64,000 bases of DNA, taken from Brachyhypopomus gauderio (taxonomy: Eukaryota > Chordata > Actinopteri > Gymnotiformes > Hypopomidae). Both the position numbers and the translations under genes were made by a program. Every line of letters begins with the position of its first letter. Position 1 is the stretch's first letter. Positions 1-64,000 of the stretch are shown here, piece after piece. Below the pieces are notes generated by a model. It worked only from the letters and a program-made list of their open reading frames with translations. It was not told the origin of the DNA and did no database searches. The stretch covers positions 124,001-188,000 of the forward strand of contig NW_027506963.1 of NCBI RefSeq assembly GCF_052324685.1. The letters are read 5' to 3'.

Positions 1-356
1 CTTTATTAATAAATACTCAGAGCTACGTAAGGAATCTCGGCGTTCTCTTTGATTCCACACTTACATTTGATAAACAGATAGTACCAGTTTTTATCAGCTA
101 AGGAAAATCTCTAAGCTCAAATCTATTTTAACTTTTAAAGATATGGAAACAGTTGTTCATGCTTTTATTACATCATGGCTTGATTACTGTAATTCTCTGT
201 ATTTGGGTATCAACCAATCAGCTCTGTCACGCCTTCAGCTTGTTCAAAATGCAGCAGCTAGGCTCCTGACTGGAACTAAGAAAAGGGAGCATATTTCTCC
301 AGTGTTGGCCTCCCTACATTGGCTGCCTGTTAAGTTCAAATTAAATTTAAGTTAAC
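1..356 (+). mobile_element. L2/CR1-like LINE fragment, reverse transcriptase C-terminal part
   Basis: The reading frame at 143-355 carries motifs typical of the end of fish L2-type reverse transcriptase: LDYCNSLYLG, ARLQLVQNAAARLLTG-like wording, KREHISPVLASLHWLPV. It stops just after the conserved LHWLPV block. The fragment continues leftwards beyond the window; the equivalent copies at 24250 and 48574 show the upstream part. It is a 5'- and 3'-truncated remnant with no intact LINE protein. Confidence 0.85.
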
Positions 357-1496
357 CTTACAAATTCATGTTTGACTGAATATGCCCTCTTAAAGTATGT
401 AGGCATACCGTACTATTTTCATGTTTAACTGAATAAACCATTGAACACGAGTAGCCTACATTTTATTGAGCATGTTTTTTTTCTTCAAGTATCAAAGTAG
501 AACAGCTTTCTCAAGCAGTCATTGATGCATTTTGGAAACAGGAGATCCTCTGTATTAAGAACCCTTATCTCAAAAATGGACTTTTAATCATTACTTGGGT
601 AGCACGCATATTCCGAATGAGCCATTTTAATCTAGATTAATTAAGATTAGTTTCAAGATTTCAGTGAGATTAATCTAGATTTAAAAAATTAATCTATGGC
701 CACCCCTAATTTTAAATAAAGAAAATATTGTCACTTTCAGAGCAAGATAGCCCATAGTCGTCTGACAAAAAGACAGAAAACTATCATTTAAAATTGGGTG
801 AATGCTATTGTCTAATTGCTTGTTTTGACATTGTATTATTTCAGACCTAGTAGAATTAACCCTGCCAAGGCTGAAATTTCAGGATCTCCAGGACATCACC
901 TCTCCTTCGTGCCAGAAATTACAGAGCAATTATCCATCTTTTATTATTCAAATGCATCAATAATCAATATCAATGCATACATCAAATCATTGAGGATGCA
1001 GCTCTAGCACTAATATGCCTAAAACTACGAGGATTTTCGAAAGGCAAAGCAGATACTGACTAGCTCATTTTATATGTGTTTCATGAGCATTTTACACATA
1101 TTTTTTCGTGCTAAAGAATAAATGTGTTAGCGGTACGTATAATGCAATGGCCAATTCACTGAATCCTGCTAAAGAGTAAACTAAAATATATATTGAATCA
1201 CACTTGCTGCAAACTTCGTTTTGATGTTCATTATATTCATTATATTTGTTGTAATGAAACATACTTGCACATTGTGTTAGAATTTGCGTATATGTGCAAT
1301 ATTTGTATACATGTGTTATCTGTGTAATTCTTATTCTTAAGAGTCCTAGACTTCTTGACGGTCAGTAATGGTAGTCCAGGGCTGTGGTGATACAGCCATA
1401 GCAGGGGGTAATTTGGGGTGGTAAGAGGGGCCAGGGCAGTGGGTTGATCCTTCATCCATTTCATCTTCCCCCTGCTGTTACCTCATTATTTATTAT
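357..1496. other. AT-rich intergenic stretch, no gene recognised
   Basis: I see no supported gene here. Near 630-690 there are two copies of an ATTAATCTAGATT-like motif in opposite contexts, wording common in fish interspersed repeats, but I could not define an element. The corresponding stretches are 24738-25877 and 49062-50201. Units 1 and 3 look identical here up to base 1170, where unit 3 begins to diverge. Confidence 0.5.
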
Positions 1497-1601
1497 TATT
1501 TATTAGCTATTATTGGAACTAATAAGAAGCCAGCAACCTGTGATCTTAGTGGACGTGGGGGTTCGTAATTGGAAATAAGTTCTTGGATGTAATCAGGAGC
1601 A
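1497..1601 (-). mobile_element. Antisense LINE reverse-transcriptase scrap
   Basis: On the minus strand the frame reads DYIQELISNYEPPRPLRSQ followed by a hydrophobic stretch. This matches the L2/CR1-type block just after the RT domain (YLSELLxPYxPxRxLRSxxxGLL). The match fades on both sides and the upstream residues are unrelated, so it is a ~100-bp remnant. Copies lie at 25878-25982 and 50202-50306. Confidence 0.6.
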
Positions 1602-2135
1602 ATGGGGTCATGGCGAGGGTCCTGCCTCAAGAGCACGGTGGTAAATATAGGTGTGTTGCATATCTTTAAAAATCTCTTGATTGTTTTTACAGGGCATGCC
1701 TGCCTGCTTGAGGCCATTCCTGCCCCCAACGGTAGGATAGCACTCCACAAGTCTTGCCTACCATTTCTTGTGCGACATGTTCATGGCATTTCATATGGCA
1801 CCCAAAGGGGGGTCATTAATGATTTGTGATTAATTTTGTAGAAGCATCACCTGTAGAACTGTTACTTTTAGACTCATGCTTCATCTGTGCAAGATGCAAC
1901 CCTAACAAATCAAACTAACAAAAAAACTGGTCATACCTGAGCATGTTTTGGGCAAGTATTTACACCACATGGGTTAAGAACTCTTCTGGTGTTTCATTTT
2001 TCAGATTAAGGTCACTCATGGTGTTCTTTTTAGGTGACCTGGACGTGTTAGTGGGCGAATGCACCTCTCTCCTCATATAAAAACATTGTTTTTCATGTTA
2101 ACATGTCTTATTCTTTGCCTCTGCCTGCAGATAAA

Positions 2136-2680
2136 CCTATTCCTGATGTCTCATGGAGCCCTCATGCATGTGCTATTTTCTAGCTCCACCCTTTTAGCTG
2201 TGCTGCCATAGCTAGATTTGCTGGCGCCTTGCACACTATAGTCCATTAATTTATACTTCTCTGTACTAAGACATGTCTAATGATCTTGTCTCTCCTCTTG
2301 ATGAGGTAAACCTACTCCTGACATCATGCTGCTACTGAGTCTCAACCTGTTCCAGCTGTTATGGTCCCCCTGCTTCACCCCAACTCCACTGCGCTGGACA
2401 GATGTTCCTGTGCCAGATGTTTTTCAGACATACGTACACCCAGCAAATCCTTAATCAGAACACACTGACATGTTGTTCATTCCTTTATCTGTGTGTCTGC
2501 ACCTCACTTAGAATCTCTCTCCCTGGACTTTTCCATCCCCCTACATCCAGTCTACTGTACCTCCTCTCCTGATAAGGAGAACACCAATCACACATATGGT
2601 TTATTATTCTTACCAAATTGTCTTAAGACACATCTATTTTGTTCTGTATTCAACTACACATATTATCATTAAACTTTAGA
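2136..2680 (+). mobile_element. LINE 3'UTR-like remnant
   Basis: The segment around 2155-2225 (GAGCCCTCATG, then a CTCC-rich run, then TTTTAGCTGTGCTGCCATAG) resembles the segment at 8606-8700 of the same unit, which ends in a clear L2-type 3' tail. The rest is pyrimidine-rich with no open frame. I read it as an old 3'UTR of an L2-like LINE; the end is uncertain. Copies are at 26517-27061 and 50841-51385. Confidence 0.4.
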
Positions 2681-3332
2681 ACTCTTTCCTGATACTTGTG
2701 TGTTGTGAATCTGTTCTCCTGGTTCCTGAAGTGTTCACTTAGGGTGACCGGATCAGAGATGGTGAAAAAGAGGCATATAGTTGATATTTATATGAAAAAG
2801 CTTTACTGGCCCTTAACAAACACTGCAGAAAAAAACACTGCCCTTAAAGGCTATTTGAACTCTTTTACATTTAAAATGTGCAAAACACAATTATACATTT
2901 CCATGACATTCTGTGCTGTGATAAATCATGTGTGGCTCTTTCTCATCAAGTCAAAGTGTTTGTGTTCTTCTTTTCAATGTTTGTCCTTACAAAATAAAAA
3001 TGGTAGCCTAAAAAATAAATACAAAATTTAAAAATATTCTTTGTATTGGCACAAAATTAGTCATTTAAAAAATTGTACACTAAGCCTATGGCTGATACTT
3101 TTCAGTCCACCTCATATTGGGCGTATTTTTCAGCAGACTGAATCTTTCCCAACAGTTGACGATTACTCATCATACTTCAGTTTTACTATTAGCTTACTAT
3201 TACATCATACTTCAGTGACATGAGATAAGCATGTTAGGTCTCATTGGTGACCCACATGAGGTGAGGTGATGGGGTGAGGTAACCATCACCCTTCCTCTTC
3301 GTCATCGGGCCAAGGTCTCCTTGTTCTCCAGA
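2681..3332. other. AT-rich intergenic stretch with a GGGTGACC repeat scrap
   Basis: Around 2735 there is a TTAGGGTGACCGGATC motif followed by a purine-rich GTGAAAAAGAGG run, the wording of the ends of some fish hAT-like repeats and similar to the start of the composite repeat at 4801. Unit 3 (from 51448) has ~15 extra bases after GAGG, so units 1 and 2 share a deletion or unit 3 an insertion. I see no gene in the rest. Confidence 0.4.
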
Positions 3333-3389
3333 TGTACCATTCTGACGCAAGATCAGTCCATCAGTGCAGACAAGCCTAGTAGTTTTCTT

Positions 3390-3848
3390 GTGAAGTCCTC
3401 CACCAGCGAGCTGCTCACCTGCCTGGGTGAGTTCCTGTGCCGACGTTCCTGTCTGCTGAAGGACCTCTCTGCCCATGAGCCCTTGCAGTGTGTTCGCAGT
3501 GTGGACCGCTCCTTGACACTGACAGGATGGCAACAGCAAGGCTTCTTCACTCCAGGCACCGTGGTCTTCCTCTACATGCTGTGTCGTGACATCGTTTCAG
3601 CTGAGGTGGCCACCAAGGAGGAGCTGCAGGCCGTGCTGCTCACCGGTTTGTACGTGTCTTTCTCCTTTGACTGTCATGAGATCAGCTACCCAGACAAACC
3701 TTTCCTGCTGGAAGAAAATAGAGGGGCCTTTTGGACCCGAGCCCTGGAAATCGTGAACCGGATGAGTGGCAAGATGCTGCATATTAATAACAACCTGCAG
3801 TATTTTGGACAGATCTTCAATGACCTCAAGAACAGGGTAGATAATTAA
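3390..3848 (+). CDS. CDK5 activator (p35/p39)-like CDK5-binding domain, orphan 3' exon or processed remnant
   Basis: The plus-strand frame encodes ~152 residues that follow the cyclin-like CDK5-binding domain of CDK5R1/CDK5R2. Visible blocks are [86 protein letters not shown] and [10 protein letters not shown]. In this family the domain activates the neuronal kinase CDK5. The N-terminal p10 half with its myristoylation signal is not visible upstream, and no in-frame ATG precedes the domain; 3390 is a GTG where homology begins. A pyrimidine-rich CTCCAG at 3328-3333 could be a splice acceptor. The stop (3846-3848) comes about a dozen residues earlier than in p35, and AATAAA follows at 3852-3857. 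By eye alignment, p35 Asp259 is Thr and Ser270 is Gly here, while Asn266 is kept. It could be a diverged paralogue exon or a domain-only pseudogene. Confidence 0.8.
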
Positions 3849-3851
3849 AGC

Positions 3852-3857
3852 AATAAA
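3852..3857 (+). terminator. AATAAA poly(A) signal after the CDK5R-like frame
   Basis: A canonical AATAAA lies 3 bases after the stop codon. It is conserved at 28234-28239 and 52565-52570. Such a close signal would give a very short 3'UTR; the site is AT-rich and may be coincidental. Confidence 0.35.
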
Positions 3858-4367
3858 TAATAAAGTGTTTTTGTTACATTTATTCTTAGTAAAAAATAAA
3901 CAACAACAAAAAACAGTACCACATCTTAGTCAAGGGATCCATTTGAGAGACCAAGCTCCCAATCAGTGTGGCCAAGGGACTCTGTAAACATTGTTCTGCA
4001 GCAACGAATAGAGCTGGAACCACTGCTGTATGTCTCATTATCCCATGAGCAAAGCACACGTGGATCATCATCACTTTTATTTATATAATGCCTGCCCCTA
4101 ATTATGCTCTGGGTATTCCCAGGTCTTAACATTATTTAATGCCCGTGTACTGCTGCAAAGTTTAGAATATACACTTATACCTCTTGAACTCTGGGCAACT
4201 TAGGTAATTAAATCAGTTTTTAATGAATGATAATAAGGAAAGAAGGTAATGTTAATGTCTACCTTCTGCACCTCCAGTCCTGCGTGCCTTGTGCACAGTA
4301 AACAAGCTGTACTGCCTCTGCTTGCTTCAGGGATGTTGTGAGGGAAGCGGCCGGCATGCACCCTTCT
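3858..4367. other. Intergenic, no gene recognised
   Basis: No convincing coding or repeat signal. Short minus-strand frames here are small and unrelated to known families. The corresponding stretches are 28240-28749 and 52571-53080. Confidence 0.5.
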
Positions 4368-4382
4368 GGCCACTAGAGGGCC
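4368..4382 (+). promoter_or_regulatory. CTCF-like motif
   Basis: GGCCACTAGAGGGCC matches the core of the vertebrate CTCF consensus (CCASYAGRKGGC). It lies ~520 bp downstream of the CDK5R-like domain. It is seen as a motif only; occupancy is inference. Confidence 0.5.
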
Positions 4383-4800
4383 TCATCCCCTGAATACTAG
4401 TGGTCTCCATGGATCCATGGATGAAGACATCTCCAAAGCAAGTGCTTTAGCAGAGCCCTTCAAACAGTCCATATCATTACCAGGTATAGTGTGGCCTAAA
4501 ATGTACATGCAATTACAATTATTCATTTATTATCAAAAACATTTTGTTTATTTGTCATTTGCACAGCAGGTACAGGACATTAGTGCACTGAAAGACTTGT
4601 GGCGAGGCACAGGGAAAACTCTCCACATAAAGATTGCACAAACACACACAGAATAAATTAAGTGCTCATTTTGGAAATATTATAAACAACATATAAATAT
4701 ACACAAGACTAAGACAGACAGTTAGGGAGGGACTATGTACAAAAGCTCTCCACTTTAGTCAATGTGAGTGTGATGAGAGAGAAGAAATTGTAAGTACAGC

Positions 4801-5590
4801 TAGGGTGACCAAACATCCGTATTTACCGGGACATGTCCGTATTTCTCGTCCGGCTTCCCGGGTTTTTTTTTTTAAGTGAGGAAATGTCCTGGTTTTTAAA
4901 TGACCTTCATCGGGCCATTAATTCTACAGGCACTAGGACCCTGTGCACGGCGCTGCATGACACGCAATCCCTGAGCCTCATCAGTTGAGCCTCTTTGTAC
5001 TCAACTGGCAGACAGCGGTCCGGATCCGGGAGAGACGGGAGAATTAATTTTAAAGAGTAGTGTTACGTTCACCCCCCCCCCCCCCCCCCCCCCACGCTCA
5101 ACAACTTTCGTTGGAACTCCCATGGTTTGGAGGGAGCCAACAAACACAGCACTCACTGCTACTTCTGTGCAATTGATGTGACTGGGATCAACAGAAAGTT
5201 CCGGAGCAGCCTCAAGTATCCTGATCTTCAATCCACACGTCGTCCTGTAGCTCATTGTGATGAAATTCCAGTACCTGTCTTTGGAGAACTTCCTGATATT
5301 AGTGACAAAGATTCCTCCAGTGTTGTTTTTGCTACTGAACCTCATTTGAACTTGTCTTTAGGAATTTCAATTAAAATGTTTGATCAGCCTGTCATTAGAT
5401 TTTCCACTTGTATTTTGAGTATGATTCCAAATCCAGACCTCCATGGGATAATAATTTTGATTTTGAATCTGGAACTCACTACCATCTGCGCACCATCTTG
5501 CATTTTCTTTATAAAAACTTTCTCTGTCTTGTTTGGAATATTTTATTTAATTTAGTTTTATCTTTAATGTTTATTTCCTCTGTCTAATTT
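4801..5590 (+). mobile_element. Composite repeat: GGGTGACC start, poly-C, Cys-containing coding remnant
   Basis: It begins with TAGGGTGACCAAACATCCG, an end-like motif of fish interspersed repeats. After a poly-C run (5072-5093), a frame reads THCYFCAIDVTGINRK, then YPDLQSTRRPVAHCDEIPVP and LPDISDKDSSSV. I associate this CYFC...RPVxHCDExPVP wording with a repeat-borne protein common in fish and invertebrate genomes, but I cannot name its family. The frame runs out in AT-rich sequence at 5555. Unit 1 lacks one C in the stretch just upstream (AACAAACACAG, units 2 and 3 AACAAACCACAG). Confidence 0.5.
5072..5093. repeat. Poly-C tract (22 bp)
   Basis: Homopolymer run of about 22 C. It is about 23 in unit 2 (29456-29478) and about 35 in unit 3 (53786-53820), so it discriminates the copies but is prone to sequencing error. 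Confidence 0.85.
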
Positions 5591-5690
5591 CACGATTGTA
5601 TTTTATTGTACGGTGTACTTGGGTGCTAGAAAGGCGCTATTAAATAAAATGCATCATTATTATTATTATTATTATTATTTACATTGATCA
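5591..5690 (+). mobile_element. LINE-type 3' tail with (ATT)n
   Basis: GGTGCTAGAAAGGCGCTATT followed by AAATAAAATG and an (ATT)n run is the 3'-end wording of fish non-LTR retrotransposons of the L2/CR1 kind, which end in short tandem repeats rather than poly-A. Copies are at 29977-30076 and 54319-54418, the latter with one more ATT. Confidence 0.65.
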
Positions 5691-5847
5691 TTTTTATGTT
5701 ATTTTATTCTCCACACATGTGTGTGTGTGATAGAAAAAACTGACGCATCAGTTGTACACAGAAACAGCTGATGGGTCAGCAGAGGAATGACAGATAACGT
5801 AGTGCTTTCCGTCTCTGCACATTGCTCTGATGCAGGTTACAATAAAC

Positions 5848-6652
5848 CATACCTGTCAAGTTTTGTATAAAAAAATACGGTACATTTCCCGTATATGACG
5901 TCATCATCTAATTTGCATAATCAGTTATTTGCATATAGCTGCAATTGAGGCTGTTGGAGAGACGAAAACATCTTTGGAGTGGCAAAAACTGAAGAAAAAA
6001 CACCCCAAATATGTTTTGAACTACAAATGAATAAAAAAATAAAAAATTTTTAGTGGTATTTCTAGCTACAAATGGGGACATCTCCTGGGCATATTTCTGT
6101 GCCTTTAGCCCGCGTTTGTGCTTGGCAGATTGTTCATGCTGACGGACATCGTTCCTTCCCCCATGAGAGACACTAAAATCACAGCTACAAATCTTACCGA
6201 ATGAGTAGCTATGCCCCTTCATGCTCCTCTTTAGGAAAGTAAATTCCCTGTCCCATTCGTCAAAATACTTACACGTATGCTTAGCTTTTTTGGCAGGACT
6301 GCCTTCTCTCGTTAAATCCGTCTCTGATTTGTTGTTCCAGGTTTGCTCCCACTGTCGACACTAAACCCGCGAGTTTTCAATTTTTATTTTTTTTAAGCAT
6401 TCATGTGCCGCTCCAAACAGAATTCTTTCACTAACCTTGCGAGAACTGCCACCTGCAGAAGTCTGGGAGCCAGTTCTCACAAGGCTAGTGACAGAATTCT
6501 GTTTGGAGCGGCACATGAATGCTTTAAAAAAAATAAAAATGAAAAATGAAAATACGGGACAAATACGGGAAAATAAAAATACGGGATTACGCCGGGACAG
6601 AATGGTAAAATACGGGACTGTCCCGGCCAAAACGGGACACTTGACAGGTATG
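5848..6652. mobile_element. hAT-type deletion derivative, 805 bp, with 8-bp target duplication
   Basis: The ends are perfect 13-bp terminal inverted repeats (CATACCTGTCAAG and CTTGACAGGTATG), flanked by a perfect 8-bp direct repeat CAATAAAC at 5840-5847 and 6653-6660, the size hAT transposases make. Minus strand 5908-6222 retains a zinc-finger-like coding scrap (CSCDFSVSHGGRNDVRQHEQ), wording of the BED-like finger of fish hAT/ZBED proteins. No transposase core is present. A long internal inverted repeat sits at 6380-6540. Confidence 0.88.
6380..6540. repeat. Long imperfect inverted repeat (arms ~69 bp, loop ~22 bp)
   Basis: Arm 6380-6448 is the near reverse complement of 6471-6540; I count about four mismatches or indels. 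The shared core includes GCATTCATGTGCCGCTCC and AACAGAATTCT. The loop at 6449-6470 is unpaired. Transcribed, it would form a stable hairpin. Copies are at 30766-30926 and 55109-55269. Confidence 0.88.
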
Positions 6653-7003
6653 CAATAAACACACATACAAAAGTACATGATTACATACTGAATCACACTA
6701 TTCAAAGTCCTTCTGCTAATCAGAATGACATGTACATAAATCTTTACAAACCACCCCAAACTACTTTATTTTCTGTGTGTGTGTGCGCATGAGTGTGTGT
6801 GATAGAAAGAGAATTCAAAAGGGACAGAGAAAGAGTTTTAATGTTTGTGTGAGAGTAAGTGTATGTGTGACGCAGGATGTCGATGTGACAAAGATACAGA
6901 GTTACAGTTACAGAGATAGTGAAAGATTTTGAGAGAAATATATAATAGAAAATGCTATACTGTGCGTGAGAGAAAAAGACAGATATAGACTGTAAATATG
7001 TGT

Positions 7004-7010
<7 letters not shown>

Positions 7011-7067
<57 letters not shown>
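7011..7067. repeat. (GT)n microsatellite
   Basis: Near-perfect GT run. Corresponding tracts are 31397-31445 (shorter) and 55766-55838 (longer). Confidence 0.95.
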
Positions 7068-7068
<1 letters not shown>

Positions 7069-7115
7069 TGCATAGACATGTGTGTGCATAAAAAGCTAGT
7101 ACGTCAGTAACTCAC

Positions 7116-7292
7116 TTTAGTTTCTCCAGTTTAAAATATGGATCCTCCAATAGAGCAAAGAACTGCTTTACTCCCGAGTCTCCTGGTTTATTGTAATCCA
7201 GATTAAGCCCTCTAAGGTGTGACGAGGGACTTGACCTTAGAGCTGAAGTTAGAGCAGCACGGCCTTCCTCTGGAATACGTCAGCTACTTAGA
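7116..7292 (-). pseudogene. NLR-type leucine-rich-repeat exon, one in-frame stop
   Basis: This is a 177-bp minus-strand exon shape with acceptor CTCTGCAG before 7292 and donor GTGAGT after 7116. It reads as the two-LRR module of fish NLRC3-like receptors (LRGLNLDYNKPGDSGVK, LLEDPYFKLEKL), but a TGA replaces the Cys codon of the usual LSSC motif near its start. Such exons build the ligand-sensing solenoid of cytosolic innate receptors. No NACHT, FISNA or B30.2 domain is in the unit, so it is stranded. Confidence 0.8.
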
Positions 7293-7656
7293 CTGCAGAG
7301 AGAAGGAGATAAACTCCTCACACTTACAGCTCAACACACAAACACATATGCATGAATGCACACAAAATATCTCACCAACAGATACATGCTTACTTGACAT
7401 GCTTACCACTATTAACTCCATGCCCACAACACATGGAATATGTGGAGAATATTTTACATATATGGAATATTCTGGGAGAAAGATGCAGTTATATGTGTAT
7501 GTGTGTAAAGAGAGAGAGAGGGAGAGAGAGATTGAGCAAGTAAGAGAGAGAGAGCACTGTGTGTTTGACAAATATGGTGATAATGAGTGTTATAGAAAGA
7601 TCAAAAGTGTGAGAGAACAACAAAGAGATGGAGAAAAGACTGTGGCACTAATAATG

Positions 7657-7671
7657 AGTGTGTGTGTGTGT

Positions 7672-7711
<40 letters not shown>
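7657..7711. repeat. (GT)n microsatellite with CG interruptions
   Basis: GT run with two CG interruptions, ending directly before the donor-side intron of the LRR exon at 7723. Expanded in units 2 (32036-32115) and 3 (56429-56504). Confidence 0.93.
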
Positions 7712-7712
<1 letters not shown>

Positions 7713-7722
7713 AGTATCTCAC

Positions 7723-7899
7723 TCTAGTTTCTCCAGTTTACATAATGGATCTTCCAGTAGAGCAGACAGCTGCATAACTCCTGAGTCTCCTGGTTTGTTG
7801 TGGTTCAGATTCATCTCTCTCAGGTATGATGAGGGATTTGACCTCAGAGCTGAAGCTAGAGCAGCACAACCTTCCTGTGTAATACTGCAGTTATACAAT
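7723..7899 (-). CDS. NLR-type leucine-rich-repeat exon, open
   Basis: A 177-bp minus-strand exon, acceptor CTTTCTTTCAG before 7899 and donor GTGAGA after 7723. It reads LYNCSITQEGCAALASALRS, then YLREMNLNHNKPGDSGV and LLEDPLCKLEKL without a stop: two ribonuclease-inhibitor-type LRRs of the fish NLRC3-like/NLRP-like kind. The start phase is one base into the first codon, the usual phase for these modular exons. It is transcriptionally downstream of the exon at 11836-12012. No partner domains are found, so an active gene would have to start outside the unit. Confidence 0.78.
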
Positions 7900-7937
7900 C
7901 TGAAAGAAAGAAGACTCACACTTACAGCTCAACACAC

Positions 7938-7982
<45 letters not shown>

Positions 7983-8000
7983 ACACACACACACACCTAT
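7938..8000. repeat. (CA)n microsatellite
   Basis: CA run with a CTCA interruption. Copies are 32341-32404 and 56732-56801. Confidence 0.93.
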
Positions 8001-8114
8001 GCATGCATGCACACAAAATGTCTCTCCGACACACACACAAACTTACTTGGAATAAAGCTCCAACACTATTAACTCAACTCCCACAACAAATGTTATTTAT
8101 ATAGAGAGATTCTG

Positions 8115-8282
8115 TTTATATAAAGAGAGCTTCTGTGTGATACAGTAATAATGATACAGTAATACTGTAATGATACAGTAATAATGTACTAATACAGTAA
8201 TGTGTGTCTGTGTATCTGGCTAATAAAGTAATAATGTGTGTGTCTGTGCATCTGATTAATACAGTATTAATTTGTGTATGTA

Positions 8283-8319
<37 letters not shown>

Positions 8320-8340
8320 CTGTGTGTGTGTGACTAATAC
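8115..8340. repeat. Imperfect GATACAGTAATAAT repeats running into (GT)n
   Basis: About six diverged copies of a (GA/TA)TACAGTAATAATG motif between 8137 and 8270 lead into a GT run at 8276-8336. The array ends in another ACTAATACAGTAAAAATG. The GT part is longest in unit 3 (57082-57170). Copies are 32527-32752 and 56939-57177. Confidence 0.75.
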
Positions 8341-8605
8341 AGTAAAAATGTGAGAGATCAAAAGGGCTGGAGAAAAACTGATGTTATGGAAGAGTTTTCC
8401 AGATTCAGTTTCCAATTTCCAATCTTTAATCTGAGGCTTAGGAATCACCTATTTAATCAATCCTTCAGTTAATTTACTGCAAATGAAGGTGTACAACGTG
8501 GCCATCCATTCGTATAGTCCTCTGGTAATCTGAGATGTTGATGCTGTTATACGGCCACGTCACGTGTTCAGTGTAGATTGTGATGAAGATTTGAGTTGAA
8601 TGCAG

Positions 8606-8873
8606 AAGCTCAGTGAGCCCTCATGACTGTTGTCACCTCCAGGTCCCTCCTTTTAGTTGTGCTGCAATAGATACGCCTGCCAGAGCCACATGCTAATCAC
8701 TGGCACTGGTACAACCTGCTGGGCCAGACAATGGAGGATGAATTTTTGAGTCTTGTTCTTCTCATGGTTTCTTCTTAATCCCCACCTAAGTTGATTTTCC
8801 TTGACACTGTCACCCCTAGCTTGATCATCAGGGATCTGATTTGTAAATGTGCTTTGTGACAACATGTGTTGAT
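8606..8873 (+). mobile_element. L2-type LINE 3'UTR remnant
   Basis: GAGCCCTCATGACTG, then CTTTTAGTTGTGCTGCAATAG, and the closing CATCAGGGATCTGATTTG plus GCTTTGTGACAACATGTGTTG follow the 3' end of abundant fish L2-type LINEs. There is no coding sequence left. The tail is followed by unrelated sequence at ~8874. Confidence 0.7.
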
Positions 8874-9119
8874 GAATCGGATGTGGGCTATGGCCGATGC
8901 CCTGACAAAAGCTCGCCCTCATGACATGCAGCATCTGCTCCTGAAACCGTAGCAGAACGTTGAACCTTAAGAGGGGACCGGCTTTGTCTTTGTATTTGAT
9001 GAATGAATAAAAGTGTTGTGATCTTATTGCATTTTAATCACAAAAGAGGGGATTGAAGGAATATTTTATCTTCCTCTGTCTGCTGTAACTCTGAACATTA
9101 TGTCCCCTAATGCTCTCTT

Positions 9120-10821
9120 GGCGCATTTCCACTAGGGCCTGCTTGGCGCGGTACGGTTCGATTCGCGACGGTTTGTGAGTGTTTGCATTAGTACCAGGTA
9201 CCAGTTTGCCGGTACCTTCAGGTACTTTTTTTGTACCTACTCGCTCGAGGTTCTAACCGTTCCAAAGCGGTACAGTTCTGTGACGTGGAGGAACAGCATG
9301 ACACTGATTGGCCAGGGAGTGTCGTCACAGGTTGCGTCACAGGAGAGCGACTCCTCCGCTATCGACTCCTCAGCCATTTTTAAAACCCAAAAGCGATTAC
9401 CGGGCGGTGAAGGACCATAACGGACGCAGCGGAGCAAACCGCAAAGACTGGAAATGGTTCCAGCAAATGGATGCCATATACGGTCACCGGCCAGCCAGTA
9501 ACGGAAGAGAAAACGTGCTGGACACGGCAATGTCGGTGCTGGAGGCCACGGAGAATGGTGAGTGTATTGTGATTTCACAGTTTTACTAGGCTCGTAAAAG
9601 ATGTAATATGAACGTAATATGAACGCATCTATTGTAAACGCAGGAATTTAGAGCTGTGTTTGTAGTTAATGTTACCACCACAGTCACTACTGTACAATAG
9701 CTAGCTCTTAGCCACAGCGTGGAGCCTTGCTAGTTGCTAGTTAGCTGTAGCCATAAACAAAGCATGAGCAGCGATGACGTGCTACACATTTTGTGCAGTT
9801 ACGATATATTGTTGTTGCTTTCACGGGAATGCTTGTGTTTAATATTTGTTTCTTTTTTACGTTCAAGATTCCCCTTCCACTGACGAGGCGAGCGCCTCTT
9901 TGGAACCTCCCGCCTCCCCCGCATCATCCGTGTCATACACGGAACCAGCGGTCTCTACACCGGCTGGATCTCAAACGCCTGTCCGGCGGCCCAATACAGG
10001 TGAGGAACACAAAAAACATGTGAAGCACCGGAGTAGCATGAGTACCGAGTGCATTTCAGTTTTACTAATCAACTCCCATTACCCTCTTTTTTGTCAAGGC
10101 AAGCGAAAAAGGACCCAGACGGACTTGGATATCGGCGCACATCTTCTGGAGATGCAGGCACAGGATGTGCGGATGCACGAGCATTGATTGTCGAGCCGTG
10201 ATTGTAGCGAGGCCCGGGAACAAGAAGCCGAGCTGAGGAGAGCGGAGTTGGCAGAAAATGTTTCCTTCAACTGGGCTTTCCTCGGGGTGCTTGGCGAACT
10301 TGTGAACACCATGCGAGACAGACGCCAGTAAAAGCACACAAAATGTTGCTTGTAGTACAATAAATATTTATTTCATATAAAGCTATACGTTATTTTTTGG
10401 TAATTTGCTTTTTGCACTTTTTTAACTATAACTATATTATTTACATATTTTGTACTTTAAATATCTATATTTCATAATAAATTTTGATTTCATTTGATTG
10501 TATGACTGATGCTTTTTATGCAGGGTGTGTTCAGCCTGTTTGAGTAATACCAAATTATTACCAATAATTAGAGTAACCACATACAATAATGAAGATAAAG
10601 ATAAATAAGATACAATAATGGTATGTGTTAAGGGGCATCGACCGGTGACCGGTCGCATACAAATGATGTCACGACACTACAACCCGCGCGCCAACAGCGA
10701 CTCCACCCACATTGTGGTGGTCCACCATTGCAATGGAAACGCAACGCGACCGTACCGTTCCGTTGCGAATCGATCCGTATCGAACTGTACCGCTTCAAGC
10801 AGGCCCTAGTGGAAATGCGCC
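9120..10821 (+). mobile_element. 1.7-kb TIR DNA transposon with a Myb/SANT-like gene remnant
   Basis: The ends are inverted repeats identical over about 26 bp (GGCGCATTTCCACTAGGGCC onwards; mirrored before 10821), followed by GGTACxGTTCGAT-type subterminal repeats. Inside, three plus-strand exons with clean GT-AG junctions encode a Myb/SANT-like (trihelix) remnant. I found no unambiguous target duplication and no transposase, so it is non-autonomous. The Myb-plus-TIR layout is what PIF/Harbinger-type elements carry, but the superfamily is not proven. Confidence 0.85.
9371..10187 (+). CDS. Spliced Myb/SANT-like (trihelix) protein remnant of the TIR transposon
   Basis: Exon 1 (open from ~9371, ends 9557, donor GTGAGT) reads YRAVKDHNGRSGANRK and WFQQMDAIYGHRPASNG, the last helix and following conserved block of Myb/SANT-like DNA-binding proteins from Harbinger-type transposons. 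Exon 2 is 9868-9999 and exon 3 starts at 10099. All junctions keep phase 1, giving NTG-KRKRTQTDLDIGAHLLEM. The frame stops at TGA 10185-10187 and stays open beyond it to TAA at 10330 (AEVSFNWAFLGVLGELV-like tail), so the stop is probably secondary. The first SANT helices are missing. DNA binding is a family property; activity is doubtful. Confidence 0.65.
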
Positions 10822-11441
10822 ATCTGTGACCCCTGACACCCTTTTCACACCTCTCTCCCCTCGCTTCACACCCCCCCCCCTTTCACACCTTTTCCCTCCT
10901 CCTGTGCGTTCTGAGTGTGTGTACCAAGAACTGGCTCAGCATTTCTCCTCAAGGTGCTGCGCTTGATGCACACGTATGAATCATGTTTCCCCTCCACACA
11001 GGCTTATCAAGAACAATGCATTTGCTTCCATATATGGTAGAATATATCACCTTTGTTAGACTAGCCTTCTTGAGCCCACCCTGTTGCTTGCATGCACAGG
11101 GCTGGTCTGTGTATGTATGAATGAGGGGAGCGCCCTCTCATTTTTGAACATTTGGGTACAGCTGGCCTGTGTGAATAAACCTCTCTTCTTTAAGAGTAGT
11201 TTGTTCCTCATTTGTTCCGAGAGCTCTCAGCCACACACTTCTCTGCAGCGTGTTACTATCTATTAAGGATTTATAGTGGTGTTCCTCCATGACCCTCCGC
11301 TCATTTGCTGAACACAAGAAAAGGGCTTTCTACTGAGAAACAAAACTTTTACAACCTGTATCTTGTTTAGTTCCTCATTGTACTTATATCCCTGTTTGTA
11401 ACTCTTCTTACCCCATGGTTCTAGCCCTGAAATAACTTGTT
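10822..11441. other. Intergenic, C-rich patch, no gene recognised
   Basis: Directly after the transposon lies a CACACCTCTCTCCCCTCGC run with a poly-C of variable length (10869-10880; longer in unit 2). A GGGAGCGCCCTCTCATT motif at ~11126-11142 partly matches a reverse CTCF core. No gene is seen. Confidence 0.45.
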
Positions 11442-11548
11442 ACTATTCCTAGTGTGTACTCGTTTTTGTTACTATTCCCGGTCTGTATTTGTTGTTGTTA
11501 CTATTCCTGGTCTGTATTTGTTGTTGTTACTAATCCCAGTCTGTATTC
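11442..11548 (+). repeat. 29-bp minisatellite, ~3.7 copies
   Basis: Copies at 11442, 11471, 11500 and a partial at 11529 share ACTATTCCxGGTCTGTATTT plus GTTGTTGTT. Copies of the array are at 35858-35964 and 60279-60385 with no change in copy number. Confidence 0.85.
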
Positions 11549-11790
11549 CTGGTCTATTGTATCCCTGATTGTGCTTCATTACTTGTGCCCCACTCTAGTC
11601 TTGTTAAGGCAGTTACTCGGTTTTCCCTGTGTGTTAGTATTTTGATTCCGTTCAGTCCCTGCACCTGTTCAGTCCCTCTGTTTCTTCATGCCCTGACCAC
11701 CTTGTGTGTCTAAACCCAGTTTGGGTTTCTCCCACAGTTGCTAATAAACCCAACTTCTCTCAGTAATTGTGTCTGCCTCCTACGCTCGTC
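11549..11790 (+). mobile_element. Possible retroelement LTR-end-like remnant
   Basis: Pyrimidine-rich sequence ends in CTAATAAACCCAACTTC and GTGTCTGCCTCCTACG, which resembles the end of many fish LTR elements and some other retroelement tails. There are no coding parts. It would be an old, isolated fossil; the family is not determined and this may be chance. Copies at 35965-36206 and 60386-60627. Confidence 0.25.
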
Positions 11791-11835
11791 TACCCACAGT
11801 CTGTGTGTGTATGTTTGTGTGTGTCAGTAACTCAC

Positions 11836-12012
11836 TCTAGTTTCTCCAGTTTACAGTGTAGATCCTTCAGTAAAGCAGAGAGCTGCTTCACTCCTGAGTC
11901 GAATAGTTTATTGTGGGTCAGATTCAGCTCTCTCAAGTGTGATGAAGGGTTTGACTTCAGAGCTGAAGACAGAGCAGCGCAGCCATCCTCTGAAATATTG
12001 CAGTCAGACGGC
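11836..12012 (-). CDS. NLR-type leucine-rich-repeat exon, open
   Basis: A 177-bp minus-strand exon, acceptor CTTCTGTCTGCAG before 12012 and donor GTGAGT after 11836. It reads CNISEDGCAALSSALKS, HLRELNLTHNKLFDSGV and LLKDLHCKLEKL without a stop, again two LRRs of the NLRC3-like type. It is the first complete LRR exon in transcription order, 4 kb before the next one; the TIR transposon and LINE pieces occupy the gap. Unit 2 has Lys to Thr (SALTSNP), unit 3 Ala to Thr (EDGCTALSS). Confidence 0.8.
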
Positions 12013-12578
12013 CTGCAGACAGAAGGAGATAAAACACACCTACAGCTGCACATAACAAATGCATCTCACACACAAGGTCTTTCACATTTCAGAATACACA
12101 CTCTCAGAAATGAAGCTGCACCAGTCTAATCACCCCAAACACATATGCTGTGTGTGTGTGTTTATTAGAGAGGGATGCTGCGATGTGTGTGTGCATGTGT
12201 GTGTGTATAAATAGAGAGTGAGAAAGAAGGGAGTGTGTGTAAGTGATTAATGTGTATGTGTTCTGATAAATACACTGATAATATGGGTGTTTCAGAGATA
12301 GAAAAAGGGCAATAGCAATTATTTGTGTGTATGTGAAAGAGAGACACACACTATTTTAAAGTGTGTATTTATAAGCACATATATAAAGCATATGTATACA
12401 TATACTTTTGCATATTTGCCAAATCCGTTACTTTAGTTATCCTTTACTTTAGTTATCTCTCATGCTCTTAACATTTTTATGGTGCTTTGACACTTGTATT
12501 CATTTCATACCAATAAAGATACTTTGAACTACTAAGACTGAGAGAAAATTGAGTGAAACATTGTGTGTCTTTGTGTGT
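12013..12578. other. Intron-like sequence between LRR exons, GT/AT-rich
   Basis: Short GT-rich and AT-rich runs with a TACTTTAGTTATC direct duplication at ~12430-12460. No coding signal. Copies at 36429-36990 and 60850-61412. Confidence 0.5.
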
Positions 12579-12584
12579 GTGAGT

Positions 12585-12631
<47 letters not shown>
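12579..12631. repeat. (GA)n microsatellite
   Basis: GA run; 36991-37043 in unit 2 and clearly shorter (61413-61456) in unit 3. Confidence 0.9.
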
Positions 12632-12634
<3 letters not shown>

Positions 12635-12678
12635 TTGTGTGTATGCATGTATGAAAAAACAGTAAGTCAGTAACTCAC

Positions 12679-12705
12679 AGCCTTCCTGTGTTGCAGCTAG
12701 ATAAC
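12679..12705 (-). pseudogene. 27-bp residue of an NLR LRR exon
   Basis: On the minus strand an acceptor CTCTGCAG is followed by GTTATCTAGCTGCAACACAG (LSSCNT) and then, only 27 bases on, by the donor GTGAGTTACTG that ends the full 177-bp exons. The interior of the exon has been deleted while both splice sites remain. The microhomology GTGAG at the join suggests a deletion. Copies at 37091-37117 and 61502-61528. Confidence 0.75.
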
Positions 12706-13017
12706 CTGCAGAGAGAAGGAGAACAACTCCCCCCATGCACTACAACACACACATACACACCACATACTAAATGTCACTTGTACATAAACACAACCAAACA
12801 CTAACACCCACATACACACACTCAGAAGTTAAGCTGTACAACTCTACATTTTTTAGTGGCGCTGAGGCTGATTGTTTTGGGGAACAGTAAGAAATCTTCA
12901 GTTGGAAACTTCTTCAGATTTCTTGTCAGAATTCAGTGGACCCCTCACTTTGACCAGTCCTATATGTCTAGCAATGGTTTTACTTAGAGACATTAATCCA
13001 TGCTGACACTGATTGTA

Positions 13018-13305
13018 CTGTCATGATACGGGGGGCCCCCTGCCTGCTGCCTCCGTCCACAGCGGCAGTAGTTTATGTTGTTCTGTTGCTGTTGCATTGT
13101 GTTTGTGCCTCAGGTGGGTGGGGACCATTATAATCCCCAGCACCTGAGGGCCATTTGTTCATCTATATATAGCTTGTCTTTGTACCAGTACTGCTGGTTA
13201 TTGTTTCCTTAATTCGGATCATGTCACGGGTTTTTTTGTGCACCTTATTCATTAAATTCCTCCTTTTCCTCAAGAGTTTTGTTTATTCTTAGTCATTAGA
13301 AACAC
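13018..13305 (+). mobile_element. Possible solo-LTR-like or other retroelement remnant
   Basis: The segment opens with TGTCATGATACGGGG, contains CAGGTGGGTGGGG and a TATATATAGC box, and then an ATTAAAT-type signal, a layout that resembles a fish LTR promoter region. No coding part is present and I cannot define ends or a target duplication. At most it is an old fossil. Copies at 37429-37716 and 61840-62127. Confidence 0.25.
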
Positions 13306-13863
13306 TGCACATGTCATGTTCACTTCCTGTTCATAAATCTCACAATGTTAATGTTAATCAAGGAGCACCCCAGGGATCAGTTTTTGGCCATTTCCATGTA
13401 ATTATCTATATGTTACACCTTGGTCAAATTAGTCATAAATATGGTCTTCACGTCCACTGTTATGCTGATGACCACTACCCTAGCACCCCTTGCTATGCTC
13501 TCCTATATTCAAGATCTTAAAATGTAGATGAGCATTAATTACCTGACTATCCTTACAAAACTGTGGTTCTAGTCACTGGTCCTAAGTTCATAATTTCCAG
13601 ACTTCATGGTGCCACGATCTTCTTCTACCCCTGCTATATTGCTAGACTTGGGCTCATAGCCAGCCACCACCACACTGACGCTCTGGTTCATGCTTAATCA
13701 TGTCCAATCTTGATTATATTAAGTTATTATATCTTGATAACTCTCTTTCTCCTGAAACTCAAAACTTTGTTTGGCAAACCAAAACAAACTGGTCTGCTCA
13801 CTTTAGTATGTCTGCTACGTTACACTGGTTATCTATCTCACAATGCATTCAGTTTAGACTTAT
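13306..13863 (+). mobile_element. L2-type LINE reverse transcriptase fragment with YADD
   Basis: The frame at 13311-13520 reads NQGAPQGSVFGH, IYMLHLGQISHKYG and HCYADD, the palm motifs (PQGSVLGP, YADD) of L2/CR1-type reverse transcriptase. Downstream frames hold decayed matches to the ASxxHTDALVxA and LHWLSI blocks before the (CA)n begins. The element is broken and truncated at both ends, and may be from the same family as 1-356. Confidence 0.8.
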
Positions 13864-14003
<140 letters not shown>

Positions 14004-14375
14004 CTTGGTGAAGCGTACTTACTGGCCATGGCCTCCACTAGACACAGCCAAATGAAAACATGAGCATAGTATTAAAAATGCGTCCACAACACTGTTGTCA
14101 TTAACGTACCCTTTACCGCCTTGTGTTACAATCTGAAGATGAGGTGTTGGTCAGCCTTTTCTCATAATATCCACTTTTTCGTTGAATGGCCGTCTTGAAA
14201 ATGGTTGTTATCCTGCGATTCCATGCTTTCCGCTTGTAAAACCTCACGCTAGTGCTGGCTAGCAGCTGCTAACTAGCTAGCACACGAGCTAAAAGCTCAC
14301 GAGACACCAACCACAACGCACGAGGACCAGCGAGCAGTGTTGCCAACTCCTCAGTAAGGAAAGTAGCTATTGGTT

Positions 14376-15244
14376 CCCAGCAGGCATTTCAACGTTGAAT
14401 CGACGTTGAATCAACGTCGAAAGTGATGGTTGAATCAACGTTGGATTTTGTGTCGATTTTGAAAGGTGAATCAACGTTGATATGCCAACGTCGTTTCAAC
14501 GTCATACATTCAACCTTGAATAAACCATAAAATTCACGTTCATGATGCTCAAAATTGCATGGGAGAGAGGAAAAAAACAACTGTATGCCATAATGAAAAA
14601 AGAACGCCTTTCATTTTACTCGAAGTACCACCACACTACCTCAGTCATGGCCGTGGGTTCAAGTCTGGGACTCGAACCCACGACCCTTCGGTCTCAAGAC
14701 CAGCTCCCTAACCGCCAGGCCACGACTACCCTGCAAACGCTCTTTAAACCTGTTCATTTGTCATTGCGAAGTTTTGTTGCTGCCTCAAAACATTTAAAAT
14801 TGTTTAATTGCCTGATGTTGTCTTCCTGGTTAATACCTGCCTGTTTTTGACGACGTTTTTGGACGAATTAATAAAAATAAACTATATTATTATTATTATT
14901 ATTACTACTACTACTACTAATAATAATAATTAATACCTCTTTCAAAACCCTCAGCCAATGCCAAAGTGTTGTTTGTACTTTTTTATTGTATGTGTTTTTT
15001 GAACTTGAAATGGTAATACAAAGGCAGGTTGAAGATATTACGTTGATTCACCGTTAATAGTTCAACGTTTGCGCAACCATTTAACATTAAACGTTGATTC
15101 ACCAATAATAGTTCAACGCTTGCGCAACCATTTAACATTAAACGTTGATTCAACGTTGTTTCAACGTTGAAACTACAACAGACAGTATTTCAACTATATT
15201 TCAACCACATTTCAACGTTGAAGGTCGGTCGTGTGCCAGCTGGG
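14376..15244. mobile_element. 869-bp MITE-like element rich in CAACGTTGA palindromes
   Basis: Comparison with the empty site in unit 3 fixes the ends exactly: CCCAGCAGGCA at the left, TGCCAGCTGGG at the right (inverted repeats with one mismatch) and a 2-bp TT duplication. It is packed with TCAACGTTGA-type palindromes and has a 53-bp direct duplication at ~15040-15160. A SINE is nested inside. I recognise the sequence style as an abundant fish repeat but not its superfamily. Confidence 0.88.
14620..14745 (-). mobile_element. tRNA-derived SINE fragment
   Basis: Read on the minus strand, GTCGTGGCCTGGCGGTTAGG (A-box region) and GGGTTCGAGTCCC (B box, plus-strand 14667-14679) are spaced as in a tRNA promoter. 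Further on CGGCCATGACTGAGGT matches the body of common fish tRNA-SINEs. It is nested in the MITE-like element. Confidence 0.75.
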
Positions 15245-15929
15245 TTGTCCTTAAAGTCGCTAGAAGTCGCTAAATGATGTCACCACTTAATTTGCATAAT
15301 ACATGTTTTTGAAGTTGTAAAGGAATAACGTTGGGAGAGAAAATGAGTAAAAAAACACCCTAAATATGTTAGAACTACAAATGAACAACATCTGTTGCCT
15401 TTGAAATAGGCAGTCACTTCTCAAAAGAACATAGCTTTAATGTTTTGTATAAATAATTTTTACGTAAATTACAACGATTTTTTGCTGTGTTGTTAAATGT
15501 TAGTATAAGAGTAGCAGTTAGCAGGATTGAATGAGGTGAAGAATGGCTGAGACTGGGTGAGTTAAATGCAGTGATTTCTTTTCGTGTCTCACTGAAGACT
15601 AAAGCATTTATATTTACATCCCGCTCTGTAAATACGGGGCGGGGCGTCAGCGGCAGCTTTGGGCATGCGCAGTTCATTTGCAGTGTGGACGTGGAGACTG
15701 CACTGAGTGTTGTGGGGCGGGGCTCACGGCAGCACCCGCCCCAGAGGACAGCAACTGAAGAGCGTGTGTGTTCAGAGTCTCCAAAAGTCGCTAGATTTGT
15801 CGCTAGTCGCTTTTTACTACAAAAAGTCTCTAGAGGGTCTGAAAAATTGCTAAATATAGCGACAAAGTCGCTAAGTTGACAACACTGCCAGTGAGAATAC
15901 CCTGAGACCATTGGACAAGCCCCCACCAT

Positions 15930-16159
15930 TCTAATTCGAAATATGATTGGTTGATAAAACAGCCCCCTTGTTTTATATCCGTTACCATAGCACCCCTTGT
16001 TTTATTAGCATGATGTCACAAAGCGGCAACTGTATATAAACTCGTGCTGAGAGTCATTTGCGTTATACAGACAGAGGAGAGCAGTACGCGGTCTTGGACA
16101 TAGTTACAAGATTTATTTACCACAGCATATAGACTTCAGCTACGCAGATTGCTGCAGAG
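15930..16159 (+). promoter_or_regulatory. Predicted TATA promoter and non-coding first exon of the eIF4G-like gene
   Basis: A TATATAAA box lies at 16033-16040, preceded by an inverted CCAAT (ATTGG, ~15945) and followed about 30 bp later by a GC-balanced stretch with no ATG-led frame. That stretch ends in a good donor CAGAG|GTATGT at 16159/16160. The next acceptor on this strand in a sensible place is TTTCAG at 18259 before the ATG exon. The link to the eIF4G-like gene is inference from order and strand; it could be an unrelated TATA promoter. Confidence 0.5.
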
Positions 16160-17049
16160 GTATGTATGTCTTTTGGACTTTTAGCGCTAAGGATTTCTGA
16201 CGTTCCTTTGACTTTAATTATAGTGCTTGAAAAGCCCTATATTGTTATTCCTTTTCTCCAAATTTCTGCAATTAATGCGGCCCGAACCGCTTAACGTACA
16301 GACTCCGTTCGAACTGCGTTTCGAAGGTCTCGGCTCTGTGTGGTGTGCTATCCGTTTTTGGAGTCGATTAGAGTTATAGATTTTAATAGAATTGAGTTTA
16401 AAATGAAAAATGGCCCTATTAAAATGAATGGTGGAATGTTCAGAATTTCAAATCATCACTGCCAGTTAGAGTGTGAGCTGGCATAAAAAATGATCAAAAC
16501 GTTCTTGGATAAACTGCTGTAAAATCCTTACACCTTGACCTAGAAGCTCCATTTAAATTTTAAATGTGAGAGAAACTTGTCCTTTCTGGCACGCCGAGAT
16601 ATCTAATCATTTGATGAATTAGTTTTAGAGTTATGAGCATTTGTTTGGCACTAGACACAGAAAACTGCCCCATTGGCCCCCATATAAATATATCAGAATC
16701 AGAATCAGCTTTGTTGAGATTTTTGTGTGTTTTTAACTTGTCATAAATCAGTCATTTTTGGGTCAAACCACACCAATATATATCAAAATCATCAGCAAGG
16801 GGTCCTCTCTCACACAATCTCTTCGGTGAAGCGATAGGTTAAATGGGTCCCGAACTACGACCGTTTGATCGGAGGGTGCAAATCACATAAAACAAGGCTT
16901 CTCCACTCAGAGTGGCAGAGACAGAGTGTCAGTTATTTTTGAATGTCTCTCCCCCTCCCCCACACACGCACGCGCACACACATGCATCTCTCATACCCAC
17001 TACACACAGTCACACACATATACACCACACAGACACACACACATACATA
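16160..17049 (+). other. Predicted intron 1, proximal part
   Basis: No gene is seen. Around 16260-16400 the sequence (GCGGCCCGAACCGCTTAACG and neighbouring palindromic GGTTCGAAC-like words) looks like an interspersed repeat that I cannot name. At 16691-16712 there is ATCAGAATCAGAATCAGCTTT, a widespread fish repeat motif. The corresponding stretch in unit 2 is 40553-41442. Confidence 0.4.
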
Positions 17050-17548
17050 CATGCAGATGGGGCAGATGGAGCAGAGGGGCAGATGGGCCAGATGGAGCAG
17101 AGGGGTAGATGGAGCAGAGGGGCAGCTAGAGCAGAGGGGCAGATGGAACAGAGGGGCAGATGGGGCAGATGGAGAAGAGGGGCAGATGGAGCAGAGGGGC
17201 AGATGGAGCAGAGGGGCAGATGGGGCAAAGGGGCAGATGAGGGAGATGGGCAAATGGGGCAGATAGAGCAGAGGGGCAGATGAGGGAGAGGGGCAAATGG
17301 GGCAGACAGAGCAGAGGGGCAGATGGGGCAGATAGAGCAGAGGGGCAGATGAGGGAGAGGGGCAAATGGGGCAGATGGAGCAGAGGGGCTGATGGGGCAG
17401 ATGGAGTAGAGGGGGCCGATGGAGCAGAGGGTCAAATGGGGCAAATGGAACAGAGGGGCAGATGAGGGAGAGGGGCAAATGGGGCAGATAGAGCAGAGGG
17501 GCAGATGGAGCAGAGGGGGTGATGGAGCAGAGGGGCAGATGGAGCAGA
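17050..17548 (+). repeat. Purine-rich minisatellite (GGGGCAGATGGAGCAGA-type)
   Basis: About 500 bp of tandem variants built from GGGGCAGATG and GAGCAGA blocks with higher-order copies of ~75-80 bp (GATGAGGGAGAGGGGCAAATG recurs four times). The G-rich strand is the plus strand. Unit 2 has 77 bp less (41443-41869), a loss or gain of whole repeat blocks. Long frames on either strand here are artefacts of the repeat. Confidence 0.92.
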
Positions 17549-17609
17549 GGGGGCACACCTTTTCAAGCCCTATAGTATTTCCTTCAGGAAATGCAAGTCT
17601 AGTTTACCT

Positions 17610-18000
17610 CAAAGATTGAACTCTAAGCCGGTATGCTTGATTTACAATGAAAGCCTGTCAGTGTTAAAAGAATATAACAATTGGAGGCACCATGTTGAGA
17701 AACACCAAGCTTTTGGGACAGCATTGCCTGAAGGGACAGAGGAGAGGGCAACTAAGGTGCAGAGCCTGCTAGCTTCTTATAACAGGAGCTGTTCCACATT
17801 ACTAAAGACATTTACAGCACAAGAGAGGCCACAGCCGCCTCACTGCGAGTGTCATGAAATTTAGCAAAGAAAAAATGACCCTTCACTGATTCTGAAACTG
17901 TCAGAGACTGCATGTTTGTAATATTAGACGAGGTAATCCACGACGATAAAATCAAAGCCAGTGTGACATCTGCAGTCAAAAGCGTGCACACAGCACAGTT
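17610..18000 (+). mobile_element. GTF2IRD2-like hAT transposase remnant
   Basis: The frame at 17616-17864 reads PVCLIYNESLSVLKEYNNWR and RHHVEKH, then TEERATKVQSLLASYNRSCS. This is the BED-like finger and following helix of the hAT transposase family domesticated as GTF2IRD2. The second Cys of the finger is Tyr. Matches continue in other frames to ~18000 (AKKK, DEVIHDDKIKASVTSAVKS), so it is frameshifted and dead. It lies in the predicted first intron of the eIF4G-like gene. Confidence 0.75.
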
Positions 18001-18279
18001 GTGTGTATGTGCGCTTCTGTGATGCGGGACACCAATGTTTTCACGAGGAGCTGTCTACAGGGTTTTGAGACTGCTCGGGCGCAAAAGATGGCTCATTATT
18101 TTAACTCAACAAATTCTCTGTAGTGTAACATGGAGAGTATATTTCTTCAATTTTGTGGTTTAGTGCCATATGTTCATATTAATGTGCTGTCATTCATATT
18201 TTAGCGTGGTCACTGTTAATTGATTTAAGTGCAAAACCTCTGACTTTAAAACATTTCAGTAATAAACCAGAACTCGCAG

Positions 18280-21200
18280 ATGATGAACTCTCAACAGCAG
18301 CTGCAGTTCCCCATCTCCGAGGACGCTGCCTACTTCCTTCCAGCTGGACAGGTAATGCTAATGATAGTGTTCAACGTGAATTTAAAAACACCTTGTTACC
18401 TTTCCAAGCTGAAATGATTAGTGTGTGTGTGTCGTAGTACTACCCTCAGTACGTGTCCTTGGCCCAGCAGTTCCCTGTGGTCTATCCTGACTGGAGCTCT
18501 GCATACGGTGAGGAGAGGCTTTTAACTCAACATAGATTTTGTTAAATGTTAAATGGCCAGTGTAAATGAAGGAGAAAAAAAATGGGGTGGAGCCTAAGGT
18601 TTTATCTGATTGTGCCTTGTTTTCTCCAGGTGAGCCGTATTATTACCCTACGCAGGCCCAGTACCTTTCTTCAGGGCCAACTACACCCATCATATTGAGC
18701 TCTGCCCTGCAGCAGCAGGCCCCACCCCCTCAGTATGCCCTGCCCCAGCAGTTCCCTGTAGCCAATGAGCCCACGGGTTTCTACTATGGCACCTATCTTG
18801 ACTGGAGCTCTGCGTACGGTGAGGAGAGGCTCTTAACTCAACATAGATTTTGTTAAATGTTAAATGGCCAGTGTAAATGAAGGAGAAAAAAAGACTTCTT
18901 TTCCCTCTCCACATTGGGGTGGAGCCTAAGGTGTTATCTGATTGTGCCTTGTCTCCTCCAGGTGAGCCGTATTATTACCCTACGCAGGCCCAGTACCTTT
19001 CTTCAGGGCCAACTACACCCATCATACTGAGCTCTGCCCTGCAACAGCAGGCCCCACCCCCTCAGTATGCTCTGCCCCAGCAGTTCCCTGTAGCCAATGA
19101 GCCCACGGGTTTCTACTATGGCACCTATGCTGACTGGAGCTCTGCGTACGGTGAGGAGAGGCTCTTAACTCAACATAGATTTTGTTAAATGTTAAATGGC
19201 CAGTGTAAATGAAGGAGAAAAAAAATGGGGTGGAGCCTAAGGTTTTATCTGATTGTGCCTTGTTTTCTCCAGGTGAGCCGTATTATTACCCTACGCAGGC
19301 CCAGTACCTTTCTTCAGGGCCAACTACACCCATCATACTGAGCTCTGCCCTGCAGCAGCAGGCCCCACCCCCTCAGTATGCCCCGCCCCAGCAGTTCCCT
19401 GTAGCCAATGAGCCCACGGGTTTCTACTATGGCACCTATGCTGACTGGAGCTCTGCATACGGTGAGGAGAGGCTCTTAACTCAACATAGATTTTGTTAAA
19501 TGTTAAATGGCCAGTGTAAATGAAGGAGAAAAAAAGACTTCCTTTCCCTCTCCACATTGGGGTGGAGCCTAAGGTGTTATCTGATTGTGCCTTGTTTCCT
19601 CCAGGTGTGCCGTATTACCCTACGCAGGACCAGTACCAGTCTTCAGGGCCCATCATATTGAGCTCTGCCCTGCAGCAGCAGGCCCCACCCCCTCAGTATG
19701 CCCTGCCCCAACAGCGCAGGAGAGAGTGCCAGCAGGTGAGGAGCTGGAAAGGTTGCCTGCTTGAACCTGGTCTCACTCCCAAAAACCATGTCCCACAGAT
19801 TAGAATACCAGAACCCAAACAGGGTGGATGTGATGTCACGGAAGAGATTATGTCCGGGGCAAGAAACGCATCTACGCCCACACCCATTCAGCTGAGCTCA
19901 ATACGAAAGGCCTATGTATATGCTTACATTACGTTAAAATGTTTGTAATTGCTCCAAATTTGACAATGTTCCCCACTCTTTTCCTCAGACTGTGGTCGCA
20001 GTGCAGACCGATGATGAAAGCACGCCACCTACAGCTACTGTAGTGATTCCACCCGGTAAGTGTGTTTTCTTAATGTTATTATATCATGTTTTTGTATTTT
20101 ATTAACTTGGAAACCGAATTGAAATTGCACCTTGTTCAGATGACCATGGGAAACCTGTGTCTATGCCAGCAGCTGCCTCAACCCCCCCGCCTCCATCTAA
20201 GGTGCCCGAGCTGGTGGTTCCTTCAAAACTGACAACGGAGCCTAACCTGTCCCAGGGTCTCCAACTGGCCTCACCACTGAGCACAGTGCCTGTTGGACAA
20301 GACTCCGATTTCGGAGCGTCTGCCTCCCCGCCACCTCCTCTGACGGACCTTCCTCCAGCAGACATCCCTGCTCTTGAGCCCAAGATGGGTGAGAGTATGG
20401 ATGCGCCATTGGTATCGGAAGCAGTGCCCCAAGCAGAGAAGGAGCCTGTTGAGGCCCCTTTGGAGCCAGAGGTATGTGCTACTTCTGCTGATGGGCCGAA
20501 AGCTGAAAACATCTACATTTGGCAAATGTCTATCCAAAGCCAAAATTGCAGTCGCTGCCATTGCTATTCGACCAGTTTCCATAGTTGAACATGTACAAGG
20601 GGTAATGTCATGTCAGAGTTGGAGGAAATTCAGACAAAGAGCGCAATCCTCACTAATATTTAAGGCAGATATAGTGGGGATGTATACAACTCTATTGTTT
20701 TTGAAGAAATTGTTTTTGGGACAGTCTCTGTTTGCATTAATGAGTCTTAAGAGACTCTGTCATACAGGAGAGAAACCTGTTGAATTAGCATTTTTTGACT
20801 TTGCCAAAACTATTTTTCCAGATATATTTGTCATCTTTGAAGTTTTCTTAAAAATATTTAAAAGTCTCGTCTCGTTATCGTGAACCCAATATCATGTCTC
20901 GTCTTTTGAGATGAGTGCCACACTTTGGACACTCCTGCTTTAAAGGCACATGTAAATGGACATTCTACATTGTAGAGCATCATGGGATTTGCTCTAGAGT
21001 CTAGATTGTTTACTAGCCATGCTGGTGTTGTTGGTTTATGCTAGTTTCACTTGGAGCTGTTGGTTACACCCTTAGTGTGAATTATAGGGGACTTAGTTGA
21101 GCTGATTGTCTTAATTAAGATTGCCCCCCCACCCCCCCTCCAGCCTCCAGTTTCGAGGTCCTCACAGTGCCAGCGCAAAAGTCCACGCAAGATCATCACC

Positions 21201-21862
21201 AGTGTCTCATTCAGCAACGACATCCAGCTGAACAAGGCGGAGAAGGCGTGGAGGCCCTCAATGAAGAAGGTGCGCGCCCACAAGGCTGAAGCTGACGAGG
21301 AGAACCTGGAGGTGGCCAAGACCCTGGACCTGCTGCGACGTGTGCGCAGCATCCTGAACAAGCTCACGCCACAGATGTTCCAGCCACTGATGAAGCAGCT
21401 GACGGAGCTGAGCATGGACACGGAGGAGCGGCTCAAGGGAGTCGTCGATCTCGTATATGAGAAGGCCATCTCTGAGCCCAAGTTCTCCGTGACTTATGCT
21501 AAATTGTGTCGCTGCCTGATGATGGTGAGTGTGCACATGCCCACGCGCGAATGGCCAGTTCCACATGTGACCTCTATCTTGTCCCATGTGTTTCTGCAGC
21601 TAAACTGCACCAATGGGACTGAGGAGTTCAGGAGGTTGTTCATGTTTTGTTTATTGTTAAAGCTGGACACTGTAATGCATGCATTTCACCAAGTGTTCAG
21701 AAACAGCAACTGCCCTCCCAAGACTTCTGATTGGTCAGAAAGGGAGGAATGAACTGCTTTGATCTGTGTCCTCTGTCCGTGCTGTGCAATTACTGGCCAA
21801 GGACACAGAATAATGAAAGAGCATAATTTAGCAGAGTGTCTGAAGAGATCTATCTATCTATA

Positions 21863-21927
<65 letters not shown>

Positions 21928-23479
21928 GTCTGTCTGTACGTCTGACTGACTGACTGACTGTCTGACTGATGCCAATGTACATAAATTAACAAAAGGCAAC
22001 TTTTTCTTATCTGTGATGGCAGTTAAAGTAGTATGTGTTGAGCAGTGATATTTCAAGCTTATCCTAAATTTGCACACAGGTCAGAAAGCAAAATTTGCAC
22101 CCTGGCTACATTCATCTGTGTTAATGTTGCTAGTCATGAAAAAACCTCTTATTCACTTGTGCTTGTTGCTTGCTCTTCATGGTACCCAGCTGAAAGTGCC
22201 CACCTCTGATAAGTCAGGAGGCACAGTGAATTTTGGAAGGCTGCTGCTCAATTGCTGCCAGAAGGAGTTTGCGAAGGACAAGGACAGCAACGAGCGCAAG
22301 CAGAAGGAGCTGGAAGCCGCATCAGAGGTGCGACAGTCTCACCATCTTGATAGTGCACCTTCCCTCCAAGTGCACATCATTGGATGTGTATTGTTAGAGT
22401 GAAGTCCAGTCGTTTTAGTCGTGTTAAATGTGCCGTATATCCGGGCCTCGTCTCGTGTTAACGCCAACCCCCGATATTTCCCGCCAGGATGAGGAGCGTC
22501 AGCGCCTGATCGAGGAGCTGGACGCCATGAAGGACGAGGCCCGCCACCGTTCCCTCGGTAACATCAAGTTTATCGGGGAGCTGTTTAAGGTGGAGATGCT
22601 GTCGGAGCTTATATTGCATGACTGTATAGTCAAGCTGCTCCAGAAGAGCCACAGCGAGGAAAGACTAGAGTGTCTCTGCATCCTACTCTCCACCATTGGC
22701 AAGGACATCGAGAAGGCCAAGGTATCATGCGCTTATGTTCCTCCTACCTGGCTGTTAACTCTTGGCGGTAGTTTTTACCAGGCAGTAGCCACACGCATGC
22801 TAACGAGAGTCTTGTTTTTGACTAATCAGCCCAAAATGGACCACTATTGCAGCTACATAAGCAAAATAATAAACGCGAGGAAGTCCTCATTGAGGATCCG
22901 CTGCAAACTGCAAGATGTCCTGGACCTCAGACAGGTAAGTGTTACACACCCATCCGTTGGACTTCTTCAGTGTCTCTACAAATGTTTCCTTGCTTTCATT
23001 AATTTATACTCGAATGCTTACTGTACAAGTATAGTTTATAGAACAGCCGTTGACCAGCTTCAGTATTTGAGTGTGGAGGTTTCATTGCTAGTCATGCAGA
23101 GGTGGTTGGACTGCTTTCCTTTTGCAGGTTTGCTTTTCTTAATTGCCCATCCTGACAAGGTGGCTGCCGTGTTGAATGCATTTTGAAAGCGCTCCTCTCT
23201 TTCCAACTACGGTAGAATAACTGGGTGCCCCGGAGGGGTGACCAGGGCCCCAAGACCATCGTCGAGATCCACAAAGAGGCAAACTTGGAGGAGCAGAGGG
23301 AGCAGATCAAGGTACCTGAGCAGCTCCTGTCTAAAAAGGACTCCAGTCGGGCGTGTTGGTCGCGACGGGGCCCACCCGTCCGGAGGCCGCATCACCCAAC
23401 ATCAGGAAGATGCCTGGAATTCGGTGCCCATCATTACCAAGACCAGGGTCCCGGCGGGTCCTTTAAAAGGCTTAAATAA
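18280..23479 (+). CDS. eIF4G-like translation factor, truncated, MIF4G-containing
   Basis: Fourteen plus-strand coding exons: 18280-18351, 18438-18507, 18630-18818, 18962-19150, 19273-19461, 19605-19735, 19799-19891, 19989-20055, 20140-20471, 21144-21524, 22190-22327, 22488-22721, 22830-22934, 23216-23479. They predict ~817 residues. The first exon starts with tandem ATGs after acceptor TTTCAG. Residues ~25-280 are Q/P/Y-rich; ~281-311 ([20 protein letters not shown]) match the eIF4G segment bound by PABP; ~506-730 are MIF4G ([38 protein letters not shown]), which binds eIF4A and eIF3 in the family. The [14 protein letters not shown] block follows. No eIF4E-binding YxxxxLxx segment lies between exons ending 20471 and starting 21144, and MA3/W2 are absent. 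Oddities: CT instead of GT after 19891, and a frameshift near 23354. Confidence 0.85.
18630..19461 (+). repeat. Three tandem 189-bp coding exons with duplicated introns
   Basis: Exons 18630-18818, 18962-19150 and 19273-19461 each encode the same 63 residues ([17 protein letters not shown] to [12 protein letters not shown]) with one or two changes (LDWSS in the first, QYAPPQQ in the third). Flanking introns are near-identical too and alternate between a form with and a form without CTTCTTTTCCCTCTCCACAT, so the larger repeat period is 643 bp. Every exon is phase 1-1, so copy number can change without shifting frame. The next exon (19605) is a diverged, shorter relative. Confidence 0.92.
19799..19891 (+). 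CDS. Exon with PABP-binding-type segment and a non-canonical donor
   Basis: The 31 codons ([20 protein letters not shown] through STPTPIQ) match the most conserved N-terminal block of eIF4G1/3 ([20 protein letters not shown]), part of or adjacent to the mapped PABP-binding site. The acceptor is CCCACAG. The bases after CAG are CTGAGC instead of GTGAGC, so the donor is lost. A cryptic TAT|GTATAT 24 bases on would add eight residues (LSSIRKAY) and keep phase 0. Confidence 0.8.
20472..21143 (+). other. Intron lacking the expected eIF4E-binding exons
   Basis: In eIF4G1/3 several exons between these points encode the KRRRKIKELNKKE and YDREFLLGF segments. This 672-bp intron contains neither in any plus-strand frame that I can read, only AT-rich sequence. 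The same holds for 44788-45459. Confidence 0.7.
21144..23311 (+). CDS. MIF4G domain exons of the eIF4G-like gene
   Basis: Five exons with clean GT-AG junctions, all in phase 0, encode [20 protein letters not shown] (pre-MIF4G conserved block), [92 protein letters not shown] and [12 protein letters not shown]. No stop interrupts the domain in either unit. The unit 2 equivalent is 45460-47635. This HEAT-repeat fold is the eIF4A-binding core of the family. Confidence 0.9.
21850..21926. repeat. (CTAT)n tetranucleotide repeat
   Basis: About 19 units of CTAT, then CTGT and GACT variants, in the intron between MIF4G exons 1 and 2. It is 8 bp longer in unit 2 (46166-46251). Confidence 0.93.
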
Positions 23480-23480
23480 A
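23475..23480 (+). terminator. AATAAA overlapping the predicted stop codon
   Basis: The TAA stop of the shifted tail (23477-23479) lies inside AATAAA. If used, the transcript would end shortly after; unit 2 has the same at 47799-47804. Use is inference. Confidence 0.35.
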
Positions 23481-24249
23481 AGATTTTTAAGGTCTTTAAA
23501 TGTATTGAATTACATTCTTTTTTGAAGAGTGGCATTAAATTTCATCTAAGGGGAGTGAAAAAGCTATTAATGTCCAAAAAGACAAAAAATATTTTCAATT
23601 CTACTTCTACAGCGCAAGTCTCAGTCTAACCACACAGTAAAAAAGAAGCATGGTTGGACTAGTATAACACGGCTAAATCAGCCACAGTTTCATTTCAAAT
23701 TCAATTCAAATACCAATTAAAACAGTAGTATTTTGAACCCGTGACTGTTCTTCTATAAAAACATTCACATACACACAGTAGCGCCATTCACTCTAGTTCT
23801 CTTGCCAAGTGCATGTGTGCCATGTCTTGCTATTTGTTATCCATCTTAAAATCAATTTATTTACTTAAAAAACCAAGGGCTAATGCAGGAATACCCTCAA
23901 CTTGGTGATGTCGCCTTAAAGATTATCCTACCTTTTGCTTCGACATATTTGTAGAAATATTGCCATATTTGAGGCAAGGTTCTCAAAAATGACCATTCAA
24001 AAGTAAATACTGCAATCGTGCACAAATGATTTGATGATTTGAGGCTGTGTTTATCAGACATTGTGCTAATAATTTGCAAGGCAAAGCAGGTCTCACATTA
24101 ACATGGACTACCTGAAAGCTTTGGAGGGGCCCAGCTTGAGAATTCATGTTTTTGCCATGGTAATGGTCTTAATTTTTATTCTTGGAGGTCTTAAGTCATT
24201 AAATTTGTAGGTCAACAATGTGCAGATACTCTGCAAGACGCGGCCCATC
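23481..24249. other. AT-rich sequence after the eIF4G-like gene, nothing recognised
   Basis: No continuation of eIF4G (MA3, W2) and no repeat that I can name. Sense matches to eIF4G end with the [20 protein letters not shown] words in the second frame at 23412-23475. The unit 2 equivalent is 47805-48573. Confidence 0.55.
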
Positions 24250-24737
24250 CACATTGCCTGCAGGACATAAGAATTTGGCTGTCCAATAATTTTTAAAAAT
24301 GGAATGATGGCCAAACAGAGGCTATTTTATTTTTATTTTTTTATCCAGACAGTGTTACACCAAATGCTAAACATCTGGAGCCTTTATTAATAAATACTCA
24401 GAGCTACGTAAGGAATCTCGGCGTTCTCTTTGATTCCACACTTACATTTGATAAACAGATAGTACCAGTTTTTATCAGCTAAGGAAAATCTCTAAGCTCA
24501 AATCTATTTTAACTTTTAAAGATATGGAAACAGTTGTTCATGCTTTTATTACATCATGGCTTGATTACTGTAATTCTCTGTATTTGGGTATCAACCAATC
24601 AGCTCTGTCACGCCTTCAGCTTGTTCAAAATGCAGCAGCTAGGCTCCTGACTGGAACTAAGAAAAGGGAGCATATTTCTCCAGTGTTGGCCTCCCTACAT
24701 TGGCTGCCTGTTAAGTTCAAATTAAATTTAAGTTAAC
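24250..24737 (+). mobile_element. L2/CR1-like LINE fragment across the unit 1/2 boundary
   Basis: This is the same LINE remnant with its upstream part visible. A frame around 24258 reads like the CLxDIxxWLSNNFL segment of L2-type reverse transcriptases, followed by the decayed LxxSLTFDKQI region and the HAFITSWLDYCNSLYLG and LHWLPV blocks (frame at 24524-24736). The frames are broken, so this is a dead fragment. It runs uninterrupted through the arbitrary unit boundary, which shows that the boundary used here is not the duplication breakpoint. Confidence 0.83.
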
Positions 24738-25877
24738 CTTACAAATTCATGTTTGACTGAATATGCCCTCTTAAAGTATGTAGGCATACCGTACTATTTT
24801 CATGTTTAACTGAATAAACCATTGAACACGAGTAGCCTACATTTTATTGAGCATGTTTTTTTTCTTCAAGTATCAAAGTAGAACAGCTTTCTCAAGCAGT
24901 CATTGATGCATTTTGGAAACAGGAGATCCTCTGTATTAAGAACCCTTATCTCAAAAATGGACTTTTAATCATTACTTGGGTAGCACGCATATTCCGAATG
25001 AGCCATTTTAATCTAGATTAATTAAGATTAGTTTCAAGATTTCAGTGAGATTAATCTAGATTTAAAAAATTAATCTATGGCCACCCCTAATTTTAAATAA
25101 AGAAAATATTGTCATTTTCAGAGCAAGATAGCCCATAGTCGTCTGACAAAAAGACAGAAAACTATCATTTAAAATTGGGTGAATGCTATTGTCTAATTGC
25201 TTGTTTTGACATTGTATTATTTCAGACCTAGTAGAATTAACCCTGCCAAGGCTGAAATTTCAGGATCTCCAGGACATCACCTCTCCTTCGTGCCAGAAAT
25301 TACAGAGCAATTATCCATCTTTTATTATTCAAATGCATCAATAATCAATATCAATGCATACATCAAATCATTGAGGATGCAGCTCTAGCACTAATATGCC
25401 TAAAACTACGAGGATTTTCGAAAGGCAAAGCAGATACTGACTAGCTCATTTTATATGTGTTTCATGAGCATTTTACACATATTTTTTCGTGCTAAAGAAT
25501 AAATGTGTTAGCGGTACGTATAATGCAATGGCCAATTCACTGAATCCTGCTAAAGAGTAAACTAAAATATATATTGAATCACACTTGCTGCAAACTTCGT
25601 TTTGATGTTCATTATATTCATTATATTTGTTGTAATGAAACATACTTGCACATTGTGTTAGAATTTGCGTATATGTGCAATATTTGTATACATGTGTTAT
25701 CTGTGTAATTCTTATTCTTAAGAGTCCTAGACTTCTTGACGGTCAGTAATGGTAGTCCAGGGCTGTGGTGATACAGCCATAGCAGGGGGTAATTTGGGGT
25801 GGTAAGAGGGGCCAGGGCAGTGGGTTGATCCTTCATCCATTTCATCTTCCCCCTGCTGTTACCTCATTATTTATTAT

Positions 25878-25982
25878 TATTTATTAGCTATTATTGGAAC
25901 TAATAAGAAGCCAGCAACCTGTGATCTCAGTGGACGTGGGGGTTCGTAATTGGAAATAAGTTCTTGGATGTAATCAGGAGCA
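25878..25982 (-). mobile_element. Antisense LINE scrap, unit 2
   Basis: Copy of 1497-1601 with the same YIQELISNYEPPRPLRSQ reading. Confidence 0.6.
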
Positions 25983-26516
25983 ATGGGGTCATGGCGAGGG
26001 TCCTGCCTCAAGAGCACGGTGGTAAATATAGGTGTGTTGCATATCTTTAAAAATCTCTTGATTGTTTTTACAGGGCATGCCTGCCTGCTTGAGGCCATTC
26101 CTGCCCCCAACGGTAGAATAGCACTCCACAAGTCTTGCCTACCATTTCTTGTGCGACATGTTCATGGCATTTCATATGGCACCCAAAGGGGGGTCATTAA
26201 TGATTTGTGATTAATTTTGTAGAAGCATCACCTGTAGAACTGTTACTTTTAGACTCATGCTTCATCTGTGCAAGATGCAACCCTAACAAATCAAACTAAC
26301 AAAAAAACTGGTCATACCTGAGCATGTTTTGGGCAAGTATTTACACCACATGGGTTAAGAACTCTTCTGGTGTTTCATTTTTCAGATTAAGGTCACTCAT
26401 GGTGTTCTTTTTAGGTGACCTGGACGTGTTAGTGGGCGAATGCACCTCTCTCCTCATATAAAAACATTGTTTTTCATGTTAACATGTCTTATTCTTTGCC
26501 TCTGCCTGCAGATAAA

Positions 26517-27061
26517 CCTATTCCTGATGTCTCATGGAGCCCTCATGCATGTGCTATTTTCTAGCTCCACCCTTTTAGCTGTGCTGCCATAGCTAGATTT
26601 GCTGGCGCCTTGCACACTATAGTCCATTAATTTATACTTCTCTGTACTAAGACATGTCTAATGATCTTGTCTCTCCTCTTGATGAGGTAAACCTACTCCT
26701 GACATCATGCTGCTACTGAGTCTCAACCTGTTCCAGCTGTTATGGTCCCCCTGCTTCACCCCAACTCCACTGCGCTGGACAGATGTTCCTGTGCCAGATG
26801 TTTTTCAGACATACGTACACCCAGCAAATCCTTAATCAGAACACACTGACATGTTGTTCATTCCTTTATCTGTGTGTCTGCACCTCACTTAGAATCTCTC
26901 TCCCTGGACTTTTCCATCCCCCTACATCCAGTCTACTGTACCTCCTCTCCTGATAAGGAGAACACCAATCACACATATGGTTTATTATTCTTACCAAATT
27001 GTCTTAAGACACATCTATTTTGTTCTGTATTCAACTACACATATTATCATTAAACTTTAGA
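26517..27061 (+). mobile_element. LINE 3'UTR-like remnant, unit 2
   Basis: Copy of 2136-2680; no differences noticed. Confidence 0.4.
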
Positions 27062-27771
27062 ACTCTTTCCTGATACTTGTGTGTTGTGAATCTGTTCTCC
27101 TGGTTCCTGAAGTGTTCACTTAGGGTGACCGGATCAGAGATGGTGAAAAAGAGGCATATAGTTGATATTTATATGAAAAAGCTTTACTGGCCCTTAACAA
27201 ACACTGCAGAAAAAAAACACTGCCCTTAAAGGCTATTTGAACTCTTTTACATTTAAAATGTGCAAAACACAATTATACATTTCCATGACATTCTGTGCTG
27301 TGATAAATCATGTGTGGCTCTTTCTCATCAAGTCAAAGTGTTTGTGTTCTTCTTTTCAATGTTTGTCCTTACAAAATAAAAATGGTAGCCTAAAAAATAA
27401 ATACAAAATTTAAAAATATTCTTTGTATTGGCACAAAATTAGTCATTTAAAAAATTGTACACTAAGCCTATGGCTGATACTTTTCAGTCCACCTCATATT
27501 GGGCGTATTTTTCAGCAGACTGAATCTTTCCCAACAGTTGACGATTACTCATCATACTTCAGTTTTACTATTAGCTTACTATTACATCATACTTCAGTGA
27601 CATGAGATAAGCATGTTAGGTCTCATTGGTGACCCACATGAGGTGAGGTGATGGGGTGAGGTAACCATCACCCTTCCTCTTCGTCATCGGGCCAAGGTCT
27701 CCTTGTTCTCCAGATGTACCATTCTGACGCAAGATCAGTCCATCAGTGCAGACAAGCCTAGTAGTTTTCTT

Positions 27772-28230
27772 GTGAAGTCCTCCACCAGCGAGCTGCTCAC
27801 CTGCCTGGGTGAGTTCCTGTGCCGACGTTCCTGTCTGCTGAAGGACCTCTCTGCCCATGAGCCCTTGCAGTGTGTTCGCAGTGTGGACCGCTCCTTGACA
27901 CTGACAGGATGGCAACAGCAAGGCTTCTTCACTCCAGGCACCGTGGTCTTCCTCTACATGCTGTGTCGTGACATCGTTTCAGCTGAGGTGGCCACCAAGG
28001 AGGAGCTGCAGGCCGTGCTGCTCACCGGTTTGTACGTGTCTTTCTCCTTTGACTGTCATGAGATCAGCTACCCAGACAAACCTTTCCTGCTGGAAGAAAA
28101 TAGAGGGGCCTTTTGGACCCGAGCCCTGGAAATCGTGAACCGGATGAGTGGCAAGATGCTGCATATTAATAACAACCTGCAGTATTTTGGACAGATCTTC
28201 AATGACCTCAAGAACAGGGTAGATAATTAA
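27772..28230 (+). CDS. CDK5 activator-like domain, unit 2
   Basis: This copy has the same 152-residue reading as 3390-3848, open throughout, again with no ATG in frame upstream and AATAAA at 28234-28239. The upstream stretch with the possible CTCCAG acceptor is identical to unit 1. See 3390-3848 for domain evidence. Confidence 0.8.
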
Positions 28231-28749
28231 AGCAATAAATAATAAAGTGTTTTTGTTACATTTATTCTTAGTAAAAAATAAACAACAACAAAAAACAGTA
28301 CCACATCTTAGTCAAGGGATCCATTTGAGAGACCAAGCTCCCAATCAGTGTGGCCAAGGGACTCTGTAAACATTGTTCTGCAGCAACGAATAGAGCTGGA
28401 ACCACTGCTGTATGTCTCATTATCCCATGAGCAAAGCACACGTGGATCATCATCACTTTTATTTATATAATGCCTGCCCCTAATTATGCTCTGGGTATTC
28501 CCAGGTCTTAACATTATTTAATGCCCGTGTACTGCTGCAAAGTTTAGAATATACACTTATACCTCTTGAACTCTGGGCAACTTAGGTAATTAAATCAGTT
28601 TTTAATGAATGATAATAAGGAAAGAAGGTAATGTTAATGTCTACCTTCTGCACCTCCAGTCCTGCGTGCCTTGTGCACAGTAAACAAGCTGTACTGCCTC
28701 TGCTTGCTTCAGGGATGTTGTGAGGGAAGCGGCCGGCATGCACCCTTCT

Positions 28750-28764
28750 GGCCACTAGAGGGCC
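28750..28764 (+). promoter_or_regulatory. CTCF-like motif, unit 2
   Basis: Identical to 4368-4382. Confidence 0.5.
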
Positions 28765-29182
28765 TCATCCCCTGAATACTAGTGGTCTCCATGGATCCAT
28801 GGATGAAGACATCTCCAAAGCAAGTGCTTTAGCAGAGCCCTTCAAACAGTCCATATCATTACCAGGTATAGTGTGGCCTAAAATGTACATGCAATTACAA
28901 TTATTCATTTATTATCAAAAACATTTTGTTTATTTGTCATTTGCACAGCAGGTACAGGACATTAGTGCACTGAAAGACTTGTGGCGAGGCACAGGGAAAA
29001 CTCTCCACATAAAGATTGCACAAACACACACAGAATAAATTAAGTGCTCATTTTGGAAATATTATAAACAACATATAAATATACACAAGACTAAGACAGA
29101 CAGTTAGGGAGGGACTATGTACAAAAGCTCTCCACTTTAGTCAATGTGAGTGTGATGAGAGAGAAGAAATTGTAAGTACAGC

Positions 29183-29976
29183 TAGGGTGACCAAACATCC
29201 GTATTTACCGGGACATGTCCGTATTTCTCGTCCGGCTTCCCGGGTTTTTTTTTTTAAGTGAGGAAATGTCCTGGTTTTTAAATGACCTTCATCGGGCCAT
29301 TAATTCTACAGGCACTAGGACCCTGTGCACAGCGCTGCATGACACGCAATCCCTGAGCCTCATCAGTTGAGCCTCTTTGTACTCAACTGGCAGACAGCGG
29401 TCCGGATCCGGGAGAGACGGGAGAATTAATTTTAAAGAGTAGTGTTACGTTCACACCCCCCCCCCCCCCCCCCCCCCCATGCTCAACAACTTTCGTTGGA
29501 ACTCCCATGGTTTGGAGGGAGCCAACAAACCACAGCACTCACTGCTACTTCTGTGCAATTGATGTGACTGGGATCAACAGAAAGTTCCGGAGCAGCCTCA
29601 AGTATCCTGATCTTCAATCCACACGTCGTCCTGTAGCTCATTGTGATGAAATTCCAGTACCTGTCTTTGGAGAACTTCCTGATATTAGTGACAAAGATTC
29701 CTCCAGTGTTGTTTTTGCTACTGAACCTCATTTGAACTTGTCTTTAGGAATTTCAATTAAAATGTTTGATCAGCCTGTCATTAGATTTTCCACTTGTATT
29801 TTGAGTATGATTCCAAATCCAGACCTCCATGGGATAATAATTTTGATTTTGAATCTGGAACTCACTACCATCTGCGCACCATCTTGCATTTTCTTTATAA
29901 AAACTTTCTCTGTCTTGTTTGGAATATTTTATTTAATTTAGTTTTATCTTTAATGTTTATTTCCTCTGTCTAATTT
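29183..29976 (+). mobile_element. Composite repeat, unit 2
   Basis: Copy of 4801-5590 with poly-C at 29456-29478 and the same CYFC...RPVAHCDE remnant (frame 29507-29941). Confidence 0.5.
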
Positions 29977-30233
29977 CACGATTGTATTTTATTGTACGGT
30001 GTACTTGGGTGCTAGAAAGGCGCTATTAAATAAAATGCATCATTATTATTATTATTATTATTATTTACATTGATCATTTTTATGTTATTTTATTCTCCAC
30101 ACATGTGTGTGTGTGATAGAAAAAACTGACGCATCAGTTGTACACAGAAACAGCTGATGGGTCAGCAGAGGAATGACAGATAACGTAGTGCTTTCCGTCT
30201 CTGCACATTGCTCTGATGCAGGTTACAATAAAC

Positions 30234-31038
30234 CATACCTGTCAAGTTTTGTATAAAAAAATACGGTACATTTCCCGTATATGACGTCATCATCTAATTT
30301 GCATAATCAGTTATTTGCATATAGCTGCAATTGAGGCTGTTGGAGAGACGAAAACATCTTTGGAGTGGCAAAAACTGAAGAAAAAACACCCCAAATATGT
30401 TTTGAACTACAAATGAATAAAAAAATAAAAAATTTTTAGTGGTATTGCTAGCTACAAATGGGGACATCTCCTGGGCATATTTCTGTGCCTTTAGCCCGCG
30501 TTTGTGCTTGGCAGATTGTTCATGCTGACGGACATCGTTCCTTCCCCCATGAGAGACACTAAAATCACAGCTACAAATCTTACCGAATGAGTAGCTATGC
30601 CCCTTCATGCTCCTCTTTAGGAAAGTAAATTCCCTGTCCCATTCGTCAAAATACTTACACGTATGCTTAGCTTTTTTGGCAGGACTGCCTTCTCTCGTTA
30701 AATCCGTCTCTGATTTGTTGTTCCAGGTTTGCTCCCACTGTCGACACTAAACCCGCGAGTTTTCAATTTTTATTTTTTTTAAGCATTCATGTGCCGCTCC
30801 AAACAGAATTCTTTCACTAACCTTGCGAGAACTGCCACCTGCAGAAGTCTGGGAGCCAGTTCTCACAAGGCTAGTGACAGAATTCTGTTTGGAGCGGCAC
30901 ATGAATGCTTTAAAAAAAATAAAAATGAAAAATGAAAATACGGGACAAATACGGGAAAATAAAAATACGGGATTACGCCGGGACAGAATGGTAAAATACG
31001 GGACTGTCCCGGCCAAAACGGGACACTTGACAGGTATG
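30234..31038. mobile_element. hAT-type deletion derivative, unit 2
   Basis: Same 805-bp element, inverted repeats and CAATAAAC target duplication as 5848-6652. Confidence 0.88.
30766..30926. repeat. Long inverted repeat, unit 2
   Basis: Copy of 6380-6540. Confidence 0.87.
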
Positions 31039-31389
31039 CAATAAACACACATACAAAAGTACATGATTACATACTGAATCGCACTATTCAAAGTCCTTCT
31101 GCTAATCAGAATGACATGTACATAAATCTTTACAAACCACCCCAAACTACTTTATTTTCTGTGTGTGTGTGCGCATGAGTGTGTGTGATAGAAAGATAAT
31201 TCAAAAGGGACAGAGAAAGAGTTTTAATGTTTGTGTGAGAGTAAGTGTATGTGTGACGCAGGATGTCGATGTGACAAAGATACAGAGTTACAGTTACAGA
31301 GATAGTGAAAGATTTTGAGAGAAATATATAATAGAAAATGCTATACTGTGCGTGAGAGAAAAAGACAGATATAGACTGTAAATATGTGT

Positions 31390-31396
<7 letters not shown>

Positions 31397-31445
<49 letters not shown>
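31397..31445. repeat. (GT)n microsatellite, unit 2
   Basis: Shorter allele of 7011-7067. Confidence 0.95.
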
Positions 31446-31446
<1 letters not shown>

Positions 31447-31493
31447 TGCATAGACATGTGTGTGCATAAAAAGCTAGTACGTCAGTAACTCAC

Positions 31494-31670
31494 TTTAGTT
31501 TCTCCAGTTTAAAATATGGATCCTCCAATAGAGCAAAGAACTGCTTTACTCCCGAGTCTCCTGGTTTATTGTAATCCAGATTAAGCCCTCTAAGGTGTGA
31601 CGAGGGACTTGACCTTAGAGCTGAAGTTAGAGCAGCACGGCCTTCCTCTGGAATACGTCAGCTACTTAGA
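31494..31670 (-). pseudogene. NLR-type LRR exon with stop, unit 2
   Basis: Copy of 7116-7292, same splice sites and same early TGA. Confidence 0.8.
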
Positions 31671-32035
31671 CTGCAGAGAGAAGGAGATAAACTCCTCACA
31701 CTTACAGCTCAACACACAAACACATATGCATGAATGCACACAAAATATCTCACCAACAGATACATGCTTACTTGACATGCTTACCACTATTAACTCCATG
31801 CCCACAACACATGGAATATGTGGAGAATATTTTACATATATGGAATATTCTGGGAGAAAGATGCAGTTATATGTGTATGTGTGTAAAGAGAGAGAGAGGG
31901 AGAGAGAGATTGAGCAAGTAAGAGAGAGAGAGCACTGTGTGTTTGACAAATATGGTGATAATGAGTGTTATAGAAAGATCAAAAGTGTGAGAGAACAACA
32001 AAGAGATGGAGAAAAGACTGTGGCACTAATAATGA

Positions 32036-32049
32036 GTGTGTGTGTGTGT

Positions 32050-32115
<66 letters not shown>
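32036..32115. repeat. (GT)n microsatellite, unit 2
   Basis: Expanded allele of 7657-7711. Confidence 0.93.
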
Positions 32116-32116
<1 letters not shown>

Positions 32117-32126
32117 AGTATCTCAC

Positions 32127-32303
32127 TCTAGTTTCTCCAGTTTACATAATGGATCTTCCAGTAGAGCAGACAGCTGCATAACTCCTGAGTCTCCTGGTTT
32201 GTTGTGGTTCAGATTCATCTCTCTTAGGTATGATGAGGGATTTGACCTCAGAGCTGAAGCTAGAGCAGCACAACCTTCCTGTGTAATACTGCAGTTATAC
32301 AAT
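32127..32303 (-). CDS. NLR-type LRR exon, unit 2
   Basis: Copy of 7723-7899, open, same protein reading; one silent difference (CTCTTAGG against CTCTCAGG on the plus strand). Confidence 0.78.
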
Positions 32304-32340
32304 CTGAAAGAAAGAAGACTCACACTTACAGCTCAACACA

Positions 32341-32341
32341 C

Positions 32342-32390
<49 letters not shown>

Positions 32391-32404
32391 ACACACACAC
32401 ACAC
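32341..32404. repeat. (CA)n microsatellite, unit 2
   Basis: Copy of 7938-8000. Confidence 0.93.
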
Positions 32405-32690
32405 CTATGCATGCATGCACACAAAATGTCTCTCCGACACACACACAAACTTACTTGGAATAAAGCTCCAACACTATTAACTCAACTCCCACAACAAATG
32501 TTATTTATATAGAGAGATTCTGTTTATATAAAGAGAGCTTCTGTGTGATACAGTAATAATGATACAGTAATACTGTAATGATACAGTAATAATGTACTAA
32601 TACAGTAATGTGTGTCTGTGTATCTGGCTAATAAAGTAATAATGTGTGTGTCTGTGCATCTGATTAATACAGTATTAATTTGTGTATGTA

Positions 32691-32731
<41 letters not shown>

Positions 32732-33017
32732 CTGTGTGTGTGTGACTAATACAGTAAAAATGTGAGAGATCAAAAGGGCTGGAGAAAAACTGATGTTATG
32801 GAAGAGTTTTCCAGATTCAGTTTCCAATTTCCAATCTTTAATCTGAGGCTTAGGAATCACCTATTTAATCAATCCTTCAGTTAATTTACTGCAAATGAAG
32901 GTGTACAACGTGGCCATCCATTCGTATAGTCCTCTGGTAATCTGAGATGTTGATGCTGTTATACGGCCACGTCACGTGTTCAGTGTAGATTGTGATGAAG
33001 ATTTGAGTTGAATGCAG

Positions 33018-33285
33018 AAGCTCAGTGAGCCCTCATGACTGTTGTCACCTCCAGGTCCCTCCTTTTAGTTGTGCTGCAATAGATACGCCTGCCAGAGCCA
33101 CATGCTAATCACTGGCACTGGTACAACCTGCTGGGCCAGACAATGGAGGATGAATTTTTGAGTCTTGTTCTTCTCATGGTTTCTTCTTAATCCCCACCTA
33201 AGTTGATTTTCCTTGACACTGTCACCCCTAGCTTGATCATCAGGGATCTGATTTGTAAATGTGCTTTGTGACAACATGTGTTGAT
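33018..33285 (+). mobile_element. L2-type LINE 3'UTR remnant, unit 2
   Basis: Copy of 8606-8873. Confidence 0.7.
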
Positions 33286-33531
33286 GAATCGGATGTGGGC
33301 TATGGCCGATGCCCTGACAAAAGCTCGCCCTCATGACATGCAGCATCTGCTCCTGAAACCGTAGCAGAACGTTGAACCTTAAGAGGGGACCGGCTTTGTC
33401 TTTGTATTTGATGAATGAATAAAAGTGTTGTGATCTTATTGCATTTTAATCACAAAAGAGGGGATTGAAGGAATATTTTATCTTCCTCTGTCTGCTGTAA
33501 CTCTGAACATTATGTCCCCTAATGCTCTCTT

Positions 33532-35233
33532 GGCGCATTTCCACTAGGGCCTGCTTGGCGCGGTACGGTTCGATTCGCGACGGTTTGTGAGTGTTTGCAT
33601 TAGTACCAGGTACCAGTTTGCCGGTACCTTCAGGTACTTTTTTTGTACCTACTCGCTCGAGGTTCTAACCGTTCCAAAGCGGTACAGTTCTGTGACGTGG
33701 AGGAACAGCATGACACTGATTGGCCAGGGAGTGTCGTCACAGGTTGCGTCACAGGAGAGCGACTCCTCCGCTATCGACTCCTCAGCCATTTTTAAAACCC
33801 AAAAGCGATTACCGGGCGGTGAAGGACCATAACGGACGCAGCGGAGCAAACCGCAAAGACTGGAAATGGTTCCAGCAAATGGATGCCATATACGGTCACC
33901 GGCCAGCCAGTAACGGAAGAGAAAACGTGCTGGACACGGCAATGTCGGTGCTGGAGGCCACGGAGAATGGTGAGTGTATTGTGATTTCACAGTTTTACTA
34001 GGCTCGTAAAAGATGTAATATGAACGTAATATGAACGCATCTATTGTAAACGCAGGAATTTAGAGCTGTGTTTGTAGTTAATGTTACCACCACAGTCACT
34101 ACTGTACAATAGCTAGCTCTTAGCCACAGCGTGGAGCCTTGCTAGTTGCTAGTTAGCTGTAGCCATAAACAAAGCATGAGCAGCGATGACGTGCTACACA
34201 TTTTGTGCAGTTACGATATATTGTTGTTGCTTTCACGGGAATGCTTGTGTTTAATATTTGTTTCTTTTTTACGTTCAAGATTCCCTTTCCACTGACGAGG
34301 CGAGCGCCTCTTTGGAACCTCCCGCCTCCCCCGCATCATCCGTGTCATACACGGAACCAGCGGTCTCTACACCGGCTGGATCTCAAACGCCTGTCCGGCG
34401 GCCCAATACAGGTGAGGAACACAAAAAACATGTGAAGCACCGGAGTAGCATGAGTACCGAGTGCATTTCAGTTTTACTAATCAACTCCCATTACCCTCTT
34501 TTTTGTCAAGGCAAGCGAAAAAGGACCCAGACGGACTTGGATATCGGCGCACATCTTCTGGAGATGCAGGCACAGGATGTGCGGATGCACGAGCATTGAT
34601 TGTCGAGCCGTGATTGTAGCGAGGCCCGGGAACAAGAAGCCGAGCTGAGGAGAGCGGAGTTGGCAGAAAATGTTTCCTTCAACTGGGCTTTCCTCGGGGT
34701 GCTTGGCGAACTTGTGAACACCATGCGAGACAGACGCCAGTAAAAGCACACAAAATGTTGCTTGTAGTACAATAAATATTTATTTCATATAAAGCTATAC
34801 GTTATTTTTTGGTAATTTGCTTTTTGCACTTTTTTAACTATAACTATATTATTTACATATTTTGTACTTTAAATATCTATATTTCATAATAAATTTTGAT
34901 TTCATTTGATTGTATGACTGATGCTTTTTATGCAGGGTGTGTTCAGCCTGTTTGAGTAATACCAAATTATTACCAATAATTAGAGTAACCACATACAATA
35001 ATGAAGATAAAGATAAATAAGATACAATAATGGTATGTGTTAAGGGGCATCGACCGGTGACCGGTCGCATACAAATGATGTCACGACACTACAACCCGCG
35101 CGCCAACAGCGACTCCACCCACATTGTGGTGGTCCACCATTGCAATGGAAACGGAACGCGACCGTACCGTTCCGTTGCGAATCGATCCGTATCGAACTGT
35201 ACCGCTTCAAGCAGGCCCTAGTGGAAATGCGCC
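33532..35233 (+). mobile_element. 1.7-kb TIR DNA transposon, unit 2
   Basis: Copy of 9120-10821 with the same ends and exons; a few substitutions such as ATTCCCTTTCC at the start of exon 2. Confidence 0.85.
33783..34599 (+). CDS. Myb/SANT-like remnant, unit 2
   Basis: Copy of 9371-10187 with exons to 33969, 34280-34411 and 34511-34599. One substitution changes SPSTDE to SLSTDE at the start of exon 2. Confidence 0.62.
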
Positions 35234-35857
35234 ATCTGTGACCCCTGACACCCTTTTCACACCTCTCTCCCCTCGCTTCACCCCCCCCCCCCCCCCTTTC
35301 ACACCTTTTCCCTCCTCCTGTGCGTTCTGAGTGTGTGTACCAAGAACTGGCTCAGCATTTCTCCTCAAGGTGCTGCGCTTGATGCACACGTATGAATCAT
35401 GTTTCCCCTCCACACAGGCTTATCAAGAACAATGCATTTGCTTCCATATATGGTAGAATATATCACCTTTGTTAGACTAGCCTTCTTGAGCCCACCCTGT
35501 TGCTTGCATGCACAGGGCTGGTCTGTGTATGTATGAATGAGGGGAGCGCCCTCTCATTTTTGAACATTTGGGTACAGCTGGCCTGTGTGAATAAACCTCT
35601 CTTCTTTAAGAGTAGTTTGTTCCTCATTTGTTCCGAGAGCTCTCAGCCACACACTTCTCTGCAGCGTGTTACTATCTATTAAGGATTTATAGTGGTGTTC
35701 CTCCATGACCCTCCGCTCATTTGCTGAACACAAGAAAAGGGCTTTCTACTGAGAAACAAAACTTTTACAACCTGTATCTTGTTTAGTTCCTCATTGTACT
35801 TATATCCCTGTTTGTAACTCTTCTTACCCCATGGTTCTAGCCCTGAAATAACTTGTT

Positions 35858-35964
35858 ACTATTCCTAGTGTGTACTCGTTTTTGTTACTATTCCCGGTCT
35901 GTATTTGTTGTTGTTACTATTCCTGGTCTGTATTTGTTGTTGTTACTAATCCCAGTCTGTATTC
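35858..35964 (+). repeat. 29-bp minisatellite, unit 2
   Basis: Copy of 11442-11548. Confidence 0.85.
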
Positions 35965-36251
35965 CTGGTCTATTGTATCCCTGATTGTGCTTCATTACTT
36001 GTGCCCCACTCTAGTCTTGTTAAGGCAGTTACTCGGTTTTCCCTGTGTGTTAGTATTTTGATTCCGTTCAGTCCCTGCACCTGTTCAGTCCCTCTGTTTC
36101 TTCATGCCCTGACCACCTTGTGTGTCTAAACCCAGTTTGGGTTTCTCCCACAGTTGCTAATAAACCCAACTTCTCTCAGTAATTGTGTCTGCCTCCTACG
36201 CTCGTCTACCCACAGTCTGTGTGTGTATGTTTGTGTGTGTCAGTAACTCAC

Positions 36252-36428
36252 TCTAGTTTCTCCAGTTTACAGTGTAGATCCTTCAGTAAAGCAGAGAGCT
36301 GCTTCACTCCTGAGTCGAATAGTTTATTGTGGGTCAGATTCAGCTCTCTCAAGTGTGATGAAGGGTTTGACGTCAGAGCTGAAGACAGAGCAGCGCAGCC
36401 ATCCTCTGAAATATTGCAGTCAGACGGC
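36252..36428 (-). CDS. NLR-type LRR exon, unit 2
   Basis: Copy of 11836-12012, open, with one missense change (SALTSNP). Confidence 0.8.
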
Positions 36429-37000
36429 CTGCAGACAGAAGGAGATAAAACACACCTACAGCTGCACATAACAAATGCATCTCACACACAAGGTCTTTCA
36501 CATTTCAGAATACACACTCTCAGAAATGAAGCTGCACCAGTCTAATCACCCCAAACACATATGCTGTGTGTGTGTGTTTATTAGAGAGGGATGCTGCGAT
36601 GTGTGTGTGCATGTGTGTGTGTATAAATAGAGAGTGAGAAAGAAGGGAGTGTGTGTAAGTGATTAATGTGTATGTGTTCTGATAAATACACTGATAATAT
36701 GGGTGTTTCAGAGATAGAAAAAGGGCAATAGCAATTATTTGTGTGTATGTGAAAGAGAGACACACACTATTTTAAAGTGTGTATTTATAAGCACATATAT
36801 AAAGCATATGTATACATATACTTTTGCATATTTGCCAAATCCGTTACTTTAGTTATCCTTTACTTTAGTTATCTCTCATGCTCTTAACATTTTTATGGTG
36901 CTTTGACACTTGTATTCATTTCATACCAATAAAGATACTTTGAACTACTAAGACTGAGAGAAAATTGAGTGAAACATTGTGTGTCTTTGTGTGTGTGAGT

Positions 37001-37046
<46 letters not shown>

Positions 37047-37090
37047 TTGTGTGTATGCATGTATGAAAAAACAGTAAGTCAGTAACTCAC

Positions 37091-37117
37091 AGCCTTCCTG
37101 TGTTGCAGCTAGATAAC
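37091..37117 (-). pseudogene. 27-bp LRR exon residue, unit 2
   Basis: Copy of 12679-12705. Confidence 0.75.
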
Positions 37118-37716
37118 CTGCAGAGAGAAGGAGAACAACTCCCCCCATGCACTACAACACACACATACACACCACATACTAAATGTCACTTCTACATAAA
37201 CACAACCAAACACTAACACCCACATACACACACTCAGAAGTTAAGCTGTACAACTCTACATTTTTTAGTGGCGCTGAGGCTGATTGTTTTGGGGAACAGT
37301 AAGAAATCTTCAGTTGGAAACTTCTTCAGATTTCTTGTCAGAATTCAGTGGACCCCTCACTTTGACCAGTCCTATATGTCTAGCAATGGTTTTACTTAGA
37401 GACATTAATCCATGCTGACACTGATTGTACTGTCATGATACGGGGGCCCCCTGCCTGCTGCCTCCGTCCACAGCGGCAGTAGTTTATGTTGTTCTGTTGC
37501 TGTTGCATTGTGTTTGTGCCTCAGGTGGGTGGGGACCATTATAATCCCCAGCACCTGAGGGCCATTTGTTCATCTATATATAGCTTGTCTTTGTACCAGT
37601 ACTGCTGGTTATTGTTTCCTTAATTCGGATCATGTCACGGGTTTTTTTGTGCACCTTATTCATTAAATTCCTCCTTTTCCTCAAGAGTTTTGTTTATTCT
37701 TAGTCATTAGAAACAC

Positions 37717-38274
37717 TGCACATGTCATGTTCACTTCCTGTTCATAAATCTCACAATGTTAATGTTAATCAAGGAGCACCCCAGGGATCAGTTTTTGGCC
37801 ATTTCCATGTAATTATCTATATGTTACACCTTGGTCAAATTAGTCATAAATATGGTCTTCACGTCCACTGTTATGCTGATGACCACTACCCTAGCACCCC
37901 TTGCTATGCTCTCCTATATTCAAGATCTTAAAATGTAGATGAGCATTAATTACCTGACTATCCTTACAAAACTGTGGTTCTAGTCACTGGTCCTAAGTTC
38001 ATAATTTCCAGACTTCATGGTGCCACGATCTTCTTCTACCCCTGCTATATTGCTAGACTTGGGCTCATAGCCAGCCACCACCACACTGACGCTCTGGTTC
38101 ATGCTTAATCATGTCCAATCTTGATTATATTAAGTTATTATATCTTGATAACTCTCTTTCTCCTGAAACTCAAAACTTTGTTTGGCAAACCAAAACAAAC
38201 TGGTCTGCTCACTTTAGTATGTCTGCTACGTTACACTGGTTATCTATCTCACAATGCATTCAGTTTAGACTTAT
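37717..38274 (+). mobile_element. L2-type LINE RT fragment, unit 2
   Basis: Copy of 13306-13863 with the same YADD frame. Confidence 0.8.
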
Positions 38275-38396
<122 letters not shown>

Positions 38397-38768
38397 CTTG
38401 GTGAAGCGTACTTACTGGCCATGGCCTCCACTAGACACAGCCAAATGAAAACATGAGCATAGTATTAAAAATGCGTCCACAACACTGTTGTCATTAACGT
38501 ACCCTTTACCGCCTTGTGTTACAATCTGAAGATGAGGTGTTGGTCAGCCTTTTCTCATAATATCCACTTTTTCGTTGAATGGCCGTCTTGAAAATGGTTG
38601 TTATCCTGCGATTCCATGCTTTCCGCTTGTAAAACCTCACGCTAGTGCTGGCTAGCAGCTGCTAACTAGCTAGCACACGAGCTAAAAGCTCACGAGACAC
38701 CAACCACAACGCACGAGGACCAGCGAGCAGTGTTGCCAACTCCTCAGTAAGGAAAGTAGCTATTGGTT

Positions 38769-39637
38769 CCCAGCAGGCATTTCAACGTTGAATCGACGTT
38801 GAATCAACGTCGAAAGTGATGGTTGAATCAACGTTGGATTTTGTGTCGATTTTGAAAGGTGAATCAACGTTGATATGCCAACGTCGTTTCAACGTCATAC
38901 ATTCAACCTTGAATAAACCATAAAATTCACGTTCATGATGCTCAAAATTGCATGGGAGAGAGGAAAAAAACAACTGTATGCCATAATGAAAAAAGAACGC
39001 CTTTCATTTTACTCGGAGTACCACCACACTACCTCAGTCATGGCCGTGGGTTCAAGTCTGGGACTCGAACCCACGACCCTTCGGTCTCAAGACCAGCTCC
39101 CTAACCGCCAGGCCACGACTACCCTGCAAACTCTCTTTAAACCTGTTCATTTGTCATTGCGAAGTTTTGTTGCTGCCTCAAAACATTTAAAATTGTTTAA
39201 TTGCCTGATGTTGTCTTCCTGGTTAATACCTGCCTGTTTTTGACGACGTTTTTGGACGAATTAATAAAAATAAATTATATTATTATTATTATTATTACTA
39301 CTACTACTACTAATAATAATAATTAATACCTCTTTCAAAACCCTCAGCCAATGCCAAAGTGTTGTTTGTACTTTTTTATTGTATGTGTTTTTTGAACTTG
39401 AAATGGTAATACAAAGGCAGGTTGAAGATATTACGTTGATTCACCGTTAATAGTTCAACGTTTGCGCAACCATTTAACATTAAACGTTGATTCACCAATA
39501 ATAGTTCAACGCTTGCGCAACCATTTAACATTAAACGTTGATTCAACGTTGTTTCAACGTTGAAACTACAACAGACAGTATTTCAACTATATTTCAACCA
39601 CATTTCAACGTTGAAGGTCGGTCGTGTGCCAGCTGGG
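38769..39637. mobile_element. 869-bp MITE-like element, unit 2
   Basis: Copy of 14376-15244 with a few substitutions (for example CTCGGAGTACC for CTCGAAGTACC). Confidence 0.88.
39013..39138 (-). mobile_element. tRNA-derived SINE fragment, unit 2
   Basis: Copy of 14620-14745. Confidence 0.75.
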
Positions 39638-40322
39638 TTGTCCTTAAAGTCGCTAGAAGTCGCTAAATGATGTCACCACTTAATTTGCATAATACATGTT
39701 TTTGAAGTTGTAAAGGAATAACGTTGGGAGAGAAAATGAGTAAAAAAACACCCTAAATATGTTAGAACTACAAATGAACAACATCTGTTGCCTTTGAAAT
39801 AGGCAGTCACTTCTCAAAAGAACATAGCTTTAATGTTTTGTATAAATAATTTTTACGTAAATTACAACGATTTTTTGCTGTGTTGTTAAATGTTAGTATA
39901 AGAGTAGCAGTTAGCAGGATTGAATGAGGTGAAGAATGGCTGAGACTGGGTGAGTTAAATGCAGTGATTTCTTTTCGTGTCTCACTGAAGACTAAAGCAT
40001 TTATATTTACATCCCGCTCTGTAAATACGGGGCGGGGCGTCAGCGGCAGCTTTGGGCATGCGCAGTTCATTTGCAGTGTGGACGTGGAGACTGCACTGAG
40101 TGTTGTGGGGCGGGGCTCACGGCAGCACCCGCCCCAGAGGACAGCAACTGAAGAGCGTGTGTGTTCAGAGTCTCCAAAAGTCGCTAGATTTGTCGCTAGT
40201 CGCTTTTTACTACAAAAAGTCTCTAGAGGGTCTGAAAAATTGCTAAATATAGCGACAAAGTCGCTAAGTTGACAACACTGCCAGTGAGAATATCCTGAGA
40301 CCATTGGACAAGCCCCCACCAT

Positions 40323-40552
40323 TCTAATTCGAAATATGATTGGTTGATAAAACAGCCCCCTCGTTTTATATCCGTTACCATAGCACCCCTTGTTTTATTA
40401 GCATGATGTCACAAAGCGGCAACTGTATATAAACTCGTGCTGAGAGTCATTTGCGGTATACAGACAGAGGAGAGCAGTACGCGGTCTTGGACATAGTTAC
40501 AAGATTTATTTACCACAGCATATAGACTTCAGCTACGCAGATTGCTGCAGAG
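40323..40552 (+). promoter_or_regulatory. Predicted promoter and first exon, unit 2
   Basis: Copy of 15930-16159 with TATATAAA at 40426-40433 and the same donor. The first exon has TTTGCGGTATACAG where unit 1 has TTTGCGTTATACAG. Confidence 0.5.
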
Positions 40553-41442
40553 GTATGTATGTCTTTTGGACTTTTAGCGCTAAGGATTTCTGACGTTCCT
40601 TTGACTTTAATTATAGTGCTTGAAAAGCCCTATATTGTTATTCCTTTTCTCCAAATTTCTGCAATTAATGCGGCCCGAACCGCTTAACGTACAGACTCCG
40701 TTCGAACTGCGTTTCGAAGGTCTCGGCTCTGTGTGGTGTGCTATCCGTTTTTGGAGTCGATTAGAGTTATAGATTTTAATAGAATTGAGTTTAAAATGAA
40801 AAATGGCCCTATTAAAATGAATGGTGGAAGGTTCAGAATTTCAAATCATCACTGCCAGTTAGAGTGTGAGCTGGCATAAAAAATGATCAAAACGTTCTTG
40901 GATAAACTGCTGTAAAATCCTTACACCTTGACCTAGAAGCTCCATTTAAATTTTAAATGTGAGAGAAACTTGTCCTTTCTGGCACGCCGAGATATCTAAT
41001 CATTTGATGAATTAGTTTTAGAGTTATGAGCATTTGTTTGGCACTAGACACAGAAAACTGCCCCATTGGCCCCCATATAAATATATCAGAATCAGAATCA
41101 GCTTTGTTGAGATTTTTGTGTGTTTTTAACTTGTCATAAATCAGTCATTTTTGGGTCAAACCACACCAATATATATCAAAATCATCAGCAAGGGGTCCTC
41201 TCTCACACAATCTCTTCGGTGAAGCGATAGGTTAAATGGGTCCCGAACTACGACCGTTTGATCGGAGGGTGCAAATCACATAAAACAAGGCTTCTCCACT
41301 CAGAGTGGCAGAGACAGAGTGTCAGTTATTTTTGAATGTCTCTCCCCCTCCCCCACACACGCACGCGCACACACATGCATCTCTCATAACCACTACACAC
41401 AGTCACACACATATACACCACACAGACACACACACATACATA

Positions 41443-41869
41443 CATGCAGATGGGGTAGATGGAGCAGAGGGGCAGATGGGCCAGATGGAGAAGAGGGGCA
41501 GATGGAGCAGAGGGGCAGATGGAGCAGAGGGGCAGATGGGGCAAAGGGGCAGATGAGGGAGATGGGCAAATGGGGCAGATAGAGCAGAGGGGCAGATGAG
41601 GGAGAGGGGCAAATGGGGCAGACAGAGCAGAGGGGCAGATGGGGCAGATAGAGCAGAGGGGCAGATGAGGGAGAGGGGCAAATGGGGCAGATGGAGCAGA
41701 GGGGCTGATGGGGCAGATGGAGTAGAGGGGGCCGATGGAGCAGAGGGTCAAATGGGGCAAATGGAACAGAGGGGCAGATGAGGGAGAGGGGCAAATGGGG
41801 CAGATAGAGCAGAGGGGCAGATGGAGCAGAGGGGGTGATGGAGCAGAGGGGCAGATGGAGCAGAGGGGG
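41443..41869 (+). repeat. Purine-rich minisatellite, unit 2
   Basis: Copy of 17050-17548, shorter by 77 bp near its 5' end. Confidence 0.92.
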
Positions 41870-41925
41870 CACACCTTTTCAAGCCCTATAGTATTTCCTT
41901 CAGGAAATGCAAGTCTAGTTTACCT

Positions 41926-42316
41926 CAAAGATTGAACTCTAAGCCGGTATGCTTGATTTACAATGAAAGCCTGTCAGTGTTAAAAGAATATAACAATTGG
42001 AGGCACCATGTTGAGAAACACCAAGCTTTTGGGACAGCATTGCCTGAAGGGACAGAGGAGAGGGCAACTAAGGTGCAGAGCCTGCTAGCTTCTTATAACA
42101 GGAGCTGTTCCACATTACTAAAGACATTTACAGCACAAGAGAGGCCACAGCCGCCTCACTGCGAGTGTCATGAAATTTAGCAAAGAAAAAATGACCCTTC
42201 ACTGATTCTGAAACTGTCAGAGACTGCATGTTTGTAATATTAGACGAGGTAATCCACGACGATAAAATCAAAGCCAGTGTGACATCTGCAGTCAAAAGCG
42301 TGCACACAGCACAGTT
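41926..42316 (+). mobile_element. GTF2IRD2-like hAT transposase remnant, unit 2
   Basis: Copy of 17610-18000 with the same broken frames. Confidence 0.75.
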
Positions 42317-42595
42317 GTGTGTATGTGCGCTTCTGTGATGCGGGACACCAATGTTTTCACGAGGAGCTGTCTACAGGGTTTTGAGACTGCTCGGGCGCAA
42401 AAGATGGCTCATTATTTTAACTCAACAAATTCTCTGTAGTGTAACATGGAGAGTATATTTCTTCAATTTTGTGGTTTAGTGCCATATGTTCATATTAATG
42501 TGCTGTCATTCATATTTTAGCGTGGTCACTGTTAATTGATTTAAGTGCAAAACCTCTGACTTTAAAACATTTCAGTAATAAACCAGAACTCGCAG

Positions 42596-45500
42596 ATGAT
42601 GAACTCTCAACAGCAGCTGCAGTTCCCCATCTCCGAGGACGCTGCCTACTTCCTTCCAGCTGGACAGGTAATGCTAATGATAGTGTTCAACGTGAATTTA
42701 AAAACACCTTGTTACCTTTCCAAGCTGAAATGATTAGTGTGTGTGTGTCGTAGTACTACCCTCAGTACGTGTCCTTGGCCCAGCAGTTCCCTGTGGTCTA
42801 TCCTGACTGGAGCTCTGCATACGGTGAGGAGAGGCTTTTAACTCAACATAGATTTTGTTAAATGTTAAATGGCCAGTGTAAATGAAGGAGAAAAAAAATG
42901 GGGTGGAGCCTAAGGTTTTATCTGATTGTGCCTTGTTTTCTCCAGGTGAGCCGTATTATTACCCTACGCAGGCCCAGTACCTTTCTTCAGGGCCAACTAC
43001 ACCCATCATATTGAGCTCTGCCCTGCAGCAGCAGGCCCCACCCCCTCAGTATGCCCTGCCCCAGCAGTTCCCTGTAGCCAATGAGCCCACGGGTTTCTAC
43101 TATGGCACCTATCTTGACTGGAGCTCTGCGTACGGTGAGGAGAGGCTCTTAACTCAACATAGATTTTGTTAAATGTTAAATGGCCAGTGTAAATGAAGGA
43201 GAAAAAAAGACTTCTTTTCCCTCTCCACATTGGGGTGGAGCCTAAGGTGTTATCTGATTGTGCCTTGTCTCCTCCAGGTGAGCCGTATTATTACCCTACG
43301 CAGGCCCAGTACCTTTCTTCAGGGCCAACTACACCCATCATACTGAGCTCTGCCCTGCAACAGCAGGCCCCACCCCCTCAGTATGCTCTGCCCCAGCAGT
43401 TCCCTGTAGCCAATGAGCCCACGGGTTTCTACTATGGCACCTATGCTGACTGGAGCTCTGCGTACGGTGAGGAGAGGCTCTTAACTCAACATAGATTTTG
43501 TTAAATGTTAAATGGCCAGTGTAAATGAAGGAGAAAAAAAATGGGGTGGAGCCTAAGGTTTTATCTGATTGTGCCTTGTTTTCTCCAGGTGAGCCGTATT
43601 ATTACCCTACGCAGGCCCAGTACCTTTCTTCAGGGCCAACTACACCCATCATACTGAGCTCTGCCCTGCAGCAGCAGGCCCCACCCCCTCAGTATGCCCC
43701 GCCCCAGCAGTTCCCTGTAGCCAATGAGCCCACGGGTTTCTACTATGGCACCTATGCTGACTGGAGCTCTGCGTACGGTGAGGAGAGGCTCTTAACTCAA
43801 CATAGATTTTGTTAAATGTTAAATGGCCAGTGTAAATGAAGGAGAAAAAAAGACTTCCTTTCCCTCTCCACATTGGGGTGGAGCCTAAGGTGTTATCTGA
43901 TTGTGCCTTGTTTCCTCCAGGTGTGCCGTATTACCCTACGCAGGACCAGTACCAGTCTTCAGGGCCCATCATATTGAGCTCTGCCCTGCAGCAGCAGGCC
44001 CCACCCCCTCAGTATGCCCTGCCCCAACAGCGCAGGAGAGAGTGCCAGCAGGTGAGGAGCTGGAAAGGTTGCCTGCTTGAACCTGGTCTCACTCCCAAAA
44101 ACCATGTCCCACAGATTAGAATACCAGAACCCAAACAGGGTGGATGTGATGTCACGGAAGAGATTATGTCCGGGGCAAGAAACGCATCTACGCCCACACC
44201 CATTCAGCTGAGCTCAATACGAAAGGCCTATGTATATGCTTACATTACGTTAAAATGTTTGTAATTGCTCCAAATTTGACAATGTTCCCCACTCTTTTCC
44301 TCAGACTGTGGTCGCAGTGCAGACCGATGATGAAAGCACGCCACCTACAGCTACTGTAGTGATTCCACCCGGTAAGTGTGTTTTCTTAATGTTATTATAT
44401 CATGTTTTTGTATTTTATTAACTTGGAAACCGAATTGAAATTGCACCTTGTTCAGATGACCATGGGAAACCTGTGTCTATGCCAGCAGCTGCCTCAACCC
44501 CCCCGCCTCCATCTAAGGTGCCCGAGCTGGTGGTTCCTTCAAAACTGACAACGGAGCCTAACCTGTCCCAGGGTCTCCAACTGGCCTCACCACTGAGCAC
44601 AGTGCCTGTTGGACAAGACTCCGATTTCGGAGCGTCTGCCTCCCCGCCACCTCCTCTGACGGACCTTCCTCCAGCAGACATCCCTGCTCTTGAGCCCAAG
44701 ATGGGTGAGAGTATGGATGCGCCATTGGTATCGGAAGCAGTGCCCCAAGCAGAGAAGGAGCCTGTTGAGGCCCCTTTGGAGCCAGAGGTATGTGCTACTT
44801 CTGCTGATGGGCCGAAAGCTGAAAACATCTACATTTGGCAAATGTCTATCCAAAGCCAAAATTGCAGTCGCTGCCATTGCTATTCGACCAGTTTCCATAG
44901 TTGAACATGTACAAGGGGTAATGTCATGTCAGAGTTGGAGGAAATTCAGACAAAGAGCGCAATCCTCACTAATATTTAAGGCAGATATAGTGGGGATGTA
45001 TACAACTCTATTGTTTTTGAAGAAATTGTTTTTGGGACAGTCTCTGTTTGCATTAATGAGTCTTAAGAGACTCTGTCATACAGGAGAGAAACCTGTTGAA
45101 TTAGCATTTTTTGACTTTGCCAAAACTATTTTTCCAGATATATTTGTCATCTTTGAAGTTTTCTTAAAAATATTTAAAAGTCTCGTCTCGTTATCGTGAA
45201 CCCAATATCATGTCTCGTCTTTTGAGATGAGTGCCACACTTTGGACACTCCTGCTTTAAAGGCACATGTAAATGGACATTCTACATTGTAGAGCATCATG
45301 GGATTTGCTCTAGAGTCTAGATTGTTTACTAGCCATGCTGGTGTTGTTGGTTTATGCTAGTTTCACTTGGAGCTGTTGGTTACACCCTTAGTGTGAATTA
45401 TAGGGGACTTAGTTGAGCTGATTGTCTTAATTAAGATTGCCCCCCCACCCCCCCTCCAGCCTCCAGTTTCGAGGTCCTCACAGTGCCAGCGCAAAAGTCC

Positions 45501-46163
45501 ACGCAAGATCATCACCAGTGTCTCATTCAGCAACGACATCCAGCTGAACAAGGCGGAGAAGGCGTGGAGGCCCTCAATGAAGAAGGTGCGCGCCCACAAG
45601 GCTGAAGCTGACGAGGAGAACCTGGAGGTGGCCAAGACCCTGGACCTGCTGCGACGTGTGCGCAGCATCCTGAACAAGCTCACGCCACAGATGTTCCAGC
45701 CACTGATGAAGCAGCTGACGGAGCTGAGCATGGACACGGAGGAGCGGCTCAAGGGAGTCGTCGATCTCGTATATGAGAAGGCCATCTCTGAGCCCAAGTT
45801 CTCCGTGACTTATGCTAAATTGTGTCGCTGCCTGATGATGGTGAGTGTGCACATGCCCACGCGCGAATGGCCAGTTCCACATGTGACCTCTATCTTGTCC
45901 CATGTGTTTCTGCAGCTAAACTGCACCAATGGGACTGAGGAGTTCAGGAGGTTGTTCATGTTTTGTTTATTGTTAAAGCTGGACACTGTAATGCATGCAT
46001 TTCACCAAGTGTTCAGAAACAGCAACTGCCCTCCCAAGACTTCTGATTGGTCAGAAAGGGAGGAATGAACTGCTTTGATCTGTGTCCTCTGTCCATGCTG
46101 TGCAATTACTGGCCAAGGACACAGAATAATGAAAGAGCATAATTTAGCAGAGTGTCTGAAGAG

Positions 46164-46251
<88 letters not shown>

Positions 46252-47803
46252 GTCTGTCTGTACGTCTGACTGACTGACTGACTGTCTGACTGATGCCAAT
46301 GTACATAAATTAACAAAAGGCAACTTTTTCTTATCTGTGATGGCAGTTAAAGTAGTATGTGTTGAGCAGTGATATTTCAAGCTTATCCTAAATTTGCACA
46401 CAGGTCAGAAAGCAAAATTTGCACCCTGGCTACATTCATCTGTGTTAATGTTGCTAGTCATGAAAAAACCTCTTATTCACTTGTGCTTGTTGCTTGCTCT
46501 TCATGGTACCCAGCTGAAAGTGCCCACCTCTGATAAGTCAGGAGGCACAGTGAATTTTGGAAGGCTGCTGCTCAATTGCTGCCAGAAGGAGTTTGCGAAG
46601 GACAAGGACAGCAACGAGCGCAAGCAGAAGGAGCTGGAAGCCGCATCAGAGGTGCGACAGTCTCACCATCTTGATAGTGCACCTTCCCTCCAAGTGCACA
46701 TCATTGGATGTGTATTGTTAGAGTGAAGTCCAGTCGTTTTAGTCGTGTTAAATGTGCCGTATATCCGGGCCTCGTCTCGTGTTAACGCCAACCCCCGATA
46801 TTTCCCGCCAGGATGAGGAGCGTCAGCGCCTGATCGAGGAGCTGGACGCCATGAAGGACGAGGCCCGCCACCGTTCCCTCGGTAACATCAAGTTTATCGG
46901 GGAGCTGTTTAAGGTGGAGATGCTGTCGGAGCTTATATTGCATGACTGTATAGTCAAGCTGCTCCAGAAGAGCCACAGCGAGGAAAGACTAGAGTGTCTC
47001 TGCATCCTACTCTCCACCATTGGCAAGGACATCGAGAAGGCCAAGGTATCATGCGCTTATGTTCCTCCTACCTGGCTGTTAACTCTTGGCGGTAGTTTTT
47101 ACCAGGCAGTAGCCACACGCATGCTAACGAGAGTCTTGTTTTTGACTAATCAGCCCAAAATGGACCACTATTGCAGCTACATAAGCAAAATAATAAACGC
47201 GAGGAAGACCTCATTGAGGATCCGCTGCAAACTGCAAGATGTCCTGGACCTCAGACAGGTAAGTGTTACACACCCATCCGTTGGACTTCTTCAGTGTCTC
47301 TACAAATGTTTCCTTGCTTTCATTAATTTATACTCGAATGCTTACTGTACAAGTATAGTTTATAGAACAGCCGTTGACCAGCTTCAGTATTTGAGTGTGG
47401 AGGTTTCATTGCTAGTCATGCAGAGGTGGTTGGACTGCTTTCCTTTTGCAGGTTTGCTTTTCTTAATTGCCCATCCTGACAAGGTGGCTGCCGTGTTGAA
47501 TGCATTTTGAAAGCGCTCCTCTCTTTCCAACTACGGTAGAATAACTGGGTGCCCCGGAGGGGTGACCAGGGCCCCAAGACCATCGTCGAGATCCACAAAG
47601 AGGCAAACTTGGAGGAGCAGAGGGAGCAGATCAAGGTACCTGAGCAGCTCCTGTCTAAAAAGGACTCCAGTCGGGCGTGTTGGTCGCGACGGGGCCCACC
47701 CGTCCGGAGGCCGCATCACCCAACATCAGGAAGATGCCTGGAATTCGGTGCCCATCATTACCAAGACCAGGGTCCCGGCGGGTCCTTTAAAAGGCTTAAA
47801 TAA
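42596..47803 (+). CDS. eIF4G-like translation factor, unit 2
   Basis: Second complete copy with exons 42596-42667, 42754-42823, 42946-43134, 43278-43466, 43589-43777, 43921-44051, 44115-44207, 44305-44371, 44456-44787, 45460-45840, 46514-46651, 46812-47045, 47154-47258, 47540-47803. The product differs from unit 1 by one residue that I noticed (exon 14 ARKTSLRIR, unit 1 ARKSSLRIR; Thr is the usual eIF4G residue). It shares the CT donor after 44207 and the frameshift past MIF4G, so both defects predate the unit 1/2 split. Domain evidence is as for 18280-23479. Confidence 0.85.
42946..43777 (+). repeat. Three tandem 189-bp coding exons, unit 2
   Basis: Same three-exon array as 18630-19461; one synonymous-looking difference at the end of the third copy (GCGTACG here, GCATACG in unit 1). 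Confidence 0.92.
46166..46251. repeat. (CTAT)n tetranucleotide repeat, unit 2
   Basis: Longer, purer allele of 21850-21926. Confidence 0.93.
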
Positions 47804-48573
47804 AAGATTTTTAAGGTCTTTAAATGTATTGAATTACATTCTTTTTTGAAGAGTGGCATTAAATTTCATCTAAGGGGAGTGAAAAAGCTATTAATGTCCA
47901 AAAAGACAAAAAATATTTTCAATTCTACTTCTACAGCGCAAGTCTCAGTCTAACCACACAGTAAAAAAGAAGCATGGTTGGACTAGTATAACACGGCTAA
48001 ATCAGCCACAGTTTCATTTCAAATTAAATTCAAATACCAATTAAAACAGTAGTATTTTGAACCCGTGACTGTTCTTCTATAAAAACATTCACATACACAC
48101 AGTAGCGCCATTCACTCTAGTTCTCTTGCCAAGTGCATGTGTGCCATGTCTTGCTATTTGTTATCCATCTTAAAATCAATTTATTTACTTAAAAAACCAA
48201 GGGCTAATGCAGGAATACCCTCAACTTGGTGATGTCGCCTTAAAGATTATCCTACCTTTTGCTTCGACATATTTGTAGAAATATTGCCATATTTGAGGCA
48301 AGGTTCTCAAAAATGACCATTCAAAAGTAAATACTGCAATCGTGCACAAATGATTTGATGATTTGAGGCTGTGTTTATCAGACATTGTGCTAATAATTTG
48401 CAAGGCAAAGCAGGTCTCACATTAACATGGACTACCTGAAAGCTTTGGAGGGGCCCAGCTTGAGAATTCATGTTTTTGCCATGGTAATGGTCTTAATTTT
48501 TATTCTTGGAGGTCTTAAGTCATTAAATTTGTAGGTCAACAATGTGCAGATACTCTGCAAGACGCGGCCCATC

Positions 48574-49061
48574 CACATTGCCTGCAGGACATAAGAATTT
48601 GGCTGTCCAATAATTTTTAAAAATGGAATGATGGCCAAACAGAGGCTATTTTATTTTTATTTTTTTATCCAGACAGTGTTACACCAAATGCTAAACATCT
48701 GGAGCCTTTATTAATAAATACTCAGAGCTACGTAAGGAATCTCGGCGTTCTCTTTGATTCCACACTTACATTTGATAAACAGATAGTACCAGTTTTTATC
48801 AGCTAAGGAAAATCTCTAAGCTCAAATCTATTTTAACTTTTAAAGATATGGAAACAGTTGTTCATGCTTTTATTACATCATGGCTTGATTACTGTAATTC
48901 TCTGTATTTGGGTATCAACCAATCAGCTCTGTCACGCCTTCAGCTTGTTCAAAATGCAGCAGCTAGGCTCCTGACTGGAACTAAGAAAAGGGAGCATATT
49001 TCTCCAGTGTTGGCCTCCCTACATTGGCTGCCTGTTAAGTTCAAATTAAATTTAAGTTAAC
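48574..49061 (+). mobile_element. L2/CR1-like LINE fragment across the unit 2/3 boundary
   Basis: This is a copy of the LINE remnant at 24250-24737 with the same broken reverse-transcriptase blocks; the open stretch 48848-49060 encodes the same 70 residues. I saw no sequence change against unit 1 over this stretch. Confidence 0.83.
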
Positions 49062-50201
49062 CTTACAAATTCATGTTTGACTGAATATGCCCTCTTAAAG
49101 TATGTAGGCATACCGTACTATTTTCATGTTTAACTGAATAAACCATTGAACACGAGTAGCCTACATTTTATTGAGCATGTTTTTTTTCTTCAAGTATCAA
49201 AGTAGAACAGCTTTCTCAAGCAGTCATTGATGCATTTTGGAAACAGGAGATCCTCTGTATTAAGAACCCTTATCTCAAAAATGGACTTTTAATCATTACT
49301 TGGGTAGCACGCATATTCCGAATGAGCCATTTTAATCTAGATTAATTAAGATTAGTTTCAAGATTTCAGTGAGATTAATCTAGATTTAAAAAATTAATCT
49401 ATGGCCACCCCTAATTTTAAATAAAGAAAATATTGTCACTTTCAGAGCAAGATAGCCCATAGTCGTCTGACAAAAAGACAGAAAACTATCATTTAAAATT
49501 GGGTGAATGCTATTGTCTAATTGCTTGTTTTGACATTGTATTATTTCAGACCTAGTAGAATTAACCCTGCCAAGGCTGAAATTTCAGGATCTCCAGGACA
49601 TCACCTCTCCTTCGTGCCAGAAATTACAGAGCAATTATCCATCTTTTATTATTCAAATGCATCAATAATCAATATCAATGCATACATCAAATCATTGAGG
49701 ATGCAGCTCTAGCACTAATATGCCTAAAACTACGAGGATTTTCGAAAGGCAAAGCAGATACTGACTAGCTCATTTTATATGTGTTTCATGAGCATTTTAC
49801 ACATATTTTTTCGTGCTAAAGAATAAATGTGTTAGCGGTACGTATAATGCAATGGCCAATTCACTGAATCCTGCTAAAAAGTAAACTAAAATATATATTG
49901 AATCACACTTGCTGCAAACTTCGTTTTGATGTTCATTATATTCATTATATTTGTTGTAATGAAACATACTTGCACATTGTGTTAGAATTTGCGTATATGT
50001 GCGATATTTGTATACATGTGTTATCTGTGTAATTCTTATTCTTAAGAGTCCTAGAATTCTTGATGGTCAGTAATGGTAGTCCAGGGCTGTGGTGATACAG
50101 CCATAGCAGGGGGTAATTTGGGGTGGTAAGAGGGGCCAGGGCAGTGGGTTGATCCTTCATCCATTTCATCTTCCCCCTGCTGTTACCTCATTATTTATTA
50201 T

Positions 50202-50306
50202 TATTTATTAGCTATTATTGGAACTAATAAGAAGCCAGCAACCTGTGATCTTAGTGGATGTGGGGGTTCGTAATTGGAAATAAGTTCTTGGATGTAATCA
50301 GGAGCA
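50202..50306 (-). mobile_element. Antisense LINE scrap, unit 3
   Basis: Copy of 1497-1601. One substitution changes PPRPLRS to PPHPLRS, as expected for a neutrally drifting remnant. Confidence 0.6.
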
Positions 50307-50840
50307 ATGGGGTCATGGCGAGGGTCCTGCCTCAAGAGCACGGTGGTAAATATAGGTGTGTTGCATATCTTTAAAAATCTCTTGATTGTTTTTACAGGGC
50401 ATGCCTGCCTGCTTGAGGCCATTCCTGCCCCCAACGGTAGAATAGCACTCCACAAGTCTTGCCTACCATTTCTTGTGCGACATGTTCATGGCATTTCATA
50501 TGGCACCCAAAGGGGGGTCAATAATGATTTGTGATTAATTTTGTAGAAGCATCACCTGTAGAACTGTTACTTTTAGACGCATGCTTCATCTGTGCAAGAT
50601 GCAACCCTAACAAATCATACTAACAAAAAAACTGGTCATACCTGAGCATGTTTTGGGCAAGTATTTACACCACATGGGTTAAGAACTCTTCTGGTGTTTC
50701 ATTTTTAAGATTAAGGTCACTCATGGTGTTCTTTTTAGGTGACCTGGATGTGTTAGTGGGCGAATGCACCTCTCTCCTCATATAAAAACATTGTTTTTCA
50801 TGTTAACATGTCTTATTCTTTGCCTCTGCCTGCAGATAAA

Positions 50841-51385
50841 CCTATTCCTGATGTCTCATGGATCCCTCATGCCTGTGCTATTTTCTAGCTCCACCCTTTT
50901 AGCTGTGCTGCCATAGCTAGATTTGCTGGAGCCTTGCACACTATAGTCCATTAATTTATACTTCTCTGTACTAAGACATGTCTAATGATCTTGTCTCTCC
51001 TCTTGATGAGGTAAACCTACTCCTGACATCATGCTGCTACTGAGTCTCAACCTGTTCCAGCTGTTATGGTCCCCCTGCTTCACCCCAACTCCACTGCGCT
51101 GGACAGATGTTCCTGTGCCAGATGTTTTTCAGACATACGTACACCCAGCAAATCCTTAATCAGAACACACTGACATGTTGTTCATTCCTTTATCTGTGTG
51201 TCTGCACCTCACTTAGAATCTCTCTCCCTGGACTTTTCCATCCCCCTACATCCAGTCTACTGTACCTCCTCTCCTGATAAGGAGAACACCAATCACACAT
51301 ATGGTTTATTATTCTTACCAAATTGTCTTAAGACACATCTATTTTGTTCTGTATTCAACTACACATATTATCATTAAACTTTAGA
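50841..51385 (+). mobile_element. LINE 3'UTR-like remnant, unit 3
   Basis: Copy of 2136-2680. It carries several substitutions in its first 100 bp (GGATCCCTCATGCCTG where units 1 and 2 have GGAGCCCTCATGCATG). Confidence 0.4.
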
Positions 51386-52102
51386 ACTCTTTCCTGATAC
51401 TTGTGTGTTGTGAATCTGTTCTCCTGGTTCCTGAAGTGTTCACTTAGGGTGACCGGATCAGAGATGGTGAAAAAGAGGACACCTCAGCGTGGGCATATAG
51501 TTGATATTTATATGAAAATGCTTTACTGGCCCTTAACAAACACTGCAGGAAAAAAACACTGCCCTTAAAGGCTATTTGAACTCTTTTACATTTAAAATGT
51601 GCAAAACACAATTATACATTTCCATGACATTCTGTGCTGTGATAAATCATGTGTGGCTCTTTCTCATCAAGTCAAAGTGTTTGTGTTCTTCTTTTCAATG
51701 TTTGTCCTTACAAAATAAAAATGGTAGCCTAAAAAATAAATACAAAATTTAAAAATATTCTTTGTATTGGCACAAAATTAGTCATTTAAAAAATTGTACA
51801 CTAAGCCTATGGCTGATACTTTTCAGTCCACCTCATATTGGGCGTATTTTTCAGCAGACTGAATCTTTCCCAACAGTTGACGATTACTCATCATACTTCA
51901 GTTTTACTATTAGCTTACTATTACATCATACTTCAGTGACATGAGATAAGCATGTTAGGTCTCATTGGTGACCCACATGAGGTGAGGTGATGGGGTGAGG
52001 TAACCATCACCCTTCCTCTTCGTCATCGGGCCAAGGTCTCCTTGTTCTCCAGATGTACCATTCTGACGCAAGATCAGTGCAGACAAGCCTAGTAGTTTTC
52101 TT

Positions 52103-52561
52103 GTGAAGTCCTCCACCAGCGAGCTGCTCACCTGCCTGGGTGAGTTCCTGTGCCGACGTTCCTGTCTGCTGAAGGACCTCTCTGCCCATGAGCCCTTGCA
52201 GTGTGTTCGCAGTGTGGACCGCTCCTTGACACTGACAGGATGGCAACAGCAAGGCTTCTTCACTCCAGGCACCGTGGTCTTCCTCTACATGCTGTGTCGT
52301 GACATCGTTTCAGCTGAGGTGGCCACCAAGGAGGAGCTGCAGGCCGTGCTGCTCACCGGTTTGTACGTGTCTTTCTCCTTTGACTGTCATGAGATCAGCT
52401 ACCCAGACAAACCTTTCCTGCTGGAAGAAAATAGAGGGGCCTTTTGGACCCGAGCCCTGGAAATCGTGAACCGGATGAGTGGCAAGATGCTGCATATTAA
52501 TAACAACCTGCAGTATTTTGGACAGATCTTCAATGACCTCAAGAACAGGGTAGATAATTAA
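52103..52561 (+). CDS. CDK5 activator-like domain, unit 3
   Basis: The domain reads the same 152 residues as in units 1 and 2. Just upstream this unit lacks 8 bp (one of two overlapping ATCAGT-type direct repeats, near 52077), which shifts the frame between the possible CTCCAG acceptor and the domain. If that stretch were translated in units 1 and 2, unit 3 would be broken; if translation begins inside the domain or from the nearer CAG at the repeat, it would not matter. AATAAA lies at 52565-52570. Confidence 0.78.
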
Positions 52562-53080
52562 AGCAATAAATAATAAAGTGTTTTTGTTACATTTATTCTT
52601 AGTAAAAAATAAACAACAACAAAAAACAGTACCACATCTTAGTCAAGGGATCCATTTGAGAGACCAAGCTCCCAATCAGTGTGGCCAAGGGACTCTGTAA
52701 ACATTGTTCTGCAGCAACGAATAGAGCTGGAACCACTGCTGTGTGTCTCATTATCCCATGAGCAAAGCACACGTGGATCATCATCACTTTTATTTATAAA
52801 ATGCCTGCCCCTAATTATGCTCTGGGTATTCCCAGGTCTTAACATTATTTAATGCCCGTGTACTGCTGCAAAGTTTAGAATATACACTTATAACTCTTGA
52901 ACTCTGGGCAACTTAGGTAATTAAATCAGTTTTTAATGAATGATAATAAGGAAAGAAGGTAATGTTAATGTCTACCTTCTGCACCTCCAGTCCTGCGTGC
53001 CTTGTGCACAGCAAACAAGCTGTACTGCCTCTGCTTGCTTCAGGGATGTTGTGAGGGAAGCGGCCGGCATGCACCCTTCT

Positions 53081-53095
53081 GGCCACTAGAGGGCC
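53081..53095 (+). promoter_or_regulatory. CTCF-like motif, unit 3
   Basis: Identical to 4368-4382 although unit 3 has substitutions close by on both sides. Confidence 0.5.
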
Positions 53096-53515
53096 TCATC
53101 CCCTGAATACTAGTGGTCTCCATGGATCCATGGATGAAGACATATCCAAAGCAAATGCTTTAGCAGAGCCCTTCAAACAGTCCATATCATTACCAGGTAT
53201 AGTGTGGCCTAAAATGTACATGCAATTACAATTATTCATTTATTATCAAAAACATTTTGTTTATTTGTCATTTGCACAGCAGGTACAGGACATTAGTGCA
53301 CTGAAAGACTTGTGGCGAGGCACAGGGAAAACTCTCCACATAAAGATTGCACAAACACACACACAGAATAAATTAAGTGCTCATTTTGGAAATATTATAA
53401 ACAACATATAAATATACACAAGACTAAGACAGACAGTTAGGGAGGGACTATGTACAAAAGCTCTCCACTGTAGTCAATGTGAGTGTGATGAGAGAGAAGA
53501 AATTGTAAGTACAGC

Positions 53516-53784
53516 TAGGGTGACCAAACGTCCGTATTTACCGGGACATGTCCGTATTTCTCGTCCGGCTTCCCGGGTTTTTTTTTTAAGTGAGGAAATG
53601 TCCTGGTTTTTAAATGACCTTCATCGGGCCATTAATTCTACAGGCACTAGGACCCTGTGCACGGCGCTGCATGACACGCAATCCCTGAGCCTCATCAGTT
53701 GAGCCTCTTCGTACTCAACTGGCAGACAGCGGTCCGGATCCGGGAGAGACGGGAGAATTAATTTTAAAGAGTAGTGTTACGTTC

Positions 53785-53820
<36 letters not shown>

Positions 53821-54318
53821 ACGCTCAACAACTTTCGTTGGAACTCCCATGGTTTGGAGGGAGCCAACAAACCACAGCACTCACTGCTACTTCTGTGCAA
53901 TTGATGTGACTGGGATCAACAGAAAGTTCCGGAGCAGCCTCAAGTATCCTGATCTTCAATCCACACGTCGTCCTGTAGCTCATTGTGATGAAATTCAAGT
54001 ACCTGTCTTTGGAGAACTTCCTGATATTAGTGACAAAGATTCCTCCAGTGTTGTTTTTGCTACTGAACCTCATTTGAACTTGTCTTTAGGAATTTCAATT
54101 AAAATGTTTGATCAGCCTGTCATTAGATTTTCCACTTGTATTTTGAGTATGATTCCAAATCCAGACCTCCATGGGATAATAATTTTGATTTTGAATCTGG
54201 AACTCACTACCATCTGCGCACCATCTTGCATTTTCTTTATAAAAACTTTCTCTGTCTTGTTTGGAATATTTTATTTAATTTAGTGTTATCTTTAATGTTT
54301 ATTTCCTCTGTCTAATTT
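53516..54318 (+). mobile_element. Composite repeat, unit 3
   Basis: Copy of 4801-5590 with an expanded poly-C at 53786-53820 and a substitution changing DEIPVP to DEIQVP. Confidence 0.5.
53786..53820. repeat. Poly-C tract, expanded in unit 3 (35 bp)
   Basis: Homopolymer of about 35 C against 22-23 in units 1 and 2. Confidence 0.85.
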
Positions 54319-54576
54319 CACGATTGTATTTTATTGTACGGTGTACTTGGGTGCTAGAAAGGCGCTATTAAATAAAATGCATCATTATTATTATTATTAT
54401 TATTATTATTTACATTGATCATTTTTATGTTATTTTATTCTCCACACGTGTGTGTGTGATAGAAAAAACTGACGCATCAGTTGTACACAGAAACAGCTGA
54501 TGGGTCAGCAGAGGAATGACAGATAACGTAGTGCTTTCCGTCTCTGCACATTGCTCTGATGCAGGTTACAATAAAC

Positions 54577-55381
54577 CATACCTGTCAAGTTTTGTATTAA
54601 AAAATACGGTACATTTCCCGTATATGACGTCATCATCTAATTTGCATAATCAGTTATTTGCATATAGCTGCAATTGAGGCTGTAGGAGAGACGAAAACAT
54701 CTTTGGAGTGGCAAAAACTGAAGAAAAAACACCCCAAATATGTTTTGAACTACAAATGAATTAAAAAATAAAAAATTTTTAGTGGTATTTCTAGCTACAA
54801 ATGGGGACATCTCCTGGGCATATTTCTGTGCCTTTAGCCCGCGTTTGTGCTTGGCAGATTGTTCATGCTGACGGACATCGTTCCTTCCCCCATGAGAGAC
54901 ACTAAAATCACAGCTACAAATCTTACCGAATGAGTAGCTATGCCCCTTCATGCTCCTCTTTAGGAAAGTAAATTCCCTGTCCCATTCGTCAAAATACTTA
55001 CACGTATGCTTAGCTTTTTTGGCAGGACTGCCTTCTCTCGTTAAATCCGTCTCTGATTTGTTGTTCCAGGTTTGCTCCCACTGTCGACACTAAACCCGCG
55101 AGTTTTCAATTTTTATTTTTTTTAAGCATTCATGTGCCGCTCCAAACAGAATTCTTTCACTAACCTTGCGAGAACTGCCACCTGCAGTAGTCTGGGAGCC
55201 AGTTCTCACAAGGCTAGTGACAGAATTCTGTTTGGAGCGGCACATGAATGCTTTAAAAAAAATAAAAATGAAAAATGAAAATACGGGACAAATACGGGAA
55301 AATAAAAATACGGGATTACGCCGGGACAGAATGGTAAAATACGGGACTGTCCCGGCCAAAACGGGACACTTGACAGGTATG
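54577..55381. mobile_element. hAT-type deletion derivative, unit 3
   Basis: Same 805-bp element and duplication as 5848-6652, with a few substitutions (for example GCAGTAGTCTGG in the hairpin loop where units 1 and 2 have GCAGAAGTCTGG). Confidence 0.87.
55109..55269. repeat. Long inverted repeat, unit 3
   Basis: Copy of 6380-6540; a loop substitution leaves both arms paired. Confidence 0.87.
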
Positions 55382-55760
55382 CAATAAACACACATACAAA
55401 AGTACATGATTACATACTGAATCGCACTATTCAAAGTCCTTCTGCTAATCAGAATGACATGTACATAAATCTTTACTAACCACCCCAAAGTACTTTATTT
55501 TCTGTGTGTGTGTGCGCATGAGAGCATGCGCGCGCACGCGCATGTGTGTGTGTGTGTGATAGAAAGAGAATTCAAAAGGGACAGAGAAAGAGTTTTAATG
55601 TTTGTGTGAGAGTAAGTGTATGTGTGACGCAGGATGTCGATGTGACAAAGATACAGAGTTACAGTTACAGAGATAGTGAAAGATTTTGAGAGAAATATAT
55701 AATAGAAAATGCTATACTGTGCGTGAGAGAAAAAGACAGATATAGACTGTAAATATGTGT

Positions 55761-55765
<5 letters not shown>

Positions 55766-55838
<73 letters not shown>
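55766..55838. repeat. (GT)n microsatellite, unit 3
   Basis: Longest of the three copies. Unit 3 also has a CGCGCACGCGCATG insertion upstream at ~55525-55550. Confidence 0.95.
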
Positions 55839-55839
<1 letters not shown>

Positions 55840-55886
55840 TGCATAGACATGTGTGTGCATAAAAAGCTAGTACGTCAGTAACTCAC

Positions 55887-56063
55887 TTTAGTTTCTCCAG
55901 TTTACAATATGGATCCTCCAATAGAGCAAAGAACTGCTTTACTCCCGAGTCTCCTGGTTTATTGTAATCCAGATTAAGCCCTCTAAGGTGTGACGAGGGA
56001 CTTGACCTTAGAGCTGAAGTTAGAGCAGCACGGCCTTCCTCTGGAATACGTCAGCTACTTAGA
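55887..56063 (-). pseudogene. NLR-type LRR exon with stop, unit 3
   Basis: Copy of 7116-7292; one change near the 3' end (TTTACAATATGG on the plus strand where units 1 and 2 read TTTAAAATATGG). Confidence 0.8.
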
Positions 56064-56428
56064 CTGCAGAGAGAAGGAGATAAACTCCTCACACTTACAG
56101 CTCAACACACAAACACATATGCATGAATGCACACAAAATATCTCACCAACAGATACATGCTTACTTGACATGCTTACCACTATTAACTCCATGCCCACAA
56201 CACATGGAATATGTGGAGAATATTTTACATATATGGAATATTCTGGGAGAAAGATGCAGTTATATGTGTATGTGTGTAAAGAGAGAGAGAGGGAGAGAGA
56301 GATTGAGCAAGTAAGAGAGAGAGAGCACTGTGTGTTTGATAAATATGGTGATAATGAGTGTTATAGAAAGATCAAAAGTGTGAGAGAACAACAAAGAGAT
56401 GGAGAAAAGACTGTGGCACTAATAATGA

Positions 56429-56439
56429 GTGTGTGTGTG

Positions 56440-56504
<65 letters not shown>
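56429..56504. repeat. (GT)n microsatellite, unit 3
   Basis: Expanded allele of 7657-7711 with a single CG interruption. Confidence 0.93.
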
Positions 56505-56505
<1 letters not shown>

Positions 56506-56515
56506 AGTATCTCAC

Positions 56516-56692
56516 TCTAGTTTCTCCAGTTTACATAATGGATCTTCCAGTAGAGCAGACAGCTGCATAACTCCTGAGTCTCCTGGTTTGTTGTGGTTCA
56601 GATTCATCTCTCTCAGGTATGATGAGGGATTTGACCTCAGAGCTGAAGCTAGAGCAGCACAACCTTCCTGTGTAATACTGCAGTTATACAAT
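56516..56692 (-). CDS. NLR-type LRR exon, unit 3
   Basis: Copy of 7723-7899, open, same protein reading and splice sites. Confidence 0.78.
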
Positions 56693-56730
56693 CTGAAAGA
56701 AAGAAGACTCACACTTACAGCTCAACACAC

Positions 56731-56731
<1 letters not shown>

Positions 56732-56787
<56 letters not shown>

Positions 56788-56801
56788 ACACACACACACA
56801 C
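56732..56801. repeat. (CA)n microsatellite, unit 3
   Basis: Copy of 7938-8000, slightly longer. Confidence 0.93.
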
Positions 56802-57081
56802 CTATGCATGCATGCACACAAAATGTCTCTCCGACACACACACAAACTTACTTGGAATAAAGCTCCAACACTATTAACTCAACTCCCACAACAAATGTTA
56901 TTTATATAGAGAGATTCTGTTTATATAAAGAGAGCTTCTGTGTGATACAGTAATAATGATACAGTAATACTGTAATGATACAGTAATAATGTACTAATAC
57001 AGTAATGTGTGTCTGTGTATCTGGCTAATAAAGTAATAATGTGTGTGTCTGTGCATCTGATTAATACAGTATTAATTTGTG

Positions 57082-57087
57082 TATGTA

Positions 57088-57156
<69 letters not shown>

Positions 57157-57170
57157 CTGTGTGTGTGTGA
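57082..57170. repeat. (GT)n microsatellite, unit 3, expanded
   Basis: About 30 bp longer than the corresponding tract in units 1 and 2. Confidence 0.92.
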
Positions 57171-57442
57171 CTAATACAGTAAAAATGTGAGAGATCAAAA
57201 GGGCTGGAGAAAAACTGATGTTATGGAAGAGTTTTCCAGATTCAGTTTCCAATTTCCAATCTTTAATCTGAGGCTTAGGAATCACATATTTAATCAATCC
57301 TTCAGTTAATTTACTGCAAATGAAGGTGTACAACGTGGCCATCCATTCGTATAGTCTTCTGGTAATCTGAGATGTTGATGCTGTTATACGGCCACGTCAC
57401 GTGTTCAGTGTAGATTGTGATGAAGATTTGAGTTGAATGCAG

Positions 57443-57710
57443 AAGCTCAGTGAGCCCTCATGACTGTTGTCACCTCCAGGTCTCTCCTTTTAGTTGTGCT
57501 GCAATAGATACGCCTGCCAGAGCCACATGCTAATCACTGGCACTGGTACAACCTGCTGGGCCAGACAATGGAGGATGAATTTTTGAGTCTTGTTCTTCTC
57601 ATGGTTTCTTCTTAATCCCCACCTAAGTTGATTTTCCTTGACACTGTCACCCCTAGCTTGATCATCAGGGATCTGATTTGTAAATGTGCTTTGTGACAAC
57701 ATGTGTTGAT
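57443..57710 (+). mobile_element. L2-type LINE 3'UTR remnant, unit 3
   Basis: Copy of 8606-8873 with one substitution (GGTCTCTCC for GGTCCCTCC). Confidence 0.7.
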
Positions 57711-57956
57711 GAATCGGATGTGGGCTATGGCCGATGCCCTGACAAAAGCTCGCCCTCATGACATGCAGCATCTGTTCCTGAAACCGTAGCAGAACGTTGA
57801 ACCTTAAGAGGGGACCGGCTTTGTCTTTGTATTTGATGAATGAATAAAAGTGTTGTGATCTTATTGCATTTTAATCACAAAAGAGGGGATTGAAGGAATA
57901 TTTTATCTTCCTCTGTCTGCTGTAACTCTGAACATTATGTCCCCTAATGCTCTCTT

Positions 57957-59658
57957 GGCGCATTTCCACTAGGGCCTGCTTGGCGCGGTACGGTTCGATT
58001 CGCGACGGTTTGTGAGTGTTTGCATTAGTACCAGGTACCAGTTTGCCGGTACCTTCAGGCACTTTTTTTGTACCTACTCGCTCGAGGTTCTAACCGTTCC
58101 AAAGCGGTACAGTTCTGTGACGTGGAGGAACAGCATGACACTGATTGGCCAGGGAGTGTCGTCACAGGTTGCGTCACAGGAGAGCGACTCCTCCGCTATC
58201 GACTCCTCAGCCATTTTTAAAACCCAAAAGCGATTACCGGGCGGTGAAGGACCATAACGGACGCAGCGGAGCAAACCGCAAAGACTGGAAATGGTTCCAG
58301 CAAATGGATGCCATATACGGTCACCGGCCAGCCAGTAACGGAAGAGAAAACGTGCTGGACACGGCAATGTCGGTGCTGGAGGCCACGGAGAATGGTGAGT
58401 GTATTGTGATTTCACAGTTTTACTAGGCTCGTAAAAGATGTAATATGAACGTAATATGAACGCATCTATTGTAAACGCAGGAATTTAGAGCTGTGTTTGT
58501 AGTTAATGTTACCACCACAGTCACTACTGTACAATAGCTAGCTCTTAGCCACAGCGTGGAGCCTTGCTAGTTGCTAGTTAGCTGTAGCCATAAACAAAGC
58601 ATGAGCAGCGATGACGTGCTACACATTTTGTGCAGTTACGATATATTGTTGTTGCTTTCACGGGAATGCTTGTGTTTAATATTTGTTTCTTTTTTACGTT
58701 CAAGATTCCCCTTCCACTGACGAGGCGAGCGCCTCTTTGGAACCTCCCGCCTCCCCCGCATCATCCGTGTCATACACGGAACCAGCGGTCTCTACACCGG
58801 CTGGATCTCAAACGCCTGTCCGGCGGCCCAATACAGGTGAGGAACACAAAAAACATGTGAAGCACCGGAGTAGCATGAGTACCGAGTGCATTTCAGTTTT
58901 ACTAATCAACTCCCATTACCCTCTTTTTTGTCAAGGCAAGCGAAAAAGGACCCAGACGGACTTGGATATCGGCGCACATCTTCTGGAGATGCAGGCACAG
59001 GATGTGCGGATGCACGAGCATTGATTGTCGAGCCGTGATTGTAGCGAGGCCCGGGAACAAGAAGCCGAGCTGAGGAGAGCGGAGTTGGCAGAAAATGTTT
59101 CCTTCAACTGGGCTTTCCTCGGGGTGCTTGGCGAACTTGTGAACACCATGCGAGACAGACGCCAGTAAAAGCACACAAAATGTTGCTTGTAGTACAATAA
59201 ATATTTATTTCATATAAAGCTATACGTTATTTTTTGGTAATTTGCTTTTTGCACTTTTTTAACTATAACTATATTATTTACATATTTTGTACTTTAAATA
59301 TCTATATTTCATAATAAATTTTGATTTCATTTGATTGTATGACTGATGCTTTTTATGCAGGGTGTGTTCAGCCTGTTTGAGTAATACCAAATTATTACCA
59401 ATAATTAGAGTAACCACATACAATAATGAAGATAAAGATAAATAAGATACAATAATGGTATGTGTTAAGGGGCATCGACCGGTGACCGGTCGCATACAAA
59501 TGATGTCACGACACTACAACCCGCGCGCCAACAGCGACTCCACCCACATTGTGGTGGTCCACCATTGTAATGGAAACGCAACGCGACCGTACCGTTCCGT
59601 TGCGAATCGATCCGTATCGAACTGTACCGCTTCAAGCAGGCCCTAGTGGAAATGCGCC
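57957..59658 (+). mobile_element. 1.7-kb TIR DNA transposon, unit 3
   Basis: Copy of 9120-10821, same ends and exons, few substitutions. Confidence 0.85.
58208..59024 (+). CDS. Myb/SANT-like remnant, unit 3
   Basis: Copy of 9371-10187 with exons to 58394, 58705-58836 and 58936-59024; same reading and same TGA. Confidence 0.62.
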
Positions 59659-60278
59659 ATCTGTGACCCCTGACACCCTTTTCACACCTCTCTCCCCTCG
59701 CTTCACACCCCCCCCCCCTTTCACACCTTTTCCCTCCTCCTGTGCGTTCTGAGTGTGTGTACCAAGAACTGGCTCAGCATTTCTCCTCAAGGTGCTGCGC
59801 TTGATGCACACGTATGAATCATGTTTCCCCTCCACACAGGCTTATCAAGAACAATGCATTTGCTTCCATATATGGTAGAATATATCACCTTTGTTAGACT
59901 AGCCTTCTTGAGCCCACCCTGTTGCTTGCATGCACAGGGCTGGTCTGTGTATGTATGAATGAGGGAGCGCCCTCTCATTTTTGAACATTTGGGTACAGCT
60001 GGCCTGTGTGAATAAACCTCTCTTCTTTAAGAGTAGTTTGTTCCTCATTTGTTCCGAGAGCTCTCAGCCACACACTTCTCTGCAGCGTGTTACTATCTAT
60101 TAAGGATTTATAGTGGTGTTCCTCCATGACCCTCCGCTCATTTGCTGAACACAAGAAAAGGGCTTTCTACTGAGAAACAAAACTTTTACAACCTGTATCT
60201 TGTTTAGTTCCTCATTGTACTTATATCCCTGTTTGTAACTCTTCTTACCCCATGGTTCTAGCCCTGAAATAACTTGTT

Positions 60279-60385
60279 ACTATTCCTAGTGTGTACTCGT
60301 TTTTGTTACTATTCCCGGTCTGTATTTGTTGTTGTTACTATTCCTGGTCTGTATTTGTTGTTGTTACTAATCCCAGTCTGTATTC
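60279..60385 (+). repeat. 29-bp minisatellite, unit 3
   Basis: Copy of 11442-11548. Confidence 0.85.
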
Positions 60386-60672
60386 CTGGTCTATTGTATC
60401 CCTGATTGTGCTTCATTACTTGTGCCCCACTCTAGTCTTGTTAAGGCAGTTACTCGGTTTTCCCTGTGTGTTAGTATTTTGATTCCGTTCAGTCCCTGCA
60501 CCTGTTCAGTCCCTCTGTTTCTTCATGCCCTGACCACCTTGTGTGTCTAAACCCAGTTTGGGTTTCTCCCACAGTTGCTAATAAACCCAACTTCTCTCAG
60601 TAATTGTGTCTGCCTCCTACGCTCGTCTACCCACAGTCTGTGTGTGTATGTTTGTGTGTGTCAGTAACTCAC

Positions 60673-60849
60673 TCTAGTTTCTCCAGTTTACAGTGTAGAT
60701 CCTTCAGTAAAGCAGAGAGCTGCTTCACTCCTGAGTCGAATAGTTTATTGTGGGTCAGATTCAGCTCTCTCAAGTGTGATGAAGGGTTTGACTTCAGAGC
60801 TGAAGACAGAGCAGTGCAGCCATCCTCTGAAATATTGCAGTCAGACGGC
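60673..60849 (-). CDS. NLR-type LRR exon, unit 3
   Basis: Copy of 11836-12012, open, with one missense change (EDGCTALSS). Confidence 0.8.
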
Positions 60850-61501
60850 CTGCAGACAGAAGGAGATAAAACACACCTACAGCTGCACATAACAAATGCA
60901 TCTCACACACAAGGTCTTTCACATTTCAGAATACACACTCTCAGAAATGAAGCTGCACCAGTCTAATCACCCCAAACACATATGCTGTGTGTGTGTGTTT
61001 ATTAGAGAGGGATGCTGCGATGTGTGTGTGCACGTGTGTGTGTATAAATAGAGAGTGAGAAAGAAGGGAGTGTGTGTAAGTGATTAATGTGTATGTGTTC
61101 TGATAAATACACTGATAATATGGGTGTTTCAGAGATAGAAAAAGGGTAATAGCAATTATTTGTGTGTATGTGAAAGAGAGACACACACTATTTTAAAGTG
61201 TGTATTTATAAGCACATATATAAAGCATATGTATACATATACTTTTGCATATTTGCCAAATCCGTTACTTTAGTTATCCTTTACTTTAGTTATCTCTCAT
61301 GCTCTTAACATTTTTATGGTGCTTTGACACTTGTATTCATTTCATACCAATAAAGATACTTTGAACTACTAAGACTGAGAGAAAATTGAGTGAAACATTG
61401 TGTGTCTTTGTGTGTGTGAGTGAGTGAGAGAGAGAGAGAGAGAAAAACAGAGAGAGATTGTGTGTATGCATGTATGAAAAAACAGTAAGTCAGTAACTCA
61501 C

Positions 61502-61528
61502 AGCCTTCCTGTGTTGCAGCTAGATAAC
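61502..61528 (-). pseudogene. 27-bp LRR exon residue, unit 3
   Basis: Copy of 12679-12705. Confidence 0.75.
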
Positions 61529-62127
61529 CTGCAGAGAGAAGGAGAACAACTCCCCCCATGCACTACAACACACACATACACACCACATACTAAATGTCAC
61601 TTCTACATAAACACAACCAAACACTAACACCCACATACACACACTCAGAAGTTAAGCTGTACAACTCTACATTTTTTAGTGGCGCTGAGGCTGATTGTTT
61701 TGGGGAACAGTAAGAAATCTTCAGTTGGAAACTTCTTCAGATTTCTTGTCAGAATTCAGTGGACCCCTCACTTTGACCAGTCCTATATGTCTAGCAATGG
61801 TTTTACTTAGAGACATTAATTCATGCTGACACTGATTGTACTGTCATGATACGGGGGCCCCCTGCCTGCTGCCTCCGTCCACAGCGGCAGTAGTTTATGT
61901 TGTTCTGTTGCTGTTGCATTGTGTTTGTGCCTCAGGTGGGTGGGGACCATTATAATCCCCAGCACCTGAGGGCCATTTGTTCATCTATATATAGCTTGTC
62001 TTTGTACCAGTACTGCTGGTTATTGTTTCCTTAATTCGGATCATGTCACGGGTTTTTTTGTGCACCTTATTCATTAAATTCCTCCTTTTCCTCAAGAGTT
62101 TTGTTTATTCTTAGTCATTAGAAACAC

Positions 62128-62685
62128 TGCACATGTCATGTTCACTTCCTGTTCATAAATCTCACAATGTTAATGTTAATCAAGGAGCACCCCAGGGATC
62201 AGTTTTTGGCCATTTCCATGTAATTATCTATATGTTACACCTTGGTCAAATTAGTCATAAATATGGTCTTCACGTCCACTGTTATGCTGATGACCACTAC
62301 CCTAGCACCCCTTGCTATGCTCTCCTATATTCAAGATCTTAAAATGTAGATGAGCATTAATTACCTGACTATCCTTACAAAACTGTGGTTCTAGTCACTG
62401 GTCCTAAGTTCATAATTTCCAGACTTCATGGTGCCACGATCTTCTTCTACCCCTGCTATATTGCTAGACTTGGGCTCATAGCCAGCCACCACCACACTGA
62501 CGCTCTGGTTCATGCTTAATCATGTCCAATCTTGATTATATTAAGTTATTATATCTTGATAACTCTCTTTCTCCTGAAACTCAAAACTTTGTTTGGCAAA
62601 CCAAAACAAACTGGTCTGCTCACTTTAGTATGTCTGCTACGTTACACTGGTTATCTATCTCACAATGCATTCAGTTTAGACTTAT
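62128..62685 (+). mobile_element. L2-type LINE RT fragment, unit 3
   Basis: Copy of 13306-13863 with the same YADD frame. Confidence 0.8.
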
Positions 62686-62793
<108 letters not shown>

Positions 62794-63124
62794 CTTGGTG
62801 AAGCGTACTTACTGGCCATGGCCTCCACTAGACACAGCCAAATGAAAACATGAGCATAGTATTAAAAATGCGTCCACAACACTGTTGTCATTAACGTACC
62901 CTTTACCACCTTGTGTTACAATCTGAAGATGAGGTTTTGGTCAGCCTTTTCTCATAATATCCACTTTTTCGTTGAATGGCCGTCTTGAAAATGGTTGTTA
63001 TCCTGCGATTCCATGCTTTCCGCTTGTAAAACCTCACGCTAGTGCTGGCTAGCAGCTGCTAACTAGCTAGCACACGAGCTAAAAGCTCACGAGACAGCAA
63101 CCACTACGCACGAGGACCAGCGAG

Positions 63125-63806
63125 CAGTGTTGCCAACTCCTCAGTAAGGAAAGTAGCTATTGGTTGTCCTTAAAGTTGCTAGAAGTCGCTAAATGACGTC
63201 ACCACTTAATTTGCATAATACATGTTTTTGAAGTTGTAAAGGAATAACGTTGGGAGAGAAAATGAGTAAAAAAACACCCTAAATATGTTAGAACTACAAA
63301 TGAACAACATCTGTTGCCTTTGAAATAGGCAGTCACTTCTCAAAAGAACATGGCTTTAATGTTTTGTATAAATAATTTTTACGTAAATTACAACGATTTT
63401 TTGCTGTGTTGTTAAATGTTAGTATAAGAGTAGCAGTTAGCAGGATTGAATGAGGTGAAGAATGGCTGAGACTGGGTGAGTTAAATGCAGTGATTTCTTT
63501 TCGTGTCTCACTGAAGACTAAAGCATTTATATTTACATCCCGCTCTGTAAATACGGGGCGGGGCGTCAGCGGCAGCTTTGGGCATGCGCAGTTCATTTGC
63601 AGTGTGGACGTGGAGACTGCACTGAGTGTTGTGGGGCGGGGCTCACGGCAGCACCCGCCCCAGAGGACAGCAACTGAAGAGCGTGTGTGTTCAGAGTCTC
63701 CAAAAGTCGCTAGATTTGTCGCTAGTCGCTTTTTACTACAAAAAGTCTCTAGAGGGTCTGAAAAATTGCTAAATATAGCGACAAAGTCGTTAAGTTGACA
63801 ACACTG
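63125..63806. mobile_element. hAT-type element without the nested insertion, unit 3
   Basis: The same hAT-type element in 682-bp form, with CCAGCGAG and CCAGTGAG flanks. The sequence passes straight through TATTGGTTGTCC at 63159-63170, the uninterrupted target of the element seen in units 1 and 2. Confidence 0.87.
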
Positions 63807-63848
63807 CCAGTGAGAATACCCTGAGACCATTGGACAAGCCCCCACCAT

Positions 63849-64000
63849 TCTAATTCGAAATATGATTGGTTGATAAAACAGCCCCCTTGTTTTATATCCG
63901 TTACCATAGCACCCCTTGTTTTATTAGCATGATGTCACAAAGCGGCAACTGTATATAAACTCGTGCTGAGAGTCATTTGCGGTATACAGACAGAGGAGAG
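63849..64000 (+). promoter_or_regulatory. Predicted promoter of a third eIF4G-like copy, cut by the window end
   Basis: TATATAAA at 63952-63959 with the same flanks as units 1 and 2; the window ends in the first exon. A third gene copy probably follows. Confidence 0.5.

What the first reader, a model, noticed from the sequence alone, without database searches (positions are those of the whole stretch)
18280..23479. eIF4G-derived gene with a PAIP1-like architecture
The predicted product keeps the conserved PABP-binding-type segment and a full MIF4G domain. It lacks the eIF4E-binding segment, MA3 and W2. PAIP1 combines PABP contacts with a MIF4G domain and no eIF4E contact; this gene reaches a similar plan by truncating eIF4G. 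If expressed it could compete with eIF4G for PABP and eIF4A/eIF3 and so alter cap-dependent translation. Being tandemly amplified makes dosage effects plausible.
Basis: partly seen in the sequence, partly recalled or inferred. Interest (0 to 1): 0.85.

Follow-up and report, generated by a model that had tools for sequence, protein, structure and literature searches.

The report
Amplified, truncated eIF4G1 gene family
A shortened copy of a core protein-synthesis gene, reduced mainly to its helicase-binding middle domain, has multiplied to dozens of copies in this animal genome and its middle domain seems to have been kept by selection after the shortening; its PABP-binding piece has probably been lost from the message.

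Summary
Window 18280-23479 fits a 14-exon, 817-codon partial DNA copy (introns kept) of an eIF4G1-type gene on contig C19, with a complete MIF4G domain (residues 508-732) and without eIF4E-binding or MA3 exons (W2 not searched by profile). The array exceeds the window: at least 88 array-type MIF4G second halves on 8 contigs, 19 with the first half too.

The PAIP1-like reading holds only in part. The exon with the PABP-binding segment has lost its splice donor (CAG|CTGAGC; parent CAG|GTGAGC) in all 12 longer copies examined and both C20 relatives. No good replacement donor was found and skipping keeps frame, so the segment is probably not translated. The MIF4G matches eIF4G1 (E 7e-131), not PAIP1 (1.7e-5).

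It is probably not a plain pseudogene: after truncation its MIF4G exons evolved with dN/dS about 0.18 on the array branch (neutrality rejected, p 3e-4 to 6e-4). On the C20 branch neutrality is not rejected. Among recent copies exons and introns differ about equally, so present constraint is not shown. Best reading: a multi-copy eIF4A-binding HEAT-1 module, competitor or cap-independent helper. Expression is untested.

The parts
18280..18351 (+). exon 1, first Met 18280; joined to sequence from far upstream in the parent, cutting into a parental coding exon
18438..18507 (+). exon 2
18630..18818 (+). exon 3, first of three near-identical 63-codon exons, each a fusion of two parental exons, phase 1-1
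   Evidence: by exact start motif 3 repeats in 7 and 2 repeats in 2 of the 9 copies whose repeat block was fetched whole, all open (the other 3 of 12 are cut by the fetch)
18962..19150 (+). exon 4, second repeat
19273..19461 (+). exon 5, third repeat
19605..19735 (+). exon 6
19799..19891 (+). exon 7: PABP-binding segment, 31 codons; donor destroyed (CAG|CTGAGC)
19989..20055 (+). exon 8
20140..20471 (+). exon 9; shortened by deletion and joined to what reads as the donor of a later parental exon (DAFKE|GTATGG)
21144..21524 (+). exon 10, start of MIF4G
22190..22327 (+). exon 11, MIF4G
22488..22721 (+). exon 12, MIF4G
22830..22934 (+). exon 13, MIF4G
23216..23479 (+). exon 14: follows the MIF4G match, then a tail frameshifted by a 2-base deletion near 23350; stop 23477-23479 overlapping AATAAA at 23475-23480
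   Evidence: AATAAA present in all 12 copies and both C20 copies
42596..47803 (+). second copy of the gene in the window, 2 exonic base differences from the first (at 19457 and 22884 of the first copy)
18053..18256 (+). upstream block matching parent.fa positions 27754-27837 and 28042-28159, next to a stretch of raised CpG (o/e 1.07-1.18; other stretches of the parent are as high); promoter origin is a guess

Best explanation
It is a multi-copy, protein-coding, shortened eIF4G1 paralogue. A partial DNA copy of an eIF4G1-type gene lost the eIF4E-binding exons and everything after MIF4G that I could test for, acquired its own stop and poly(A) signal, and was later amplified. Its product is in effect a HEAT-1/MIF4G module behind a tyrosine- and glutamine-rich repeated N-terminus. 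Inferred mechanism: it binds eIF4A, and perhaps eIF3/40S, through MIF4G without bringing in the cap complex, so it competes with full-length eIF4G or feeds eIF4A to cap-independent initiation, with copy number setting dose. Shown: structure, open frames, amplification, a codon signature of selection on MIF4G after truncation. Inferred: transcription, exon 7 skipping, partners, effect on translation.
For: Complete MIF4G at E 1.9e-49 and eIF4G1 match at E 7.1e-131. In exons 6-14 of all 12 longer copies examined: AG/GT at every junction but the exon-7 donor, and no indel or stop. Relatives on C20 share the exon-7 donor loss and the exon-14 frameshift, so the C20 and array terminal branches lie after truncation. 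On MIF4G exons 10-13, 257 codons: array omega 0.18-0.19, omega=1 rejected with p 2.8e-4 to 5.6e-4 in the three taxon sets (2dlnL 12.9); array and C20 together p 2.5e-8 to 1.5e-7. Array against C20, codon positions 1+2 differ at 66/524 and position 3 at 60/262 (p 3e-4; outside CpG 49/458 against 43/222, p 0.003). Length differences inside exons 6-13 in the alignment are 9, 15, 6, 9 and 3 bases (not counting the edges of C20's own large deletion, which leaves the frame intact, and two compensating 2-base gaps in exon 12). [quoted passage not shown]
Against: No transcript or protein evidence. Among recent copies exons differ about as much as introns (12/1745 against 16/1995 for the most distant of 12), and 9 of 16 distinct coding differences are nonsynonymous. 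On the C20 branch neutrality is not rejected alone (omega 0.39-0.50; 2dlnL 2.99, p 0.10-0.23), and polarised counts over exons 6-8 and 10-13 are flat across codon positions there (25, 22, 24; array branch 15, 16, 26). 34 of 166 MIF4G residues invariant in three canonical paralogues are changed in the array protein. Zero stops is unremarkable under a neutral simulation (P 0.13-0.25 array, 0.10-0.19 C20). Outgroup branches are saturated in the codon model (C16 10.7-13.3 where included), and gene conversion between paralogues could disturb it. Exon third positions differ about 3 times as often as introns, also in the C19-C13 control, which remains unexplained.
Confidence: 0.55

Rival explanations
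1. A once-functional truncated gene that is now a passively amplified repeat: most units are gene fragments, and the array spreads as satellite-like DNA.
For: 69 of 88 second-half copies have no first-half match (counted; a few may be cut by contig ends), and units of about 4.8 kb carry only the 3' part in tandem where sequence was fetched; no constraint detectable among recent copies; broken exon-7 donor in all 12 examined; flat codon-position counts on the C20 branch.
Against: All 88 second-half MIF4G matches carry no stop, though divergence is too low for this to weigh much; frames of exons 6-14 intact in 12 of 12 longer copies; selection on the branch leading to the array.
Confidence: 0.3
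2. A PAIP1-like PABP bridge: exon 7 is used through a weak cryptic donor (for instance after 19915, adding 8 codons in frame) and the protein contacts PABP, eIF4A and eIF3.
For: Exon 7 open, in-frame cryptic GT present, segment still recognisable against 4f02 at E 2.5e-4; the intron stretch behind exon 7 is nearly identical between array and C20 (2/97).
Against: Cryptic donor scores 1.0 bit against 10.8 for the parental donor, recalled matrix; exon 7 differences 9 nonsynonymous, 0 synonymous; core residues changed (parent [18 protein letters not shown], here [18 protein letters not shown]).
Confidence: 0.12
3. The array acts as RNA (source of antisense or small RNAs against the parental eIF4G1) and the protein is irrelevant.
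For: High copy number and tandem arrangement.
Against: Identity to the parent mostly 75-85%, poor for small-RNA silencing (general knowledge); codon-level selection.
Confidence: 0.03

Closest known systems
eIF4G1 (parent-type gene, C19; human chain 8oz0_2)
   Same: MIF4G sequence, exon order, PABP-segment exon, alignable introns
   Different: lacks eIF4E-binding exons and MA3; repeated N-terminal exons; frameshifted tail; many copies
PAIP1
   Same: MIF4G without eIF4E contact or MA3/W2 (family knowledge, recalled)
   Different: MIF4G matches eIF4G1 at 7.1e-131 and PAIP1 only at 1.7e-5, over 507-602; PABP segment is of eIF4G type and probably spliced out
DAP5/eIF4G2
   Same: eIF4G relative without eIF4E binding (recalled); MIF4G match 2.3e-38
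   Different: DAP5 keeps MA3 and W2 (recalled); no MA3 here
EIF4G1 listed on the microB chromosome of Astyanax mexicanus (PMC7509943, Table 2; passage and section 6, part 1 of 2)
   Same: an extra EIF4G1-derived sequence reported outside the standard chromosomes of a fish
   Different: one table line in a list the authors call high integral genes, no gene structure in the text read; here 29 of 88 copies lie on C5, a 36-Mb scaffold, and 1 on C1

Membership tests
eIF4G family | eIF4G-type MIF4G/HEAT-1 domain | tested here: met
eIF4G family | eIF4E-binding motif | tested here: not met
   parental exon lies in a deleted stretch, no match in the window or the fetched array loci
eIF4G family | MA3 domain (vertebrate members, recalled) | tested here: not met
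   no MA3 match on C119, C5, C154, C164, C451, C659, C661 among 16 in the genome
eIF4G family | W2 domain (vertebrate members, recalled) | tested here: inconclusive
   profile search unanswered; parent.fa 42760-50000 matches the window only in a 90-base stretch taken for a repeat, and I did not locate W2 in it
PAIP1 | PAIP1-type MIF4G as best match | tested here: not met
   eIF4G1 7.1e-131, PAIP1 1.7e-5
PAIP1 | PABP-binding motifs PAM1 and PAM2 in the protein (recalled) | tested here: inconclusive
   only an eIF4G-type PABP segment, in an exon without a donor; a weak AxxFxP element in exon 1 noticed by eye only
PAIP1 | binding to PABP, eIF4A, eIF3 | not testable with these tools
   needs protein experiments
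processed pseudogene | introns lost | tested here: not met
   introns retained and partly alignable to parental introns

The most novel reading that the evidence does not exclude
An amplified, dose-dependent eIF4G-derived translation modifier kept by genetic conflict or germline function: a selfishly amplified truncated initiation factor, co-amplified in the 24-kb unit with a fragment of a CDK5 activator, that skews translation in germ cells.
Probability: 0.1. Interest if true: 0.85.

Novelty: new variant of a known kind. Interest (0 to 1): 0.52.

Why it matters
If expressed, it would be a genome (by gene content a vertebrate, inferred) carrying up to dozens of copies of a free-standing eIF4A-binding module of eIF4G, with copy number as a possible dose control. 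It makes the question of how cells tolerate excess HEAT-1 module directly testable, and it parallels ampliconic gene families under conflict.

Tried and rejected
Positive selection from exon-biased divergence: array against C20 exons differ at 161/1225 sites and introns at 84/1219 (outside CpG 10.7% against 4.7%), and the contrast follows exon boundaries (32 of 2284 circular shifts reach it, all within 30 bases of the true place). I rejected the reading because third positions carry much of the excess and the control pair C19-C13 shows a similar ratio (third position 12.9%, intron 4.8%; array-C20 22.9% and 7.9%).

Neutral-stop argument: simulated on MIF4G, the mean number of stops is 1.4-2.3 per branch, so zero proves little.

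Structure prediction was not used: the spliced protein is not a letter-for-letter translation of contiguous DNA, so I did not submit it. The whole-genome DNA search for all copies did not complete, so copy counts rest on the MIF4G profile search, which scored 150 of 158 candidates. A purely B-chromosomal location is unlikely: 29 of 88 copies lie on C5, 0.28-0.52 Mb, a 36-Mb scaffold; what C5 is, is not known. Papers; I saw titles and starts of abstracts of the rows listed (for example 15 of 747, 12 of 280, 8 of 111), and apart from PMC7509943 none of those describes an amplified eIF4G. Passages of PMC4703368 on HEAT-1 mutants were read and not used.

Full report
What is there. The window is G000:C119:124001-188000 of a 796.5-Mb assembly in 840 contigs. 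It consists of a direct repeat of about 24.3-24.4 kb. Two eIF4G-like gene copies lie in it, at 18280-23479 and 42596-47803. Alignment to an eIF4G1-type gene on contig C19 gives a 14-exon model of 817 codons with no internal stop. Introns are kept and partly alignable, so this is a DNA copy, not a retrocopy. Identity to the parent is 75-78% in the longer aligned blocks and up to 90% in short pieces.

How it was made. The parental coding start is lost: upstream sequence joins into the middle of a parental exon just before Met 18280. Two parental exons are fused into one 63-codon exon, present three times here; of the 9 copies whose repeat block was fetched whole, 7 have three and 2 have two. The end of the acidic exon is deleted and re-joined to what reads as the donor of a later exon, and the exons holding the eIF4E site are deleted. 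A 2-base deletion shifts the frame after MIF4G; the stop overlaps an AATAAA, present in all 12 longer copies and both C20 copies.

Domains. Pfam finds only MIF4G, complete, E 1.9e-49. Against solved structures the best match is human eIF4G1, E 7.1e-131; PAIP1 is 1.7e-5; the PABP-binding peptide of 4f02 matches residues 280-304 at 2.5e-4. Of 16 MA3 matches in the genome none lies on C119, C5, C154, C164, C451, C659 or C661; the one on C1 is 21 Mb from the array copy there. The W2 search did not complete.

The PABP exon. In the parent the exon ends CAG|GTGAGC; in all 12 longer copies it is CAG|CT, and CAG|CTGAGC in both C20 copies. The best in-frame alternative donor scores 1.0 bit, the parental one 10.8 (recalled matrix). 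The exon is 93 bases and skipping keeps frame. Between array and C20 it has 9 nonsynonymous and 0 synonymous differences, against 74:46 in MIF4G (p 0.026). I conclude that the segment is probably not in the protein; only cDNA can show it.

Extent. Of 140 MIF4G matches, 88 are array-type second halves (C5 29, C164 19, C154 15, C451 9, C659 7, C119 5, C661 3, C1 1), 19 are array-type first halves, and 33 belong to other loci (and the listing). These are lower bounds. Outside C119 most neighbouring copies are about 4.8 kb apart, and among those fetched the 4.8-kb units hold only the 3' part of the gene. The 12 longer copies examined differ from the first by at most 12/1745 in exons 6-14 and 16/1995 in introns.

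Relatives. Two loci on C20, 68 kb apart and 0.3-1.2% different, share the fused exons, the donor loss and the tail frameshift, and have a further in-frame deletion. C77 holds a near copy interrupted in exon 10. C13 is a separate relative of C19, 7-9% different.

Selection. On 257 MIF4G codons, branch models give omega 0.18-0.19 on the array branch and 0.39-0.50 on C20, against 0.01-0.09 for the background. Neutrality is rejected for the array alone (p 2.8e-4 to 5.6e-4) and for both together (p 2.5e-8 to 1.5e-7), not for C20 alone (p 0.10-0.23) nor for the stem (2dlnL 2.73). The array and C20 branches postdate truncation. Exons 6-9 show no such constraint (28 nonsynonymous, 5 synonymous; against MIF4G p 0.013). 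Results against: polarised counts on the C20 branch are flat across codon positions (25, 22, 24), no constraint is visible among recent copies, 34 of 166 otherwise invariant residues are changed, the stop count is uninformative and outgroup branches are saturated.

Mechanism. PMC10948362 (passages) describes HEAT-1 as an eIF4A-binding domain and the core of eIF4F, with eIF4F contacting eIF3 and eS7. A protein with HEAT-1 but no cap link would compete with eIF4G for eIF4A or support cap-independent initiation. Which of these holds is inference.

Literature. PMC7509943 (section 6, part 1 of 2) lists EIF4G1 among genes on the microB of Astyanax mexicanus. In the rows listed by searches I saw no paper on such an array; the library lacks most subscription journals.

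Noticed in passing
window 27652-28230 (also 3270-3848 and 52067-52561): The units also hold an intronless fragment of a CDK5 activator (Pfam CDK5_activator, E 3.1e-63 for the second copy, C-terminal half), 61% identical to a cdk5r-type gene on C2. Array-type fragments: C119 5, C164 4, C5 2, C1 1, and a short one on C154. The third window copy is frameshifted near its start.
   Followed up: partly
G000 C23, C156, C181, C249, C353, C364, C476, C625, C813, C1:4.88-4.95M: A second amplified family of CDK5 activator fragments (profile 268-321), 28 matches.
   Followed up: no
window 17059-17504 and 41409-41820: Minisatellite of 8-9/17-base units upstream of each gene copy.
   Followed up: no
window 18312-18350: Exon 1 reads [12 protein letters not shown], a weak PAM2-like AxxFxP element (PAM2 recalled), similar in the parent; noticed by eye, untested.
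   Followed up: no
array against C20, and C19 against C13: Exon third positions differ about 3 times as often as introns in both pairs; cause unknown.
   Followed up: partly
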